A stretch of DNA of 64,000 nt, from positions 1-64,000 of the IMG/VR virus record IMGVR_UViG_3300046804_003518; one strand, 5' to 3'. The notes beneath the pieces are model-generated. The model worked only from the letters and a program-made list of their open reading frames with translations. It did no database searches and was not told the DNA's origin. This DNA is from a virus. The translations under genes were made by a program, and so were the position numbers. Every line of letters starts with the position of its first letter. The stretch's first letter is position 1. This document shows, one piece after another, positions 1 through 64,000 of this stretch.

Positions 1-155
1 ATTATCGGCGGCCGCGTCGTCCTCATTACTTCAAGGGTGGCTCTTATATGAGCGATGAGGTCTTGGAGAAGCACATGACTACCGAAGAGGTTGAGGCCTA
101 TAACGCCGGCTTCGACCACAACGAACATCAACACAACTTTAAGGACTATTTCTAA
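1..155 (+). CDS. C-terminal fragment of an unidentified protein
   Basis: An open frame enters the window from the left edge (first complete codon at base 3) and ends at TAA 153-155. It encodes about 50 residues ending HNFKDYF. The fragment is rich in Glu, His and Tyr and shows no motif I recognise. The stop overlaps the next start (TAATG), so it is the upstream member of the same tightly packed operon. The start lies outside the window and the protein cannot be named. Confidence 0.6.
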   Translation, partial: YRRPRRPHYFKGGSYMSDEVLEKHMTTEEVEAYNAGFDHNEHQHNFKDYF

Positions 156-343
156 TGTATAAGATGGAAACCGAAACCAATCACCTTATCGCTAAGGAGT
201 TGGTTGAGCTTCTGATGAAGCATGACAAGATGTACGCTCTTGGTTATCTCGAGGGGATGATTAAGACCGAGATGAACTCAAACCCTCGCTTCCGCGAGGA
301 AGTAATTCGACATTTGTATACACAAAAGCGCAGGGCTGCATAA
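155..343 (+). CDS. small hypothetical protein, 62 aa
   Basis: I do not recognise this gene. It encodes a 62-residue, charged, probably helical protein that begins MYKMETETNH and ends in a basic tail (QKRRAA). It overlaps the upstream stop by one base and its own stop overlaps the next start (TAATG at 341-345), which points to translational coupling in an operon with the ligase downstream. No membrane segment, Cys cluster or enzyme motif is visible. The start is the first ATG after the preceding stop. Confidence 0.6.
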   Translation: MYKMETETNHLIAKELVELLMKHDKMYALGYLEGMIKTEMNSNPRFREEVIRHLYTQKRRAA

Positions 344-552
344 TGGGCTTCTTTAGTGAAATTGATATTGATATCAACGAAATGGTTTCGATGGGCTTCA
401 CTCGTGACGAAATCCTTGCCAAGTATCCATTCTTAACTGAACGCGAGCTTGATGTGCATTTTGGTCAGGAGTTTGATCATAGTGTAATGGATGGCGATGT
501 TATTAGTTACGATGATCTCATTAACGAACCAGAGTGGGCGGATGAACAATAA
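343..552 (+). CDS. small acidic hypothetical protein, 69 aa
   Basis: Unrecognised 69-residue acidic protein. The central part (GFTRDEILAKYPFLTERELD) looks like a short helix-turn-helix of the kind seen in small phage regulators, but that is only a resemblance. The C-terminal half is strongly acidic (Asp/Glu, few Lys). Its end overlaps the start of the metallopeptidase-like gene at 542 by 11 nt. It may be a small regulator or inhibitor; nothing in the sequence settles this. Confidence 0.55.
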   Translation: MGFFSEIDIDINEMVSMGFTRDEILAKYPFLTERELDVHFGQEFDHSVMDGDVISYDDLINEPEWADEQ

Positions 553-988
553 GGCTAAGCGAACTCTCGACACCCGTCGTTTGTATAAATTCGAGAAGGA
601 ATGGTTCCGTGGCGAACCTAACCTTCCGATGAAGGTACTACAGGAACTTGCATATGATATTTGGAAGGAAGCTGGCTACACTGGCCATTACTATGGTGAC
701 AAAGTTAAGCCTCTCCCCGCTGTTGTGGCTGGGAATGGAGTTAAGTATAATGGTCGCTATTATTCTTATTGCGACGGCAAGCGCATAGAGCTTGCTCGAA
801 GTGAGCGTAAGAAGTTTGTACTGATTCACGAGATGGTTCATGCTCTTGGTTATGATGACCATGATGAAGCATTTGTTGACAAATACTTCGAATTGTTGGA
901 TCATTATAAGGTGTGTGACATGAGCACTCTTTGCACAATTGGTGCTAACTATGGCATCTGGTATAACCCTGTTGGGGATATTTACTAA
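542..988 (+). CDS. putative zincin-like metallopeptidase, 148 aa
   Basis: The protein carries a clear HExxH zinc-binding helix: His96-Glu97-Met-Val-His100, followed by ALGYDD and His107-Asp108, then an aromatic helix (AFVDKYFELLDHY). HExxH plus a downstream His is the zincin layout; spacing to the third His (six residues) is close to the YgjP/SprT/WLM families and one residue longer than the metzincin HExxHxxGxxH. No signal peptide is seen, so it would act in the cytoplasm. ATG 542 is chosen because the longer frame back to 491 would overlap the previous gene by 62 nt. Its stop overlaps the ligase start (TAATG). Substrate unknown. Confidence 0.6.
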   Translation: MNNKAKRTLDTRRLYKFEKEWFRGEPNLPMKVLQELAYDIWKEAGYTGHYYGDKVKPLPAVVAGNGVKYNGRYYSYCDGKRIELARSERKKFVLIHEMVHALGYDDHDEAFVDKYFELLDHYKVCDMSTLCTIGANYGIWYNPVGDIY

Positions 989-2316
989 TGGTTGATAGCA
1001 TTTTTAATCAGTTGGCTGCTACTTCTTCTCGTTTGGAGAAGGAAGCAATCCTAACTGCCAACAAGAGCAACGCTGTTCTTAGATGGGCGTGCTTCTTGGC
1101 TCTTGACCCGTTCACCAACTTTTACATTCGGAAGATTCCAAAGTATAAGACAGGTATCGGTCCATACACATCTCTTCAGCATGCTCTTGACAAACTGTTT
1201 GCATTGTCTACAAGACAGGTTACAGGCAATGCTGCCATCGAGTTCTTGACAAACATCCTAGAAGAGCTTGAACCTGAGGATGCTAAGGTTGTTGAACGAG
1301 TAATTGAAAAGGATCTTCGGTGTGGAGTGTCTGAGGCTACAGTCAATAAGATTTGGCCTAGCCTTGTTCCAACCTATCCTTGCATGTTGGCTTCTGGTTA
1401 CGAAGAGAAGCTCATCAACAAGATTACATGGCCTGCTAATGTCCAGCTAAAGTTGGATGGTATGAGGTTCAATGCTATTGTTGATGGCAAGAAGAAAACA
1501 GTTGAGTTCCGTTCACGCAATGGCAAGCTTCTTAACCTTCTTGGTGAGCTTGAGCAGGAGTTCTTGGCTATTGCTGGCAACGATGATGTTGTCTTTGATG
1601 GCGAGCTGAATGTCATGAATACTGATACCTACCAGTTCATGGCTCGGCAGATTGGTAACGGTATTCTATCTAAGGCTCAGAAGGGTACCCTTACTCAAGG
1701 TGATGCTGCCTTGATCCATGCTACTGTTTGGGATTGGATTCCATATGCTGACTTTAAGGCTGGCGTTTCAACTATTCCGTATCGCATCAGACTTAACTCA
1801 CTGTTCTCTACAATGGATAGCAGTAAGTTTAAAGATAAGGATGAATACCGAGTTGGTAAGGTTCATAAGGTTTGGAACGAGAATGTGAATACTCTTGCCG
1901 AAGCCCAAGAGCGGTTTGAACAGCTACTTGGCGAAGGACAGGAAGGTATCATTCTAAAAGATCTCAATGCTCATTGGGAGGACAAGCGAGCGAAACACCA
2001 GATCAAGTTCAAGGGTGAGCTCGAGTGTGACTTGGTTTGCGTCGACTGGGTCGAGGGCACTGGTAAGAATGCCGGTCGCTTAGGTGCTCTGGTTCTCGAG
2101 TCTTCTGACGGTAAGGTTAAGGTTAGCGTTGGCACTGGATTCACTGATCTTGATAGAGACCGTATCAGTAAGAAAGTTATTGGTAAGGTCATTGCTATCA
2201 AGTATAACGGTAGAGTCGTTGATCAAAGAACTGGTGTTTGTAGTTTGTTCCTTCCAGTGTTCATTGAGGTCCGGGAAGATAAGGATAGGGCCGACAGTTC
2301 TAAGAACATTAAATAA
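988..2316 (+). CDS. 30: ATP-dependent DNA ligase (T4 gp30-like)
   Basis: 442 aa, close to T4 ligase in length. The adenylation motif I is QLKLDGMR, with Lys155 as the expected AMP-accepting residue. Further nucleotidyltransferase motifs follow in order: an SRNGK segment, DGELNV (motif III), EGIILKD (motif IV) and a lysine-rich HQIKFKGE segment (motif V). The N-terminal ~130 residues are helical (TGNAAIEFLTNILEEL), as in the DNA-binding domain of T4-type ligases, and the C-terminus forms the OB domain (KNAGRLGALVLESSDG). The enzyme seals nicks in DNA, e.g. between Okazaki fragments. It is translationally coupled to the zincin-like gene upstream. After it comes a 75-bp gap with a likely promoter. 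Confidence 0.93.
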   Translation: MVDSIFNQLAATSSRLEKEAILTANKSNAVLRWACFLALDPFTNFYIRKIPKYKTGIGPYTSLQHALDKLFALSTRQVTGNAAIEFLTNILEELEPEDAKVVERVIEKDLRCGVSEATVNKIWPSLVPTYPCMLASGYEEKLINKITWPANVQLKLDGMRFNAIVDGKKKTVEFRSRNGKLLNLLGELEQEFLAIAGNDDVVFDGELNVMNTDTYQFMARQIGNGILSKAQKGTLTQGDAALIHATVWDWIPYADFKAGVSTIPYRIRLNSLFSTMDSSKFKDKDEYRVGKVHKVWNENVNTLAEAQERFEQLLGEGQEGIILKDLNAHWEDKRAKHQIKFKGELECDLVCVDWVEGTGKNAGRLGALVLESSDGKVKVSVGTGFTDLDRDRISKKVIGKVIAIKYNGRVVDQRTGVCSLFLPVFIEVREDKDRADSSKNIK

Positions 2317-2319
2317 CTG

Positions 2320-2348
2320 TTGAATTATAGAATGTGTTGTAGTAGAAT
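2320..2348 (+). promoter_or_regulatory. putative sigma70-type promoter
   Basis: TTGAAT (2320-2325), a 17-bp spacer and TAGAAT (2343-2348) form a fair sigma70 match (4/6 and 5/6). It lies in the only sizeable gap of this operon, 44 bp before the 56-aa ORF at 2392. The same gap holds two copies of ACTAAATATT, at about 2349 and 2367, of unknown meaning. Predicted transcription start is near 2355. Confidence 0.5.
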
Positions 2349-2391
2349 ACTAAATATTTACTGAACACTAAATATTGAGGAATCTGTAAAT

Positions 2392-2562
2392 ATGTCCGAC
2401 AATAAAGTTTTGAATCTAGCCCTTACAGTAGAAGAATTGAATCTTGTTCTTGGTGCTCTTGCTGAGCTTCCATATAAGGTTTCAATGAATTTAATTGCTA
2501 AGGTTAGTAACCAAGCCCAGCAACAGTTGCAGGCTTCCACACCAGAGGTTGATAATGGCTAA
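2392..2562 (+). CDS. small conserved-type phage protein, 56 aa
   Basis: A 56-residue ORF from ATG 2392 to TAA 2560-2562. The N-terminal half (TVEELNLVLGALAELPYK) is a predicted amphipathic helix, followed by a second helix with a Gln-rich end (NQAQQQLQ). Short proteins with this helix are common in T4-like phages of marine bacteria; their role is not known to me. It is the first gene after the putative promoter at 2320 and overlaps the next ORF by 8 nt. Confidence 0.65.
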   Translation: MSDNKVLNLALTVEELNLVLGALAELPYKVSMNLIAKVSNQAQQQLQASTPEVDNG

Positions 2563-2770
2563 TAGAAGTGACTTTCAATCAGACTTCCCTCGTCAGTTCA
2601 AGCGCATGCTTGCATTGGAAGAGGCAAGGGGCATGATTAAAGATAACCACGAACGTGGCGAAATGAAGCGTGTATGGCTTGCTGCCCATAAGCATCATCG
2701 TGACTATGTCAATAAGCGTGGCACAATGGCAGTTGGTCAGAACATTGCATTGGAAGAAGGTTCTGAATGA
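2555..2770 (+). CDS. small basic hypothetical protein, 71 aa
   Basis: Unrecognised protein from ATG 2555 (MANRSDFQSDFPRQF), inside the 3' end of the preceding gene. It is basic and His-rich (AAHKHHRDYVNKRG) and mostly helical. ATG 2555 is preferred over the longer frame from 2495, which would lie fully inside the 56-aa gene. Its stop overlaps the next start (ATGA at 2767-2770). The His/Lys cluster could bind nucleic acid, but no known fold is evident. Confidence 0.6.
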   Translation: MANRSDFQSDFPRQFKRMLALEEARGMIKDNHERGEMKRVWLAAHKHHRDYVNKRGTMAVGQNIALEEGSE

Positions 2771-3057
2771 ACACAATAGACCACTTCGGTAAAGAGTTAA
2801 TTCTCAAGCCTATCAATAAGGTACGTGTCCGTGCCGTTGATAAGAAGTGGAATGTTGAGTATAGAACTAAGAAGTGGATCTTCAATATCTGGAATGTTGA
2901 AGGTCAGTACAAAGACTTCGTTGATGCTAAGGCAAAGGCGCTTGCCCTAAAGGCACAGGGTGGTATATTCATCCTTCAGGATATGAAACTCGAGTGGGAT
3001 GTTGGTGAGGATGAGCCTCATGTTGAGGAACACCCACCGATTGATGATCCTATCTAA
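2767..3057 (+). CDS. hypothetical protein, 96 aa
   Basis: I do not recognise this gene. The 96-residue product has a Trp/Lys-rich central part (VEYRTKKWIFNIWNVEG) likely to form beta strands, then a helix (DFVDAKAKALALKAQGG) and an acidic Pro-rich tail (EEHPPIDDPI). It is coupled to the upstream gene by an ATGA overlap. A 15-nt gap follows before the next gene. There is no membrane segment or catalytic motif. Confidence 0.6.
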   Translation: MNTIDHFGKELILKPINKVRVRAVDKKWNVEYRTKKWIFNIWNVEGQYKDFVDAKAKALALKAQGGIFILQDMKLEWDVGEDEPHVEEHPPIDDPI

Positions 3058-3072
3058 TAGGTAATCTATATT

Positions 3073-3309
3073 ATGGATTCACGACAACAAACTATTCAAT
3101 ATCTAATGCTCGAGGCAAGCGAACTTACTAAAGTTTGCGCTGAGGGGTTGATGGCTGTCCATAGAAATAAAGCTGATGCAAAGATTGAACTGCAAGTAGC
3201 GTCAGTTCTCAATGCTATTAAAGAATCAATTCAACAGCTTGATTTTAATGAAGAGCGCATGATGGCTTCTGCTGAGAAAGAACAACTAAGACGCGAGAGG
3301 GAATTATAA
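3073..3309 (+). CDS. hypothetical helical protein, 78 aa
   Basis: Unrecognised 78-residue protein, helical throughout, with a charged C-terminal helix (EKEQLRREREL) that may form a coiled coil. Its TAA overlaps the next ATG (3307-3311). It belongs to the cluster of small genes between ligase and the gp59/gp32 genes, which in T4-like phages is typically a hyper-variable early region. Confidence 0.6.
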   Translation: MDSRQQTIQYLMLEASELTKVCAEGLMAVHRNKADAKIELQVASVLNAIKESIQQLDFNEERMMASAEKEQLRREREL

Positions 3310-3767
3310 TGGAACAGGATATTGATACGAAGGCCTATTTTACATTTGATTATGAATCCGAAGGTAAGAATGTTACCCTAAGATTCAATAAGCAGGATGC
3401 ACGAGTGCCAGAGGTCCTTGAGGAGTTTTTAAACTTTCTAAAGGCTTGTGGATACTGTTTTGATATTGACGACTATCTTGATGTCAACAACGACTTCAAG
3501 TATCCAGCATCGGATAGTGAACCAGATAGTGAAGATGTTGTTTCTCACGAAGAGGCTGAGGCAAAAGCATACCAACAGGCTGCTAGCTGGACTATGACAG
3601 ATCCTAATGCTGGTCTTAATCTAACAATGGCTGATATGGATTATCCAGAACCAGAAACCACAAACTTCAGTTTCAATGATTATGGTAACAGCTGGGTCCC
3701 AGCTAACTGGGACAACTTAAACTCTTCAGCTAACTCGACAACCACTTTTAAAGTACAGGATTACTAA
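3309..3767 (+). CDS. acidic hypothetical protein, 152 aa
   Basis: Unrecognised. The N-terminal ~60 residues look folded (FTFDYESEGKNVTLRFNKQD, then a helix EVLEEFLNFLKACGYCFD). The rest is strongly acidic and low in Lys/Arg (SDSEPDSEDVVSHEEAEAKA), ending in an Asn/Ser/Thr-rich segment. An acidic, partly disordered tail on a small fold would suit a DNA mimic or a protein-binding adaptor; this is inference only. It starts by a one-base overlap with the preceding stop. Confidence 0.6.
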   Translation: MEQDIDTKAYFTFDYESEGKNVTLRFNKQDARVPEVLEEFLNFLKACGYCFDIDDYLDVNNDFKYPASDSEPDSEDVVSHEEAEAKAYQQAASWTMTDPNAGLNLTMADMDYPEPETTNFSFNDYGNSWVPANWDNLNSSANSTTTFKVQDY

Positions 3768-3768
3768 C

Positions 3769-3858
3769 ATGCCAGCTAAAACAGGTATTAAAGGATACGG
3801 TAAAGGCAGAGCAAAGCTAGGTTCTAAGAAGCGTAAGGCTCGCCGCAAAAAGACCTAA
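3769..3858 (+). CDS. very basic 29-aa micropeptide
   Basis: ATG 3769 to TAA 3856-3858 encodes MPAKTGIKGYGKGRAKLGSK followed by KRKARRKKT. About half of the residues are Lys or Arg and there are no acidic residues. It sits 1 nt after the stop of the acidic 152-aa gene and its stop overlaps the next ATG (TAATG), so it is embedded in the operon like a real gene. The composition predicts nucleic-acid or ribosome binding. Function unknown; reality as a gene is supported by packing and frame fit only. Confidence 0.6.
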   Translation: MPAKTGIKGYGKGRAKLGSKKRKARRKKT

Positions 3859-4121
3859 TGACAAAAGTAAATTCAGTTACACCCAAGTATGATATTACTT
3901 GGTATGTAAAATGGACTGCTAGCGTCATTACACTTGTTGCCATTACAGTGAGAGCCAGTGGAGTGATGGAGCTTCATTGGCTTGATCTTTTCTGTAGTTG
4001 GCTTGGTGCTGTTGGCTGGTTCTATGTTGGCTTCAAGTGGAACGATAGAGCAATCATGGTTTTGAATGGCGTGATTGGTGTTATATTGTTTGCAGGAATG
4101 ATAAGGATGTATTTCACGTGA
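3858..4121 (+). CDS. small membrane protein with three predicted TM helices
   Basis: 87 residues with three hydrophobic segments: about 18-34 (WTASVITLVAITVRASG), 41-58 (WLDLFCSWLGAVGWFYVG) and 66-85 (IMVLNGVIGVILFAGMI). Small proteins with this N-terminus (SVTPKYDITWYVKW) recur in marine T4-like phages as conserved unknowns. It would sit in the host inner membrane. Its end overlaps the GTG start of the next gene (GTGA at 4118-4121). A role in lysis timing or superinfection exclusion is possible but not shown. Confidence 0.7.
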   Translation: MTKVNSVTPKYDITWYVKWTASVITLVAITVRASGVMELHWLDLFCSWLGAVGWFYVGFKWNDRAIMVLNGVIGVILFAGMIRMYFT

Positions 4122-4606
4122 AGATTAGAATTGGAAAGTACCCAAAGAAAGGCGAACAAAAGATATCAATTCATATTGATCCATGGGATACTTGGTCTAT
4201 GGATCGTACACTTGCGCTTATCGTTCATCCGATGCTCAAGCAGTTGCATAAGACGAATCATGGTGCGCCTTGTACTGATGACGAAGATGTGCCTGAGAAT
4301 CTTCGTTCTACGAATGCGAAGCCGAAGAAGAATGAGTGGGATACAGACTCCAATCACTTCAAGCGTTGGGATTGGATTATGAAGGAAATGGTCTGGGCAT
4401 TTGGTGAACTTGCAAAAGATCGCGACCCATCCTTTCTTATCAAGAAGGGTAAATACAAGATGGTGAAGAAGGAAGGACAAGATTGGAGCGAAATGGTAAC
4501 TCTTGTCGAACCAGTTTATGATATGGAGAAGATGAAAGCATATCATGAGCGCAAGAAGAATGCCTTTCGTTTATTCGGCAAGTATTATGAAAATCTTTGG
4601 GATTAA
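4118..4606 (+). CDS. conserved-type phage protein of unknown function, 162 aa
   Basis: Starts at GTG 4118, overlapping the stop of the membrane protein gene by 4 nt; no ATG gives a better fit. The N-terminus has the segment IHIDPWDTWSMDRTLALIVH, followed by a helix and a KRWDWIMKEMVWAFGELAKD helix. I recall similar proteins as widespread unknowns in phages (the IDPWDTWSMD motif), but cannot assign a reaction. It is soluble, charged and rich in Trp and Lys. Part of the small-gene cluster before gp59 and gp32. Confidence 0.65.
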   Translation: MKIRIGKYPKKGEQKISIHIDPWDTWSMDRTLALIVHPMLKQLHKTNHGAPCTDDEDVPENLRSTNAKPKKNEWDTDSNHFKRWDWIMKEMVWAFGELAKDRDPSFLIKKGKYKMVKKEGQDWSEMVTLVEPVYDMEKMKAYHERKKNAFRLFGKYYENLWD

Positions 4607-4608
4607 TT

Positions 4609-4899
4609 ATGAAACGTCAATGGCGATATGTTGATAAAAACATTCACTACTATTTTCAAACTAATGATGGTCAAGTAATTGGAAAAGCATACAACGTTGC
4701 TTTAACTATTATTTGGGGTGCAAAGATTCCTATTAATGCTACTGAAGAACTAATTATTGGGGAATTTGTTGAACTAGAATATGCTAAATTAGCAATCGAA
4801 AGATATTGGAACGAGAAGGATAGGACCTTTGATATGTTCGATGATGTATATAAGTTGCCCGCAGGGATTGTAGATGAGCCAGCCGGTAAGAGTTTTTAG
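4609..4899 (+). CDS. hypothetical protein, 96 aa
   Basis: Unrecognised. ATG 4609 (MKRQWRYVDKN) is chosen over an in-frame TTG at 4597 because it leaves a 2-nt gap to the preceding stop. The protein is a mix of predicted strands and helices (YFQTNDGQVIGKAYNVALT; EYAKLAIERYWNE) without known motifs. Its last 26 bases overlap the 2OG-oxygenase gene in another frame. Confidence 0.6.
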   Translation: MKRQWRYVDKNIHYYFQTNDGQVIGKAYNVALTIIWGAKIPINATEELIIGEFVELEYAKLAIERYWNEKDRTFDMFDDVYKLPAGIVDEPAGKSF

Positions 4900-5431
4900 A
4901 GAATTTATAACTCCACAAGATCACAAAGAGTTATTAAATTCAGCTATGATGCTCTACAGCAATGGTATCATGCGATCAAACGTAAGAGGCTCATTCAGAC
5001 GGTTCTTGTCCCTTGATAGGGATTGTGATCAGAAATTCTTCTTTCCAAAAGTGCAGCATTTGTATAGTAGAATTTCAAATGTTCTACAAATAACTGACCC
5101 TGTGATAGACCCATCTCTTGGTATTCTACTAAGCGTAATAGAACCAAATGGCTTTATACAGAAGCACAATGACCCTTACAAACAGGATAAGGACAAAGTC
5201 AACCTAAGATTCAACATAATGGTCAACCGTGGCCCCTCAGAGGCCTATAACCCTCGTGTTGATAAAAAGTTGTACCGAGTGGAAGAAAGAGATGCATGGT
5301 TATTTAATGCAACAGATTTTTACCATAGCACATTGGCCAATCCTGGTCCAGAACTAAGAATTGTGTACCAGTTTGGGTTTATGGTTGATAGAGCATTCCT
5401 ACCTTCTCTTGACATTGCTGCAAAGGTATAG
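4874..5431 (+). CDS. putative 2OG-Fe(II) oxygenase, 185 aa
   Basis: The protein shows the facial triad of 2-oxoglutarate/Fe(II) dioxygenases: His98-x-Asp100 (QKHNDPY), a distal His151 (FYHST) and, eleven residues on, Arg162 (ELRIVYQFG), the usual 2OG-binding arginine. Spacing fits the prolyl-hydroxylase/P4H-like group. Such enzymes are frequent in T4-like marine phages; their substrates (protein, nucleotide or DNA base) are unknown. The start is ATG 4874, overlapping the previous gene. The 3' end contains a perfect sigma70 -35 box used by the next gene. Confidence 0.75.
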   Translation: MSQPVRVFREFITPQDHKELLNSAMMLYSNGIMRSNVRGSFRRFLSLDRDCDQKFFFPKVQHLYSRISNVLQITDPVIDPSLGILLSVIEPNGFIQKHNDPYKQDKDKVNLRFNIMVNRGPSEAYNPRVDKKLYRVEERDAWLFNATDFYHSTLANPGPELRIVYQFGFMVDRAFLPSLDIAAKV

Positions 5432-5437
5432 TATAAT
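5409..5437 (+). promoter_or_regulatory. consensus sigma70 promoter, probably leaderless
   Basis: TTGACA (5409-5414), exactly 17 bp, then TATAAT (5432-5437): a full 12/12 consensus. The -35 box lies in the 3' end of the oxygenase gene and the -10 box begins at the base after its stop. The usual +1 (about 7 nt after the -10) falls on or next to the A of ATG 5444, and no Shine-Dalgarno is present before that ATG, so the mRNA would be leaderless or nearly so. Confidence 0.85.
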
Positions 5438-5443
5438 ACTCCT

Positions 5444-6070
5444 ATGAACATTTTTATTGTTGACCGTAACCCTGTTGTTGCAGCCGAGATGCTATGTGAC
5501 CAGCATGTTGTTAAGATGGTCACCGAAAGTGTTCAGATGCTATCGACCTGTCATAGAGTGCTAGATGGCAAGATGGAGATGGGGTCTTCAGTCTCTGGTA
5601 AGAGACTAGTTCCTCGTTACAGGTTGAACGATGATCGCGACAAAGTTCTGTACCACGCTGTCCACTTTAACCATCCTTGTAACATTTGGATTAGGGAAAA
5701 TGTTATCCACTATGATTGGCTAATATTCCATACTGCTGCCCTAAGTGCTGAGTATACGAAGCGCTATAAGAAGACGCATGCGTGTCATAGTATGATTAAA
5801 TATCTACTAGAAATAAGTGTACCCAAAAACATTCCAATACCATACAACCAAACAAGATTACTTGGTAACCATGAATTTGTTCAGGCAATGCCAGATGAAT
5901 ACAAAGACAAAGACCCTGTGAAGGCTTATAGAAACTTTTACATTGGTAGCAAGTCAAAGTTTGCTCGCTGGCGATTTACAACCCCTCCTAAGTGGTACAC
6001 AGATGCAACTACAAAGTCCATACGAAGCGTATCAACTTTACGTAGCAATCAAGAATCACTTTCATACTAG
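5444..6070 (+). CDS. conserved-type phage protein of unknown function, 208 aa
   Basis: The N-terminus (MNIFIVDRNPVVAAEMLCDQ, then HVVKMVTESVQML) and the segments NHPCNIWIRE and FVQAMPDEY...AYRNFYIGSKSKFARW are typical of a family I recall from many large phages, usually without assigned function. Conserved His, Cys and Arg residues suggest an enzyme, but I cannot name the reaction. It is driven by the consensus promoter at 5409. The last 68 nt overlap the gp59 gene in another frame, an unusually long overlap here; the final ~20 residues (SIRSVSTLRSNQESLSY) look unlike the rest and may be a consequence. Confidence 0.7.
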   Translation: MNIFIVDRNPVVAAEMLCDQHVVKMVTESVQMLSTCHRVLDGKMEMGSSVSGKRLVPRYRLNDDRDKVLYHAVHFNHPCNIWIRENVIHYDWLIFHTAALSAEYTKRYKKTHACHSMIKYLLEISVPKNIPIPYNQTRLLGNHEFVQAMPDEYKDKDPVKAYRNFYIGSKSKFARWRFTTPPKWYTDATTKSIRSVSTLRSNQESLSY

Positions 6071-6593
6071 TTACGATTTCTTTAAATACAATGGCAAAGT
6101 CAAAGTTCAGTTCACTGCTTTTGAAGTTCGCAAGGACAAGTATTTCTTTTCAAAGCTTCAGAAACATAGTGATCCTATTGGTCTTCTTGTATCTAATCTG
6201 GTTGATGATCCAAGTGCATGGATTGGAGATATAGTAAACGCTGAGATGAGTGAGGATGTCTATCTCAAGTGGAAGAAGAGACAAGACTCTATCACATATA
6301 CGTACCAGGAAGACTTAAAAAAGTTATCAAATAATGTTGATGAGTCGTTGAGGGTTGATAGTGGTCAGCATCCAAAGCTATTAAAATACTTGCTTGGATC
6401 TACTATTTATCCGGAAACGATGATCTTGCTGAATTACCATTTGAACTTCTTTCCCTATTGGGAAAAGGAAATCATAGACCCAGCCATCTGGCCAAATGAG
6501 TACAATAAACTTGTGAAGTACAAACCATTTGTTAAGTTTGACAAACAAAAAATAAAGAAAATAACTGTTGACTATTTCGAGTTGGAGAGGTAA
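6003..6593 (+). CDS. 59: gp59-like helicase loader
   Basis: 196 aa versus 217 in T4 gp59. The opening YEAYQLYVAIKNHF matches the T4 segment around YKLYLMIKQH, and RKDKYFFSKLQ matches RRDKYFFQKLS; a second shared block is LVSNLVDDPSAWIGD (T4 LVANQDAWIGD). gp59 binds forked DNA and gp32-coated ssDNA and loads the gp41 replicative helicase. ATG 6003 is used; the open frame runs further upstream only from a TTG at 5943. Its position directly before gp32, the protein it contacts, supports the call. Confidence 0.88.
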   Translation: MQLQSPYEAYQLYVAIKNHFHTSYDFFKYNGKVKVQFTAFEVRKDKYFFSKLQKHSDPIGLLVSNLVDDPSAWIGDIVNAEMSEDVYLKWKKRQDSITYTYQEDLKKLSNNVDESLRVDSGQHPKLLKYLLGSTIYPETMILLNYHLNFFPYWEKEIIDPAIWPNEYNKLVKYKPFVKFDKQKIKKITVDYFELER

Positions 6594-6601
6594 GATAAAT
6601 A
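6568..6601 (+). promoter_or_regulatory. putative gp32 promoter region
   Basis: Two overlapping signals precede gp32. TTGACT (6568-6573), 17 bp and TAAGAT (6591-6596) form a moderate sigma70 site, while GATAAATA (6594-6601) is one mismatch from the T4 late element TATAAATA. A separate TATAAT lies at 6607-6612 without a good -35. A 72-bp untranslated stretch with a good Shine-Dalgarno (GGAG at 6655) follows. Dual early/late expression would suit an ssDNA-binding protein; which element is used is unknown. Confidence 0.45.
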
Positions 6602-6665
6602 GTGTATATAATGATTGTTTGTGAATACGTTTTATACACTAATACATTTAATACGGAGAATATAC

Positions 6666-7589
6666 ATGGCAAGTTCATTTAATCAATTGAAGCAAGGTCG
6701 TAAGAGTGACTTCGATAAGCTCGCAAAGGCTGTCGAGAAGCTCAATGAGAAGCAAGGTGGTGGCGGAGCGGATACTCGCTTCTGGCAACCAGGTGTCGAC
6801 CAAGCTGGTAACGGTTTCGCCGTTATTCGTTTCCTCCCAGCACCCGCTGGTGAAGACAATCCTTTCGTAAGAGTCTTTTCGCATGGCTTTAAGGGTCCAG
6901 GTGGCTGGTTCATTGAGAACTGCCCAACGACTCTCAATGAGAAGTGCCCTGCTTGTGAAGAGAACACTAAGCTCTGGAACAGTGGTGTTGATTCCAACAA
7001 GAAGATTGTTTCTGAGAGAAAGCGAAAGCTAAACTTTATTTCTAACATCTACGTTGTTCGTGATCCTGCAAACCCTTCTAACGAAGGTAAGGTATTCTTG
7101 TTTAAGTATGGCAAGAAGATCTACGACAAGATCAATAATGCAATGTATCCTGAGTTTGAAGATGAGAAGGCAGTCAATCCTTTCGATATGTGGGAAGGCG
7201 CTGACTTCAAGTTGAAGATTCGTAAGGTTGAAGGGTATCGTAACTACGATAAGTCTGAGTTCGATAGTCCTGCTGCTCTCCTTGATGATGATGGTAAGCT
7301 CGAGAAGATTTGGCAGAGTGAGCATTCACTTGCCAGCTTCACTGATAAGAAGGAATTCAAGGGCTATGAGGAATTGAGTGCTCGTTTGGCTAAGTCTCTC
7401 GGCCACGCTGCTCCAATGACTCGTGCTATTGAAGAGGAAGCTGAGGAAGAAGATACTCCTGTCTACCGTCCTAAGGCAGCACCAGCTAAGCAAGAGAAGG
7501 AAGCATGGAATTCTGATGATGAAGCGTTCACACCTTCTGATTCAGAAGATGATCTTCCAAATTTCTTTAAGAAGTTAGCTGAAGAATAA
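6666..7589 (+). CDS. 32: single-stranded DNA-binding protein gp32
   Basis: 307 aa (T4: 301). The basic N-terminal segment (SFNQLKQGRKSDFDKLAKAV) is the cooperative domain. The core carries the zinc site of gp32: a His in FSHGFKGP and the Cys triad in ENCPTTLNEKCPAC, matching the T4 His-Cys-Cys-Cys set. The C-terminus is acidic (EEEAEEEDT; SDSEDDLPNFF), the part that recruits replication proteins such as gp59. It coats ssDNA during replication, recombination and repair. The start is ATG 6666 with a GGAGAA ribosome site 11 nt upstream, not the earlier in-frame codon at 6615. A strong terminator follows. Confidence 0.95.
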   Translation: MASSFNQLKQGRKSDFDKLAKAVEKLNEKQGGGGADTRFWQPGVDQAGNGFAVIRFLPAPAGEDNPFVRVFSHGFKGPGGWFIENCPTTLNEKCPACEENTKLWNSGVDSNKKIVSERKRKLNFISNIYVVRDPANPSNEGKVFLFKYGKKIYDKINNAMYPEFEDEKAVNPFDMWEGADFKLKIRKVEGYRNYDKSEFDSPAALLDDDGKLEKIWQSEHSLASFTDKKEFKGYEELSARLAKSLGHAAPMTRAIEEEAEEEDTPVYRPKAAPAKQEKEAWNSDDEAFTPSDSEDDLPNFFKKLAEE

Positions 7590-7629
7590 TATCATTAGTG
7601 AGCGTGTAGACGCATCGATTGATGATATG

Positions 7630-7661
7630 GAGGGGCCAGGAAACTGGCCCCCTTTCTTTTT
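7630..7661 (+). terminator. Rho-independent terminator after gp32
   Basis: GGGGCCAG (7632-7639), GAAA tetraloop (7640-7643) and CTGGCCCC (7644-7651) form a perfect 8-bp GC-rich stem, followed by TTTCTTTTT. The T-run touches the stop codon of the convergent tape-measure gene (7660-7662). On the opposite strand no T-run follows the stem, so it should act mainly for gp32. Confidence 0.9.
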
Positions 7662-10137
7662 AGAATGCGCTAACTCGTTGCTCTCCTCTACTTAGAGCAG
7701 CACCAAATGTTGGGGTGGCAGATGGACGAGTTGCAAAATTGTTTGTCTGACCATTATTAACATTTGTCGTTGGAGCATTAACAATAGCATTACCACGACC
7801 CTGGCCTGCTGCTGCTGAATCAGCAGCTGCTACTCTTTGCGAGTCTGTCATTATTTGTTGGCCAGGTGGAGTTGTTTGTACTGGTTCAACTCTTCTGCCT
7901 TCTGCTACTGCTGCTCTTTGTTCTGGTGTTGCCTGAGCAGTTGCCGCAGCAACTTTATTAGCGCTTTCCATCTTCTGTAGCTGAGCTTCCGCTGCGTTTC
8001 TACCAGCAGACCCTTCTGGCATCTTTCCTGCAAGATCACGTTGCTTCTGAATATCAGCTTCGCTGTATGGTCCTACAGCTTGGACTGGTGCAGGTGGAGT
8101 TGCTCCACGCACGGCCGCAGCAGCTGTACGGTCAAGAACATTGCCCTGGGCTGGTTGAGCACTAGGTACTGCACCTTGTTGTGGTGGTCCACCAGCCTCT
8201 GCCATCTTATTCTGAGACTTCATATTTTCAAGTCTGGAACGGGCTGCACTGATTGCTGCCTTGCCACCAGACTTTTCAGCAACAGCTAAATTACGCTCAG
8301 CGGCTGCAATATCTTCTTTACTATAAACACCATTTGAACCACCAGCTGGCTTAGCTGCTGGTTGTGCTGCTGGACCAGGAGCAGGTTGTGGACCTGCCGC
8401 GCCACCTGCAGGCTGGCCAGCCGCACCTGGAGCTGGTCTATTCAATGCCTCGGCAATCTTGGCAAGAGCTGTTAGCGCATCGCCAGTCTTTTCAAATCCC
8501 TTAGCTGCATCAGCAATCTTTCTTAGGCCAGCAGCTAAGATATCAACATTCTGCATGAAGTTCTTGGATACTTCAAAGTTAGATAGCTTCTGAAGAGCTT
8601 TCAGTGAGTCAGGTAGTTTATTAATTTCTGTAGATGCTTCGCCAAGTCTAATTAGCTTTTCAATTGGATCATTCTTACCAAACAGGCTACTGATGAAATT
8701 GCCAATAGCACCAATAACACTTGTTGCACCTAAGCCAGCAAGAGCTAAGCCCACAGCAGTTATGCCAGCCGCGGCGCCAAGCAATTGTGCTCCATTCAGC
8801 TTGCCTACACTTGTGAGGAAATCGCTAAATGCTGGTAGAGCAGCTCCAACAACATTCAATGCGGCACCAAATGCAAGCAAAGCAACGCTCATTACACCAA
8901 GAGCTGCTGAACCAGCAATAACCATTGGTAGTACCATTCCCAGACCTACAACAGCTGCTGTCAACCCTATGATGCCTAGAGCAGCAACGCCAAGTGCTTT
9001 CCAATCTACGTTTGCAAATTGTTGGAATGCCTTACCGGCAAGGAACAGTGCGCCAGACATAATTGTAAGAGCAGCAGCACCCTTAATCATGCTGACTGTG
9101 CCCTTCTCTAGCAACTTCATTACAAGGACTAGACCTGTTATACCAACAAGTCCTTTAGCAACTCCTGCCCAATCTACATCTGCAAACTGCTTAAATGCTT
9201 TAGCAGCTATGTAGAGTGCACCAGACACAACTACGAGGGCAGCTGCACCCTTTAATACTTTAGCAGTACCAAAACTCTCGATACCTTTAGCAAGACTGGT
9301 TAGTAGGGATTTTAGACCCTGGCCAATCTTAGAAATAAACTGCTTAATACCATCTGCTAGCTTACCTAACACCTTACTTACGGTGTCGGCAATACCAACA
9401 AACAGCTCTTTAATTGACTTGCCAATCTTCTGGGCACCCTGTAGGAACTTATCGAGGCCAGATGGTCCCTTAGGTGTGGCTGGACCTTTACCAGGAGCCT
9501 CAGGAGCACCAGGAGCGGCACCACCAGGCGCCGCAATGCCACCAGTACCTGGTAGTTCGGGTTTCTTACCCATGAGGAAGTCTTTTGCTTTAGTGAAAAG
9601 ACCACCTACAGCTTTATTAATGGCTTTTCTGAATCCCGACAATGCCACATACAATATAGCAAACAGTGTTACTAACTTGCCAATACCAGTTTCAAGTAAT
9701 CCAAAAGCCTTCGAAAGACCTATAACAAATCCAACTAGTAGAGGTATTAAAACCTTTTCAAAAAACTCACCCAGTTTTTCCCAGAATGATTTTTCTTTTT
9801 TTTCTTTTGGCTTTTCTTTTTCTTTTGGTTTTTGATCTTCTCTTTGCTTCTCAATCTGCGCCCCCTCGTCCATAGCAGGAGGTCTCATTTGAGGCAGATT
9901 TTCTTCTAAAACTTTCTTGGTTTCTCTAAACGATGTAACCTGGGCATCCATCTTGCCAGCAATGTTATAGAGATTAACAGCTGACTGTGCGGTGAAGATC
10001 AGTAGCTGCTGAAGGGTTGTCTCTTGACTTAACTTGTCAATTTTATCAACTATATCAGTATGCATGAGGTCAAGCTTGGCTAAAACCTCAATGCCTTGTT
10101 TTTCTAGTTGGGTGTTGTCTAATTTAGGTAAGGCCAT
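7660..10137 (-). CDS. tail tape measure protein (gp29 position)
   Basis: 825 aa (T4 gp29: 590). An N-terminal helical region (about 1-90) is followed by a Lys/Glu/Pro stretch (100-116), two hydrophobic helices (about 129-145 and 155-170), a Pro/Gly/Ala linker (195-227) and a long hydrophobic region. In that region a ~50-residue unit occurs twice (about 296-345 and 351-400), sharing KGAAAL...SGAL..A.KAF.QFA.VDW. The last ~250 residues are Ala/Gln/Pro-rich. Hydrophobic helix-rich repeats of this sort are typical of tape measures, which set tail length and enter the host membrane on ejection. It is last in the - strand late operon, directly after the frameshift chaperone gene. At roughly 0.15 nm per residue a ~120-nm tail would be expected (inference). 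Confidence 0.78.
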   Translation of the reverse strand: MALPKLDNTQLEKQGIEVLAKLDLMHTDIVDKIDKLSQETTLQQLLIFTAQSAVNLYNIAGKMDAQVTSFRETKKVLEENLPQMRPPAMDEGAQIEKQREDQKPKEKEKPKEKKEKSFWEKLGEFFEKVLIPLLVGFVIGLSKAFGLLETGIGKLVTLFAILYVALSGFRKAINKAVGGLFTKAKDFLMGKKPELPGTGGIAAPGGAAPGAPEAPGKGPATPKGPSGLDKFLQGAQKIGKSIKELFVGIADTVSKVLGKLADGIKQFISKIGQGLKSLLTSLAKGIESFGTAKVLKGAAALVVVSGALYIAAKAFKQFADVDWAGVAKGLVGITGLVLVMKLLEKGTVSMIKGAAALTIMSGALFLAGKAFQQFANVDWKALGVAALGIIGLTAAVVGLGMVLPMVIAGSAALGVMSVALLAFGAALNVVGAALPAFSDFLTSVGKLNGAQLLGAAAGITAVGLALAGLGATSVIGAIGNFISSLFGKNDPIEKLIRLGEASTEINKLPDSLKALQKLSNFEVSKNFMQNVDILAAGLRKIADAAKGFEKTGDALTALAKIAEALNRPAPGAAGQPAGGAAGPQPAPGPAAQPAAKPAGGSNGVYSKEDIAAAERNLAVAEKSGGKAAISAARSRLENMKSQNKMAEAGGPPQQGAVPSAQPAQGNVLDRTAAAAVRGATPPAPVQAVGPYSEADIQKQRDLAGKMPEGSAGRNAAEAQLQKMESANKVAAATAQATPEQRAAVAEGRRVEPVQTTPPGQQIMTDSQRVAAADSAAAGQGRGNAIVNAPTTNVNNGQTNNFATRPSATPTFGAALSRGEQRVSAF

Positions 10138-10325
10138 TATACGTCTTTATATCCTGCTTTTCTTAATCTTTCTTTCTCTTTCTCAAGATAATCAATTAGC
10201 ATAGCAACATAAACATCACGTTCAAATGGCAAAAGACCTTCAACATCACTAATGGAATATTTATGATGTTGACACAACGCAAAGATAGTTTGATAGTAAT
10301 TGGCTAGGTTACTGTACCCAGCCAA
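10137..10325 (-). CDS. short ORF read as -1 frameshift extension of the gp26-like protein
   Basis: 62 codons beginning at TTG 10325, two bases after the gp26-like stop and without a Shine-Dalgarno. It lies in the -1 frame relative to gp26 and a complete frameshift signal precedes it (10300-10337). Slipping would give a fusion reading ...ENFFLVLAGYSNLANYY. The product (YYQTIFALCQHHKYSISDVE, then FERDVYVAMLIDYLEKEKE) is helical and resembles tape-measure chaperone C-termini such as lambda gpT in position and size, not demonstrably in sequence. Its stop overlaps the tape-measure start (TAATG). It may alternatively be a separate gp51-like assembly protein. Confidence 0.75.
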   Translation of the reverse strand: MAGYSNLANYYQTIFALCQHHKYSISDVEGLLPFERDVYVAMLIDYLEKEKERLRKAGYKDV

Positions 10326-10337
10326 TACTAGAAAAAA
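10300..10337 (-). promoter_or_regulatory. programmed -1 ribosomal frameshift signal
   Basis: Read on the - strand: slippery heptamer T TTT TTC (10337-10331) in the gp26 frame, stop TAG plus TA as a 5-nt spacer (10330-10326), then a hairpin (10325-10300) with a 10-bp stem TTGGCTGGGT/ACCTAGCCAA (one G-U pair) and loop ACAGTA. After slipping, tRNA-Phe re-pairs with TTT in both sites. Layout and position before the tape measure match the G/GT frameshift of lambda-type tails. Confidence 0.85.
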
Positions 10338-11023
10338 TTCTCGAGGCCCTCGAGTCTTAGTTCTTTAACTACCTTATCCTTTGTTACATACTTAGCATCA
10401 TAGACAAGTTTTGGCATTGATTCAAAGTACTTCTGAATTTGTTCAACATGGTTCTTGTTGAGGGACAGAATGAAATCATCCATTTCTTGCTTCGAATAAT
10501 TCACTGTTTCAAATACTTCTTCACCTTCGTAAATCTGATGAATACAGCCTCTTAGTACTGATAGCGTTGTATCCATTTGGTTTGAATCTTCAATTTTAGA
10601 TAGAATGCTGAATGTTGGATACTTCAAAACAACACCAACGGTGTCAGTTAACTTAATGTTATTTGGAACATCAGCCTTCTTAAACACTTCAACCTTATCA
10701 AGATTGATTTCAACCTCGTATGTTTGTTGATCATCTGCATCCTTAACAAGTACCTTGGATACGTTTGAGACAGACTTTGATCTTAGGCAAAGGAAGAAGT
10801 ATTCCAAGTCGATAGCTGCCATGTTATCAACATCCACCTGATCAATTGCACAGTTGTTGATTAGCTGCTTATAAACATTAATAATATCTTTCTTTTCACC
10901 TGACTCCTGGGCCATTAGTAAAAGCTTTTCTTCTCTTACTGTGAAAGGTCTATAGTGAACAACTTTACCATTAGATGGTAGCGTTAATTGAAAGATTGGT
11001 TGACTAATTTTTGGTAGTGGCAT
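10328..11023 (-). CDS. 26: gp26-like baseplate hub/tape-measure chaperone
   Basis: 231 aa (T4 gp26: 208). The N-terminus PLPKISQPIFQLTLPSNGK followed by VHYRPFTVREEKLLLMAQES and the segment DLEYFFLCLRSKSVSN are the marks of the gp26 family of T4-like phages. In T4, gp26 is needed for central hub assembly. Its place immediately before the tape measure and its frameshifted extension argue that it is the functional counterpart of lambda gpG, a tape-measure chaperone. The gene ends AAT TTT TTC TAG, the slippery site itself. A Shine-Dalgarno-like GAGG (minus strand 10's of bases before ATG 11023) precedes the start. Confidence 0.85.
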   Translation of the reverse strand: MPLPKISQPIFQLTLPSNGKVVHYRPFTVREEKLLLMAQESGEKKDIINVYKQLINNCAIDQVDVDNMAAIDLEYFFLCLRSKSVSNVSKVLVKDADDQQTYEVEINLDKVEVFKKADVPNNIKLTDTVGVVLKYPTFSILSKIEDSNQMDTTLSVLRGCIHQIYEGEEVFETVNYSKQEMDDFILSLNKNHVEQIQKYFESMPKLVYDAKYVTKDKVVKELRLEGLENFF

Positions 11024-11036
11024 GATTCACCTCACG

Positions 11037-12140
11037 TTAAATTTTAAAAATATTCTTTGGACTGCGTCCACCTGTGATTGTTTTTGCTTCTTGTCTCAAC
11101 TCTTTCTTTAGTGATGAGTTGAGACCCCTTAATACGCCCAATGTCTTTCTTACATCCATTGCTGCGCTGAGTGCGTTTTGACCTGTCTTAATATATTTGT
11201 TGCCATAAATGCTTTGTTCAAGTCTTGCAGTGGCAGATACGGCCTCTGTACGAATTGATTTAGATGTATCTCTGACGTTTGTAGCAAACTCGTTAATTGA
11301 TTGAAGAGCTGTTGGCTTATAAGGACCAATCTGAGATGGCTGGCCAAAGTCGCTCAGATTGACAGGTGGGGCAGATTGTAATCTTGGATTTGTGACTTCC
11401 AACTTTCTATTCTTAAATCCACCACCAGCTAAATTTGTTGGAGGAACATTATCTTCTGCTCCTGGAGGAACTCTGCTATTTGGTTTATCAAATGAGAACG
11501 AAGGTGGAACTGGTATTCTCAACTCTGTTGGATCTGGTCTTGGTTGATCGAGCTTCTTATATTCAAATGACTTATAGGTAAATGTAACATTGAATGAAAG
11601 AATATCGTTACCAGACTGCCAATCTAAACCTGGTTCACTAATTGATAGTGGGAAGGCTTCATACATTGAAAATATCATTACTGAGCCATCCTGGGGGTCA
11701 GCGCCAGCTGCTCTTAACTTATCTCCAAATAACATAATGTCAATTTTTGTTATATATTCTGATCTATAAGAAAGCTGGTTACTAAATGCACCTGATCTTA
11801 TTTGGTCTTGGGTGTGGCTTAGGTTGACAATGTTTCTTAGCCAATCATAAAAATAGGCTAGAGAGTCGCCATCACCATCTGCGTAGAACTTCAGTGTGAT
11901 ATCGGTTGTTGCAATATCGTAGGCCATCTTCACTGTTGGACCTTGGCCATAGATTTTTGATTCTTGAGTTAGAATTTGAATGCCAGGCAATGATGCAGCA
12001 GCTGCAAGATAAGCAAGATCAGGTGGCTCAACCCCTGCTCTTGCTACCCACTTTGGTGGGTAAATGTATACAATGAAATTAGAAGGTTTCAGAAACCCCA
12101 TTTCAGTTGATACTTTGAAATCTTCTATGTTAAATGCCAT
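11037..12140 (-). CDS. gp48/gp54-family baseplate tail-tube protein
   Basis: 367 aa (T4 gp48 364, gp54 320). Segments ASLPGIQILTQESKIYGQGP, DITLKFYADGDGDSLAYFYD and ISEPGLDWQSGNDILSFNVT are typical of the tail-tube-like fold of gp48/gp54, which cap the baseplate hub and start tube polymerisation. The C-terminal third is Pro/Ser/Arg-rich and probably flexible. It lies in the same operon as the tape measure, as gp48 does in T4. A second family member is encoded on the other strand at 13196; I cannot tell which is gp48 and which gp54. Confidence 0.8.
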   Translation of the reverse strand: MAFNIEDFKVSTEMGFLKPSNFIVYIYPPKWVARAGVEPPDLAYLAAAASLPGIQILTQESKIYGQGPTVKMAYDIATTDITLKFYADGDGDSLAYFYDWLRNIVNLSHTQDQIRSGAFSNQLSYRSEYITKIDIMLFGDKLRAAGADPQDGSVMIFSMYEAFPLSISEPGLDWQSGNDILSFNVTFTYKSFEYKKLDQPRPDPTELRIPVPPSFSFDKPNSRVPPGAEDNVPPTNLAGGGFKNRKLEVTNPRLQSAPPVNLSDFGQPSQIGPYKPTALQSINEFATNVRDTSKSIRTEAVSATARLEQSIYGNKYIKTGQNALSAAMDVRKTLGVLRGLNSSLKKELRQEAKTITGGRSPKNIFKI

Positions 12141-12143
12141 GTG

Positions 12144-12755
12144 CTAAAACCTGTTTCTAGAATCTTGCCATACGTTTCTCTTTGTGTCCTTTCTAAACTG
12201 TTCAGAAGGCACAAATAGAGCTAAATTCCATTCCGAAGGTTCAATGTAAATTAATGTTGACTGCATCCCCTCGTTCAAGTAATGTTTATAGCATGGCTTG
12301 AACCATCTATATTTAGATGAACTACTAAGAAGGTCATACGTCATTCTCAGTCTTGTTGTCTCATCAAATGCAGTATTATTAAGAAGATTATATAATTGAT
12401 CCATCAATAATGCTCTGAATTTTGGTGGTAGATAATGAAGATTGATGCCAAAGAACCCACCTGCTACTCTTCTTACTGGAAACACTAATGGAAACCTATC
12501 ATAAAAAGGAAGCGTATCCATATGCTTTGGCTTATAAAGAAACATATACAGACGGCCAACCAACGGAACCTTACGCCTTCTATCTGTTTCCTTTAGGAAT
12601 GATCTTGGTACAACATCTGCTGGTCTTAGCGATTCGTACTTCGATTTTAACCACTGTAGCGATTGCATTGAGTTATCAAGCTCAATACCTTCATCCTCAG
12701 CCTGTTTTAATAACTTTAGGAATCCAGGAATATTGGAGTTAGTAGTGGTAGCCAT
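12144..12755 (-). CDS. conserved T4-like structural/assembly protein, 203 aa
   Basis: I recognise the pattern but not a proven function: FLKLLKQAEDEGIELDNSMQ at the N-terminus, then LYMFLYKPKHMDTLPFYDRF and FGINLHYLPPKFRALLMDQL, ending SEWNLALFVPSEQF. Proteins like this sit beside gp4 in T4-like phages of marine bacteria. A head-completion or DNA-end-protection role (gp2-like) would suit the position but is not visible in the sequence. It overlaps gp4 by 17 nt and is 3 nt from the gp48/54-like gene. Confidence 0.65.
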   Translation of the reverse strand: MATTTNSNIPGFLKLLKQAEDEGIELDNSMQSLQWLKSKYESLRPADVVPRSFLKETDRRRKVPLVGRLYMFLYKPKHMDTLPFYDRFPLVFPVRRVAGGFFGINLHYLPPKFRALLMDQLYNLLNNTAFDETTRLRMTYDLLSSSSKYRWFKPCYKHYLNEGMQSTLIYIEPSEWNLALFVPSEQFRKDTKRNVWQDSRNRF

Positions 12756-13182
12756 TAATTTCTCGTTCAGTTAGGATCTGAAACTTCCATTTTCTTTCAT
12801 CGCAAAACTCTTTACACGCCTTCCACTTAGCATTATTGATACCCCAATTCTTCACATCATTAATGTATCTTGGTGTTACTCTGCTCTTCTTTTCTGGAGG
12901 CTTTGTTTGAGAAGATGGCTTAATCTCTATTACAATCCTATCAATATTACCATTCTTGTCGCGTCTCTTTACACTGAAATCAGGAAAGTATCTGTGGTAT
13001 CTACCATCGATTGGCGATAGATAAGGTACAAAAAACTCCTCACTTGACCACTCCAATACATCAGGATGTGTATCTAAATAGTTCATCAATTTAAGCTCCA
13101 AAGATGAACGATAAATAACATTGGTGGGGTCACCTCTGTATTTTTGTGGATTTTTGACTTTGTAGCGCCCCTTATAACTCAT
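12739..13182 (-). CDS. 4: head completion nuclease gp4 (gp50)
   Basis: 147 aa (T4: 150). Characteristic blocks in order: GRYKVKNPQKYRGDPTNVIY, RSSLELKLMNYLDTHPDVLE, WSSEEFFVPYLSP, HRYFPDFSVK and IVIEIKPSSQTKPP. Glu (SSLE), Asp (PDF) and Glu-x-Lys (EIK) form a PD-(D/E)xK-type active site like TnsA. In T4 gp4 completes the head after packaging and trims DNA ends. It is the first gene of the - strand operon. No Shine-Dalgarno precedes the ATG; a perfect late -10 element ends 5 nt upstream, so transcription should begin at or next to the start codon. Confidence 0.92.
   Translation of the reverse strand: MSYKGRYKVKNPQKYRGDPTNVIYRSSLELKLMNYLDTHPDVLEWSSEEFFVPYLSPIDGRYHRYFPDFSVKRRDKNGNIDRIVIEIKPSSQTKPPEKKSRVTPRYINDVKNWGINNAKWKACKEFCDERKWKFQILTEREINGYHY
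13110..13117 (+). promoter_or_regulatory. possible late promoter GATAAATA for the + strand baseplate operon
   Basis: GATAAATA (7/8 match to TATAAATA) lies inside gp4, 78 bp before ATG 13196, and is the best + strand candidate for the operon that begins there. Use of it would give a ~73-nt leader antisense to the 5' end of gp4. Seven-of-eight matches occur by chance in this AT-rich DNA, so support is weak. Confidence 0.35.
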
Positions 13183-13187
13183 AAAGG

Positions 13188-13195
13188 TATTTATA
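13188..13195 (-). promoter_or_regulatory. T4-type late promoter TATAAATA (minus strand)
   Basis: On the - strand TATAAATA occupies 13195-13188, 5 nt before gp4 ATG 13182. It fills most of the 13-bp gap between the divergent genes gp4 and 13196. The expected +1 is about 6 nt downstream, i.e. at the start codon. Confidence 0.75.
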
Positions 13196-14193
13196 TGCCA
13201 GGTTCAGCTAGAAGAAGATACAACCATCCAGCTGCCGTAATTGGTGCAACTAAGAATAGTAGATCACTTGCCGGCCTTGTGTTTCCAGCCGGTGACAACA
13301 AACTTAACATGGGTATGTTGTTTAAGTTTGTTAAGTATTCAATCACGTTTGGCAGTGGCGTTAAAGCTGCCCAGGCAACAAATTTAACCAACGCTCACAT
13401 TGCGCTACCCTTACCAGAAGGATTGCAAGATACATTAAATATTAACTATGATGTAGTTGATATGGGTGTCGTATCTGCTGGCCTACAAAGCGGTGAAGCT
13501 GTGGGCAATGACTTAAAGAACAAAGGTGCAATTGAGGGGCTAAAGACCTTTGGCAAGAGAGCAGCAGGTGACACTGAGTACTTGGCTAGAACAGCAATTA
13601 ATCAATTGGGTGCTGTTGGTTCTGGTCTTAATGCAGCATCTGGTAATGTGCCAAACCCATTTACGACAACAGTATTTAAGAATGTTGATTTAAGAAAGCA
13701 CACGCTAACATGGAAACTAACTCCAGAAACGCCAGAAGATTCTATTGCAATTAAAAATATTATTAATCTCTTCAAGTGGGAAGCTCTACCTGGCGGCGGT
13801 GCTGGGTCACCATTCCTTACAATGCCAAATGAAGTGATGGTGGATTTCTTTGGCACGAATGCTTTATACGGTTTTGGTAGATGTGTAATTACAGGTGTTA
13901 CTGTTAACTATAATCCAACAAATGTACCAGCATTCTATAAGAACATTGGCCAAGGCCTAATTAGTGCTCCTCAGCAAGTAGAGCTTCAAGTACAGCTAAG
14001 TGAAGTGGAGCAGCTTACTGGTGGCGTATTTGCTGCCACAAAAGATTATGGTGGCCAGGGTGGCGCTACCCAGACCGTACAGTCTACTGGTGATGCAAGC
14101 AGCGAATCCCTACCACAAGATCAAAGACCAGGTAACAGACTTGTTAATGAAAATGTTAATGATCCTGTCAGACAGTATGATGTGGAAGAGTAG
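13196..14193 (+). CDS. gp48/gp54-family baseplate tail-tube protein
   Basis: 332 aa from ATG 13196, which has AAAGG 8 nt upstream; the open frame extends to 13144 but would overlap gp4 and lacks a ribosome site. Blocks HIALPLPEGLQDTLNINYDV, VFKNVDLRKHTLTWKLTPET and FGRCVITGVTVNYNPTNVPA match the tail-tube-like gp48/gp54 proteins that link baseplate hub and tail tube. It starts the + strand baseplate operon, divergent from gp4. With the - strand gene at 11037 it supplies the expected pair. Confidence 0.8.
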
Positions 14194-14210
14194 GCTTGAG
14201 GTAAACAATA

Positions 14211-14768
14211 ATGTCAGACAAATATTTTAAAAACTTCCCTCTCGTACAATATGGCGAGCACAGTGTAAGAAACATTATGCTCAAGGCAACACTTGGTAAG
14301 AAATTATTTGATAGTTTTGATAGCTTCTATCCTTACACTATTAAGGAAGGGGAAAGAATAACAGAAGTTGCTTTTAATTACTATGGATCTATTGATTATG
14401 TTTGGATTATTGTAATGTCTAACGATATGATAGATCCAGTATATGATTGGCCACTATTCAATGATGACTTTGAAAAATTCATCACTGAAAAGTATGGTAG
14501 TCTAGCGATAGCAATGAATGTTGCAAATGCTCAGTATTACAGAAATCCAAAGTATTCGTACTGGATGACTAAAACAACCTATAGCAATATATCTGCTTCA
14601 GAAAGAACTGGTTGGACAGCAGTTGATAACTATACGTATGAGCTAATTAAGAATGAGGAAAAGAGAAAAATTAGATTACTTAATAACGCTCTTGCAATTG
14701 ATATAGGATTGGAAATGGAAAAGATTTTCAGAAAAGTTAATTTACCAACAAGGGTGGCTGCTGAGTAA
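14211..14768 (+). CDS. 53: baseplate wedge protein gp53
   Basis: 185 aa (T4: 196). The segment PYTIKEGERITEVAFNYYGS followed by IDYVWIIVMSNDMIDPVYDW is the LysM-like N-terminal region of gp53, and FEKFITEKYGSLAIAM follows as in other T4-like phages. gp53 joins wedges to the hub in the inner baseplate. It begins 17 nt after the preceding stop, and its TAA overlaps the next ATG (TAATG). Confidence 0.9.
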   Translation: MSDKYFKNFPLVQYGEHSVRNIMLKATLGKKLFDSFDSFYPYTIKEGERITEVAFNYYGSIDYVWIIVMSNDMIDPVYDWPLFNDDFEKFITEKYGSLAIAMNVANAQYYRNPKYSYWMTKTTYSNISASERTGWTAVDNYTYELIKNEEKRKIRLLNNALAIDIGLEMEKIFRKVNLPTRVAAE

Positions 14769-16150
14769 TGGCTACTGTAGCTACCTCTGCTATTATTAAA
14801 AAAGAGCAAATTGATCAATTTGCTTATAAAATTACTCTTGTCAAAAGAACCAATGGTGTCAATACAGAAATTGGTTTCAACACTTATGTTCGACATTTTA
14901 AGTTGTTTGAATCAGTATTTTCTAAATTTACTTACATTGAGGGATTGATTCTTGATGGTATGAATGTGGCTCAACGTTTTGGTATTCAACCAGGTGATGT
15001 TTTTAGAGTCGACATTTATAAAGACCCAAGCGATGTTGCCCCCCACGAAAGAATATCAAAGGATTTTATTATCCAAGATTTGGGTGGCCAAGAAAGATCA
15101 GAAGGCAATAAGGCTGCCAAGTATGCATTCAGAGCAATATCAGAAAGTGGCCATAGAGGTCTTAAAACTAAAGTCAAGAGAAGTTATAGAGGTAAGGGAT
15201 CAGCTATCGTTAATATAATGACTGGCCAATATGTAACTAAAGGTACATCAAAGCCAGCAATGCGTTGGGAATCAATTGGTAGTTATGGTGATATCAAGTA
15301 CGTTGTACCGTCGCTCACTCCGTTTGAAGCAATTGAAAATATTTCAAAACATTGCGTATCAGCATCTAATCCTAAAGATGGCAACTATTTCTTTTATGAA
15401 GTCAGAGATACTGTATACTTTAAGCCACTCAAGGCAATTGTGGCAGCTGCCAACAACCACAAGTATGCACTAACTGCTGATAAAAATAGAGCACCTGATA
15501 ATCAGGCAGCCAACGATTATTTCAGAGTGATTGAATTCCAGCATCATCAATCTACAGACCAACAAAAATTCCTACAAAGTGGAACACTATCAAACAAAGT
15601 GACAACATTTGATTTTATTACAAGAAAGATAACAGACAAGGGATTTGGCTTGCTTGGAATGAAACAAGATATTCTTCTTATGGGTGATAACCTACTAATG
15701 GATAACCAGGAAGTAAATCATTTTATACCTGGAAACAATGAAACGGATGAGCAAACAAATCTTTTCATTAGATGCTCCAGCGAAAGCTATAAAGATAGTA
15801 AGAAGGACAAAACGGTTGAAACCTTAACCAAAGCTAGACCTTATGCTCAAGCGCAAAAAGGATTAATGAATCAAACTGTTTTAACAATTAGCGTGTTGGG
15901 TAATCCTAGAATTAAGCCAGGTGATACAATTGAACTAGAAATGGCTCAGCCATCTGGTGACGTTGTGCAGGAAAAGGATTTTGTTTTGAGTGGTAAATTC
16001 TTTGTTGGTAGTTGTGCTCATTCAATAACAGACATGGATGATTATACAACAATTATTGAGTTATTCAAAGATGGTTATGAAAGAGATATAACACAATATA
16101 GAAAGGATATTAATAGTCTAAATGAATCTCAGCAAGTGAGTGGCACATAA
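14768..16150 (+). CDS. gp27-like baseplate hub protein
   Basis: 460 aa (T4 gp27: 391). The early segment HFKLFESVFSKFTYIEGLIL, then QRFGIQPGDVFRVDIYKD, describes the first tube-like domain of gp27/gpD-type hub proteins. A central basic stretch (KTKVKRSYRGKGSAI) and a late segment GNPRIKPGDTIELEMAQPSG followed by GKFFVGSCAHSITDMDDYTT match hub proteins that dock onto the gp5 spike. It is immediately upstream of gp5 with a TAATG overlap. In T4 gp27 is a trimer that adapts the three-fold spike to the six-fold tail; the assignment rests on position and these patterns. Confidence 0.75.
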   Translation: MATVATSAIIKKEQIDQFAYKITLVKRTNGVNTEIGFNTYVRHFKLFESVFSKFTYIEGLILDGMNVAQRFGIQPGDVFRVDIYKDPSDVAPHERISKDFIIQDLGGQERSEGNKAAKYAFRAISESGHRGLKTKVKRSYRGKGSAIVNIMTGQYVTKGTSKPAMRWESIGSYGDIKYVVPSLTPFEAIENISKHCVSASNPKDGNYFFYEVRDTVYFKPLKAIVAAANNHKYALTADKNRAPDNQAANDYFRVIEFQHHQSTDQQKFLQSGTLSNKVTTFDFITRKITDKGFGLLGMKQDILLMGDNLLMDNQEVNHFIPGNNETDEQTNLFIRCSSESYKDSKKDKTVETLTKARPYAQAQKGLMNQTVLTISVLGNPRIKPGDTIELEMAQPSGDVVQEKDFVLSGKFFVGSCAHSITDMDDYTTIIELFKDGYERDITQYRKDINSLNESQQVSGT

Positions 16151-18027
16151 TGAATGTTATAACGGAAGGTGATTCACAATTTGGCTCTATGACATGGTTT
16201 ATTGGTGTTGTTGAAGATGTCAATGATCCACTAAAAATTAATAGAGTTCGCGTCAGATGTATTGGTTACCATACTAACGATAAAGTTGCTATGAAGGTTG
16301 GTGACCTACCATGGGCCCCATTCCTTTCTTCCACAGCACAAATGTCAGCTCCAATGGTCAACCAAGGCGATTGGGTAATTGGATTTTTTATTGACGGCAT
16401 GCAGGCGCAGCAACCAGTTGTCCTTGGGTCTATTGTCAGTATTCCAAAAGATAAGGCCGACCCAGAAAAAGGATTTTATGATCCATCTGGTGTGCATCCT
16501 AAGCCAGAGCAACTTGAAGATGATCCACTTGGGGGTGGAACAAACTCGAGACATGCAAGAGGTCTAGAAGGTGAAGTTGATAAGAATGCTATAGCGTATT
16601 CAAAGTCGACAGTAACAACAAACATTCCAGCAGCAGATGGTTCAATATTTGCAGAACCAGAATCTAAATTTGCTGCTGTCTATCCAGCCAATCACGTAAT
16701 GGAAACAGATGGCGGTCATGTCTTTGAGCTAGATGATACACCAGGAGCTGAGAGAGTACACATCTTCCACAAAAAAGGCTCGTTTGTGGAGTTTCATCCA
16801 GATGGCACTGTAGTACATAGAGGAGCTCAAGATCGCTACCATGTAGTATTGAAAGATGAGAACATGTATGTGGGTGGAACACTAAACATGTCTGTAAAGG
16901 GTACTGTTAATATCCTAGCCGGTAACAATACAAATATATCAACAGTTGGTGATGCAACATGGAGGGTTGGCGGTAATCTGAGATTAGATGTTGCCAAGAA
17001 TTTTGATATAGCTGTAGGCGGTGATGTTAATATTGACTCAAGCGGTAAGATGCAATTAGATTCACAAAGTAGTTTTGGTATTGCTTCTGGTAGCTCAGTG
17101 GGCATCGATGCAGCTAGCTCAGCAACATTGTATGCTGGTGGCCAGTGTGGTATCCGCGGCAGTAAGGTTCAGTTGGATGGTAGTACAGTATTAGCTAAAC
17201 CTAAGATTGATCAGGGAGGTGGGTCTGTATCTAAACCTTCAAGTGGTCCAATGATCATTATTCCAAAAGCCCCTGTACCAATTTCAGTGGCAGGTCCTGG
17301 AGCTAGAAACGGCTTCACAATTAATGGTGTATTTGTTGAAAACAGCCCAAGCATTGAATTGCCTGATACAGCTACCTCATATAATATACAACGAAGCCAA
17401 GAATACATCGAGACTCCTGAAAAATTCAAGAACCCAGCTGCAGCAGCAGATGGTGTCAAGGAAAACTATCCAGGCACACCTGAATCTGGTGGTGCAGGAG
17501 AGAGCTTAATTGTTGACGCTCCACCAGCATCTGACCTCTGTGCATTCCTCAATGAACAGCTAAAATTAGCTGCGAGTGGTTATTGGTCTGAGACTGGTAT
17601 GGGTGGTGCCAAATCTAATCCAAATATTGTAAGAATCTGGGAGACACTTGGTATTGATGCTAAGGGTACTGCATATTGGAAATCAGACCAGACCCCATGG
17701 TGTATGGGATTTGTTAACTACTGTCTAAAGATGAGTGGATACAGATTTGTTCAGACTGCTCGCGCATTTGATATTAGAGATAGACAGTCAGCCTATAAGG
17801 CAATTCAAGTGCCAACAAACCAGGCTAAGTGTGGTGACATTGCCCTTTGGAGTTACTCACACGTTAATTTTGTCTTGGGTAGTAGTGGCGGCCGTCTGGC
17901 GTTTGTTGGAGGTAACCAAAGTCCTAAGGGTAAGGCAACTAATAACAATCCATCCCAGGGTGACGTTACAAGAAACAGTCCTGGCCTTGGTAACCTAATA
18001 GGCATCTACAGACCTGTCAAAAAGTAA
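16150..18027 (+). CDS. 5: gp5-type spike with C-terminal NlpC/P60-CHAP-like peptidase
   Basis: 625 aa. Residues ~1-130 form the OB fold (SMTWFIGVVEDVNDPLKINR; GDWVIGFFIDGMQAQQPVVL). About 175-370 is the triple-stranded beta-helix with alternating strand repeats (GTLNMSVKGTVNILAG; GGDVNIDSSGKMQLDS). T4 gp5 has a lysozyme domain between these; here there is none. Instead residues ~460-625 form a cysteine peptidase: Cys518 in TPWCMGFVNYCLK, His571 in YSHVNFVLG and GGNQ further on, as in TIGR02594/CHAP-like amidases. It would cleave peptidoglycan peptide bonds during tail penetration. Where it is placed on the spike is unclear. Confidence 0.88.
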   Translation: MNVITEGDSQFGSMTWFIGVVEDVNDPLKINRVRVRCIGYHTNDKVAMKVGDLPWAPFLSSTAQMSAPMVNQGDWVIGFFIDGMQAQQPVVLGSIVSIPKDKADPEKGFYDPSGVHPKPEQLEDDPLGGGTNSRHARGLEGEVDKNAIAYSKSTVTTNIPAADGSIFAEPESKFAAVYPANHVMETDGGHVFELDDTPGAERVHIFHKKGSFVEFHPDGTVVHRGAQDRYHVVLKDENMYVGGTLNMSVKGTVNILAGNNTNISTVGDATWRVGGNLRLDVAKNFDIAVGGDVNIDSSGKMQLDSQSSFGIASGSSVGIDAASSATLYAGGQCGIRGSKVQLDGSTVLAKPKIDQGGGSVSKPSSGPMIIIPKAPVPISVAGPGARNGFTINGVFVENSPSIELPDTATSYNIQRSQEYIETPEKFKNPAAAADGVKENYPGTPESGGAGESLIVDAPPASDLCAFLNEQLKLAASGYWSETGMGGAKSNPNIVRIWETLGIDAKGTAYWKSDQTPWCMGFVNYCLKMSGYRFVQTARAFDIRDRQSAYKAIQVPTNQAKCGDIALWSYSHVNFVLGSSGGRLAFVGGNQSPKGKATNNNPSQGDVTRNSPGLGNLIGIYRPVKK

Positions 18028-18044
18028 ATGGTCAATATAGTTAA

Positions 18045-18052
18045 TATAAATA
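18045..18052 (+). promoter_or_regulatory. T4-type late promoter TATAAATA
   Basis: A perfect TATAAATA in the 43-bp gap between gp5 and gp25. The expected +1 near 18058 leaves a short leader that just keeps the AAAGAGA ribosome site (18058-18064) of gp25. Confidence 0.75.
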
Positions 18053-18070
18053 ATCATAAAGAGAATTACT

Positions 18071-18493
18071 ATGTCCAACTACGCCAAAACAACAGCAGCA
18101 TTTATTAAAAAGAATGCAAGATATTCTGACTTGAGTATTGCTCTTGGCGTCAACCCATTCTCTGGTGATCTTAACAGAGTTACAGATATAGATGCTGTAA
18201 AAAGATCAGTAAAGAATTTAGTTTTAACTGACAAATTTGAAAGGATTCTTGATCCTAACATTGGCGGCAATGTTAAGGCAATACTGTTTGAGCCAATGAC
18301 TCCTCTAACAGAAACTATCCTACAAGATTACATTACAGAAGTGATTGAAAACTATGAGCCAAGAGCTATTCTTGAAGATGTTGTGATAGACGCTAATTAC
18401 GACAACAATTCTTATATTGTAACAATTACATTCAGAATTGATACGTCAGAAGACCCACAAGTATTAACTTTTGCATTAGAAAGAGTAAGATAA
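18071..18493 (+). CDS. 25: baseplate wedge protein gp25
   Basis: 140 aa (T4: 132). The segments DIDAVKRSVKNLVLTDKFER followed by ILDPNIGGNVKAILFEPM and NYEPRAILEDVVIDANYDNN are those of the gp25 family, related to type VI secretion TssE. gp25 lies in the inner baseplate and triggers sheath assembly together with gp6 and gp53. It follows a late promoter and is 1 nt from the gp6 gene. Confidence 0.95.
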   Translation: MSNYAKTTAAFIKKNARYSDLSIALGVNPFSGDLNRVTDIDAVKRSVKNLVLTDKFERILDPNIGGNVKAILFEPMTPLTETILQDYITEVIENYEPRAILEDVVIDANYDNNSYIVTITFRIDTSEDPQVLTFALERVR

Positions 18494-18494
18494 T

Positions 18495-20294
18495 ATGGCT
18501 AATGGATTCCTTACAACTTCAGAACTAGATTTTTCAAACTATAAATCTAGCCTAAAGACTTTCTTATCCCAACAAGATATCTTCAAAGACTATAACTTTG
18601 AAGGCTCTAACATGGCCGTATTGCTTGATGTTTTAGCGTATAACACTTATCTTAATGGTGTGTATCTTAACATGGTTGGCAGTGAAATGTTTTTAGATAC
18701 CGCTGCATTGAGAGAATCAATTGTATCGCACGCCAAAGAACTAAATTACACTCCTCGTTCTAGAACAGCTGCAGCAGCATATGTTAATATTACTATTACT
18801 CCAGATGACAATCCTGACTCAATTACAATTCCAAAGTACTATCAAATTAACGGTGAGACAAAAGATAATACAACATATTTCTTCACTACTGATGAGGCAA
18901 TTGTAATTAGACCAGATAACGGTGTCTATCAGGCAGCTAATGTTGCAGTATATGAAGGAAACATTGTTAAGGAAGTATTTGTTGCCAATGCAACAGCTCG
19001 TTATTTACTACAATCTGCAAATGTTGATATTCAATCCCTTAATGTTACTATAAAAGACTCTGCCACATCTACAACAGAAACAAAGTGGAATAGAGAAACA
19101 TTTCTGTTTGGTTTAGACAACGCTGACAACGTGTACTTTGTACAAGGTGCCGAAGATCACATGTATGAAGTTGTGTTTGGTAATGGCGATATTGGTAAAG
19201 CACTTGTTGATGGTAATGTTATTACTATTACCTATAGAGAGACAAACGGCATTGATGCTAATGGCGTAGACATATTCTCAGCTCCAAACAGCATCCAAGG
19301 TTACCAAGGAGTTGGTGTAACAACAGTTCAATCTTCTGCTCAAGGATCCGAGCATGAAACTAATGATGAGATTAAGTTCAATGCTCCTCGCTACTTCCCA
19401 ACTCAAAATAGAGCAGTAACAGTAGAAGATTATATTGCATTAACAAAACAAGCATTCCCATCTCTTGAAATTGTTACAGCTTATGGTGGTGAAGAAACAG
19501 AACCAAAACAATACGGTAAAGTAATTGTTGCCGCCAAGCCAATTGGTGGTACAAAACTACCAACTCCGCTCAAGACACAAATTTACAATTTCTTAAAAGA
19601 AAGATCTGCCATATCAATTGATCCAGTTGTAATTGATCCAGAGTATTTCTTTGCTGAAGTTGTAACAGAGGTTCTCTATAATATCAACTTAACAACAAGA
19701 TCAGAAAGAGATATTGGAGCTCTAGTTGAAGAAACAGTCATGCAATGGGGTGATAATAACCTTGCTAAGTTTGGTTCTGATCTAAGATATTCAAAACTTG
19801 TCAAGGCTATTGATGATAGTGAAGCAGCCATCATTAGTAACAATACAAAAGTAAGAATTGTTAAGCATGTTGAGGTGGATACAGGTATTCCATTTAGAAT
19901 TGCTTTTTCGTTTGAGAATGAACTAGAACAAGAAGTTTTATCGGCCAGAAAAATTTACGAAGATACTACATCTACTATTGAGTCCTCATTATTCACTTAC
20001 AATTTAAACAATATTGATTACCTTGCTAAAATTAAAGATGACAGTCAGGGTAACCTAATGATTGTATCCACAGTTAACGGTGTTGTTCAGTTGTTGAAGG
20101 ACAAGGTTGGTACAGTTGACTATGCCACAGGTACAATTTCTATTGGTGCTGTAGTGTATGAAGATGTCGGCCTCAATAACGAATTAGAAATTTATGGCAG
20201 GACAAAGAAGTTAGATATTGAAACAAATGCGAATAAAGTTCTTCAAATAGAGGCAGGACATCTTGTTGTTTCTGTCCGTGGTATTAGAGAATAA
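18495..20294 (+). CDS. 6: baseplate wedge protein gp6 (baseplate J-like)
   Basis: 599 aa (T4: 660). The N-terminus LDFSNYKSSLKTFLSQQDIF continues with NMAVLLDVLAYNTYLNGVYL, both typical of gp6 of T4-like marine phages. VFGNGDIGKALVDGNVITIT and APRYFPTQNRAVTVEDYIAL are baseplate-J signatures shared with P2 gpJ and TssF. gp6 forms the inner ring of the baseplate wedge. Its TAA overlaps the next ATG (TAATG). Confidence 0.94.
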   Translation: MANGFLTTSELDFSNYKSSLKTFLSQQDIFKDYNFEGSNMAVLLDVLAYNTYLNGVYLNMVGSEMFLDTAALRESIVSHAKELNYTPRSRTAAAAYVNITITPDDNPDSITIPKYYQINGETKDNTTYFFTTDEAIVIRPDNGVYQAANVAVYEGNIVKEVFVANATARYLLQSANVDIQSLNVTIKDSATSTTETKWNRETFLFGLDNADNVYFVQGAEDHMYEVVFGNGDIGKALVDGNVITITYRETNGIDANGVDIFSAPNSIQGYQGVGVTTVQSSAQGSEHETNDEIKFNAPRYFPTQNRAVTVEDYIALTKQAFPSLEIVTAYGGEETEPKQYGKVIVAAKPIGGTKLPTPLKTQIYNFLKERSAISIDPVVIDPEYFFAEVVTEVLYNINLTTRSERDIGALVEETVMQWGDNNLAKFGSDLRYSKLVKAIDDSEAAIISNNTKVRIVKHVEVDTGIPFRIAFSFENELEQEVLSARKIYEDTTSTIESSLFTYNLNNIDYLAKIKDDSQGNLMIVSTVNGVVQLLKDKVGTVDYATGTISIGAVVYEDVGLNNELEIYGRTKKLDIETNANKVLQIEAGHLVVSVRGIRE

Positions 20295-22291
20295 TGAAAG
20301 AACTAGAAAAGTATATATCGCCATTCATTGCTAATCAATTCCCTTCTATCTATAAAGAGGAAGGTCCTCTATTCATTGCATTTGTAAAAGCTTACTTTGA
20401 GTGGCTTGAATCACAAGACCAGGTAATTTACGATTCAAGAAGACTTCTTGAATACAGAGATGTTGATAAGACAGTGGATGTCTTTATTAATAACTTTAAA
20501 AAGAAATATATGTTTCCTATTCCAGATGATATTGCTGGCGATAAGAGACTGCTGCAGAAGCATATTAAAGAAGTTTATGGCTCAAAAGGCACAGAGCGTG
20601 GGTTAAAGCTTCTATTCCAATTATTGTTTGCTGATAATATTAGCGTCTATAAGCCAGGTGATGATGTTCTTAGACTATCAGATGGCGAATGGAATAGAGA
20701 CATTTATCTAGAGGTTTCTTACAAACCCTACAATAGTTTATTTGTGGGTGAGTTTATTAAGGGCCGCATTTCTGGTGCAAGAGCATATGTCGAGAGCTTT
20801 CAGACTAAATTTGTTAACAATAAAAACATTAACGTCTTTTACTTAACAGACGTTGTTGGTAACTTCAGAAATGATGAGGTTGTAATTATTGATGAGGCAA
20901 GGTTAGCGGAGGGACAAGTACCAGCTGTTACAGCAATCAATTCTCCAAAGATTATTGGTTCCATGACAGAAGTGGATGTTGCCAATAGAAGTTCACCATT
21001 TGGTTATTCGGTTGGCGATATTTTGGAAGTCCAGGGTAAAGGCTCTCGCGGTAAAGTTGTAGTAACAAAACTTAAAGAATTGGATGGCACAATTACATTC
21101 AATCTTGAAGATGGAGGATCCGGTTACACAATTAATAATACAGTTTTTCTAATTAAGGGTCCTGTAACTGGTGTTGTGGTTGAGAATGGTGGAGTTGGTT
21201 ACTCAAATTCTGATTATATCGTATTCTCTAATGGAACTGCTAATGCAGTAGCCAATTTAGTAACTGATGGATCAGGTACTATTCTCAACAACACTGCTGG
21301 TGGTGATACCTTATTCACCATTACTCATGGTGGCAATGGATTTTTAACTACAAATGTATTCACCGTCTCGGTTACAGTTTCAAACTCAACTGGTGGTCCT
21401 TCTGCAGGTGCTGGTGCCAACCTTGTTCCTACAATTGCAGGCGGTGGCGATTTGGCAGGACTAAGAATTGGTGCATTGTCCAACATTAAGTATTTGTTTT
21501 CTTCGGCAGCTAAAATCAATCTTGTAGGCAAGTCCCTTAACTACATTGGTACAGCAAACAGTGTTGATAATATGCTTGTTGGTCAGTTGTCGTATCCTAC
21601 AGGTACAGGGTATGGCTTATCGTCAAACGTTGCCGCAGGTTTTGATACTATATTAAAGGATGCTTTAAACTATCAAAATTATGAAGTTGGTACAATCTCA
21701 AAAATCTTTACAACAAATCCTGGTCAAGATTATACTACAAATGTGCAGATTACAGTCACCGACACTATCATTGGTTTAATGGGTTTATTGGATAAGGAAC
21801 ATCCGGCGGGCCGTGGCGACACTGGTAATGGTTACCTAGGCAATAATGCAGTGGTAACGGGAGTCAGTGGTTTTGGTTCAACGGCTCTTGGTGAAGTTAA
21901 GGTTATTGATTCTGGTCTTGGTTATGAACAAAGAGAGGAAGCAACCCTTGTATCTCTATCAAATACAAACCTTATTACATCTGGCACAGTGTTACTAATG
22001 AAGCAAGGTCAGGGCGAAGGATTCTTTAAATCTACTCGTGGCTTTTTAAACTCTGACAAGTATATTCACGATAGTTATTATTATCAAGATTATTCATATG
22101 AAGTAAGATCGTCAGTAGTATTTAATAAGTATAGCGATCTTCTAAGAAAACTTTGGCACCCAGCTGGTGTGGAGAAGTTTGGTCGCGTGCTTGTAAGTAG
22201 TGAAGTAACATCTGCCACACCAGATGTTCTACAGCAGGCATACATAGGGGATGGGTCAACGACGTCGTTTGAAATCCCGGGTGGGGCATGA
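20294..22291 (+). CDS. baseplate wedge protein in gp7 position, 665 aa
   Basis: The N-terminal ~180 residues (SPFIANQFPSIYKEEGPLFI; AFVKAYFEWLESQDQ; EVYGSKGTERGLKLLFQLLF) are conserved among T4-like phages downstream of gp6 and overlap gp7 in position. The rest holds Gly-rich repeat modules, e.g. VENGGVGYSNSDYIVFSNGT, and a C-terminal conserved segment SDLLRKLWHPAGVEKFGRVL. The last 17 residues (AYIGDGSTTSFEIPGGA) are the first half of a module whose second half opens the next ORF, so a -1 frameshift or a recent gene split is likely. T4 gp7 is 1032 aa; this is shorter unless fused to the giant that follows. Confidence 0.78.
   Translation: MKELEKYISPFIANQFPSIYKEEGPLFIAFVKAYFEWLESQDQVIYDSRRLLEYRDVDKTVDVFINNFKKKYMFPIPDDIAGDKRLLQKHIKEVYGSKGTERGLKLLFQLLFADNISVYKPGDDVLRLSDGEWNRDIYLEVSYKPYNSLFVGEFIKGRISGARAYVESFQTKFVNNKNINVFYLTDVVGNFRNDEVVIIDEARLAEGQVPAVTAINSPKIIGSMTEVDVANRSSPFGYSVGDILEVQGKGSRGKVVVTKLKELDGTITFNLEDGGSGYTINNTVFLIKGPVTGVVVENGGVGYSNSDYIVFSNGTANAVANLVTDGSGTILNNTAGGDTLFTITHGGNGFLTTNVFTVSVTVSNSTGGPSAGAGANLVPTIAGGGDLAGLRIGALSNIKYLFSSAAKINLVGKSLNYIGTANSVDNMLVGQLSYPTGTGYGLSSNVAAGFDTILKDALNYQNYEVGTISKIFTTNPGQDYTTNVQITVTDTIIGLMGLLDKEHPAGRGDTGNGYLGNNAVVTGVSGFGSTALGEVKVIDSGLGYEQREEATLVSLSNTNLITSGTVLLMKQGQGEGFFKSTRGFLNSDKYIHDSYYYQDYSYEVRSSVVFNKYSDLLRKLWHPAGVEKFGRVLVSSEVTSATPDVLQQAYIGDGSTTSFEIPGGA
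22276..22290 (+). promoter_or_regulatory. candidate -1 frameshift site at a split domain
   Basis: In the upstream frame the codons ATC CCG GGT GGG GCA TGA contain the heptamer C CCG GGT (22276-22282), an XXXYYYZ slippery sequence. Slipping gives ...EIPGWGMSTIVVKVNG, which rejoins the two halves of an NGV-type module at nearly its usual length. The GGT-to-GGG re-pairing is poor for a GCC anticodon, and ATG 22288 (ATGA overlap) could instead serve reinitiation. Confidence 0.45.
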
Positions 22292-25200
22292 GTACAATAG
22301 TTGTCAAAGTAAATGGAGTACTACAGGTACTAGGTACGGATTATACCGTCTCTGGTAACAATATTGTATTTGCCAATCCACCAGATGCAAATGCAAAAGT
22401 GGAGATTAGAAAGGAAGCAGCCAGAAGTGTTTTAGAGACAAGCTTCAAAATTGATCAGATCAGATTGACAGAACTTGTTACTGCATATAGCACACAAACA
22501 ACTGTATCTTCCACATTCAATACATCTATTGGCACAGGCACCACAACAGCGTTTGTCACTGCGTTCTCAACATCTAAGACAACAGATAGTGCAGTTCTTA
22601 CATCCAAGAACACAACAACAGCTTATATTTCTGTATTTGATACAGTATTCAATACAAGTAAGTCAACAACAACTCAATTTGTTACTGCCTACCAAACTGT
22701 ATTCAATACTATTTCAACATTTGATACAACAATTCTTACTTCATACGCCACAACAAAAACAACATCTACTGTATTTGAAACAACAGGTGTTACAAGTAAG
22801 TCAACTACTACAACATATAACACTATCGTCACAACTGTATACGATAGCAATAGAACAACTTCAACTGTTTATAGTACGGCCTATACAACAACGTTTACAA
22901 CCCAAACAGCATATGCAACAACAAGAAACACTGTATATGATACTATTGTTGCCACACTGACAAGCAAAAGCACAGACACAACAGTTGCAACATCAACAAG
23001 CATTAATACTGTATTTGTAACAGCTTATGGTACTACCACTGTATTTAATACAACAAAAGATACTAACCTTTCAACAGCAAAGTCGACAGACACAACTATT
23101 GCTACTTCAAAGGCAACAAATACAACAACTACATTTGCTACAATTTACGATACAACTGGTTCAACATCTAAAAATACAACAACTGCATTCTTAACTGTAT
23201 TTGATACAGCCAAGACAACATCAACTTTATTTGCAACAACATTTGATACAACGTTTGTTACAAATAAACTAACATCAACTAGCAAATCAACAACTTCTGT
23301 ATTCAACACAACAACCACATTTATTACAACATTTGATACTGGTTACGATACTAGTAAGTCAACAACATCGTTGTTTAATACGACAACAACATTCAATACA
23401 TCATATGCAACTAACTTTGCAACGACAACAGCATTTGAAACAAATGTAGCAACCCAAACCGCTGTATCACAAAATACTGCCAGAAATACAACTACAATAT
23501 TCAACACAGCAACAAGCAAATCAACTACAACAATATTCAACACAGCAACTACGTTTAATACAACGTATGCAACTAACTTTGCAACAACAACCTCGTTTGA
23601 AACTAATTTCATTACAGCAACAAACCGTGGAACAAGTAGAGCCACTGATACAACTGGCTCAACAAGTAGAGCAACAGGTACTTCAAGAGTAACCACAACT
23701 GTATTTAATACAACAACTGTATACGATACTGCAACAGCATTCCAAACAAGTACAATATTCCAAACACAGACAACCGCAGCTGGCTCAACAACATTCTTGA
23801 CAGCAAATGAAGTTACATTTCAAACCTTTACTATAAAGGGTACTGGTGCAAGTTACATTACAACGTACCAAACAAGCTATGATACAATTATTGGCTATGG
23901 TAAGGGTGGTTTACCAATCTATGGCCAGACATATTTCAATACATCGAAATCTACACAGCCTTTAACTGCGTTTTATTTCCAGACCACAGCTGTGGGTGTA
24001 ACTGTGACAACCTATGCAACTTACACATACCTACCTCAAGGGTTTGGTTATGTGTTTTTTGATACAACAAAACTAACAGCCACGGCAAGTAGACTTACAT
24101 CAAGAGGTACGACATTCTATTTTCAAACAGATACAAGTAGAAGTACAGACACATCTAGAGCCACAAGTACATCTAGAGCCACAAGTACGTCTGCATCAAC
24201 AACCACTGCATATGATACTTCAACAACGTTTGGCACTACGTATCAGACAACAACCTCGTTTGTAACGACCTTTGACACATTAACAATATTTGGTACATCT
24301 AAGAGCACAACAACAGTATTTGATACAGCAAGAAGTACTGCTGCTGCCACAAGCACAAGCGGATCAACTACATCTGTATTTGATACAGCAACGTCAGCTG
24401 TAACATCAACGACCTTTATTACTACCTATCTAGCAGCTACAACAACAGTATTTGTAACATCTAAGAGCACAACAACAGTCTTTGATACAGCAAAGGCCAC
24501 GAGTGCAGTAACTGCCACAAGTGCGGCCACATCCACTGCATTCAACACTCTTGTTTCAACTTCTAACACAACAAGTAGAGCAACAGCAACGAGCGTTGCC
24601 ACAACAACTGTATTTGATACATCTACAGCATATGATACAAACATTGCAACTGTAAGAGACACATCCAAGTCAACAGCTACAACATACGAAACTAATTTTG
24701 GCACAAGTGCTGTCACAGCAACAGTGTTTAATACTGTATATAACACGGTAGGAGCTACCCAAAAAGCAACTGCTACGACAACAGTCTTTAATACAGCATA
24801 CGCCACAACAACAACATTTGATACAGTATACCAAACCGTATTTAATACAAACAAAACAACCGATACTTCTATCAACACCTCAAGATCTACATTGGGTACA
24901 ACAGGATCTGTATATCAAACATCTACAGCATATAATACCCAAACAGCATTTGAAACAAACAGAAACACGGTATTTGACACTGTTGTGGCAACAGACACAT
25001 CTCGCGACACAATTATCTTAACATCTAAGAGCACAACAACATCATTTGAAACGGCAATTAATACTGGCTATGACACAAGCAAGTCTACAACATCCGTATT
25101 CAACACAGTATTCAATACTGCCAAAAATACAACCAGCGTATTTGACACAACAATTGATACTTCATATGCTACAACAAAAGCCACTGCAACATCAAAATTT

Positions 25201-28200
25201 ACAACAAATTTAACTGGAAGAAGTACAACCAGCAGCTTTGACACAGCTTATGCAACTGCAATTGCAACATCCAAAACTACATCAACTGCATTTATTACCG
25301 GGTATGATACAACAACTTTGTTTGATACTTCTACTCCTACAACAAGAAACACCCTTACTCAATCTGTTTACTCAACCACTTCAAGCACATTGAAGGGCAC
25401 TGATACTGCCATCTTAACAGAATATAGAATTCTCGCAACTCAAACATTGTTTAGTACTAAGTATGAAACCACATATGAAACAATTGCTGGTGTACTAACA
25501 ACAATTTCTACGGATGTTGTAACCAACAGAACAACTAATACTGCATACGCATTTGAAAGTAGAAATACGTTAAGGGATACTGCTTTTCAAACAACAAATC
25601 CAACATTGATTGCCACAACAACATTATTCCAAACATCATACAATACAAATCAGATCACACGCTTTGTTACACTTAACACTGCCTTTGGCACAAGTAAAAA
25701 TACATCAACAGTATTTGATAAAGCCACTACAACTGTATTTGCAACAATAAGTGCATTTGATACTGTAAAGACCACAGACTTCTCTACATCACGTAATACG
25801 TTAATTACTTCTTCAACAGCATTTGAAACAAGTAAGACAACTCTTGTAGCAACTGGTACATCTAGAACTACTACCTCTTCGTATCAGACAAATATAAACA
25901 CAGTGTTCAATACAGGATACGACACATCCAAGTCAACAACATCGTTATTTGTTACAGCATTTTTAACTGTCTCAACTTTTGAAACTAATAAGACAACCTC
26001 AAGAACAACAACGCTAACTAAGGGCACAGAAATTCTCACTTTCTTTGCTACATCTCAATCAACTGTTAAGCCAACAAGCACAACGCGATCAACAGTTTAT
26101 GTTAGTGACTTTGTCACCGTCTCCCGTACTACAACATTTGTAACAGGCACAAATGAAGTAACGTCATTTGATACTAAGAGGGGTACAAACATTGATACAG
26201 TGTTTGATAGCTCAACATCTTTCTTAACGAGCTTTAACACTACTCTTAATAAGACCACAACAGCAATTACTAATAAGAGTACAACTACAGGATTTGACAC
26301 TTTTGTTAACACATCAAAGGTAACTAATGTTGCAACATCCACAGATACGTTAACTTCATTCAATACAATAACTGGCTTTTTGACATCATTTGATACAAAC
26401 AAGACGACACAGAGTTCAAAATCAACTGTATTCAATACTGCGTTTGACACAACGTTTGCCACAACAAAGTCAACATCCACAAGTAGAAGTACAACCACAT
26501 CTACAAGTAAAAGTACCTCGACGGCATACGATACAACAAAGAGTACCGTTAATAATACGAGCACAACTTACCAAACCACATTCCAAACAGATTCTGGTGC
26601 CGGCACTCTACATAACACATCAGCTTTAACAACTGGTCTAACCGGTACTCTTACTTCTTCAGTTACAGTTAAGTTAACAACAGTTGACACAACTAAATCA
26701 ACAGAAACACAGTATCTGATGTCAAGTAGCTATGGGACAGGTACTGTATTTGAAACTGTTGTCGGTACAGCATACGAAACATCAACAGTATTTAATACGA
26801 CAACTGCATTTAATACTGATACAGTATTTAACACCACAACAACCTTTCAAACAGATTCTGGTAAGGGTACATTGAAGTCGACCTCTAAGTCTACTGCAAC
26901 AAGTTACGCTACTGGCACAAGTAAAAATACATCCACATCAAAAATAACATTAACAGCAAGTGGTACGTATTATATTTCTCAAAGAAATACTACATCTGCC
27001 TATGACACAACAAAAAATACAGCTGGTGGATTAACAAGTCGAGCCACAAGCACGTCAGACACCACAACAACTGTTTACCTAAGTGCCTATCAATCAAACA
27101 TTAACACGACAACAACATACTTGTCGTCATACTCAACTGTCATTGATACAAGCAGACAAACGCAAGCTCTTACATCATTTGGAACATCAAGAACTACAGA
27201 AACAATATTCCAAACTGCCGCTTTAGGTGGCACTCTATTCAATACAACAAAGAATACAACTACCGCATTTGATACAGTTTATCTCATTACACAATCTGTT
27301 GCCTCAACTGCTACCACATTTCAAACTGATTCTGGAGCTGGTACACTAAAGAATACATCTCAGAACACAATTACTGCGTATACAAGATTTGAAGGTGGTA
27401 AGCAGACGTCAACTGTATTCTCTACAGCGTTTGCTACAAATCCGTTTGTAACAACTGCATATGGCACATCTAGAACTACAACAACTGTATACCCAACAGT
27501 GTTTACAGAATTTGGTACATCTAAAGACACCACAACTACTTTCCAGACCGACTCAGGCGCTGGTACAATGAAGGCAACGTCAAAGGACACAGTAACAGCA
27601 TTTAATACAATCTATGCAACTGCCCCAGTAACATCAAAGTCAACAACCACATCATTTGACACCATTTATAGTACTGGTATACCAACAACAAGACAAACAG
27701 CCACATTGTTGACAACTGCTACTGCATATGCAACTGAAACTGCAAAAATTACTGGCTCAGGTAAAATTACACAATTTGCAACTACAACTACAATCAACAC
27801 TGATACAGCAAGAGGAACTTCAACTACATTCCAAACGGATTCTGGTAAAGGCACACTTCACAGCACGTCAAGAAATACTCTAACTGGTACATTGACATCA
27901 TTTAACACTACAACTTTAACAATTAGCGACATGCTAACAAGCAAGTCCACTAGCACTACAACAGACCAAGGAACTCTTGTTAATACATCTACAAGCACTT
28001 CTTATGCTACACAAACTGAGTATGCAACCTCAGGTGGTGCAACAGTATTTGGTACCTCAGTAACAACTGAGACAGTCATTGACTTTACAGTTAGAAACAC
28101 GGAATATCAAACGCTAACTTCTGTTGATACATTAACGTATTATGAATCAGGGGATAGACTAACTGCAAAAACTACAGCAATTTTAACTAACACAAATACA

Positions 28201-28395
28201 TCTCAAATTGTTAGAGATACAACAAGAACAACGTCAATTGATACAACGTATATCACAACCTTCTTGACAGACTCAGGCGCAGGTACAATGGTGTCAACAT
28301 CAAAGTCAACATCTAGAACAACTGACAAGATAACAAACACCGATTACGATACAGCAATTCAAACAACATATGAAACTGTTTATATAAATAACTAG
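22288..28395 (+). CDS. giant threonine-rich alternating-repeat protein, 2035 aa
   Basis: Residues 1-45 are the second half of a fibre module (VNGVLQVLGTDYTVSGNNIV). From about residue 60 almost the whole protein follows x-Thr-x-(Phe/Tyr/Ile/Arg/Lys), e.g. TSKSTTTIFNTATTFNTTYA, with Thr, aromatic and basic residues on one phase and Asn/Asp/Ser/Ala on the other. This predicts one extremely long beta structure. An aromatic, Gly-containing island sits at about 490-614, and six TDSG motifs occur in the last third. Thr is roughly 40% by eye; I saw no Cys. Lying between gp6/gp7-position genes and gp8, it is probably a baseplate-attached fibre or whisker. No Shine-Dalgarno precedes ATG 22288. I know of no characterised homologue. 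Confidence 0.85.
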   Translation: MSTIVVKVNGVLQVLGTDYTVSGNNIVFANPPDANAKVEIRKEAARSVLETSFKIDQIRLTELVTAYSTQTTVSSTFNTSIGTGTTTAFVTAFSTSKTTDSAVLTSKNTTTAYISVFDTVFNTSKSTTTQFVTAYQTVFNTISTFDTTILTSYATTKTTSTVFETTGVTSKSTTTTYNTIVTTVYDSNRTTSTVYSTAYTTTFTTQTAYATTRNTVYDTIVATLTSKSTDTTVATSTSINTVFVTAYGTTTVFNTTKDTNLSTAKSTDTTIATSKATNTTTTFATIYDTTGSTSKNTTTAFLTVFDTAKTTSTLFATTFDTTFVTNKLTSTSKSTTSVFNTTTTFITTFDTGYDTSKSTTSLFNTTTTFNTSYATNFATTTAFETNVATQTAVSQNTARNTTTIFNTATSKSTTTIFNTATTFNTTYATNFATTTSFETNFITATNRGTSRATDTTGSTSRATGTSRVTTTVFNTTTVYDTATAFQTSTIFQTQTTAAGSTTFLTANEVTFQTFTIKGTGASYITTYQTSYDTIIGYGKGGLPIYGQTYFNTSKSTQPLTAFYFQTTAVGVTVTTYATYTYLPQGFGYVFFDTTKLTATASRLTSRGTTFYFQTDTSRSTDTSRATSTSRATSTSASTTTAYDTSTTFGTTYQTTTSFVTTFDTLTIFGTSKSTTTVFDTARSTAAATSTSGSTTSVFDTATSAVTSTTFITTYLAATTTVFVTSKSTTTVFDTAKATSAVTATSAATSTAFNTLVSTSNTTSRATATSVATTTVFDTSTAYDTNIATVRDTSKSTATTYETNFGTSAVTATVFNTVYNTVGATQKATATTTVFNTAYATTTTFDTVYQTVFNTNKTTDTSINTSRSTLGTTGSVYQTSTAYNTQTAFETNRNTVFDTVVATDTSRDTIILTSKSTTTSFETAINTGYDTSKSTTSVFNTVFNTAKNTTSVFDTTIDTSYATTKATATSKFTTNLTGRSTTSSFDTAYATAIATSKTTSTAFITGYDTTTLFDTSTPTTRNTLTQSVYSTTSSTLKGTDTAILTEYRILATQTLFSTKYETTYETIAGVLTTISTDVVTNRTTNTAYAFESRNTLRDTAFQTTNPTLIATTTLFQTSYNTNQITRFVTLNTAFGTSKNTSTVFDKATTTVFATISAFDTVKTTDFSTSRNTLITSSTAFETSKTTLVATGTSRTTTSSYQTNINTVFNTGYDTSKSTTSLFVTAFLTVSTFETNKTTSRTTTLTKGTEILTFFATSQSTVKPTSTTRSTVYVSDFVTVSRTTTFVTGTNEVTSFDTKRGTNIDTVFDSSTSFLTSFNTTLNKTTTAITNKSTTTGFDTFVNTSKVTNVATSTDTLTSFNTITGFLTSFDTNKTTQSSKSTVFNTAFDTTFATTKSTSTSRSTTTSTSKSTSTAYDTTKSTVNNTSTTYQTTFQTDSGAGTLHNTSALTTGLTGTLTSSVTVKLTTVDTTKSTETQYLMSSSYGTGTVFETVVGTAYETSTVFNTTTAFNTDTVFNTTTTFQTDSGKGTLKSTSKSTATSYATGTSKNTSTSKITLTASGTYYISQRNTTSAYDTTKNTAGGLTSRATSTSDTTTTVYLSAYQSNINTTTTYLSSYSTVIDTSRQTQALTSFGTSRTTETIFQTAALGGTLFNTTKNTTTAFDTVYLITQSVASTATTFQTDSGAGTLKNTSQNTITAYTRFEGGKQTSTVFSTAFATNPFVTTAYGTSRTTTTVYPTVFTEFGTSKDTTTTFQTDSGAGTMKATSKDTVTAFNTIYATAPVTSKSTTTSFDTIYSTGIPTTRQTATLLTTATAYATETAKITGSGKITQFATTTTINTDTARGTSTTFQTDSGKGTLHSTSRNTLTGTLTSFNTTTLTISDMLTSKSTSTTTDQGTLVNTSTSTSYATQTEYATSGGATVFGTSVTTETVIDFTVRNTEYQTLTSVDTLTYYESGDRLTAKTTAILTNTNTSQIVRDTTRTTSIDTTYITTFLTDSGAGTMVSTSKSTSRTTDKITNTDYDTAIQTTYETVYINN
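22480..28380 (+). repeat. Thr-aromatic alternating repeat array I
   Basis: About 1,950 codons made of degenerate (x-F/Y/I/R/K-x-T) tetrads with extra x-T dyads. Frequent words are TVFNT, TFDT, TSKSTT and TSRAT. In the stretch I phased by hand (nt ~23510-23710) every aromatic, Arg and Lys falls on the same residue parity as Thr. The coding strand is rich in A and C because of ACA/ACT codons. Confidence 0.9.
26578..28310 (+). repeat. six copies of an F-x-TDSG-x-GT motif in the giant protein
   Basis: The motif F(Q/L)TDSG(A/K)GT(L/M)xxTS begins near 26581, 26846, 27319, 27538, 27826 and 28259. Copies differ in codons (e.g. gattctggt, gactcaggc), so the protein motif is conserved beyond the DNA. 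Spacing is irregular, about 160-470 nt. It is absent from the first two thirds and could mark turns or metal/ligand sites. Confidence 0.8.
28383..28390 (+). promoter_or_regulatory. T4-type late promoter TATAAATA
   Basis: A perfect TATAAATA inside the last codons of the giant gene, 27 nt before ATG 28418 of the gp8-like gene. It leaves a leader holding TAGGA at 28409. Confidence 0.75.
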
Positions 28396-28417
28396 AGCAT
28401 AGGATTTAGGACACGTA

Positions 28418-30469
28418 ATGTTAACCAAATTTAAAAGAAATGTTGTTGACTTATTCATAGATTCTGTTGCCAATACGCTGAGCTTAGATCTTTCTGGCAC
28501 AGTAACAGTCAACACCTCATCAGCCAATGTCACAGGTTCAGGTACTAATTTTACTGTAGACTTTACGGTAGATGATCGTTTGTTTATTGGTTCTGAGTCA
28601 AGACAAGTTATTTCTATTGTCAATAATACATTAATGACTGTGGCCTCGGCATATTCTGCCAATGCGACAGCAAACACATATAAAAAAGGTAGATTGAAAA
28701 ACGATAGTTATTACGTTTTTGCTGCAAGACAGTCACCGTTTGAAAATGAGGCTGTTGCAGCTAATACAATTGATGATAATTATGAATCTCATATCTTCAT
28801 CCATGATGAATTAATGTTTGGTATGAAGATTACAAACGAAGATGTGCTACCAATGGTTGCCAAAAAGCAATGGCAGGCCAACACAATCTATGCCATTTAT
28901 GATGATAAAGACCAAGATTTACCAGCAAAAACCTTTCATGTAATAACAGCAGAAAACAAAGTATATAAGTGTATTCACAATCACCTTGGTGGCATCTCAG
29001 AGGTTGAACCATCCCACACAGAGCTTGGCTATCCACCTGAAGAGTCAGATGGCTATAGATGGATGTATCTCTACACAATCAACAACATTGATTACCTAAC
29101 ATATGCCACAGAAAATTACATTCCTATCATTGAAAATGCTAACGTAAAAAATGCTGCAATTGATGGGTCCATATTTAACATTACTGTTGAGGCTAATGGA
29201 TCATCATATCCAGCTGACAGCGGTACTATTAAGACGGATCCAAATGGCAACAATTATATTATCCAAATCAGAACTGGTACATCTACCTCAAACGATTTCT
29301 TTGCTAACTGTGCAATTACAATTACAAACGACTCCACAAATTTAACATATGTGAAGGAAATTCGTGACTATGTTTCAAATGGAGTTGGTAACTTTGTTAT
29401 CTTGAAAATTCCATTTACAACTGGTCAAGTTTCAAACAACAACCCATATTCAATTGGCCCATATATTAAAATTGATTCTAAGACAGGATCAAATTGTATA
29501 GCCTCAGCAGTAATGCAAAATATTTCAAATACCAACTTTACTGGTAGTATTGAAATGGTGGATATTATTAATCCAGGTAAAAACTACAAACAAGCAAATG
29601 TCTCCGTACAGACATCAACTGGTTTTGGTAGTGGAGCTAGGGTTAGAGCCATTTTGTCACCACCTGGCGGCCATGGTTCTAATGTCAAGGATGAGTTGTA
29701 TTGTCAATCTGTTGGTATTGGTGTTGTATTCTCAAATACAGCAACATTTTCCTTTTCGTCGGATGTGGAATTTAGAACAGTTGGTATATTGAAAAACCCA
29801 CTTTCCGCTAACACAATTGATGGAACTGGAACAGTTGACCTAGTAGCTAATAGTTTGAGTGTTGCAGGAGTTGGAACTAAGTTTACAAACGAACTTAATA
29901 TTGGTGACCATATCATCTACTTAGATGAAGAAAAAGAAGTTGTTTCAATTGCCAATAACACTAGCCTGACACTCAAAACACCATTCTCATATACTGTTGT
30001 GGCAGAATCATTTGATATTAGAAAAAGATTCTTCAATTCCTTTTTCAACCAAACGGTCGATGTAGCTGCATCTAATACAACCCCTGCGTTGCTGCAACCT
30101 GGTGAGTATATATTGGGGTCTGATGGCGCCGGTGGCGGATCTCAGGTTCAAGCTAAAGTTGCATTTGCTAATACATCCAAGGTCATTTTAACAGGTCTTG
30201 ATAAGACGCAGGCACGCGGTAATAATAGTGTTGTAACTTTTGTTAATGATACAGTTATGGATGGTGTTGGTTATGTGGTAAATGGTGCTGATACGCCAAC
30301 AATACCTGCATCGGGAGCTAAATACTCTAAGACGGCAGGTAATACATATATTACGACGGTTCCAGATTTAAAATTGTATTCTGGCGAAGTTTTATATCTA
30401 CAAAACTTGCTACCAATACAAAGATCAAACACAACAAACGAACAAATTAGACTAGTAGTTAAGTTCTGA
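28418..30469 (+). CDS. 8: baseplate wedge protein gp8, enlarged
   Basis: 683 aa, twice T4 gp8 (334). The gp8 signature is clear: YYVFAARQSPFENE, then VYKCIHNHLGGISEVEPSHT and ESDGYRWMYLYTINNIDYLT. Preceding it (residues ~20-90) and near residue 465 are copies of a fibre-type module, VTGSGTNFTVDF...VISIVNN and VAGVGTKFTNELNIGD...VVSIANN. In T4 gp8 dimers sit in the wedge next to gp10 and gp7. The insertions suggest surface-exposed decoration. A late promoter lies directly upstream. Confidence 0.9.
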   Translation: MLTKFKRNVVDLFIDSVANTLSLDLSGTVTVNTSSANVTGSGTNFTVDFTVDDRLFIGSESRQVISIVNNTLMTVASAYSANATANTYKKGRLKNDSYYVFAARQSPFENEAVAANTIDDNYESHIFIHDELMFGMKITNEDVLPMVAKKQWQANTIYAIYDDKDQDLPAKTFHVITAENKVYKCIHNHLGGISEVEPSHTELGYPPEESDGYRWMYLYTINNIDYLTYATENYIPIIENANVKNAAIDGSIFNITVEANGSSYPADSGTIKTDPNGNNYIIQIRTGTSTSNDFFANCAITITNDSTNLTYVKEIRDYVSNGVGNFVILKIPFTTGQVSNNNPYSIGPYIKIDSKTGSNCIASAVMQNISNTNFTGSIEMVDIINPGKNYKQANVSVQTSTGFGSGARVRAILSPPGGHGSNVKDELYCQSVGIGVVFSNTATFSFSSDVEFRTVGILKNPLSANTIDGTGTVDLVANSLSVAGVGTKFTNELNIGDHIIYLDEEKEVVSIANNTSLTLKTPFSYTVVAESFDIRKRFFNSFFNQTVDVAASNTTPALLQPGEYILGSDGAGGGSQVQAKVAFANTSKVILTGLDKTQARGNNSVVTFVNDTVMDGVGYVVNGADTPTIPASGAKYSKTAGNTYITTVPDLKLYSGEVLYLQNLLPIQRSNTTNEQIRLVVKF

Positions 30470-30479
30470 GGTTCAAAGA

Positions 30480-33400
30480 ATGGCTCTTGATATCGCAAAC
30501 ACAGTATTGAATGCATCTCCATATTTTGATGATTATAGCGAAGATAAGAACTTTCATAGAGTTCTTTTCAGACCATCTGTTGCCGTCCAGGCTCGTGAAC
30601 TAAATCAGGTTCAGTCTATTCTCCAGAACCAGATTGAAAGATTTGGCCAGCATGTCTTCAAAGATGGTACAATTATTAAGGGTTGCGGCCTATCATACCT
30701 AGAAAGAATTGATTACGTTTCTGTTAATGATCAGTTTGATTCTAATACTTCTCTATCATCAACAAATACCCAGTTTGTCAATGCGATTGCAGTTGGCTCA
30801 AATTCGGGTGTAGTTGCCCAAATTATTTCTGCAAGAGAAGGCTTTAAGGCATCAACAAGCCCTGCTAGATTCTTTATTCAATATACCCAACCAGGTTTCA
30901 ACAACCAAAGAACTTTTGACCAGAATGAAACAATCAGTCTTTACCAGCCTGGCAAGTCTTATATTGATAAGGTTGTTGTACAAGTTAACACGGTAATTAC
31001 TGTCAACACAACAAACTTCCCAGTTGGTTCTAAATTAGTCAATAATGTCAATAAGGCACGTGGCTTCATTATTAATGCCTATGCCAATACGCTAGGTAAT
31101 TATGTTGAGATGAGAAATGTCAGAAAGACATTTGCACCTGGCGACACATTGGTTCTTTCTACAGATGCGGCTGTATCTGCTAATGTTATTAATGTAGATT
31201 ATGAAAGCTACGCTAACTCTCTAATTGATACAATTACAACATTATCGGATAATACTGAGTTAGGATACACATCTTTAGGTTTTGCTTATGGTGTTGCTGT
31301 ATCACCTGGTATTATCTTCCACAAGGGTCACTTTGTTAAAGTAGATTCACACACAACAATTATTAACGAGAATGCGGCTGACCCAAGTGGTAAAATTCTT
31401 TACTTTAAGACAGAAGAAACAGTAGTTAAAGAAACAGATGACTCATCTCTCTACGACAATGCTTCTGGCACAACAAACATCAATGCACCTGGTGCCCATA
31501 GATTAAAGCTAACCTCAACACTAATTGCAAGAAATAAAAATGGTGCCAATACCATTTCAAATACTGACATTGCATTCCCAATTGTTGAGTTTGGTAACAA
31601 TGGCCCTATCTTCCAAAAGACAAACACAGAATATAATATTATTGGTGACGAGCTCAATAAAAGAACATATGAAGAGTCAGGTCACTATGTTGTCAAGCCG
31701 TTTACAATTCTAACAAAGCCTCACGGTAGCGACCCAGATAAGTTTGTTTACGAAGTTGGTCAGGGTCTGTCTTATGTTAAGGGTAAGAGAATTGAATTCC
31801 TAAACAATCAAAACGTTGAAGGAAGAAAGGGAGTTGATACTATATCAGAATCTGAACAACCTATTACTATGGCTTATGGTAATTATGTTGTTGTAGATGA
31901 CTTGAGAGGTTACTTCCCAATCAACCAAGATGTTGAAGTAAGATTCTACAATGCAGCTCAGGATGCTGTATCAGGTGAAAGACTACCAGTAGCTAACACA
32001 GCTACAGGCACAATTGTTGGCTACGCAAACATTAGGGCAATCACCTACATTGATTCAAACTCAGCCAAAAAGGGCTCACATCTAGCTCAGTATAGACTAT
32101 ACATCTTCAACTATAGACCAGTTGGCACCTACACATTCCAAGATGCAAGATCAGTTGTCTATAATAATGGTGTAAATGATTTAGCATTTGCCGACCTCGT
32201 ATTAACAGGGGGCGTGCCAATTCTTGAAGAAAGTTCAGCCACTCCTCTATTGTTTAGCGTTAACGCTAAGGCTCTAAAGAACCTAAGAAACAGCAATAAT
32301 GTTCTTGATACTAATTATTACTATACTGCAGCCAACACGACAGCTCAACTTCAGTCAACAGGTATCCTAACATTTGGTATTGGTGCATTGAAGGGTATTC
32401 TTGGATTCACCGGTAGCTCAAATGCCGATGAATTAAAGGTTGATATTCATGTTGTTGATGCCAATGCTCAATGTGCTGCAGCCCTAGTTGGCACAACAGC
32501 TGCTTCTGCCACAAACGTAATTACTGGTACAGGCACTCTATTTACTGAAGACTTTATTCCTGGTGAATGCATTAGATTCACAGGTCTACCTTCAGCCAAT
32601 ACACATAGAATTGTATCAATCACTAATGCCACATCAATGGTAATTAATACTGCTGTAACAGTTACTGCAAACACATATACAAGAGTACACCTCAGAGGTT
32701 CTGTAATTGCGCTGAACCCAGCTGCTGGCACCAAGAGAACAATGGTTGTCAACCCAGGTACTGAGACAGCCACAATTAACCTAGGTAATTCATATACTGG
32801 CACAACAAATGTCGTTGTTAGATTCCAGGCTTTAAATAATGAAGCCAATACAATCAGTAAACAAATTAATAGAAACAGTGTTGTAATTATTAACACTGCA
32901 AACAATGTTGCAGGAACAACAGGCCCATGGTTACTTGGTGTACCAGATGTGCTAAAGTTGAATGGTGTCTTTATTGGTTCTAACTCTTCAAACTTTGTTA
33001 CAGCAAATAGAGTTAGTGACTTTGTTCTTGATAATGGTCAAAGAGACACCCACTACGATCATGCCAAGATTTCATTGGCACCAAAAACATCATTTGGGTC
33101 ATTACCAAGTGGTACCCATCTACTTGTACAGTTTGATTGCTTTACAGCAAACGTATCAGGTGGTGAAGGATTCTTCTCTGTTGAGTCATATCAAGCAAAT
33201 GATACACCTAATGCCAATACCCAAACGGCACTAAGAACATATGAGATTCCAACATACACAACAACAGTAGCTAACACAACTGTTACATATGACTTGAGAG
33301 ATGTTATTGATTTTAGACCTTATAAGGCCAACACAGCTAATATTACAACATCATTCACTTCTGCTACAATTAATCCACCAGCCACAAATACATTTAACTC

Positions 33401-36308
33401 TAATACAACAGTATATAATCCATATCCTGGTTCATCATTAACAACAAACTTTACTTATTATCTTGGAAGAAAGGATAGATTAGTACTTACACCAGAAGGT
33501 GCATTTAAGGTAGAAGAGGGTCTACCAGGATTAAATCCAAGACTATCGCCAATGCTACCAGAAGTGTTAAATGTAGCAGAAGTAACAGTCCCTGCATATC
33601 CTTCACTATCTGATACAGAAAAATCAAATATCAGTAGAAGAGACAATTTCATTCAGATTGATATTCTAACAAATAAGCGCTTCACAATGCGTGACATTTC
33701 TGTTCTTGAAAAGAGAATTGAAAGATTAGAATACTACACAACTCTAAACATGCTTGAGAGCATTGCTCTCTCAACAATGATTGCTGATCAAAATGGCGAT
33801 CAAAGATTCCAGAATGGTTTCTTTGTTGATCCTTTCAATAGCCATGCATTTGGTAGAACAGAAGATCCTGGTTATAGAATTGCTATTGATGAGCAAAAGG
33901 GTCTACTAAGACCACTATTTGAGCCACAAGTTATTGAAATGGAATTTGATACAAATGCAGGTTCATATAGCAATGTCCAAGTAACTGGCAACATGGTTAC
34001 ACTTGCATATACACATGAAGTGTATATTGATCAGCCATATGCATCAGATCCAGTAAATGTTTCTGGCACACCAATTGCCTGGAAAGGAACAATTGATGTT
34101 AGACCAACTGTAAGAAATGATGTTGAATTCCTAGCAAGAGCTGCCTCAGTTGGTAGCACATCTAAGATTGCCCAGGCTTATGAAAATATGTCTACTGTTA
34201 CACCAGGCATCACGCAGTATGGTTGGTGGAGAGAGGGAATTCAGAATAATGATGACTATAATGTTAAGTCCAATGCAAATGATGCAAGAAATGCAACATC
34301 AATTGCAATTGAAACAAACAAGTCAATAACAACTCAGAGTGGCGAAAAGGTACAGACAGGTATTGTGTACCTATCAAAGGAAAGAGTTTATGCCTTCAAG
34401 GCAGTAGGCCTAAAGCCAAATACAATTCATTACCTATTCATTAATGATAACAACAACTCACAGTATGCAGCCCTAGGTGAACTAAGTTCAACACCAAATG
34501 CAGGTGACGAAACATTTGTTACTAGATCATCTCCATGGGGTACAGTTCTAGAAACAGACTCACGTGGTGAAATTATTGGTAAGTTTATTGTACCAGCCCT
34601 AGCATTAAAGTCAGGTACCCATAAGCTAACTCTAAGAAATAGAAATACATTAAACCGTGGTATTGATGAATCATTTGCTGATGCCTACTTTACAATTGAT
34701 ATCACTCTACAACAACCACCTATAGTTATTCAGCCAAACCCTCCAGGGCCACCAGACGCCAATACACCTGCAAATACTACATTACCTCCACCAGCTAATT
34801 CAACTACAAACACAGTTGTTACGCTGCCTGAGGCATTTGCAAGATTTACATATACTGGCGAAACTACAGTCACAGCTCAGCAAAATGCTAATGGGTACAT
34901 TGCAAATGGTACATTTACATTAACATTTACAGATGACAGCTTTGTTAAGAATGGAAGTATCACTGCTTATGAATGGAATTTCAATACTGGAGATTTCCCA
35001 GAAATTGGAATTCTAAATGTCAATACGACTGTAACTGGCGTTGGCCCACACACTGTAACATTTAGTACAGATAAGGCTGTTCAGGATGTTCTTGTCACAT
35101 TGACAATTACAGACTCTGCAGGCGAGAAGAAGAGAAATAGCCAACCAATTAGACTAACTAAGTTGGTCAAACCACCTATTGTTGTTCCTCCACCAGCAAC
35201 ACCTCCAACCGTACCAAACGTTGAGTTGACATTTGTCACATCAGAAGTCAACCAGGTGTCTGATCCATACATCTATAATTCCTGGAACGTGTTTGAGTTT
35301 AGAGACAGCTTCCACCGTGGGTTCAACACACCATATCTCAACCTAACATATGATACAGGAACATCTTTAGGTACTAACACCGTAGTCAAGGTTATTGCTA
35401 AGCCATCAGTTGACTATCAAGGCTATATTGGTTGGACTGTGACACCAGTATCTGCAACCTCACTAAGAACCTTTACCCAAGCAAACCTAACTCAAGTTTA
35501 TGTTGAGGCAGGTGGCTCAGGATATTCTAACAACGACACAATTAGATTCTCTAATGGTCAAGTTGATGCCTATGCAACAGTTATCACAGACGTGTATGGT
35601 TCAATTCGTTATGTTGAACTTGACACAATGGGTAACTTCTCTAACGGTGCTCCTGTAACCCAGCAAACATTTACAGCCAATAGCACTGTTTACAATAACT
35701 TCCCACTATCTGTATCAAGTACAAACACAAGCATTCTTGTTACAGTTAATGGCCTTGTCCAATCTCCAGGTGTCGATTACCAAGTAACTGGCGGTGGCTC
35801 AACTCTAAACTTTACAACCAACTTAAATTATCTTGTAAGTCCAGATATTGCAGTCGTATCGTATGATGTAACTGGTGTAACACCTGGTACTGGATTTAAG
35901 ACGCCTCAGCAAATTAAAGTACAGATTGCCAACACAACAGCTCCAGCAAATAGCACAAATGGTAACACATCAGGTGGTAGTGGTGCAGTATTGACGTTGG
36001 TACCTGGTGTCGTCTTCAATTCAACTCCAACAAATTCACCAAGATGTGCAAACGATTCGATTACTCTATACTCTAACACAGGACCAGATAGTGAAACAAT
36101 TGTACTTGTTAAGGCTGACTTCTATCTATCCAATGGTTATGCAAACTCAATTGGTAATACATCCCAGCACTTTACATTGAAGACAACATCAGCTGTTCCA
36201 ATTAATATTCCACCAATTAACGTTGGTAACTGGGGTGGCATAGGATTACCTGGAACTGGCGGTGGTTGGGTGAATGATGATTATATGAAGTACACAAAAG
36301 TAAAATAA
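30480..36308 (+). CDS. DUF4815 virion structural protein, 1942 aa
   Basis: The N-terminus (HRVLFRPSVAVQARELNQVQ; SILQNQIERFGQHVFKDGTI) is the DUF4815 hallmark found in structural proteins of T4-like marine phages. A central helical segment (MRDISVLEKRIERLEYYTTL) is also typical. After a Pro/Asn-rich linker (~1410-1440) comes a PKD-like beta domain (~1453-1560, ITAYEWNFNTGDFPEIG), a second Pro linker, a GYSNNDTIRFSNGQ module (~1674-1720) and an NGLVQSPGVDYQV module (~1737-1797). The protein probably forms or anchors a large baseplate-proximal fibre. GAGG precedes ATG 30480. The domain usually found at its C-terminus appears here as the separate gene at 36322. Confidence 0.85.
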   Translation: MALDIANTVLNASPYFDDYSEDKNFHRVLFRPSVAVQARELNQVQSILQNQIERFGQHVFKDGTIIKGCGLSYLERIDYVSVNDQFDSNTSLSSTNTQFVNAIAVGSNSGVVAQIISAREGFKASTSPARFFIQYTQPGFNNQRTFDQNETISLYQPGKSYIDKVVVQVNTVITVNTTNFPVGSKLVNNVNKARGFIINAYANTLGNYVEMRNVRKTFAPGDTLVLSTDAAVSANVINVDYESYANSLIDTITTLSDNTELGYTSLGFAYGVAVSPGIIFHKGHFVKVDSHTTIINENAADPSGKILYFKTEETVVKETDDSSLYDNASGTTNINAPGAHRLKLTSTLIARNKNGANTISNTDIAFPIVEFGNNGPIFQKTNTEYNIIGDELNKRTYEESGHYVVKPFTILTKPHGSDPDKFVYEVGQGLSYVKGKRIEFLNNQNVEGRKGVDTISESEQPITMAYGNYVVVDDLRGYFPINQDVEVRFYNAAQDAVSGERLPVANTATGTIVGYANIRAITYIDSNSAKKGSHLAQYRLYIFNYRPVGTYTFQDARSVVYNNGVNDLAFADLVLTGGVPILEESSATPLLFSVNAKALKNLRNSNNVLDTNYYYTAANTTAQLQSTGILTFGIGALKGILGFTGSSNADELKVDIHVVDANAQCAAALVGTTAASATNVITGTGTLFTEDFIPGECIRFTGLPSANTHRIVSITNATSMVINTAVTVTANTYTRVHLRGSVIALNPAAGTKRTMVVNPGTETATINLGNSYTGTTNVVVRFQALNNEANTISKQINRNSVVIINTANNVAGTTGPWLLGVPDVLKLNGVFIGSNSSNFVTANRVSDFVLDNGQRDTHYDHAKISLAPKTSFGSLPSGTHLLVQFDCFTANVSGGEGFFSVESYQANDTPNANTQTALRTYEIPTYTTTVANTTVTYDLRDVIDFRPYKANTANITTSFTSATINPPATNTFNSNTTVYNPYPGSSLTTNFTYYLGRKDRLVLTPEGAFKVEEGLPGLNPRLSPMLPEVLNVAEVTVPAYPSLSDTEKSNISRRDNFIQIDILTNKRFTMRDISVLEKRIERLEYYTTLNMLESIALSTMIADQNGDQRFQNGFFVDPFNSHAFGRTEDPGYRIAIDEQKGLLRPLFEPQVIEMEFDTNAGSYSNVQVTGNMVTLAYTHEVYIDQPYASDPVNVSGTPIAWKGTIDVRPTVRNDVEFLARAASVGSTSKIAQAYENMSTVTPGITQYGWWREGIQNNDDYNVKSNANDARNATSIAIETNKSITTQSGEKVQTGIVYLSKERVYAFKAVGLKPNTIHYLFINDNNNSQYAALGELSSTPNAGDETFVTRSSPWGTVLETDSRGEIIGKFIVPALALKSGTHKLTLRNRNTLNRGIDESFADAYFTIDITLQQPPIVIQPNPPGPPDANTPANTTLPPPANSTTNTVVTLPEAFARFTYTGETTVTAQQNANGYIANGTFTLTFTDDSFVKNGSITAYEWNFNTGDFPEIGILNVNTTVTGVGPHTVTFSTDKAVQDVLVTLTITDSAGEKKRNSQPIRLTKLVKPPIVVPPPATPPTVPNVELTFVTSEVNQVSDPYIYNSWNVFEFRDSFHRGFNTPYLNLTYDTGTSLGTNTVVKVIAKPSVDYQGYIGWTVTPVSATSLRTFTQANLTQVYVEAGGSGYSNNDTIRFSNGQVDAYATVITDVYGSIRYVELDTMGNFSNGAPVTQQTFTANSTVYNNFPLSVSSTNTSILVTVNGLVQSPGVDYQVTGGGSTLNFTTNLNYLVSPDIAVVSYDVTGVTPGTGFKTPQQIKVQIANTTAPANSTNGNTSGGSGAVLTLVPGVVFNSTPTNSPRCANDSITLYSNTGPDSETIVLVKADFYLSNGYANSIGNTSQHFTLKTTSAVPINIPPINVGNWGGIGLPGTGGGWVNDDYMKYTKVK

Positions 36309-36321
36309 TTGAGGAACAGCA

Positions 36322-38031
36322 ATGACTGACGCAGTAAAGTATACAAGCCTTTCACAAACATTTAGAGTAACAGCTCCTCCTGGAGTTCCAGGTGTATATG
36401 TTTCTAAGCTTGGATTATTCTTTAGAAAGAAGTCTGATTCATTGGGTGTGCAAGCATTTTTAATGCAGGTTACTAACAACTTACCTGACCCTGATAAGGT
36501 TATTCCTAACTCACTGGTTACAGTTGATGTTGAAGATGTTGCAACATCAACAGATGGATCTTCTGAAACACAGTTTGTGTTTCCACAACTTGTTTATCTA
36601 AATGCTGGCGAGACATATGCATTTGGTATTAAGTCTATTGGTAGTTCTCCTGACTATGAAGTTTGGGTTGGCGAACTAGGCCAGAGAGACCTAGCTACAG
36701 ATAAACCAATTGGTTCAAACCCAGTTGTTGAGACTGCATACTTTGCTGGTAACAAACAGAAGTATGCTGACCTAATTAACCAAGATATTAAATTTAATCT
36801 TTATAGAGCTAAGTTTACTGCTACAAGTGGCACTGCGGCACTAAGAAATAATAATACAGAAATTATCTCATTCTATAATCTATCAAGCGTATCTGGGGCT
36901 GTAGACATTAGAGCTGGTGACCACGTTTATGCATGGTCTAATTCTTATGTTAATACAGCTGCCAATGCAGTTGTAACCAAACTAGATATGGTTAATAGCT
37001 TACTATATGTTAAGAACTCATCTGGTAACTTCACTTCCAATACAGATATTGTGTTTGTAAGAACAGGTGAAGAAGGTGATCCTACATCCAATAATTCAGG
37101 CATGCTTGGTATAGCGAGAATTGATAGCACTGCAAATAATGGTATTACAAAGTTTGCATATCATGGGATTGTTCCAAAGCTAGCCATTAATAAAATTCCA
37201 TTTACAGGCATCACATTAAGATATAAGGGTGCAAAATATAATGGTACAAAATACGTACAAGATGATGAAAAATTAATTGATAATAACATTGAATTAGAAT
37301 TTAGAGATAGAACAAGATATTGGTTGGGTGAAACAGACGAAAGAAATGCTGGTAATGAGTTTAGAACTGGTGTTACCCCATCTGGTAAGCCATGCACAAA
37401 CTCATCAATTATTATTGAAGCTTCAATGAATTCAGATAATGATTTTATTTCACCAGCGATTGATTTAACTCGTAACAATGTTATCCTGTTGCGTAACATT
37501 ATTAATGCAAATACAACTGACGAACATACTGTTAGTGGTGGCGCCGCCTCAAGATATATTTCTAAAATCATTACTCTTGAAGATGAGCAAGAAGCAGAAG
37601 ATCTTAGAATCTTTATTACTGCTAATAAGCCAGCCAACACAGAAATCCATGTTTACAGTAAAATATGGAGTGACTCTGACCCAGAACCATTTGATTCAAA
37701 GGTTTGGTCAAAGATGACATATGAAAATCCAGCAACTGTTAGAAATACAAATGCTCCAGATGAATTCTTAGAATATGTGTATTCATTTGCAAATTCAGCT
37801 ACACTAGCTGGCAATGCCCTAGCAGCATTCCAAGCCAACAACACAGTTCCTGTCTCTTATCTTGGCGCCAACTCAACTGGTGGTGTGACAGGTGGCCCTT
37901 CATATGGTGGTAGTGGATATAATAAGGTAATTAAGAAGTTTGCTGTTAAGTTAGTATTAACTTCTGACACAGGTCTTGAGTACATTTATCCTACAGTTAA
38001 CGATTTAAGAGTAATTGCTCTACAGATGTAA
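36322..38031 (+). CDS. DUF4815-associated structural protein, 569 aa
   Basis: The N-terminus (LSQTFRVTAPPGVPGVYVSK; LGLFFRKKSDSLGVQAFLMQ) and FPQLVYLNAGETYAFGIKSI resemble the C-terminal beta-sandwich region that I associate with DUF4815 proteins of other marine T4-like phages; here it is a separate polypeptide with its own ribosome site (GAGGAAC). The remainder is a mixed beta protein (VDIRAGDHVYAWSNSYVNTA). It likely assembles with the 1942-aa product. The gap to the upstream stop is 13 nt. Confidence 0.65.
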   Translation: MTDAVKYTSLSQTFRVTAPPGVPGVYVSKLGLFFRKKSDSLGVQAFLMQVTNNLPDPDKVIPNSLVTVDVEDVATSTDGSSETQFVFPQLVYLNAGETYAFGIKSIGSSPDYEVWVGELGQRDLATDKPIGSNPVVETAYFAGNKQKYADLINQDIKFNLYRAKFTATSGTAALRNNNTEIISFYNLSSVSGAVDIRAGDHVYAWSNSYVNTAANAVVTKLDMVNSLLYVKNSSGNFTSNTDIVFVRTGEEGDPTSNNSGMLGIARIDSTANNGITKFAYHGIVPKLAINKIPFTGITLRYKGAKYNGTKYVQDDEKLIDNNIELEFRDRTRYWLGETDERNAGNEFRTGVTPSGKPCTNSSIIIEASMNSDNDFISPAIDLTRNNVILLRNIINANTTDEHTVSGGAASRYISKIITLEDEQEAEDLRIFITANKPANTEIHVYSKIWSDSDPEPFDSKVWSKMTYENPATVRNTNAPDEFLEYVYSFANSATLAGNALAAFQANNTVPVSYLGANSTGGVTGGPSYGGSGYNKVIKKFAVKLVLTSDTGLEYIYPTVNDLRVIALQM

Positions 38032-38032
38032 T

Positions 38033-38242
38033 ATGGAAAGAGATGTAATTTATAGAGTACAGGATAATCCTGACTACATAAGAGATATAGAAACAAATGC
38101 GGTGTTAAATACTAATACCGCTAAGTTAAGAGAATATAAACTTAGAAAGAAACAGAATAGAAAAATACAGGATTTACAAGATGAAGTTGCAGAATTAAAA
38201 CAACTTCTTAAAGCAGTCCTTGAGGAAAGAAAATGTCAGTAA
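38033..38242 (+). CDS. small coiled-coil protein, 69 aa
   Basis: ATG 38033 (MERDVIYRVQDNPDYIRDIE) is preferred over the upstream codon at 38015, which lies inside the previous gene. The C-terminal half is a clear coiled coil (KIQDLQDEVAELKQLLKAVL). The N-terminal half begins with a short strand. Small proteins like this are found between structural genes in related phages and may act as fibre adaptors or chaperones. It overlaps the next gene by 10 nt. Confidence 0.7.
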   Translation: MERDVIYRVQDNPDYIRDIETNAVLNTNTAKLREYKLRKKQNRKIQDLQDEVAELKQLLKAVLEERKCQ

Positions 38243-39354
38243 CAATTAATTCAATTGATGCAAATTCAGATACATTTGCAAGTTGGGTTGCCATCACAAA
38301 TCAGATGGCACAAACTATTAGTAATTCTGTTGTTACAGCAAACACTTCAGAAGGTGTTACTGGCAACTCTACAGTCAATTTTAACTCCAAGTTGTGGGGT
38401 AAGTTTGCAGCCAACACTATTCTAGTTGGCAATACAATTACATCCAACGTCACAGGCGCTAATGTAGCCATTGAAGCTAATCTAGAACTTAAATCGGCAT
38501 TTAAACTATACACAGTTGGCGACTTGAGTGTCAAGGGTAATATTATTATCGACACAACAGCCAAACTAAGATTTGGTGATAGATCATCAACATATTCAGG
38601 AACAACTGGTTGGCTCAGAGCCAACTCTACTGGCTACGCTGCATTTGCAAACCTAGAGGTAAAGGGCACAGACTTAGATCCAGATGAGTTTGTACTAACA
38701 TCAAACATTGGTTATGCAAACTCAACAAATTCTACATACGATGTTATCTGCTATGATACATCAGCAAGCAAGTGGCTAAGAACAAGATTAACTCACTTAC
38801 TTTCACAAGAAATTGATGCATTAAAGTTGGGCACAGTTACAGCTAATGCAACAGCGGGCGAAGTAAGAGTAAATGCTAATACAAACTTTGGTGGTTCAAC
38901 ATCATCGCTTTTTGTTTCTAATACAGTAGCAAGAATTGGTGTTGGTGGTATTACAAGTCCACAGGCTCCACTTCATGTCCAGGGTGCTGTTTACGCAACT
39001 GGTGATATTACAGCATTTTACACATCAGATGCAAACCTAAAGAAAAACGTAACTCCAATTGCTAATGCATTGGAAAAGGTTCGTTGGTTAAAGGGTGTCC
39101 ATTTTGAATGGGACAAAGATAAGATTGCTGGCCTAGAGCATGTTGGTCCAAAACCAGATAAAGATATTGGTTTAATTGCCCAAGATGTTGAAAAAGTATT
39201 TCCTCAAGCAGTTACAGAAAGAAGCGATGGTTATAAGGCAGTAGATTATACCAAGCTGGTTCCTGTATTAATTGAGGCTGTGAAGGAGCTCAGCTATAGA
39301 ATTAATATTCTAGAAGCTGAGATGGAAGAAAAATACCGTAGCAGTAGTAGATAA
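38233..39354 (+). CDS. tail fibre with C-terminal S74-type auto-cleaving chaperone
   Basis: 373 aa. Residues 1-260 are Asn/Ser/Thr-rich beta repeats of fibre type. The last ~110 residues are an intramolecular chaperone of the peptidase S74/endosialidase family: FYTSDANLKKNVTPIANALE, then KDIGLIAQDVEKVFPQAVTE and YKAVDYTKLVPVLIEAVKEL, ending in a trimer-forming helix. Ser265 and Lys270 have the S-x(4)-K spacing of the catalytic dyad, so cleavage before Ser265 would free the chaperone after the fibre trimer folds. Host-recognition role inferred. Confidence 0.87.
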   Translation: MSVTINSIDANSDTFASWVAITNQMAQTISNSVVTANTSEGVTGNSTVNFNSKLWGKFAANTILVGNTITSNVTGANVAIEANLELKSAFKLYTVGDLSVKGNIIIDTTAKLRFGDRSSTYSGTTGWLRANSTGYAAFANLEVKGTDLDPDEFVLTSNIGYANSTNSTYDVICYDTSASKWLRTRLTHLLSQEIDALKLGTVTANATAGEVRVNANTNFGGSTSSLFVSNTVARIGVGGITSPQAPLHVQGAVYATGDITAFYTSDANLKKNVTPIANALEKVRWLKGVHFEWDKDKIAGLEHVGPKPDKDIGLIAQDVEKVFPQAVTERSDGYKAVDYTKLVPVLIEAVKELSYRINILEAEMEEKYRSSSR

Positions 39355-39355
39355 G

Positions 39356-39682
39356 ATGGCAACAAAAGTTAACTTGGTTGTAGATCAAGGCGCAACATTC
39401 CAAACATCCGTTACCTTCAATGATGAAAATGGTAACACGATTAACTTTTCTACGTATTCCGGCGTTGCCCAAATGCGTAAGCATTATACATCTTCAAATT
39501 CTACATCTTTTTCTGTTAATATGACATCTAATGGTGTAATTACACTAGGGTTAACAGCCAATCAAACTGCAAATTTAACTGCTGGACGTTATGTTTATGA
39601 TCTCGAGGTCACTGATGCATCTAATCAAATCTCAAGATTGATTGAGGGTATAGTGACCGTAACTCCAAACGTAACAAGATAA
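39356..39682 (+). CDS. BppU-like small structural protein, 108 aa
   Basis: A compact beta protein: KVNLVVDQGATFQTSVTFND, then YSGVAQMRKHYTSSNSTSFS and LTAGRYVYDLEVTDASNQIS, closing IVTVTPNVTR. The pattern matches the BppU N-terminal-like domain (strand-rich, with the AGRYVYD motif) found in many phage baseplates, where it attaches receptor-binding proteins. It sits 1 nt after the S74 fibre gene and may be its adaptor. No membrane or signal segment. Confidence 0.7.
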   Translation: MATKVNLVVDQGATFQTSVTFNDENGNTINFSTYSGVAQMRKHYTSSNSTSFSVNMTSNGVITLGLTANQTANLTAGRYVYDLEVTDASNQISRLIEGIVTVTPNVTR

Positions 39683-39685
39683 TTT

Positions 39686-39693
39686 TATAAATA
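39686..39693 (+). promoter_or_regulatory. T4-type late promoter TATAAATA
   Basis: A perfect TATAAATA between the stop of the BppU-like gene (39682) and ATG 39698. Only four bases separate it from the start codon and no Shine-Dalgarno is present, so the transcript would start at or inside the start codon. Confidence 0.7.
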
Positions 39694-39697
39694 ACTT

Positions 39698-39979
39698 ATG
39701 GCAATTCTAAGTAAAGTTACAGTCAATCAGAACAAACTGGCAGCGGCTGTAACCGTTAAAAATGTCAGTGGCGGATTGCAACAAACTAATAAGGTAAATC
39801 CTATTAGTTTGATAGCATCTACCGGAGCTGGTGGTGCTGGCAGATTTGATGAGTTGCTTGATGTGACTGAAGGAACACCCGCCAATGGCGATGTTGTCGT
39901 ATATAATGCCGCAAATGATAAGTACGAGGTAAAAAGTTTAGGCAATACGTCAATAACGCTTGACGGGGGCACATTCTAA
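39698..39979 (+). CDS. small fibre-associated protein ending in DGGTF, 93 aa
   Basis: The N-terminal part (ILSKVTVNQNKLAAAVTVKN) is beta-rich. The second half (FDELLDVTEGTPANGDVVVY; NDKYEVKSLGN) matches a module also found in the next fibre (SLTDVTLSSVANNQLLVYDN). The protein ends LDGGTF, the same six residues as the next gene product. It has no Shine-Dalgarno, and a late -10 element lies 4 bp upstream. It may cap or connect fibre subunits. Its stop overlaps the next ATG (TAATG). Confidence 0.65.
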   Translation: MAILSKVTVNQNKLAAAVTVKNVSGGLQQTNKVNPISLIASTGAGGAGRFDELLDVTEGTPANGDVVVYNAANDKYEVKSLGNTSITLDGGTF

Positions 39980-42549
39980 TGGCAAATATAATCAAAATTA
40001 AAAGAAGTGCGGCAACAGCGGCACCAACAACACTAAACGAAGGCGAGTTAGCGTTTTCGTATCTATCAGGTAAACTATTCATAGGCAACAGCTCAGCTGT
40101 AATCCCTATCGGTGGTACCCACAATCCTGGCGTACTAACAGCTAACCAAGCCCTTGTTGCAAACGCTTCAAGCGCAATTGACAAAATTATTGTCGCCAAC
40201 TTACAACCAACATATATCTACGCCAATGGTGCATCTGGCACAGCTGGCCAAGTTCTTCTATCAAATTCAACCGGTGGTGTCTATTGGGGCACCGCTGCAT
40301 CTGATCTAGATTCTTTAACAGACGTTACACTATCATCTGTTGCCAATAATCAGTTACTTGTCTACGATAATACTGCCGGCCAATGGGAAAACCATTCAAT
40401 TTCTGGCAACGCAAATCAGACAAATGTTGCGTTCAATTCCCAAAATATTACAATCAGCCTAACGCCTTCAGTTAATGTAGATACATCGATTGCTGTTGGT
40501 GGCAATGTTATTATTAATGCCTCAGCATTGTTTATTGGTAACTCTACAGTTAATTCAGTCGTCAATGCTACCCACGTAACAACAAACACATTTAACATTG
40601 CTGGTGGTATTGCAGTTGGCTCAAATGTATCGATCAATACATCAACAATCTTTATTGGCAATTCAACTGTCAATACAACAATCCAAGCTGGTAATATTGC
40701 CCTACGTGGTACACAGCTAACAATTGGCAACACATTATTTGATGGTACATTAATTAGCGTTGGCAACTCCACAGTTAATACTGTTGTCAACTCAACATCT
40801 GTAACAACCAATATTCTTTATGCAACAAATGCTGAAATTTCATCATCAGCTAATGTTGGTGGTAACATTACAGCAAGAGCAAACGTAACGGTTAATGGTG
40901 CTCTAACAGTTGCCAACACAGCATCTCTTGGCAACACAACAGTTAGTCAGACATTAACAGTTGGCAACAGTACAGTTAACGTATCAATCAACGCAACATC
41001 AATTGCAGTTGGACCAAACGTAGCTGTAACCCAAAGTACAATTACCGTTGGCAACTCAACTGTTAATGCAGTTGTCAACTCAACATCTATTAATGTAGGC
41101 ACAACAGGTACAATTGTTGGCCATAGAGTACTTTCATCAAATATTACTCTACAGGCTCCAAACAATGGTAACTATGATGGTGAAAGATTCCGTCTATACG
41201 ACTTTGGAGATAGTAGAGTACACTATTCGATGGGTGTCGAGGGTGGCCACATTTGGACGGCTGTCGACAATTCATCTAACTCAATAGGCTTCAAGTGGTA
41301 CGGTAATACAGTCCTAGCTGCCCGCTTGGGTGGTACTGGTACTCTAGAGCTAAAGGGCGATTTATACACTGATGCAGTTGCCCACGTTAACTCAGCATTG
41401 TATGTTGGTAGCACATCAACAAATGTTACAATTAATTCAACATCTCTAGCAGTTGGTTCAAATGTAACTCTTGATACAGGTGTGTTGGTAATTGGCAACT
41501 CAACTGTCAATACGACAATCAACTCATCATCAATTAGTACTGGTGCTCTAAACATTGGCAATACAACCATTAATGGTTGGGCCAATGTCATTGGTGACTT
41601 TACTGCCCACTCCAATGTACAGCTAGGTAATAGCTTTGGTGTTGATGTAGTATCGTTCAAGGCAACAGTCAACACAGAAATCACACCATCCGCAAACAAC
41701 ACTCAGAAGTTGGGTCGTGCTGATCTGAGATGGGGTGAAGTAAACGCCAACAACGTACTAGCAACAAATGTTGCTATTGACTCAGTACTAACTGTAAATG
41801 GCAATACAAAACTTGGCGATGCTTCTTCCGACGTTGTATCGTTTATTGGTAAAGTTAATACCCATATTATTCCATCAGCCAACCTAACATACAGCTTAGG
41901 TAACAACACTCTATATTGGGCTGAAGTTCACACTGGTAATGTTCATGCTGATTATGGTTACTTTAACCAAGATGTTGCAATTTATGGTGACTTGACTGTA
42001 TCTGGCAATCTTGTCACTACAAATGTTCAGTCGGTAGTCATTTCTGATCCATTGATCTACCTAGCTGGTAACAACTACGCAGCTGACCTAGTTGATATTG
42101 GTTTTGTTGGTAACTACCATGTTGGCGGCGCAAACCTCCACACTGGTTTGTTTAGAGATGCATCTGTTGATCAATACTACTTGTTCAAGGGGCTAACCCA
42201 AGAGCTTGATGGCGTACTAACAGTTAATACGGCAGACCCAACATTTGCCATTGCTGATTTGAATGCATACTTGCTATCAGGTGCGTTGGTATCCAACGCT
42301 CTAGCAGTCACAATTACAGCCAACTCAACTGTCAATGTTAATATTACAGCCAACAGCTTATCCCTATCAACTGCCCTTGCAGTAGGTTCAGGTGGTACAG
42401 GCTTGTCAACTGTTACATCTAAGGGTGTTCTATATGGTAACACTACTGGCCCACTAGGTGTTACATCTGCTGGTACAGACGGTCAAGTACTTCAGGCCAA
42501 TGCATCTGGCTACCCAGTATTTGCGGATCTTGATGGTGGCACATTCTAA
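39979..42549 (+). CDS. modular tail fibre with GNSTVN repeats, 856 aa
   Basis: The N-terminal IIKIKRSAATAAPTTLNEGE, then LAFSYLSGKLFIGNSS, is a common phage-fibre attachment module. The shaft is built from repeats of the type IGNSTVNTTI...S..VGSNV, at least ten copies, predicting a beta-helical shaft. A segment around residues 385-450 (NYDGERFRLYDFGDSRVHYS) differs and may be a globular insertion. The C-terminal part includes AEVHTGNVHADYGYFNQDVA and ends in DLDGGTF. It probably forms a trimeric side or tail fibre for host recognition. Confidence 0.8.
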   Translation: MANIIKIKRSAATAAPTTLNEGELAFSYLSGKLFIGNSSAVIPIGGTHNPGVLTANQALVANASSAIDKIIVANLQPTYIYANGASGTAGQVLLSNSTGGVYWGTAASDLDSLTDVTLSSVANNQLLVYDNTAGQWENHSISGNANQTNVAFNSQNITISLTPSVNVDTSIAVGGNVIINASALFIGNSTVNSVVNATHVTTNTFNIAGGIAVGSNVSINTSTIFIGNSTVNTTIQAGNIALRGTQLTIGNTLFDGTLISVGNSTVNTVVNSTSVTTNILYATNAEISSSANVGGNITARANVTVNGALTVANTASLGNTTVSQTLTVGNSTVNVSINATSIAVGPNVAVTQSTITVGNSTVNAVVNSTSINVGTTGTIVGHRVLSSNITLQAPNNGNYDGERFRLYDFGDSRVHYSMGVEGGHIWTAVDNSSNSIGFKWYGNTVLAARLGGTGTLELKGDLYTDAVAHVNSALYVGSTSTNVTINSTSLAVGSNVTLDTGVLVIGNSTVNTTINSSSISTGALNIGNTTINGWANVIGDFTAHSNVQLGNSFGVDVVSFKATVNTEITPSANNTQKLGRADLRWGEVNANNVLATNVAIDSVLTVNGNTKLGDASSDVVSFIGKVNTHIIPSANLTYSLGNNTLYWAEVHTGNVHADYGYFNQDVAIYGDLTVSGNLVTTNVQSVVISDPLIYLAGNNYAADLVDIGFVGNYHVGGANLHTGLFRDASVDQYYLFKGLTQELDGVLTVNTADPTFAIADLNAYLLSGALVSNALAVTITANSTVNVNITANSLSLSTALAVGSGGTGLSTVTSKGVLYGNTTGPLGVTSAGTDGQVLQANASGYPVFADLDGGTF

Positions 42550-42558
42550 GAGGTTTAA

Positions 42559-42795
42559 ATGGAAAATAATGATTTGGTTGAAAAGGTATTCAACAATTAC
42601 AGAAATGCGTGGATAGAAGCTTCAAGTTTAAATATTGTACAAAAATCACAGTTAGAGATAGCAAACGAAAATATTAAGAAACTAGAAGAACAAATACAAG
42701 AACAAAACAATACTATTACGAAATTAAAGAATCAGATTGAAGCAATTAGGAACGTAAAGCCTGCTCAGCAAGCACCAAAACAAGAACAAAAGTAA
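42559..42795 (+). CDS. small coiled-coil protein, 78 aa
   Basis: Almost entirely a predicted coiled coil (ENIKKLEEQIQEQNNTITKL) with a Gln/Pro-rich tail. AGAGG precedes the ATG. It follows the fibre gene by 9 nt and ends the transcription unit, just before a terminator. Similar to the 69-aa coiled-coil gene at 38033 and the 64-aa one at 60413 in size and context; such proteins could be fibre-assembly chaperones. Confidence 0.7.
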   Translation: MENNDLVEKVFNNYRNAWIEASSLNIVQKSQLEIANENIKKLEEQIQEQNNTITKLKNQIEAIRNVKPAQQAPKQEQK

Positions 42796-42813
42796 GCTTC
42801 AAATCTCAACTGG

Positions 42814-42846
42814 GGCTACGTATAAATAGATACGTAGCCTTTTTTT
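42814..42846 (+). terminator. Rho-independent terminator
   Basis: GGCTACGTA (42814-42822), an 8-nt loop and TACGTAGCC (42831-42839) form a perfect 9-bp stem followed by seven T. It closes the 30.5-42.8 kb fibre unit. The end of the 5' arm and the loop read TATAAATA, a late promoter element. Confidence 0.9.
42821..42828 (+). promoter_or_regulatory. late promoter TATAAATA inside the terminator hairpin
   Basis: TATAAATA starts in the last two bases of the 5' arm and fills most of the loop of the terminator above. Its +1 (about 42834) would lie in the 3' arm, so new transcripts lack the hairpin while read-through transcripts form it. The next gene starts at 42859. Confidence 0.7.
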
Positions 42847-42858
42847 ATAGGGTTTGAA

Positions 42859-45800
42859 ATGACCACCCCAACGACACCAGCCAATGCATTAGATGTATCC
42901 GACATTAGGGATGAAATTAACCCTGGTGATGGTTCTGGTATTCAACAAGATGTTGGGGCAAACGCTGTTGTCAGACAGCTGACAGGGTCCCTTGCAAAAT
43001 CTAAGCAGGGAACAGAGATCCTTTTTAGTGATCTGAGCAATAAGATTGGCTTCTCAGAAATTTATACAACATCGACAACAAATACCCAAGGCGGTATTGC
43101 AATTGTAGGAAGCCCAATAACAGCTGAGCTTACTCTGCAGGCTAACAGCGACATGTATGATCCATTGCTAACGTGGACATACACAATTGATAGCGGATCA
43201 GATAATATAACAGCTAGCGATATAACAGTAACAAAACCAAATAGTAAAACTGCTGTAATCAAACTTGCATCTGCAAGTGGCGCTAAGGTTGCTAACCTCA
43301 CAGTAACTGGCGTAATGACAGTTGATGGTCATACAGTCAATACATGTACTAAAAATATTAAGTTAACAGTTAATGCTGTCAACACAGCTTTCCAAGTTAT
43401 AGCTACTCCAAGCTTCACTATCAATTCAACTGGAGTTGCAGCACAGACAGCATTTGTTACAGTAACAGCAACATCAAATGCTTCATTGGCTGGAACAACA
43501 TATAGATTCACACCAACATATTTGTCAGGCACTGGACCAATTACACCTAGCTTTACGTTTAATGGCGTAATGCCAGGTATTGGTGATAGCGTATCGTTTG
43601 GTGTTACGGCGGCAACTCCATTAGTAAATGCTGTTGTATATTCGCTGTTATCAGAAATGATTAATGATGGTAAGGTTGTCGCGTCAAACACTTCTACCAT
43701 TGACATTAGAGCTCATTTTATTGATAGGCAGATTACATCTTTAACTCCAGCTGCTTTATCAAATAATCAATTCTCAAATTCTGCTAGTCAGTATTCAACA
43801 ATTGATATAACGGCTGTCCATAATTCTGTAGCACCAACATATGCTCAAGGCACGATCACATTTACTCTTGAAACAACTGGCGACACTGTCACTCAGCAAA
43901 CATTATCATCTAATAGTTCTGCTAAAGTAGAAAGAATCAGTCTCTATCACAATAAAGATACAGATGGGTTTGGCTTTAAGAAAGCAACTGTTGTAGTGCT
44001 AGCAACACTAAGAGCTTCTGATAATACAATTATGGATCAGAAGAGATCCGCTCCAATTACATTGAGAGCAGGCACCTACGGATTAACTCTCAATAAGCCT
44101 CCATCAAATACTCAGATTGGTTTTAGTGCCCAAACTGCAACCTCTATTGGTTCAGCCACATGGGGTGCTGGTAACTTTGCTTGGTCTATAAGACAATTTA
44201 ATGGAAGTGGTCCAGAGCTCACACAAGACAATCAGCCTAAAGCATCTACGATTAATATCAGAGCAACAACGCCATCTGGTAAGAATGCTACACAAACAAT
44301 TTCAAATACATGTAATTATGATTTGACAGCTACGTTATCCTATGATGGTATTACAATTGTTAATACAGTACTAAGTGACATTTTAATTAGTGCTCAGTCG
44401 CAAGCATATACTTATAGCATTTCAACTCCAGCTACCTCAAATGTACAGATGGAAGTAAGTGCTGTAGCAGAATCAAGAATTGTTATTAATGCTACCAAAT
44501 CCACAGGTACGATTACGTGGACAAAAAATAATACGAATGTAGGTATTGAAACAAATCCAACTTCTGCGCTAGTAGAGGTTGTATCACCAGTCGTTGGTGG
44601 TTCTAACACCCAAGATGTTGTGGTTACTGGTACACTATATGATGCAAGCTCGAGAGTAATTGAGGCATTATCTACCCCAACAATTACTCTTGATGCTGCC
44701 ACAACTAAATTGGCAATTAGTGGAGAAAATGTAACCAAGTCTTCAGACAACAAAACAGATACAGCCACTGGCATTTATGAAACAAGTGCAGTTGTTGGTA
44801 ATCATAAGTTTAGATTTCCTCCTACAAAACATGGTGGTAATGATTTACAGGTGGTATTAGAAAGTCCACAGAGAATGTCTATTACTGCTAGTGCAACACA
44901 AGCATCTAACTCTGGTAGTTATGAGCTCACTGCTGAAGTTAATTATAAGGGTGTTATAAGAACTGTTCAAAAAGATGTCACAGTTACAATTAATGCTCTT
45001 GCTCCATCATTAACAGTTACCAAATATCCATACACATATTCAGAATATATTACAATAGATAGTGATGTCTACGCATTCAGCGGCCAAGCAATTAATTATT
45101 TAATTGAGAATGGTGGATATGTTAATGGTGGAGTTGGAACAACAATATACAACACATTCAATGGTATTGACTTTGTTGCCACAACTGATTATCCAGGTTC
45201 AATCAATACTAATTTTACTATAACAAGAGTTGTCAATATTATTGATCCTAATGCAGTGGTTAATGGTCCATTCTACAATCAAGCAGCTAATACAAGCGCT
45301 GCACCAGCTGGATATCCAGCAACATCTGGTGGAAAGAAAAGAAGAGATAGAATTCAATCAACCCTTGGCACTCCACAGACACTTGTATATAATATTACAT
45401 ACGAATTGAGAGATCTTAATAATAATGTATTAATATCTAATACTGTAAGCGATAGTATTATTAGTCAACCACCATCAGATGGTAGTGCTAAGTTGTCCTC
45501 AGGAACTGCTGGTGGCAAATATTTTACATTTACACAAAGACCTAATGGCGCATATGGCTACCCTCAACCACACCCATCGCAAGTTACATATAACCAGAAT
45601 GTAGCATTCACAGCATCATATACAAGCACACAAACAATTCCATCTCCTGAGTTTGTCTTCAGTACCACTGGTGGTGTCTTATATGCCAATACTACAAATG
45701 GACAAGCCAACTTAGTTGGTCAGTCAATATATAATGACACTGGTCCAGAATTTAATTTTGCAATTCCGACAGTAACTAATCTTAATAATTCTGTAACTCT

Positions 45801-46569
45801 AAGTGCTCAGTTATCTTCAGGTGGTTATCTATTAGGTAAGCCTGCAACCCAAAATTATACCTTCAGCTTACCAATGCCACCAGGTAAATGTTATTACCTG
45901 CCAATATACAATTATGGTGTGAGACAGCAACACACAAGAGACCCATTTGGTTACAACAATGAGCAAGTTGATTACTCAAGAGTTCCTTCACAAGGAACTT
46001 TAGCTGGTCCAGAAACAAAATGGATTGGTACCCATGATGGTAGTAGAATTTATGAACAGTCCCAAAGACCTCTATATGCAGCAGACGGTACTAGATACTA
46101 TAGTAGCGAGTCGCATAGAACAACTCACCAATCAACTTATCCAAAAGAACTAAGATATCCAAGCAAGATAATCCCATCGGATTATTTTATGGTTCTTTCA
46201 TTTTCTGAAACAGGGTCAGCATATATTGGCCAGATATCTTTAATTGGTTCTGATAATAATGTGTATACTCTTGGTCCTAGCAATCTGTGGGCCTCAGGCA
46301 GCCAAAATGATACAAGCAGAGATAATGATGCATTTGAATGGTTCATATATACTTGGTCACCACCAGCTGGTGTAACATTTACATATGCATTCATTTCCAA
46401 TGTTGCAGGTGCGGTTGCTCCTCCTCCATTCAGCGCAACACCTCTTACGTTTACAGCAGTACAGCCAGGCAATGTTTTGGTTGGGCAAAATGTCAATCTA
46501 AATATTGGAACAGTATCTGGCGGATTAGTTGAAGAAGACTTTTACGTTGACCCAGGCGGAGTATTTTAA
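42859..46569 (+). CDS. large Ig-like structural protein, 1236 aa
   Basis: The N-terminal region (ALDVSDIRDEINPGDGSGIQ; SKQGTEILFSDLSNKIGFSE) matches the short attachment domain found at the start of many phage fibre/adhesin proteins. About a dozen beta-rich segments of ~90-100 residues follow, with Ig-like alternations (e.g. NTAFQVIATPSFTINSTGVA). A Tyr/Arg-rich region near 1015-1090 (YNYGVRQQHTRDPFGYNNEQ) may be a ligand-binding domain. The C-terminus (EEDFYVDPGGVF) is the first part of a He_PIG-like domain completed by the next ORF. Expressed from the promoter in the terminator loop. Probably an adhesin-like virion protein. Confidence 0.75.
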   Translation: MTTPTTPANALDVSDIRDEINPGDGSGIQQDVGANAVVRQLTGSLAKSKQGTEILFSDLSNKIGFSEIYTTSTTNTQGGIAIVGSPITAELTLQANSDMYDPLLTWTYTIDSGSDNITASDITVTKPNSKTAVIKLASASGAKVANLTVTGVMTVDGHTVNTCTKNIKLTVNAVNTAFQVIATPSFTINSTGVAAQTAFVTVTATSNASLAGTTYRFTPTYLSGTGPITPSFTFNGVMPGIGDSVSFGVTAATPLVNAVVYSLLSEMINDGKVVASNTSTIDIRAHFIDRQITSLTPAALSNNQFSNSASQYSTIDITAVHNSVAPTYAQGTITFTLETTGDTVTQQTLSSNSSAKVERISLYHNKDTDGFGFKKATVVVLATLRASDNTIMDQKRSAPITLRAGTYGLTLNKPPSNTQIGFSAQTATSIGSATWGAGNFAWSIRQFNGSGPELTQDNQPKASTINIRATTPSGKNATQTISNTCNYDLTATLSYDGITIVNTVLSDILISAQSQAYTYSISTPATSNVQMEVSAVAESRIVINATKSTGTITWTKNNTNVGIETNPTSALVEVVSPVVGGSNTQDVVVTGTLYDASSRVIEALSTPTITLDAATTKLAISGENVTKSSDNKTDTATGIYETSAVVGNHKFRFPPTKHGGNDLQVVLESPQRMSITASATQASNSGSYELTAEVNYKGVIRTVQKDVTVTINALAPSLTVTKYPYTYSEYITIDSDVYAFSGQAINYLIENGGYVNGGVGTTIYNTFNGIDFVATTDYPGSINTNFTITRVVNIIDPNAVVNGPFYNQAANTSAAPAGYPATSGGKKRRDRIQSTLGTPQTLVYNITYELRDLNNNVLISNTVSDSIISQPPSDGSAKLSSGTAGGKYFTFTQRPNGAYGYPQPHPSQVTYNQNVAFTASYTSTQTIPSPEFVFSTTGGVLYANTTNGQANLVGQSIYNDTGPEFNFAIPTVTNLNNSVTLSAQLSSGGYLLGKPATQNYTFSLPMPPGKCYYLPIYNYGVRQQHTRDPFGYNNEQVDYSRVPSQGTLAGPETKWIGTHDGSRIYEQSQRPLYAADGTRYYSSESHRTTHQSTYPKELRYPSKIIPSDYFMVLSFSETGSAYIGQISLIGSDNNVYTLGPSNLWASGSQNDTSRDNDAFEWFIYTWSPPAGVTFTYAFISNVAGAVAPPPFSATPLTFTAVQPGNVLVGQNVNLNIGTVSGGLVEEDFYVDPGGVF

Positions 46570-48983
46570 TGCCTTACAAATGGACATTGACAAGTGGCAA
46601 TTTGCCTCCTGGTCTTTCACTTCAAACTCTTAATAGTGGTAGAAGTGGATTTCTTGTTGGTAAGCCTACCCAGATTGGTACCTATAATTGGCGTTATACT
46701 ATAACAGACGACCAGTCACCAACTCCTGCTTCAACATATGCTGACTACGCAATGACTGTATCAGGATCATTAGTATTAACTGGTTACCTAGTTGATGATG
46801 GTGGTAGATTGCCACCAATGACAAAAAATGTATCTCTAGATGGTTCATTTTCTAATAGGCTACTTGTAACTGAGCTTGGCGCACATAGCAGTACATTTAG
46901 TGTTACAGTAATTGGTGGCACAAAACCATCATGGTTAACAATTAGTGTTACACCAACAGTCAATCAATTAGCCTATACTGGCAAATTTTGCTTTGCATCA
47001 ATTAACTTCACAGGTACACCAACCGAAGCGATTGCAACCCAGTTTACAATAAGAGTAACCTCCTCATCAGGTGCATTTCAAGATTTGCCTGTTTCAATTT
47101 CAGTGGGTAGTGTAACCACAACATCACCACAAGTTGATACGTTCTATACACTAACCGCCGACAAGACTCAAATATCAGAAGGTGAGTCAGTTACATTTAC
47201 ACTTGTAACTGCAAACTATAATGATGGGGATGTAATTCCTTGGCAAATAGAACCAGGTACAGGATTCACTACATCAGATGTTGTTGGTGGTCAGTTTAGT
47301 GGCAACTTTACTCTAACGACAGTTGTTGATCGTGTGCCAATCTTCCAATCAATTGGTGGTATACTAAGCGAATATCTTGTGGGATATCAAGAAACAAAAT
47401 ACCAGACAGCCAGCGTAACAGTCACTGCTAGTGCTGATGTTAGTACGGAAGGTATTGAATATTTTAGATTTAAATTGCCTACAATCATTCAGCAGGCTCC
47501 GCCAGGATCTATAACCTATGTTGATATTGGTGTAAAAGATACCTCCCAGGCCGTAGCTGTACCAACATATAGCCTGACTGCTTCACCAACATCAATACAA
47601 GAAGGTGATGTGTTTAGTGCTACACTAACTACAACAAATGTTCCACAGGGAACAAAATTTGCTTATAGGGTTACAGGAATAACATCAACTGATTTAGATG
47701 GTATGCCATTAACTGGTTACTTTACAGTTGGTGCAGATGGTACAAGTACAATTACCTTCTCCACTTTACCAAACGGTTACTATGATCCAAAGACAGCTGT
47801 AATTGCAATCAGCTCATTAAATCTATCAGCAAGAGTTGCAATCGCTGATGCAAACCCAACATACTCGCTATCTGCTTCGGCATCAGCAATTGCAGAGGGT
47901 AAATCAGTATCATTTAATTTAAGAACGACATCTGTTGCTGATGGTACAACATACAATTATAGTATTACAGGGGTATCTTCTGCTGATATTGATAAGCCAT
48001 TAACAGGAACTATTACAGTTAATAATAATAGTGGCGGTATTGTAGTTACAGCACTAAACGATTTAACTACGGAAGGTTTTGAAACAATGACCTTCTCATT
48101 GCCAACCTTGGGGCTAATATCCCAAGTTGTAATTAATGATACTTCTGTCACTCCAGCTCCAATTAATTATTACCTAACATTGACAAATTCAAATGGCATT
48201 AATATGTCATCAAGTTCTGAAATTACAGAAGGGGATTTGTTCTTTATAACTGTTGATGCGTCAGAGGCTGCAATAGGATCTGGTGTAAGATATTCAATTA
48301 GTGGATTACCACAAACAATGTGTAGTATTCCATTAACAGGCACGTGGACACTTTATGATCGCTACCTATCCTTCCTCAATGCTGAATATGTGTCAGCATT
48401 TTATTCAACAGGCGTAACAACAAGTAAGTCTGGTGAAACTAATACTCAAAGAGTTGTAACTGTTACGTTGACAGACCTAGGAATTAGCAATTCATTTAAG
48501 TTGAACAGCCCTATTGTAACAAATACACCTCCCCCATCTCCTCCAAGTGGCAATAAGACACCTTATAACCCACCACCAAAACCTACAACAAATCCATTAA
48601 CACTGTTTGCGTCAACGTCATTACCTAATGGAACTGTTAATGTTTATTATGATTCATCTGTGTATGTTTCCCACACAGGAGGTGTTGCACCTCTTACATG
48701 GGCCGTAACAAGTGGGTCATTACCAGTAGGAATGAGTGGTATTACAGAAAATGAAACAGATGAGGGTAGCTATTTCTACCTTGTTGGTGCGCCAACAACA
48801 GCTGGAACATCAACATTTACAATCACAGCAACAGACTCAGTAGGCGTTTCAAATACATTTGTTGGTTCAATAACTGTTGCTGCTTCCCAATCAGGAACAG
48901 GGGGTGTTGATCCTGGGTCTGGCGGTATTGTTGATAATGTAACTGATCCAGTTGATTTGTGGGAATTGTATCTCGGTGGATAA
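46569..48983 (+). CDS. Ig/Calx-beta-like structural protein, 804 aa
   Basis: Begins MPYKWTLTSGNLPPGLSLQT, which is the middle of a He_PIG/putative-Ig domain. Three or four Calx-beta-like repeats follow, each opening with a (S/A)IxEG(D/K)xxxFxL-type strand (QISEGESVTFTLVTANYNDG; SIQEGDVFSATLTTTNVPQG; AIAEGKSVSFNLRTTSVADG). After a Pro-rich linker the C-terminus is a complete He_PIG-type domain (GGVAPLTWAVTSGSLPVGMS). A GGAG ribosome site lies 7 nt before the ATG, inside the upstream gene; start and stop overlap (TAATG). It is likely an extended surface adhesin working with the 1236-aa protein. Confidence 0.75.
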   Translation: MPYKWTLTSGNLPPGLSLQTLNSGRSGFLVGKPTQIGTYNWRYTITDDQSPTPASTYADYAMTVSGSLVLTGYLVDDGGRLPPMTKNVSLDGSFSNRLLVTELGAHSSTFSVTVIGGTKPSWLTISVTPTVNQLAYTGKFCFASINFTGTPTEAIATQFTIRVTSSSGAFQDLPVSISVGSVTTTSPQVDTFYTLTADKTQISEGESVTFTLVTANYNDGDVIPWQIEPGTGFTTSDVVGGQFSGNFTLTTVVDRVPIFQSIGGILSEYLVGYQETKYQTASVTVTASADVSTEGIEYFRFKLPTIIQQAPPGSITYVDIGVKDTSQAVAVPTYSLTASPTSIQEGDVFSATLTTTNVPQGTKFAYRVTGITSTDLDGMPLTGYFTVGADGTSTITFSTLPNGYYDPKTAVIAISSLNLSARVAIADANPTYSLSASASAIAEGKSVSFNLRTTSVADGTTYNYSITGVSSADIDKPLTGTITVNNNSGGIVVTALNDLTTEGFETMTFSLPTLGLISQVVINDTSVTPAPINYYLTLTNSNGINMSSSSEITEGDLFFITVDASEAAIGSGVRYSISGLPQTMCSIPLTGTWTLYDRYLSFLNAEYVSAFYSTGVTTSKSGETNTQRVVTVTLTDLGISNSFKLNSPIVTNTPPPSPPSGNKTPYNPPPKPTTNPLTLFASTSLPNGTVNVYYDSSVYVSHTGGVAPLTWAVTSGSLPVGMSGITENETDEGSYFYLVGAPTTAGTSTFTITATDSVGVSNTFVGSITVAASQSGTGGVDPGSGGIVDNVTDPVDLWELYLGG

Positions 48984-49035
48984 TAAATAACTGAAAGAGG
49001 TTATATAACCTCTACTATATCCCAGTATATACTGG
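48982..49035 (+). promoter_or_regulatory. intergenic element: near-late promoter and two tandem palindromes
   Basis: The 70-bp gap holds AATAAATA (48982-48989, one mismatch from the late element), an 18-bp perfect palindrome AGAGGTTATATAACCTCT (48996-49013) and a 14-bp one CCAGTATATACTGG (49022-49035). Neither has a T-run, so they are poor intrinsic terminators. They could be processing sites or binding sites. GAGGG precedes the next ATG. Confidence 0.55.
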
Positions 49036-49053
49036 CTAAAATTTGAGGGCCAC

Positions 49054-52000
49054 ATGGCAACAAAGTTTCAGATTAAAAGAACGTCTGTAGCTGGACGTAC
49101 GCCTAATACATCTAATCAGGCTAATTCATCCTATATTGCAGCTGGTGAGCTAGCTGTCAATCTTACGGACAAAAAGCTATATTCTTCTAATGGTACCTAT
49201 CATTTTGAGATTGGTGCCTTTGATGTACAGTTAGTTAATTCAACTTCTAACGTATCCACATACACACAAATTTCTACTCTTCAATTTGACGAAGATAGTG
49301 GGTTTGATGTAACAAATCCTTCCGCGGGCATTGCTAAGGTTGCAATGAACAGTACATTCAAGTACTGGCAAGTTGATGGTGTTACTAAGCTAACTGCAAC
49401 TGGTCTTGATACCGTAAACTTTATCGGTGGCAATAATGTTCTAATTACTGCCAATGGTGCCAATACACCTCAATCTATTGCCTTTGCAACTTCAATGACG
49501 CCAACATTTACAAGCGTCACGTTTGGCAATAGCACAGTTAACACAACAATCAATTCTTCTGCTATTGCAGTCACTAAAATTTTTGCAAACGGTTTTGTTG
49601 GCACAGCTGGTAAGGTACTGACTTCAAATGGCACAGGTGGCATCTATTGGAGTGATCCAACATCTGGTGGCGGTGGCGGTGGTGACCTTACAATTATTAG
49701 CGATACGTTTAATGGTAATGGATCTAACACACAATTTACTTTATCAGTTACAACACAAACCAATAAAACATTTGTTTACCTAAATGGTGTCCTACAAGCT
49801 CCAACAACAGATTACTCTGTTGCCAACAATATTCTAACATTTGCAACAGCTCCTCCAAGTGATAATGCTATTGAAGTAAGAACCTTTGACATTCCATCTG
49901 TTGCTGACTTGACAGTTACAAGCGACAACTTTACTGGCAATGGTTCCAATACCCAGTTCACACTTACAACATCATTATCATCAGACCAAACATCGTTAGT
50001 ATTTCTAAACGGTGTCGCTCAAGTACCAACAACAGATTATACAATATCTGGTAGTACTCTAACATTTACAGCTGCTCCAGCTAATGGTACCAATATCCAG
50101 GTTACTAGCTATACCGCTGAAGATATTGCTACAACAACGTATACTGGTAATGGATCTAACACACAATTTACACTTGGTACAACATCTACCACTTCTAAGA
50201 CAGTAGTTTCTCTCAACGGTGTTACTCAAACTCCTGTTGCTGACTATAGCGTTTCAGGTGCTATTCTAGTCTTTAGTGTTGCACCAGCCAACGGCGATAA
50301 GATCATTGCTAGATCAATCCCATCTACAGCATCGTCTACTGCTGGTAGTAACACTAATGTCCAATACAATAAGTCTGGGTCGCTTGGTGGCTCGGCTGGC
50401 TTTGTGTTTGATGAGACAACCAACAACGTCACGATTGCTAATACATTAACTGTACCTAACCTAAGAATTAGTGCCTCTAACCCTCCAGCCAACTCTACTG
50501 CCACTGGTACGACTGGTACTATTGCTTGGGATAGTAGCTACCTATATGTTGCCACTGGCACAAATACTTGGAAGAAGACACCAATTACTACTGATGGTGC
50601 TGGTGGCGGAGGTAGTGCCAATACTGCCGGCGCCAATACTGAAATTCAATTTAACGACAGTAATGCTCTTGGAGCTAATAGTAAGTTCACGTTTAATAAG
50701 GACACAACGACATTAGCAATTGGCTCAAACGTAACAGTCAATACAAGTACTATCTTTATTGGTAACAGTACAGTCAACACAACAATCACAGCCGGCAATG
50801 TTCATCTTCAAGGCACTCAGTTAACTGTTGGCAATGTTGTTATTACAGGATCGCAAATCACTGTTGGTAATAGTACTGTTAATACAGTAATTGGTGCCAA
50901 TTCGTTTGGTGTCGGAATGTTGAGGGATTCATTTACTGGTAATGGATCAAACACCCAATATACATTATCATCTACACCAACTGACGAAAGTCACACACTT
51001 GTATTTGTTGATAGAGTTATTCAAAGAGATGCTGATTATAATATATCTGGTACAACATTAACATTTACAGCAGCTCCTGATAACGGGTCAGAAATAGATG
51101 TTTATATTGCCCGAGCTGGAATAGCCACGTTGTCAGGCAATGGTTCTTCAATTACATCTGTTAATGCAGCTACAGTTGGTGGCAACACTGCTTCTACACT
51201 AAGATCATATTCAGATACAGTTGCTGCCACTGCTTTCTCTAATGCTGCTGCAAGAGCCGATTCAGCTTATTCTAATGCTGTAAGTTATGCAGACACCAAA
51301 GCAGCTACAGCTTATAGTAACGCCACAAGTTATGCTGATACAAAGGCAGCTACTGCCTATTCAAATGCAACCTCATACGCTGACACTAAGGCGGCCACAG
51401 CATTTTCTAACGCAGCCTCAAGAGCTGATAGTGCATATAGTAATGCAGTAAGTTATGCAGATACAAAGGCAGCAACAGCTTATAGCAATGCTACATCGTA
51501 CGCTGATACTAAAGCCTCGGCCGCTTACTCAAATGCGATTGCCTACTCGGGTAATGCGGCGGCCGCCTATACCAATGCAGTTGCATATGCTAACTCAACA
51601 TTCCTACCTCTTGCTGGTGGAACATTAAATGGTACACTGACATTTGGGAATAGCACTGTTAATACAGTAATTAATTCCACTTCTGTTGTTGTTACAAAGG
51701 TTGTTGCTAATAGTTCTGCTGGATCAGACGGACAAATACTAACGTCTAATGGAGCTGGTGTTTATTGGGCTAATGCAGCATCAACATCAAAGTATTCCAA
51801 TCAGTATTTACTCACTGGAACAACAACAAATGCTACAGAAACAGAAATATTCATTGATGGTGGAGCAACAAGAATACCAGTAGCAGTCAATAAGACAGTT
51901 TACTACACAATTGATTGTGTCTGTAGAAGAACAGACTCAACAGGTGACCACGGCGCGTTTTTTCTAAAGGGTGTTGCAACAAATGCAAGCGGAACAACAA

Positions 52001-52164
52001 CAGACGTTGGTTCTATTTACGAAGTTATTGTTACTAGGTCTGATGCTAACTTTGCAATTGACGCCAGAGCAAATAACGCAAGCGATTCAGTAAACATATT
52101 TGTTACCGGGGCAACAGGAAAGACTGTGTCCTGGAGTTGTGTCGTTACAACAATGGAAGTATAA
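49054..52164 (+). CDS. modular tail fibre, 1036 aa
   Basis: N-terminal attachment domain: KFQIKRTSVAGRTPNTSNQA...AAGELAVNLTDKKLYSSNG, common to marine phage fibres. Residues ~210-460 carry three copies, and ~625-690 a fourth, of the module GNGSNTQFTL...NGVxQxPTTDYS...TFTAAP. Between them are GNSTVNTTI-type shaft repeats. Residues ~720-845 form an Ala-rich coiled coil with a 15-residue repeat, followed by FLPLAGGTLNGTLTFGNSTV and a C-terminal beta domain (FIDGGATRIPVAVNKTVYYT). Predicted trimeric fibre that contacts the host. Confidence 0.83.
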   Translation: MATKFQIKRTSVAGRTPNTSNQANSSYIAAGELAVNLTDKKLYSSNGTYHFEIGAFDVQLVNSTSNVSTYTQISTLQFDEDSGFDVTNPSAGIAKVAMNSTFKYWQVDGVTKLTATGLDTVNFIGGNNVLITANGANTPQSIAFATSMTPTFTSVTFGNSTVNTTINSSAIAVTKIFANGFVGTAGKVLTSNGTGGIYWSDPTSGGGGGGDLTIISDTFNGNGSNTQFTLSVTTQTNKTFVYLNGVLQAPTTDYSVANNILTFATAPPSDNAIEVRTFDIPSVADLTVTSDNFTGNGSNTQFTLTTSLSSDQTSLVFLNGVAQVPTTDYTISGSTLTFTAAPANGTNIQVTSYTAEDIATTTYTGNGSNTQFTLGTTSTTSKTVVSLNGVTQTPVADYSVSGAILVFSVAPANGDKIIARSIPSTASSTAGSNTNVQYNKSGSLGGSAGFVFDETTNNVTIANTLTVPNLRISASNPPANSTATGTTGTIAWDSSYLYVATGTNTWKKTPITTDGAGGGGSANTAGANTEIQFNDSNALGANSKFTFNKDTTTLAIGSNVTVNTSTIFIGNSTVNTTITAGNVHLQGTQLTVGNVVITGSQITVGNSTVNTVIGANSFGVGMLRDSFTGNGSNTQYTLSSTPTDESHTLVFVDRVIQRDADYNISGTTLTFTAAPDNGSEIDVYIARAGIATLSGNGSSITSVNAATVGGNTASTLRSYSDTVAATAFSNAAARADSAYSNAVSYADTKAATAYSNATSYADTKAATAYSNATSYADTKAATAFSNAASRADSAYSNAVSYADTKAATAYSNATSYADTKASAAYSNAIAYSGNAAAAYTNAVAYANSTFLPLAGGTLNGTLTFGNSTVNTVINSTSVVVTKVVANSSAGSDGQILTSNGAGVYWANAASTSKYSNQYLLTGTTTNATETEIFIDGGATRIPVAVNKTVYYTIDCVCRRTDSTGDHGAFFLKGVATNASGTTTDVGSIYEVIVTRSDANFAIDARANNASDSVNIFVTGATGKTVSWSCVVTTMEV
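51220..51595 (+). repeat. 15-residue (45-nt) Ala-rich coiled-coil repeats
   Basis: About eight repeats of SYADTKAATAYSNAT-type units in the 1036-aa fibre. A 15-residue period corresponds to four helical turns and predicts a right-handed or straight trimeric coiled coil. Copies use different codons, so they are maintained at the protein level. Confidence 0.8.
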
Positions 52165-52167
52165 CAA

Positions 52168-52635
52168 ATGCCAACAAGAACAAGAAGTATTTTAATTGAT
52201 AACACACTAGGTAAAATCTTTACCGGTGTTGCTAATTCTGGAACAACTGATGTTTCAAAGTTAATAGCTGGCACCAAAATACAAAACAAGGGGGTAAGTG
52301 CTCCATCTAAAAATAATATCGTTGCAGCCACCAATATTGGGGATGGTAAGGGTGTTTATTTTTCAGCAGATAGCCTGATTGTCCAAGTTGTTCTAAAAGC
52401 TAGTATAGCCCCCAAGGGGAGAGCGGCGCAAGTTAGATTGAAGAAAGGATCGGATGGTTATAGCAATTCAACAGTTATTGACACCTATTCGTTACCAGCT
52501 AACTCAGTTTCCGCTACAATAAATACTAACATAAGCATTTTGGCAGGCCAATCTGTATTTGCAGATGTTGTCCAAGGTGGTTCAACCACTCCTGGTCAGG
52601 GATTATCCATTGCATACAATTATTACTCAGGTTAA
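52168..52635 (+). CDS. structural-type hypothetical protein, 155 aa
   Basis: Unrecognised. The sequence is beta-rich (GVYFSADSLIVQVVLKASIA; NSVSATINTNISILAGQSVF) with regularly spaced hydrophobics and Gly turns, fitting a jelly-roll or fibre-tip domain. It follows the 1036-aa fibre by 3 nt and precedes further fibre-region genes, so it may be a fibre-tip or receptor-binding subunit. No membrane or catalytic signature. Confidence 0.6.
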   Translation: MPTRTRSILIDNTLGKIFTGVANSGTTDVSKLIAGTKIQNKGVSAPSKNNIVAATNIGDGKGVYFSADSLIVQVVLKASIAPKGRAAQVRLKKGSDGYSNSTVIDTYSLPANSVSATINTNISILAGQSVFADVVQGGSTTPGQGLSIAYNYYSG

Positions 52636-52639
52636 TTAT

Positions 52640-52849
52640 ATGGAAGAAGTATCAAAATATTTTAATAATGCAACGTATTATAGCTTCAATGGGCCAAGAG
52701 TAGATTTTAATCAATTCATGGTCGATAACAACGCTAGCCATACAACTTTGGTTGTCATGGATACGATTTATTTTATAACAAACGTAGAAGATGTTAGTTT
52801 TCTACAAAGCGATCCAAGAGTAACTACCTTCAATGGTAGTGGGGGTTAA
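52640..52849 (+). CDS. small hypothetical protein, 69 aa
   Basis: ATG 52640 (MEEVSKYFNNATYYSFNGPR) begins 4 nt after the preceding stop; the frame is open further upstream but only inside the previous gene. The sequence alternates strands and turns (TTLVVMDTIYFITNVEDVSF) and ends in GSGG. Not recognised. By position it is part of the fibre-tip cluster 52.2-55.0 kb. Confidence 0.6.
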   Translation: MEEVSKYFNNATYYSFNGPRVDFNQFMVDNNASHTTLVVMDTIYFITNVEDVSFLQSDPRVTTFNGSGG

Positions 52850-52853
52850 TTAG

Positions 52854-53879
52854 ATGTACGCCAAGTTAGTTGTAGGTAATGCTAATATTCACCACGTTGG
52901 TGCAATGAGAGATATTGGTAGATTACTTGTATCGAGTAACCCTAGTACTGCAAACCTTTTATATTTTAGTAATACTTCAAGTGTTATAGTAAGTAATACA
53001 CCTGCAGGCTGGACGTATGTTGGAAGTAACGTGGCAAATGATCAGCCAACAATTAGTACCGAATCAGTAGCATCTCCTACAAGAACAACTGGTCATAGTC
53101 TTGTATTTTCTGCTCCTTGCTTAGATAATTCAAAGACAAAGTATCTAGTTTTGGGTAATTACGTTGGAAACGCAGTTTCAACAAATGCCTTTTCAATGAT
53201 GGCATGTTCATCATCAACTAACCTTGGTGTAATGACAAATAGAACCCCTGCTTCAAATACTGTAGGCACCTTGACGTCGCCCTCGCCCAGAATGATTCCA
53301 ACTATCTCAGGTACTGTAATTCACCTTTTAGCAACAGCCAGACATTGTACGCTAATTGTTGAAGGAATAGGATATCATGGATTATGGGAATCTTCTCAAA
53401 CTTCAGTCCATGATTTTTATAATGTTGCACCTTTCATAATAATTAATAATCCTAACAATAGCGCAACAGTTATTGAGACAATTACAACAGATGGTACTGC
53501 AATGCAACAACAAGGATATGCCGTCAATGTGACAAATCCTTCAACGGGTACTAATTACGGGGTTTACAACATATATTCTGGTTCAGCTCAAAATAAAGCT
53601 TACAACCAAAATAATTTATTCTGGGTATCAGGTAATGCTGTTAGAGAGAATACAATTGACTCAAGCGGCAACCCAAGATATCAGATTGATCCAGTATGGT
53701 ATAAAATGGGTGATATAAGCTTTCCTGCGTCATTTGTTACAGGAGTGTGCCCAATTTATTGGACAAAGGGAGGTATTGGCTCAACAGGTGATACAGTTAA
53801 TGTTAATGGTGATACCTATACTTTCTTTAACGCAGGAACATCTACCAACATGCCTGGGCTATTGATTAAGGTAGAGTAG
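52854..53879 (+). CDS. hypothetical virion-type protein, 341 aa
   Basis: A beta-rich protein with many Asn, Ser and Thr and a few Cys (SAPCLDNSKTKYLVLGNYVG; ARHCTLIVEGIGYHGLWESS). The C-terminal half reads as a compact domain with Trp and Tyr (FWVSGNAVRENTIDSSGNPR; DPVWYKMGDISF). It resembles no protein I can name. Location among fibre genes suggests a receptor-binding or tip protein. Starts at ATG 52854, 4 nt after the previous stop. Confidence 0.65.
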   Translation: MYAKLVVGNANIHHVGAMRDIGRLLVSSNPSTANLLYFSNTSSVIVSNTPAGWTYVGSNVANDQPTISTESVASPTRTTGHSLVFSAPCLDNSKTKYLVLGNYVGNAVSTNAFSMMACSSSTNLGVMTNRTPASNTVGTLTSPSPRMIPTISGTVIHLLATARHCTLIVEGIGYHGLWESSQTSVHDFYNVAPFIIINNPNNSATVIETITTDGTAMQQQGYAVNVTNPSTGTNYGVYNIYSGSAQNKAYNQNNLFWVSGNAVRENTIDSSGNPRYQIDPVWYKMGDISFPASFVTGVCPIYWTKGGIGSTGDTVNVNGDTYTFFNAGTSTNMPGLLIKVE

Positions 53880-53880
53880 T

Positions 53881-54054
53881 ATGGCTGCATTACAATATAC
53901 TATAGTTCAGCAAGATATTACAAATTATGCCAATACAACTGTAGCAGCATTAGTTGGTCTTGTTGGTGGATATAATGTTAATAAAGAATTGCAGATTGCG
54001 TTAGATCCATTAATTGATAAATCGTTAGTTGCTCCAGAAGAAGCTTACACTTAG
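53881..54054 (+). CDS. small hypothetical protein, 57 aa
   Basis: ATG 53881 immediately follows the preceding TAG and runs to TAG 54052-54054. The product (MAALQYTIVQQDITNYANTT, then VAALVGLVGGYNVNKELQIA) has a hydrophobic Gly-rich centre that could be a weak membrane or amphipathic helix. No known family. Its frame and tight spacing support it as a gene in the fibre-region operon. Confidence 0.6.
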   Translation: MAALQYTIVQQDITNYANTTVAALVGLVGGYNVNKELQIALDPLIDKSLVAPEEAYT

Positions 54055-54068
54055 TAGAGTATACAAAT

Positions 54069-54590
54069 ATGCCAGGCAAATTACAAGGTAGAGCAATATC
54101 TAATACGGCAAACGTAATCTTACAGTCTATCACTGTAGGTAACTCTACCTCTAACGCCACTGTAAATTCAACAGCGGTTGTTATTGGCAATGTCACAATT
54201 ACCGCCTCTCAGATTGCCGTTGGCAACTCAACAGTCAATGCTGTAATTAATAGCTCAGCTGTTACAGCAGCTGGCGGTGCAACATTTGGTGGCCACCTAA
54301 TGCCATCAGCCAATATCACCTACGATATTGGTAATTCTTCAATGCGCTGGAGAGATTTGTGGTTGTCTGGTACGACTATTAATCTTGGTGGTGCCACAAT
54401 TAAGACAGACACCGATACTGGTGCTGTTGCCATTATTCCTAAACCAACAACCGATACACCAGATCCACTTGCCGTAGTCATCTCGCCAGCTGGTGGTGTC
54501 ACTGCAGTACCAACAACTGGTGGTATGGTGCTTGTTGGGATGGCAATTATTTTGGTGGTGGTGGCTATCAAGATGCACCTTATTGGGTAG
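54069..54590 (+). CDS. short fibre protein, probably frameshifted near its 3' end
   Basis: 173 aa in the annotated frame. Residues 1-150 are normal fibre repeats (GNSTVNAVINSSAVTAAGGA; HLMPSANITYDIGNSSMRWR). The last ~22 residues (MVLVGMAIILVVVAIKMHLIG) look like an out-of-frame reading: in the -1 frame the same DNA encodes a Gly/Tyr-rich tail continuing to a TGA at 54662-54664 that overlaps the next start. Either a natural or sequencing indel, or a frameshift, near 54520 is likely. In its full form the protein would be ~195 aa. Confidence 0.65.
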   Translation: MPGKLQGRAISNTANVILQSITVGNSTSNATVNSTAVVIGNVTITASQIAVGNSTVNAVINSSAVTAAGGATFGGHLMPSANITYDIGNSSMRWRDLWLSGTTINLGGATIKTDTDTGAVAIIPKPTTDTPDPLAVVISPAGGVTAVPTTGGMVLVGMAIILVVVAIKMHLIG

Positions 54591-54664
54591 GTTCTGGCGG
54601 AGATTATTATGCTTATGGTGCCGCTTATGTTTGTTGGTACGACTCGAGCTTTGACACACTATGA
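54523..54664 (+). other. -1 frame Gly/Tyr/Trp-rich C-terminal extension
   Basis: In the -1 frame, bases 54523-54664 encode WYGACWDGNYFGGGGYQDAP followed by YWVGSGGDYYAYGAAYVCWY and DSSFDTL, ending at TGA that overlaps ATG 54661. It fills the otherwise empty 54591-54660 gap. The open -1 frame goes back to 54443. I saw no good slippery heptamer at the junction, so an indel is more likely than programmed shifting. Confidence 0.55.
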
Positions 54665-54891
54665 ATATACAACTAAAACAAATGAAGCTATTTGTTAAGA
54701 AAATAGACAGCGAAAAATATAAAAGAACAATCACAGATTTACAAGGTAATTTAATCTGGGATGGTGGCGAGCAGTTTTACGTTTATCAAAATATGGTTAC
54801 TATGGATAAAGAAAGAATGAATAATCTTATTACACAAATGAAACAGCTACCATTCTGGAATATAGTAGAGGTAGAAAATGACTTTGCCTAA
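54661..54891 (+). CDS. hypothetical protein, 76 aa
   Basis: Unrecognised. Charged N-terminus (MNIQLKQMKLFVKKIDSEKY), a probable beta hairpin (ITDLQGNLIWDGGEQFYVYQ) and a helix. ATG overlaps the stop of the -1 frame extension before it, which supports both. It overlaps the next small gene by 14 nt. It is one of a group of small non-repeat genes inserted between fibre genes and may be a fibre chaperone. Confidence 0.6.
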   Translation: MNIQLKQMKLFVKKIDSEKYKRTITDLQGNLIWDGGEQFYVYQNMVTMDKERMNNLITQMKQLPFWNIVEVENDFA

Positions 54892-55042
54892 TAAAAAGTT
54901 TATTAACATGGATAAAAACTCAGACAATACCTGGTGGGTAGATGTTTTGGATACTTCTTTGGAGCACCCTAGAATGCTTCGTGAAGAATTTGATACAGAG
55001 GCAGAAGCCAGAGCCTATTACAACGAGTTAATGGATCAATAA
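54878..55042 (+). CDS. small hypothetical protein, 54 aa
   Basis: ATG 54878 to TAA 55040-55042 encodes MTLPNKKFINMDKNSDNTWW, then VDVLDTSLEHPRMLREEFDT and a helical acidic end (EAEARAYYNELMDQ). It starts inside the previous gene and ends 8 nt before the next fibre gene. The layout resembles a strand-strand-helix mini-domain. Family unknown. Confidence 0.6.
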   Translation: MTLPNKKFINMDKNSDNTWWVDVLDTSLEHPRMLREEFDTEAEARAYYNELMDQ

Positions 55043-55050
55043 GTAGTTAA

Positions 55051-56151
55051 ATGGCAACAACAGCTAAAATCGCAAGGACGGATGTACCTGGTGAAGTACC
55101 AAATATATCCGACAGCTCAAATAGTTCATACATTGAACCAGGTGCATTGTTCATCAATGTCACTGATCAAAAGCTATACTCTTCAAATGGGTCAAACTAT
55201 TTTCAGATTAGTGGGTCTGGTGGTGGGTCTGCTAATGTTTCTGTCATTTCCCAAACATTCACTGGCAATGACACAAACACACAGTTTACACTATCCACTT
55301 CTGCCAATACATCTAGAACATTTATATTCTTAAATGGTGTTGCCCAGGTACCAACTACTGACTATTCTATAACCGGTACTACACTAACATTTGTTACTGC
55401 TCCTGCCAATACTGATACTATCCATGCCCATATTCTGGATATTAGTAACCCAAATGATGTGGAGTTTACATTTGATAATTTTGTTGGTAATGATACCAAT
55501 ACCCAGTTTACGCTTGGTTCATCTCTATCATCTAATGCGTATGCGTTAGTATTTCTAAACGGTGTTGCCCAGGTACCAACCAACGATTATGGTGTATCTG
55601 GCGCCAATCTAACATTCACTGTTGCACCAACATCAACAGATAACATTAACATTGTTGGTATTAATGCTGCCGATAACTTAATGGTGACAACATTTATTGG
55701 AGATGGCACAACAAAGAACTTCACTCTAACAGACCCATCTACAACAAATAAGACATTTGTTTATTTAAATGGTGTTGTCCAGAGGCCAACAACTGACTTT
55801 TTTGTGACAAATAAAACACTAACATTTATTACAGCGCCAGCAAATAACGACAAAATTACAGTAAGAACCTTTTTCTATAGACTAGATGCAAGCGGCACAA
55901 ACACGTTTGTCCAGTTTAATGATTCAAATGATATTAGTGGGTCACCAGGATTCACGTTTGATAAGACAACAAACAACGTATCAGTAGCTAATACTTTAAG
56001 TATTGGCCAGCTAAGATTTACGGCCTCAAACCCTCCTGCGACAGCTGTTGCTCCTGGAGTGGCAGGAACAATAACGTGGGATTCGACCTATATCTACGTT
56101 TGTGTTGCTACAAACACGTGGAAGAGGGTTCAGATAGCAACTTGGCCATAG
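55051..56151 (+). CDS. fibre protein with three NGV modules, 366 aa
   Basis: N-terminal attachment domain (AKIARTDVPGEVPNISDSSN; EPGALFINVTDQKLYSSNGS) related to that of the 1036-aa fibre. Three consecutive copies of the module (F.G(N/D)(D/G)T.TQFTL...LNGV.Q.PT.DY...LTF..AP) span residues ~75-280. The C-terminal part (FDKTTNNVSVANTLSIGQLR; GTITWDSTYIYVCVATNTWK) closely parallels a segment of the 1036-aa fibre (GTIAWDSSYLYVATGTNTWK), so these genes exchange or duplicate modules. Role: fibre or fibre-tip component. Confidence 0.75.
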   Translation: MATTAKIARTDVPGEVPNISDSSNSSYIEPGALFINVTDQKLYSSNGSNYFQISGSGGGSANVSVISQTFTGNDTNTQFTLSTSANTSRTFIFLNGVAQVPTTDYSITGTTLTFVTAPANTDTIHAHILDISNPNDVEFTFDNFVGNDTNTQFTLGSSLSSNAYALVFLNGVAQVPTNDYGVSGANLTFTVAPTSTDNINIVGINAADNLMVTTFIGDGTTKNFTLTDPSTTNKTFVYLNGVVQRPTTDFFVTNKTLTFITAPANNDKITVRTFFYRLDASGTNTFVQFNDSNDISGSPGFTFDKTTNNVSVANTLSIGQLRFTASNPPATAVAPGVAGTITWDSTYIYVCVATNTWKRVQIATWP

Positions 56152-56161
56152 TTTAAAATAA

Positions 56162-56169
56162 CATAAATA
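56162..56169 (+). promoter_or_regulatory. possible late promoter CATAAATA
   Basis: One mismatch from TATAAATA, in the 58-bp gap before ATG 56210. The gap holds no hairpin. The expected +1 near 56175 leaves a leader with TTAGGA upstream of the 62-aa gene. Confidence 0.5.
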
Positions 56170-56209
56170 AACAAGACCCTTCAACCATTTTTAGTTAGGA
56201 TTAGACGGT

Positions 56210-56398
56210 ATGACAACTAAAATTAAACCATCTAACGTCGAAGAAGCTGTATATCCAGTCACTGCCAACAACGCAAATAACCTTGGCGGTACACCAGCTA
56301 ATCAACATTACACGGAAGCAAGAGTAACAATCACTGGTACAACCCCAACAAATGTGGGTGCAACATCTAACGGTCATATTTGGCTAGTTTACCAGTAA
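56210..56398 (+). CDS. small hypothetical protein, 62 aa
   Basis: MTTKIKPSNVEEAVYPVTAN, then NANNLGGTPANQHYTEARVT and a strand-rich end (GATSNGHIWLVYQ). The middle segment (NLGGTPANQHYT) is reminiscent of fibre-shaft motifs of the LGGxxAxxY type that mark the start of trimeric repeats in many phage fibres. It is 12 nt upstream of the second giant gene and may form its attachment or cap. Function unknown. Confidence 0.6.
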   Translation: MTTKIKPSNVEEAVYPVTANNANNLGGTPANQHYTEARVTITGTTPTNVGATSNGHIWLVYQ

Positions 56399-56410
56399 TA
56401 GGCTTATGTA

Positions 56411-59400
56411 ATGCCAGGTAAATTATTCTTTAATGACAACGGCACTCTGAGAGAAGCCGAAATTCTGAAAGTCAACGATGGCGGTATTCTACGTACCGTT
56501 AGGGATGCCTATGTTAATCAGAATGGTGTTCTAAGGCAAATTTACTCTGCTACAAAAGATACATCATACGAAACTTCTAGATCAACTGTATTTGAGACAG
56601 TCATTGTCACGACATTTGATACAACAATTTCAACAAATAGAAATACAACAACTGCTTTTGTGACGTTGTTTGAAACTGGCTATGATACAAGCAAGGCAAC
56701 TGCAACAAATAGAAACACTTCTACATCCAGAGCAACTGCCTACGCTACAACAAGAACAACTGCAACTGTATTTCAAACTTTAACCGTATTTGAAACAACA
56801 ATTGGTACTAATAGAGTAACATCAACCTCTAGGGCTACCACGACAAGTTTCCTCACTAACACTGTATTTGAAACAACTATCAATACAGCAAGAAATACTG
56901 CAACTTCTAGAGCTACCACAACAATATTTATTACAAACACTGTATTTGAAACAACTATCAATACAGCAAGAAATACTGCAACCTCAAAATCAACTGCAAC
57001 GGTATTTGACACCAATACAGTATTTGATACAACAATTAATACAGCAAGAAATACTGCAACAAGCAGAAGTACAGATTCTGTATTTGATACTGTAATTGGC
57101 ACAAATAGAACTACTCTATCTGTATTCAATACCGTTACGGCGTTTCAAACAACAACGGCGTTTGAAACTGCTTATGCTACAACCACAGTATTCAATACGA
57201 CAACTACGTTTGATACGGTAATTGATACTGCTCGTAATACAGCAACCACAAGATCTACAACCACTGCTTATGACACTGGGTATGATACAAGTAAGATAAC
57301 AAATACAGTATTCAATACTGGTACAATAAAAGATACCGTTATTGACACATCTAGATCTACTGCAACAAGTATAGCTACAACAACTGTCTTCCAGACGGCC
57401 TATGCTACAAGCAGAGCCACAGCAACTAGCAGATCTACAGATACTACAATTGATACATCTAGAGCTACAGCAACTAGCAGATCCACAGATACTACAATTG
57501 ATACATCTAGAGCAACGGCTACCTCTAGAGCAACTGACACAACAATTGTTACATCTAGGTTGACAGATACGTCTCAATCTACCACAACAACATTTAACAC
57601 AACAACGACGTTTGACACTGCTTACGCAACGACGACGACGTTTAATACTACAACTACGTTTGACACAGCATATGCTACGACAACAACGTTTAATACCACA
57701 ACTACGTTTGATACTATAATTGCAACAACAAGAGCAACAGACACTTCAAGATCAACCACTACTACGTTCCAAACAACGACAGTATTTCAAACAACTACTA
57801 CATTCCAAACAACAACTACGTTTAACACTATTACAACTTATATCACCTCTCTAGGTGGTAACACTGTATTCCAAACAACAACTACGTTTAATACTATTAC
57901 AACGTATATTACCACTCTTGTTGCTGGAACAACTAGAGCAACTGACACTTCAAGATCAACTACTACCACGTTCCAGACAACGACTGTATTTAATACAATC
58001 ACAACGTATATTACTACTCTTGTTAATGCAACTTCAAGAGCAACCGATACATCTAGAGCCACAACTACAACATTCCAGACTACAACTACATTTGGTACTA
58101 CGTTCTTCTTTAATACAAGTAAGGCAACAACATTCTACTTCAATACAACAACTACATTTGGTACTACGTTCTTCTTTAATACAAGTAAGGCAACTACGTT
58201 TTACTTCAACACATCTGTTATTACAACAACAACATTTATTACGTCAGCTGTTGGTCTTACAACGTTTATTACAACGGCTGTTGCTGGTACAAGTAAGGCA
58301 ACGACGTTCTACTTTAACACAACATACATCACAACAGCCGCTGCTGCAACCTCTAAGGCTACAACATTCTACTTTAACACAAGTGTTGGTGGTACTACAT
58401 ATTTCAGCTCAGGGTTCATAACAACATTCTACACAGTGATTGGTATAGCCTATTACAAATGGTGGTCAAACCAGTACTTTGGCAATACAACCAGAGCCAC
58501 ATCTGTAATTACATCCAAGGCTACAACATTCTACTTTGGCACAAGTGCTGGTGGTACTACCTACTTTAATACAACATTCTACTTTAATACAGTTAGAGGT
58601 ACCAGTGCTGGTGGTACTACTTTCTTCAACACTACCTTTTATTTCAATACGTCTAGAAACACGACGTTCTACTTTAACACAGCTAGAGCAACAACATCTA
58701 CCTTTATCACAACTCTAGGTGGTATCACAACATTCATTACAACTCTAGGTGGTACAACATCTAGAGCAACAGGTACTTCAGTTGGTGGTATTACTACATT
58801 TATTACAACATTGGGTGGTACAACATCTAGAGCAACAGATACGTCTAGAGCAACTACAACCACATTCCAAACAACAACAACGTTTAACACTACGTTCTTT
58901 TTTAATACAACTCTTGCTACAGCCACTTCTAGAGCAACAGATACGTCTAGAGCAACAACTACAACATTTCAGACAACAACTGCATTCAACACAACATTCT
59001 TCTTTAATACAACTCTAGCAACTGCAACTTCTAGAGCAACTGATACGTCTAGAGCAACTACGTTCTTCTTTAATACTACTTTGGCCACGGCAACAAGTAG
59101 AGCAACCGATACATCTAGAGTAACTGATACTTCTAGAGCTACTGACACATCTAGAGCTACAACAACAGTTTTCCAAACAACAACAACGTTTGAGACTGCC
59201 TATGCTACAAGCAGAGCTACCGCAACCAGCAGATCTACTGACACAACAATTAGCACATCTAGAGCTACTGCAACAAGTAGAGCAACAGATACAACAATTA
59301 GCACATCTAGAGCTACTGCAACAAGTAGAGCTACAACTACTGTCTTCCAGACAACAACAGCATTTAATACAGCTTATGCTACAACAACGGTATTTGATAC

Positions 59401-60370
59401 TACAACAACATTTGCTACTGCATATGCAACCACAACAATATTCAACACAACTACAACATTTGCTACTGCATATGCTACAACAACGGTATTCAATACAACG
59501 ACAACATTCGACACTGTAATTGATACAAACAAGTCAACTACTTCAGTATTCAATACAACCACAACATTTGCTACTGCCTACCAAACATCAGATGTTAAGT
59601 CAACTAACTTTGATACATCAACTGCCTATAACACTCTTGTTGGTACAAGCAAGTCAACAATATCAACATTTGATACATCTACTACATTTCAGACAGCTTA
59701 TGCAACAAATAGAGTTACTGCTACAGATAGATCAACCGACACTATAATTGGCACTTCTAGAGCAACTGAGACATCTAGAAATACAGCTACTGATAGAAAT
59801 ACCGTAACGGCATTTGAAACTGCATATGCTACAAACATTGCAACAACAACCGTATTTGATACATCAACAACATTTGAAACTTCTTATGCTACTGGTAGAA
59901 ACACATCAACCAACCGTTTAACGACATCGGTGTTTGATACATCAACAACATTTGAAACGACGTATGATACAAACTTTGATACACTAACCAACCGTTCAAC
60001 AACATCGGTATTTGATACATCAACAACATTTGAAACAACTTATAATACAAACTTTGATACACTTACAAGCCGCTCAACAACGTCTGTATTTGATACAACA
60101 ACATCATTTGAAACGACGTATGACACAAATATCCTTACATCAACTTCAAGAAATACAGTATCAACATTTGATACCGAGATTGTAACTGTATTTGATACTG
60201 TAACGGTATTCAATACAACAACATCTTACGACTCGCAATATGGCACAGACCGTGCAACAAGTAAGACAACAACTTCTGTGTTCAATACAGCCTATGCTAC
60301 AAATCGCAATACGGCATTCAACACATCACAAAACACAACATTCAATACAACTATCGAAACATACTTCTAA
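56411..60370 (+). CDS. second giant threonine-rich alternating-repeat protein, 1319 aa
   Basis: Residues 1-50 form a small domain (FFNDNGTLREAEILKVNDGG; RDAYVNQNGVLRQIYSATKD) of a type that opens other phage fibre/structural proteins. The rest is the same alternating Thr/aromatic/basic pattern as the 2035-aa protein, e.g. TTFDTAYATTTTFNTTTTFD, including three tandem 26-residue units. An island near residue 658-703 (IAYYKWWSNQYFGNTTRATS) holds the only Trp residues I saw. The protein is extremely rich in Thr and appears to lack Cys. It ends the fibre region. Likely a long, stiff beta fibre; no characterised homologue known to me. Confidence 0.85.
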   Translation: MPGKLFFNDNGTLREAEILKVNDGGILRTVRDAYVNQNGVLRQIYSATKDTSYETSRSTVFETVIVTTFDTTISTNRNTTTAFVTLFETGYDTSKATATNRNTSTSRATAYATTRTTATVFQTLTVFETTIGTNRVTSTSRATTTSFLTNTVFETTINTARNTATSRATTTIFITNTVFETTINTARNTATSKSTATVFDTNTVFDTTINTARNTATSRSTDSVFDTVIGTNRTTLSVFNTVTAFQTTTAFETAYATTTVFNTTTTFDTVIDTARNTATTRSTTTAYDTGYDTSKITNTVFNTGTIKDTVIDTSRSTATSIATTTVFQTAYATSRATATSRSTDTTIDTSRATATSRSTDTTIDTSRATATSRATDTTIVTSRLTDTSQSTTTTFNTTTTFDTAYATTTTFNTTTTFDTAYATTTTFNTTTTFDTIIATTRATDTSRSTTTTFQTTTVFQTTTTFQTTTTFNTITTYITSLGGNTVFQTTTTFNTITTYITTLVAGTTRATDTSRSTTTTFQTTTVFNTITTYITTLVNATSRATDTSRATTTTFQTTTTFGTTFFFNTSKATTFYFNTTTTFGTTFFFNTSKATTFYFNTSVITTTTFITSAVGLTTFITTAVAGTSKATTFYFNTTYITTAAAATSKATTFYFNTSVGGTTYFSSGFITTFYTVIGIAYYKWWSNQYFGNTTRATSVITSKATTFYFGTSAGGTTYFNTTFYFNTVRGTSAGGTTFFNTTFYFNTSRNTTFYFNTARATTSTFITTLGGITTFITTLGGTTSRATGTSVGGITTFITTLGGTTSRATDTSRATTTTFQTTTTFNTTFFFNTTLATATSRATDTSRATTTTFQTTTAFNTTFFFNTTLATATSRATDTSRATTFFFNTTLATATSRATDTSRVTDTSRATDTSRATTTVFQTTTTFETAYATSRATATSRSTDTTISTSRATATSRATDTTISTSRATATSRATTTVFQTTTAFNTAYATTTVFDTTTTFATAYATTTIFNTTTTFATAYATTTVFNTTTTFDTVIDTNKSTTSVFNTTTTFATAYQTSDVKSTNFDTSTAYNTLVGTSKSTISTFDTSTTFQTAYATNRVTATDRSTDTIIGTSRATETSRNTATDRNTVTAFETAYATNIATTTVFDTSTTFETSYATGRNTSTNRLTTSVFDTSTTFETTYDTNFDTLTNRSTTSVFDTSTTFETTYNTNFDTLTSRSTTSVFDTTTSFETTYDTNILTSTSRNTVSTFDTEIVTVFDTVTVFNTTTSYDSQYGTDRATSKTTTSVFNTAYATNRNTAFNTSQNTTFNTTIETYF
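56560..60365 (+). repeat. Thr-aromatic alternating repeat array II
   Basis: Contains visible tandem sub-repeats: 26-aa units at 56858, 56936 and 57014 (NTVFETTINTARNTATSRAT...), a 16-aa unit in the 57400-57540 stretch (TSRSTDTTIDTSRATA) and a 22-aa unit (66 nt) at 58082 and 58148. All unit lengths are even numbers of residues, keeping the two-residue phase. Several copies are near-identical in DNA, implying recent duplication. Confidence 0.9.
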
Positions 60371-60376
60371 ACGCAT

Positions 60377-60384
60377 TATAAATA
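60377..60384 (+). promoter_or_regulatory. T4-type late promoter TATAAATA
   Basis: A perfect TATAAATA, seven bases after the giant gene's stop and 28 nt before ATG 60413. The leader keeps the GAGGTG ribosome site at 60401-60406. Confidence 0.8.
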
Positions 60385-60412
60385 TTAGCATGTCCCAATT
60401 GAGGTGATTAAC

Positions 60413-60607
60413 ATGATTGATGAACCAAGAGTTAGTAATGAACAGCTTGATAAAAAGCTAGAGTCTTTTGTAGAGGTTGTTCTCCAAAAGATGATTGATC
60501 TCCATCAGGAAATCAAAACGCTAAAAAAGAAAGTCCACGACGCTGAAAAGAAGCTACAGGCCCTTGAACAAGGGTCAACGGAAGTAGACGAGCGTCTTGG
60601 CATTTAA
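60413..60607 (+). CDS. small coiled-coil protein, 64 aa
   Basis: ATG 60413 (MIDEPRVSNEQLDKKLESFV) has GAGG at 60401 with normal spacing; an in-frame GTG at 60404 overlaps that ribosome site and is rejected. The product is a heptad-type coiled coil (EIKTLKKKVHDAEKKLQALE). It is the first gene after the late promoter and precedes two unknown enzymes or assembly proteins. Possibly a fibre or neck adaptor. Confidence 0.7.
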   Translation: MIDEPRVSNEQLDKKLESFVEVVLQKMIDLHQEIKTLKKKVHDAEKKLQALEQGSTEVDERLGI

Positions 60608-60621
60608 TAGGAAATTATATT

Positions 60622-61608
60622 ATGGTAGCTGAAGTTCCAGGTAAGGGTGGAAAGAATAAATTCTTTACTATGTCTTCAAATGAGTGGGTAAACGATGATG
60701 TAACCCATTTTATGAAGTCTGGTAATATACTAAGGTCTCCAATCAACGAGAGACTATCCGAAATAGCCAAGCACATTCCTAAGAATCCAAATGGATCCAA
60801 AATTGAGTATGATATCAATTATGGTAGTCCAAGTGGCACAATTGCTGGTTATAAATTTACGGATTTGTTAACTCAGATACTCTATCTTGCTCCATGTAAT
60901 ACCCAAATTGCAACAAAGAATATGATTGATTGCATTAGAAAGGGAGCAACTCCAGAAGGCCATAGAATTGTAGAGGCCCTAAGGGCAAATCTCACCGATA
61001 AGTATCTTTTAGACGAAGACCTTGATCTTGAATACGGCGATGTTAACGAATTAGTGCTCCTCCCAGGTACTAACCTTATAACAAAAGATGCTGTGGACTT
61101 TAAGAAGGTAGACGAACTCTATAATAATGGAGCTTGGGTTAAGCTCCATCCTATTACCGCTAAGGTTTGGCAAACTATGCTTGAAAAAAGATTCAAGGGT
61201 AGAGTTGTAAAAAACGAAGCATCAATGTATCCAATATTGAAGCGCTCAAAGAAGGTTTACTTCACCCTATCCTCTGAAACCGGATGTGCTGCCGTTCTTT
61301 TAGGTAAGGGAATTGGTCTTATTGATAATAAAGAAGCAAAGGTTGGTAAGACATTTGAAGCTGTTTATATGTCACTTGACAGAAGTGGCGTAAAGGATAA
61401 ACTAATTAATAAGTTTGCTGCCCTCATGTCCTACCCTGAATCAGGATTGATTAGCGTTCACCACGAAAATAAAGAAGAATGTATTCAAAGATTTTTTGAC
61501 AACATGAAGCAGCATAGACACGTTACGTTATCAAAGAAGCCTGGTGAAGAAGGGGATGATGTTATTGTAAAAGAGCTAGAACAACAGGGTGGATTGAAGC
61601 AACAATGA
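60622..61608 (+). CDS. unknown 328-aa protein, possibly glycosyltransferase-like
   Basis: I do not recognise the family with certainty. A segment VKLHPITAKVWQTMLEKRFK, then RSKKVYFTLSSETGCAAVLL and GKGIGLIDNKEAK, resembles the donor-binding end of GT-B or KpsC/KpsS-type transferases (HP..., SS.xG.EA.l.GK.v). The N-terminal half is a mixed alpha/beta domain (FTDLLTQILYLAPCNTQIAT). Its 3' end overlaps the next gene by 4 nt (ATGA). Located between the Thr-rich giant and the neck genes, it could modify virion proteins; this is inference. Confidence 0.5.
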   Translation: MVAEVPGKGGKNKFFTMSSNEWVNDDVTHFMKSGNILRSPINERLSEIAKHIPKNPNGSKIEYDINYGSPSGTIAGYKFTDLLTQILYLAPCNTQIATKNMIDCIRKGATPEGHRIVEALRANLTDKYLLDEDLDLEYGDVNELVLLPGTNLITKDAVDFKKVDELYNNGAWVKLHPITAKVWQTMLEKRFKGRVVKNEASMYPILKRSKKVYFTLSSETGCAAVLLGKGIGLIDNKEAKVGKTFEAVYMSLDRSGVKDKLINKFAALMSYPESGLISVHHENKEECIQRFFDNMKQHRHVTLSKKPGEEGDDVIVKELEQQGGLKQQ

Positions 61609-62498
61609 AAACTATATTAATTGCCCAACATCATGGTACGTTTTTTACCTTAAATTCTTTAAAAGAAAAAGGTATAACGGATGTAACTATTATTATTCCC
61701 GGTAGCCAAGTTAACAAGTACAATGATATGTACAATAATAACTCTAGCAATCCAGAATATAAGCCATTTGAAAAGTATGACAATTTGGTTTCTTCTTTCC
61801 TAAAGAAGAATAATCTCAATTACAAGGCCTATGTTGTAGAAGATTTTGATGTTAGGAACACATTAGTTTCAACACTAAAGGTTATTGCTGATTTGGGATA
61901 TCAAGAAATTGTAGCGTGCATTTTGAGTGGTACTGTTGTTAATAAAGACTATAGATCAACCGCCAAAGAAGCCTTAAACTTTAAGACATTTGGAATGTGT
62001 TATTCCAGAGTTTATCATGGCCACAATCAGCTCTCAATGTACCACATGCTTGGATTGCCTCAACATGATCCATCATTGGATTTAAACTTTTTTATTGTTG
62101 ACATGAGCAAAATTAAACTTTCTGACTTGCAGAAGGGAGACGGTGAGCTTTTATCTGAGTCTGTTAAGAAAAAGCAAGTAAACATTATTGGTAGAGAATA
62201 TAATGGAAAGGACGATGCGCTAATTGGTACTGCAATTTCTGCTCGCCAAACAATTGCCCACAATCTTAAAATCCAATCAGGTTACATTGTCAACTTATGG
62301 AATAAGTCGATCAAAGCAAATAGTCTATTGAAATCAGAAGAATTCTATGGCTACCCTTTGAATATATACAGCACTCTTGGGGCAAATCTTGACGGGTATC
62401 TACCAAAAAGTACGCTGGATAAGATCATCACGAATGGTAAAGAAACGGAAAAACTCACTAGCGGTCTTTATGAATGTCTGGATATAATTGATCTATAA
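61605..62498 (+). CDS. unknown 297-aa alpha/beta protein
   Basis: The opening MKTILIAQHHGTFFTLNSLK, then GITDVTIIIPGSQVNKYNDM, is an alternating strand/helix pattern that looks Rossmann-like; further strands follow (EIVACILSGTVVNKDYRSTA). A segment SRVYHGHNQLSMYHMLGLPQ is rich in His. It is coupled to the previous gene by ATGA overlap, so the two probably act together. A sugar- or nucleotide-handling enzyme is possible. The last codons contain a late promoter for gp13. Confidence 0.5.
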   Translation: MKTILIAQHHGTFFTLNSLKEKGITDVTIIIPGSQVNKYNDMYNNNSSNPEYKPFEKYDNLVSSFLKKNNLNYKAYVVEDFDVRNTLVSTLKVIADLGYQEIVACILSGTVVNKDYRSTAKEALNFKTFGMCYSRVYHGHNQLSMYHMLGLPQHDPSLDLNFFIVDMSKIKLSDLQKGDGELLSESVKKKQVNIIGREYNGKDDALIGTAISARQTIAHNLKIQSGYIVNLWNKSIKANSLLKSEEFYGYPLNIYSTLGANLDGYLPKSTLDKIITNGKETEKLTSGLYECLDIIDL

Positions 62499-62501
62499 AT
62501 A
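62494..62501 (+). promoter_or_regulatory. T4-type late promoter TATAAATA
   Basis: A perfect TATAAATA overlapping the stop of the 297-aa gene, 32 nt before ATG 62534. The leader keeps a GAGGG ribosome site at 62521. Confidence 0.8.
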
Positions 62502-62533
62502 CATGTACAGAGTATTTTTAGAGGGTCAATCCC

Positions 62534-63274
62534 ATGGCAGTTCCAGCAACTAGATCTGAATTTAAAGAGTATTGCCTTCGTAAACTAGGTAAGCCAGTCA
62601 TTGAAATCAACGTTGATGATGATCAGGTTGAAGACCGTATTGACGAGGCGTTGAAATACTACTGGGATTATCATTTTGATGGGTCTGAGAAGACATATTA
62701 CAAACATCTAATTACAGCCTCAGATATTGCTAACAAATACATTACTCTACCAGAAAACATTATTGGTGTTGTTAAGCTATTCCCTGTTGGCCAAAGCTTA
62801 AACACAATGAATCTTTTCAACATCCGCTACCAGATTGCGTTAAATGATCTTTACACTCTAACAACGCAATCCATGATTCCATATGTCATGGCAATGCAGC
62901 ATATTCAATTCCTAGAAGAAATTTTAGTTGGCCAGAAGCCAGTCCGTTATAGCAGACACAAAGATAGATTGTTTATTGATATGGATTGGGGCCAGGCTGT
63001 TGAAGGTGAGTATTTTGTTGTGGAGGCGTACCAAGTAATAGATCCAGATACATTTACAGATGTTTGGGGCGATCGCTGGCTATCCCTCTACACAACTGCA
63101 CTTATTAAGTATCAATGGGGATCAAACCTAACTAAATTTACTGGTATGGTTCTTCCTGGTGGCGTTCAATTCAATGGTGAAAAAATCCAGGATGATGCCA
63201 AGGCTGAGATTGAGGCACTAGAGCAAGAAATGCAGACATCATATACATTACCAGCATACCATATGGTAGGATAA
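62534..63274 (+). CDS. 13: neck protein gp13
   Basis: 246 aa. The N-terminus TRSEFKEYCLRKLGKPVIEI, then NVDDDQVEDRIDEALKYYWD, is nearly diagnostic for gp13 of T4-like marine phages; LFNIRYQIALNDLYTLTTQS and the acidic C-terminal helix follow. gp13 joins the portal and forms the neck connector to which gp14 and the tail bind. A late promoter lies upstream. One nucleotide separates it from gp14. Confidence 0.95.
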   Translation: MAVPATRSEFKEYCLRKLGKPVIEINVDDDQVEDRIDEALKYYWDYHFDGSEKTYYKHLITASDIANKYITLPENIIGVVKLFPVGQSLNTMNLFNIRYQIALNDLYTLTTQSMIPYVMAMQHIQFLEEILVGQKPVRYSRHKDRLFIDMDWGQAVEGEYFVVEAYQVIDPDTFTDVWGDRWLSLYTTALIKYQWGSNLTKFTGMVLPGGVQFNGEKIQDDAKAEIEALEQEMQTSYTLPAYHMVG

Positions 63275-63275
63275 C

Positions 63276-63944
63276 GTGGCTACCAACTTTTACTTTAATA
63301 ATTTTCAAAATAGCCAAGAACAAAACTTAATTGAAGATCTAGTAATAGAATCAATTAAGATCTATGGCCATGAGGTTTGGTATTGCCCAAGAACAGTTAC
63401 TGTTGAGGAGTCTATCTTCAAAGAAGACCAGCTAGCTGCCTTCAACAATGCCTACTCTATTGAAATGTATATTAAAAATGTTGAGGGCTTTGAGGGTGAG
63501 GGCGATTTCTTATCTAAGTTTGGTTTACAAATTAGAGACAGAATCACATTCACAGTTTCAAGAAGATCATTTACAGATGAAGTAACTGGTCTTACAAGAC
63601 CAAAGGAAGGAGATATGGTCTTCTTTCCATTAACCTCAAAGGGATATGTGGTGAGATTTGTTGAGCACGAGGCAATCTTTTATCAAATGGGTTCACTACA
63701 AACATTTGATCTCGTATGTGAATTGTTTGAGTTTAACCAGGAAACATTCAATACTGGCGTTGATATTATTGATGATACCTATAATGATCTAAGCTTTGCT
63801 ATGGCCAATAATACTCAGCAGGTTACCCAGTTCAATATTTCTACAATCGATAAGCAGGCTCAGAACGAAGAGTTTGAAACAAAGGGTAGCGATATTCTTG
63901 ACTTCACTGAAATCAATCCATTCTCAGAGGCTAATACCTACTAA
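63276..63944 (+). CDS. 14: neck protein gp14
   Basis: 222 aa from GTG 63276 (ATNFYFNNFQNSQEQNLIED). The segment LVIESIKIYGHEVWYCPRTV is typical of gp14, followed by GFEGEGDFLSKFGLQIRDRI and FPLTSKGYVVRFVEHEAIFY. gp14 closes the head-tail joining complex with gp13. No ATG lies nearer the expected start, so GTG initiation is accepted. Its stop overlaps the next ATG (TAATG). Confidence 0.95.
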   Translation: MATNFYFNNFQNSQEQNLIEDLVIESIKIYGHEVWYCPRTVTVEESIFKEDQLAAFNNAYSIEMYIKNVEGFEGEGDFLSKFGLQIRDRITFTVSRRSFTDEVTGLTRPKEGDMVFFPLTSKGYVVRFVEHEAIFYQMGSLQTFDLVCELFEFNQETFNTGVDIIDDTYNDLSFAMANNTQQVTQFNISTIDKQAQNEEFETKGSDILDFTEINPFSEANTY

Positions 63945-64000
63945 TGTTTGGCAACGAATTTTATCACGAGACAATTAGACGCTATGTCATCGTATTTGGT
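63944..64000 (+). CDS. 15: tail terminator gp15, N-terminal fragment
   Basis: Nineteen codons are visible (MFGNEFYHETIRRYVIVFG) before the window ends. They align with the T4 gp15 start (MFGYFYNSSFRRYATLMG). gp15 caps the tail tube and sheath and connects to the neck. The gp13-14-15 order is that of T4. The remainder lies outside the window. Confidence 0.8.
   Translation, partial: MFGNEFYHETIRRYVIVFG

Follow-up and report, generated by a model that had tools for sequence, protein, structure and literature searches.

In the needle of the phage T4 long tail fibre, three gp37 chains reportedly run out and back to form a six-stranded antiparallel structure, with the receptor-binding tip located in the middle of the sequence. 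The locus described here encodes a protein, P1, for which a similar topology (arm, mid-sequence tip and returning arm) can be proposed, again as a thin needle in a phage with a contractile tail. At the sequence level, this out-and-back arrangement appears as two arms of equal length about a central tip, related by a single mirrored register. Proteins of the P1 type differ from gp37 in having arms of hundreds of residues, a pairing code and versions divided between two genes, and in being devoid of recognisable needle metal motifs; neither a pairing code nor a split version is known to us, and none turned up in the open-access literature searched. Homology to gp37 or to any other solved fibre was not detected among PDB sequences, either with P1 (E<=1) or with one of the two-gene proteins, L044b (E<=10; L numbers are our handles for loci).

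Two threonine-rich giants and their genome setting

The DNA analysed (64,000 nucleotides, hereafter the window) belongs to a virus record of 188,323 bp. Judging from its genes, the virus is a T4-superfamily myovirus, because its gp13 shares 67.5% identity with the DLP6 protein and baseplate genes flank a second giant, P2, on both sides (Table 1). P1 is encoded by ORF 56411-60370 of the + strand, which starts with ATG and specifies 1319 aa without internal stop. The original prediction had noted in this ORF an alternation of Thr with aromatic and basic residues; the ORF is intact, with exactly these coordinates, and the pattern stands above register and unit-shuffle controls. Decay to a fragment, considered at the same time, is contradicted by L009, L010 and L011, three further viral contigs that encode intact full-length relatives sharing the P1 N-terminus. 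Thr makes up 37% of P1; even lags (4, 6, 10, 16) give it a high autocorrelation and odd lags a low one. The resulting ladder consists of units xxxT and xTxxxT: the distance from one Thr to the next is even, usually 4 or 6, and an aromatic or basic residue stands in between. This parity is unbroken along aa 49-679 and along the returning arm, whereas a solenoid with corners would be expected to interrupt it, and the only interior non-ladder stretch (aa 672-696) sits mid-ladder.

P1 is preceded by tail-fibre-like genes and followed by a phrog_26179 gene (gene X), one further gene and gp13. A 67-aa ORF that separates P1 and gene X (60404-60607) gave many weak matches to coiled-coil families. P1 had no match in Pfam or PHROGs, and tblastn of P1 against isolated phages returned none either, probably as a result of the low-complexity filter masking the ladder. 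The T4 fibritin Wac, encoded at the same position before gp13, was considered as a counterpart and rejected, there being no Pfam or PHROGs match and the P1 ladder being of beta type rather than a coiled coil.

P2 (ORF 22288-28395, 2035 aa, 33% Thr) carries a ladder pattern like that of P1, as had been proposed, and the two arrays are joined by scored matches in pieces of 47-55% identity, with E down to 6.5e-12. The N-termini of the two giants, which had been called unrelated, yielded no BLASTP alignment at E<=100. The accompanying idea of a portable shaft holds insofar as the ladder is found on unrelated N-termini here and elsewhere, but the shaft looks less like a simple repeat than like a residue-paired out-and-back duplex. 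According to Pfam, a C-terminal Peptidase_S74 domain is absent from both P1 and P2. A search for related loci with P2 as query found none. A baseplate link of P2 is plausible because its gene sits between gp7-like and gp8 genes and a gp7 fusion exists in DLP6, and P2 is probably a second paired fibre, on the baseplate side.

Table 1. Coordinates of the P1 and P2 features and of neighbouring genes in the window
Feature	Position	Strand	Basis or remark
gp7-like baseplate wedge gene, directly 5' of P2	20294..22291	+	phrog_17744; ladder-fused in DLP6, L064, L075
P2 N-terminal domain, aa 1-44, fibre/depolymerase type	22288..22419	+	PDB 9k4a depolymerase, aa 2-34, E 4e-4
P2 first outgoing arm, aa 95-518	22570..23841	+	stem with aa 591-1014, i+j=1109
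P2 tip region, aa 519-590	23842..24057	+	Gly_rich_2 domain instead in homologue L041
P2 first returning arm, aa 591-1014	24058..25329	+	stem with aa 95-518
P2 second hairpin, aa 1130-1269 / 1282-1421	25675..26550	+	stem score 67 vs largest null 29
Possible P2 mini-hairpin around DSGKG, aa 1486-1523 / 1531-1568	26743..26991	+	weak: score 24, inside null range
gp8-like baseplate wedge gene, 3' of P2	28418..30469	+	phrog_438
P1 N-terminal anchor, aa 1-48, three short N-x-NG-x-LR repeats	56411..56554	+	sequence; 86-88% conserved in three other contigs
P1 outgoing arm, aa 49-679	56555..58447	+	ungapped stem with aa 689-1319, i+j=1368
P1 tip, aa 680-688 (AYYKWWSNQ)	58448..58474	+	loop of stem, within the only interior non-ladder stretch; varies among relatives
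P1 returning arm, aa 689-1319	58475..60367	+	stem with outgoing arm
Gene X, 328 aa, phrog_26179, conserved partner downstream of ladder genes	60622..61608	+	PHROGs match; locus survey
gp13 neck gene	62534..63274	+	67.5% identity to neck protein of Stenotrophomonas phage DLP6

Complementarity within P1 and in other ladder proteins

When each residue i of P1 was paired with residue c-i, a single sharp register emerged, at c=1368. In this register Thr faces Thr in 29% of cases (background 15%), and an aromatic residue or Ile faces Arg or Lys in 11.7% (background 2.0%; next registers up to 6.4%). The latter oppositions number 72, against 19.0±4.0 and a maximum of 33 in 2000 unit shuffles of one arm (z=13). 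The whole forms one ungapped stem of 631 pairs (49-679/689-1319) closed by the 9-residue tip, in which F-R was seen 60 times for 5.6 expected and Y-I 18 times for 1.5, while T-F and T-R never occurred (44 and 24 expected). Residue-by-residue pairing is well supported. One face of the ladder (face 1) is composed of Thr (53%), Phe (15%), Arg (8%), Tyr (6%) and Lys (3%), and the other (face 2) of Thr, Ser, Ala, Asn, Val, Asp and Gly. Partner volumes on face 2 correlate negatively in the P1 family and in P2 (r about -0.2 to -0.3); this size matching is not general, because it was not seen in L039, L015 and L057. An inverted DNA repeat as the source of the protein pairing was ruled out by the non-complementary DNA at the mirrored register (0.274 versus 0.25-0.32 in shifted registers).

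The same property recurs in other proteins. In a first scan of eight, the top register was identical on both measures in seven (L009, L010, L011, L039, L045, P2 and, more weakly, L024); L055 had an aromatic-basic peak at c=505, its Thr-Thr signal being ambiguous through a regular decapeptide. The first version of the unit shuffle left L039 and P2 unshuffled (sd 0) and gave L024 a z of only 1.4. With a preset code that rewards aromatic:basic (+3) and Thr:Thr (+0.7) and penalises Thr versus large residues, combined with another unit split, L024 and a P2 fragment (L002) stood apart from their shuffles, at ratios of 2.88 and 7.18. A stem matrix trained on P1, L010 and L011 and applied to held-out proteins returned stems in P2 (95-518/591-1014), L045 (59-309/316-566), L055 (16-244/261-489), L057 (147-612/623-1088) and L041, in which 107-531/761-1185 encloses a Gly-rich tip of 229 aa. 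AAY80_265 of DLP6 has two stems around a mid-chain tip, 718-970/983-1235 (held-out) and 535-576/1243-1284. Branching is possible in L020:6113-9466 (+), where an outer stem 68-183/1002-1117 encloses 198-367/390-559 and 555-629/898-972; a large domain is inserted at the tip of one of the inner hairpins. For P2, no convincing pairing was found past aa 1421, and a many-branched fold with more than two stems was discarded as not significant. Its last third (aa 1421-2035) contains six DSGAG/DSGKG turns, and the local mini-hairpins suggested there are not significant by shuffling.

A detector run on ORFs of 150 aa or more, taken from the window and from ten phage regions or genomes that included DLP6 and Cr30, flagged P1, P2 and the DLP6 protein and nothing else. 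Two further pattern scans of IMG/VR yielded 83 non-redundant ladder ORFs, 'STSTSSS' ORFs made of Thr and Ser only, which match the pattern while lacking the aromatic/basic rungs, having been dropped by composition; a pattern scan of genome contigs gave mostly GC-rich chance matches and no clear ladder gene. In 67 of the 83 ORFs, the self-complementary stem outscored the highest of six unit shuffles by a factor of more than 1.3, and 45 of the 54 that are not cut by a contig end pass this preset-code threshold. When 39 strong stems were pooled (11,720 pairs), the enrichment of aromatic-basic pairs was 4.64 in register and 0.04-0.05 after a shift of two residues in either direction; these values express sharpness and not significance, the stems having been selected by this very score. 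The same pool shows a slight aromatic-basic excess at offset +4 (1.49) and none at -4 (0.86), which might mark a second, inter-chain contact. Ladder periods vary (10, 16 and mixtures), and the family shares no fixed repeat length. Gp7-like wedge proteins carry the ladder as a fusion in DLP6, L064 and L075; in L020 it is joined to a phrog_30374 N-terminus, and L024 and L044a have other N-termini.

Two-gene duplexes, covariation and the accompanying gene X

Several ORFs without a self-stem adjoin their complement. L044a and L044b pair in antiparallel over nearly the whole ladder, with one one-residue shift (score 87.7 versus a null maximum of 34.8; best parallel score 19), and two neighbouring genes are mutually complementary at about 20 loci, some of them near-copies (L044, L223, L267, L290, L305, L319 and about 14 more), as judged against shuffles and against pairing in parallel orientation. 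The L223 duplex (39-943/927-23; score 565 versus 52) comprises 905 pairs with no gap and no mismatch between Thr and large residues, and 185 of its 189 aromatics stand opposite a non-aromatic residue (Arg, Lys, Gln or His); that of L267 is similar. Pfam places S74 chaperone domains above cut-off in L044a and L319, and below it in L279, L239 and L276. The C-terminus of the larger partner resembles an intein/Hint C-terminal motif (FFANGILTHN) in L223:5267-8722 (-) and L267:6-3362 (+), perhaps reflecting self-processing at the tip.

The comparison of relatives reveals that partners are conserved and change together. L009 and L010 share about 95-100% identity across the first 472 and the final 483 residues but have different middles, one having been replaced; the C-side boundary lies at most 3 residues from the position that pairs with the N-side boundary in the hairpin, a layout indicative of recombinants that exchange the tip half symmetrically. 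Between P1 and L010, 443 of 518 aligned pairs are in register despite unequal arm lengths, and the double changes include YI to RF and KF to YI. All 889 aligned pairs of L223 and L267 are in register, with paired changes that span two genes (WK to FR, FR to WK and FR to YH). Partner covariation, as read from these alignments, is strong and not absolute, because single-sided switches occur too.

Of the 76 non-redundant loci that could be assessed, 59 have a gene X homologue directly 3' of the ladder gene (L044, L223, L305, L055 and L045 among them); in several of the exceptions X is elsewhere on the piece or the ladder resembles the P2 type. The KxHP and S motifs are invariant in 16 members. 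The best remote matches, KpsC and WbbB, are non-significant (E about 1), and Pfam Capsule_synth and polyST were hit at E 0.02-0.03 by single members. Gene X is a candidate dedicated glycosyltransferase (CMP-sugar; KpsC/WbbB/polysialyltransferase type) or chaperone. Isolate ladder proteins were located via gene X and gp13: pp2_249 (L358:6941-7471, 176 aa) of Vibrio phage phi-pp2, of the KVP40 species, with 49 pairs (0/200 shuffles), p0320 of Vibrio 6E35.1a with 47 pairs (0/200) and gp043 of Caulobacter phage DCM with 88 pairs (2/200).

Proposed fibre, competing readings and known systems

Very probably, P1 is a very long, thin out-and-back phage fibre in which residue i lies beside residue 1368-i according to a pairing code between the arms. 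The chain would leave its N-terminal anchor for 631 residues, turn at the 9-residue tip and return to the anchor, the arms forming an antiparallel beta ribbon near 200 nm long (631 x ~0.33 nm); the DLP6 tail measures 144 nm (PMC5349666). On face 1, Thr would stand opposite Thr and an aromatic residue opposite a non-aromatic one, mostly Arg or Lys, further partners being Ile or Val for Tyr, Gln or Lys for Trp and, in relatives, His for Tyr. Asn-Ser, Ala-Val and Gly-Tyr would be the preferred partners on face 2, and the irregular mixture of 4- and 6-residue spacings would let only one register fit. The variable tip may be the receptor binder, gene X may modify or chaperone the fibre, and N-terminal anchors would be exchangeable. 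Several copies would build each fibre, three being suggested by the S74 chaperone domains of some relatives. T4 gp7 is listed as a monomer (PMC3004832), which would sit badly with a trimer for the gp7-fused ladders. AlphaFold2 gave no confident model (pLDDT 33 and 56 for the tip region with four sequences and for a 65-aa mini-hairpin).

A constant i+j would also be expected whatever the shape of the ribbon, and the two strands could coil up as a solenoid or tube, in which case the shaft would be much shorter and thicker. This is unlikely: the parity runs for 631 residues per arm without a corner break and the family has no common fixed repeat length, even if a gp7-fused monomer would have to bury one face somehow. 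Sequence complementarity is likewise the same for pairing within and between chains, and the two-gene systems do pair between molecules, so P1 might consist of two antiparallel copies that together span roughly double the length and bear anchors at both ends. Such an arrangement is quite improbable, given that domains inserted mid-sequence (the Gly-rich one of L041) resemble distal tips, that a fibre anchored at both ends fits a virion poorly, and that single-gene forms bring both ends together only when folded back.

Far less credible is an ordinary repetitive shaft (beta-solenoid, triple beta-helix or beta-spiral) whose Thr ladder stacks on itself without specific partners between arms. A Thr-rich repetitive sequence beside tail-fibre genes would fit it, such shafts being common in phages, but it predicts no preferred mirrored register where one was found; the missing T-F oppositions of P1, the clean two-gene pairs, the covariation and the symmetric recombination also speak against it. 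Solenoids or triple beta-helices with fixed-length coils are not what was observed, given the 4/6 spacing mixture, the unbroken parity and the mirrored register. Hardly conceivable is a mostly unfolded, mucin-like glycosylated stalk, with gene X as its glycosyltransferase and a pairing that arose incidentally from composition drift: the Thr content of 33-37% and the weak likeness of gene X to sugar transferases would agree with it, but disorder cannot hold an ungapped register of 631 residues or compensatory changes.

Beyond P1, it is probable that phages zip beta strands over hundreds of residues by a residue-level pairing code, in hairpins, possibly with branches (L020), or in two-protein duplexes. 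Most of a partner could then be predicted from the sequence of one strand, loosely as in nucleic-acid duplexes, and a natural protein duplex with a readable code would exist in metagenomic and cultured phages (DLP6, phi-pp2, Vibrio 6E35.1a and Caulobacter DCM). Fibres perhaps 200-300 nm long would be made out of one or two genes, and the 'hypothetical' Thr-rich giants that low-complexity filters mask from searches would be explained. Tips and partners could be read from sequence, offering addressable beta-strand zippers for protein design, and the small versions make the pairing directly testable.

Among isolated phages, pp2_249 of phi-pp2 carries a 49-pair version of the code and has a gene X homologue downstream after one small gene, but it is only 176 aa long, with an N-terminus unlike that of P1; its name, 'cell wall mannoprotein', is a composition-based annotation. 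DLP6 AAY80_265, annotated as gp7 baseplate wedge, likewise has ladder stems around a mid-chain tip, but its ladder is fused to the gp7-like protein, unlike the separate P2, and one arm holds an extra domain (aa 577-717). Heterodimeric coiled coils (zippers) also match two strands over a long range by a residue-level rule; they are helical and heptad-based, whereas the ladders show strictly even beta-type alternation and would be antiparallel, their rungs being Thr-Thr and aromatic-cation pairs. Pairing of this kind did not turn up in the open-access literature searched, and the principle appears new, while the whole fibre would still be a phage adhesion fibre.
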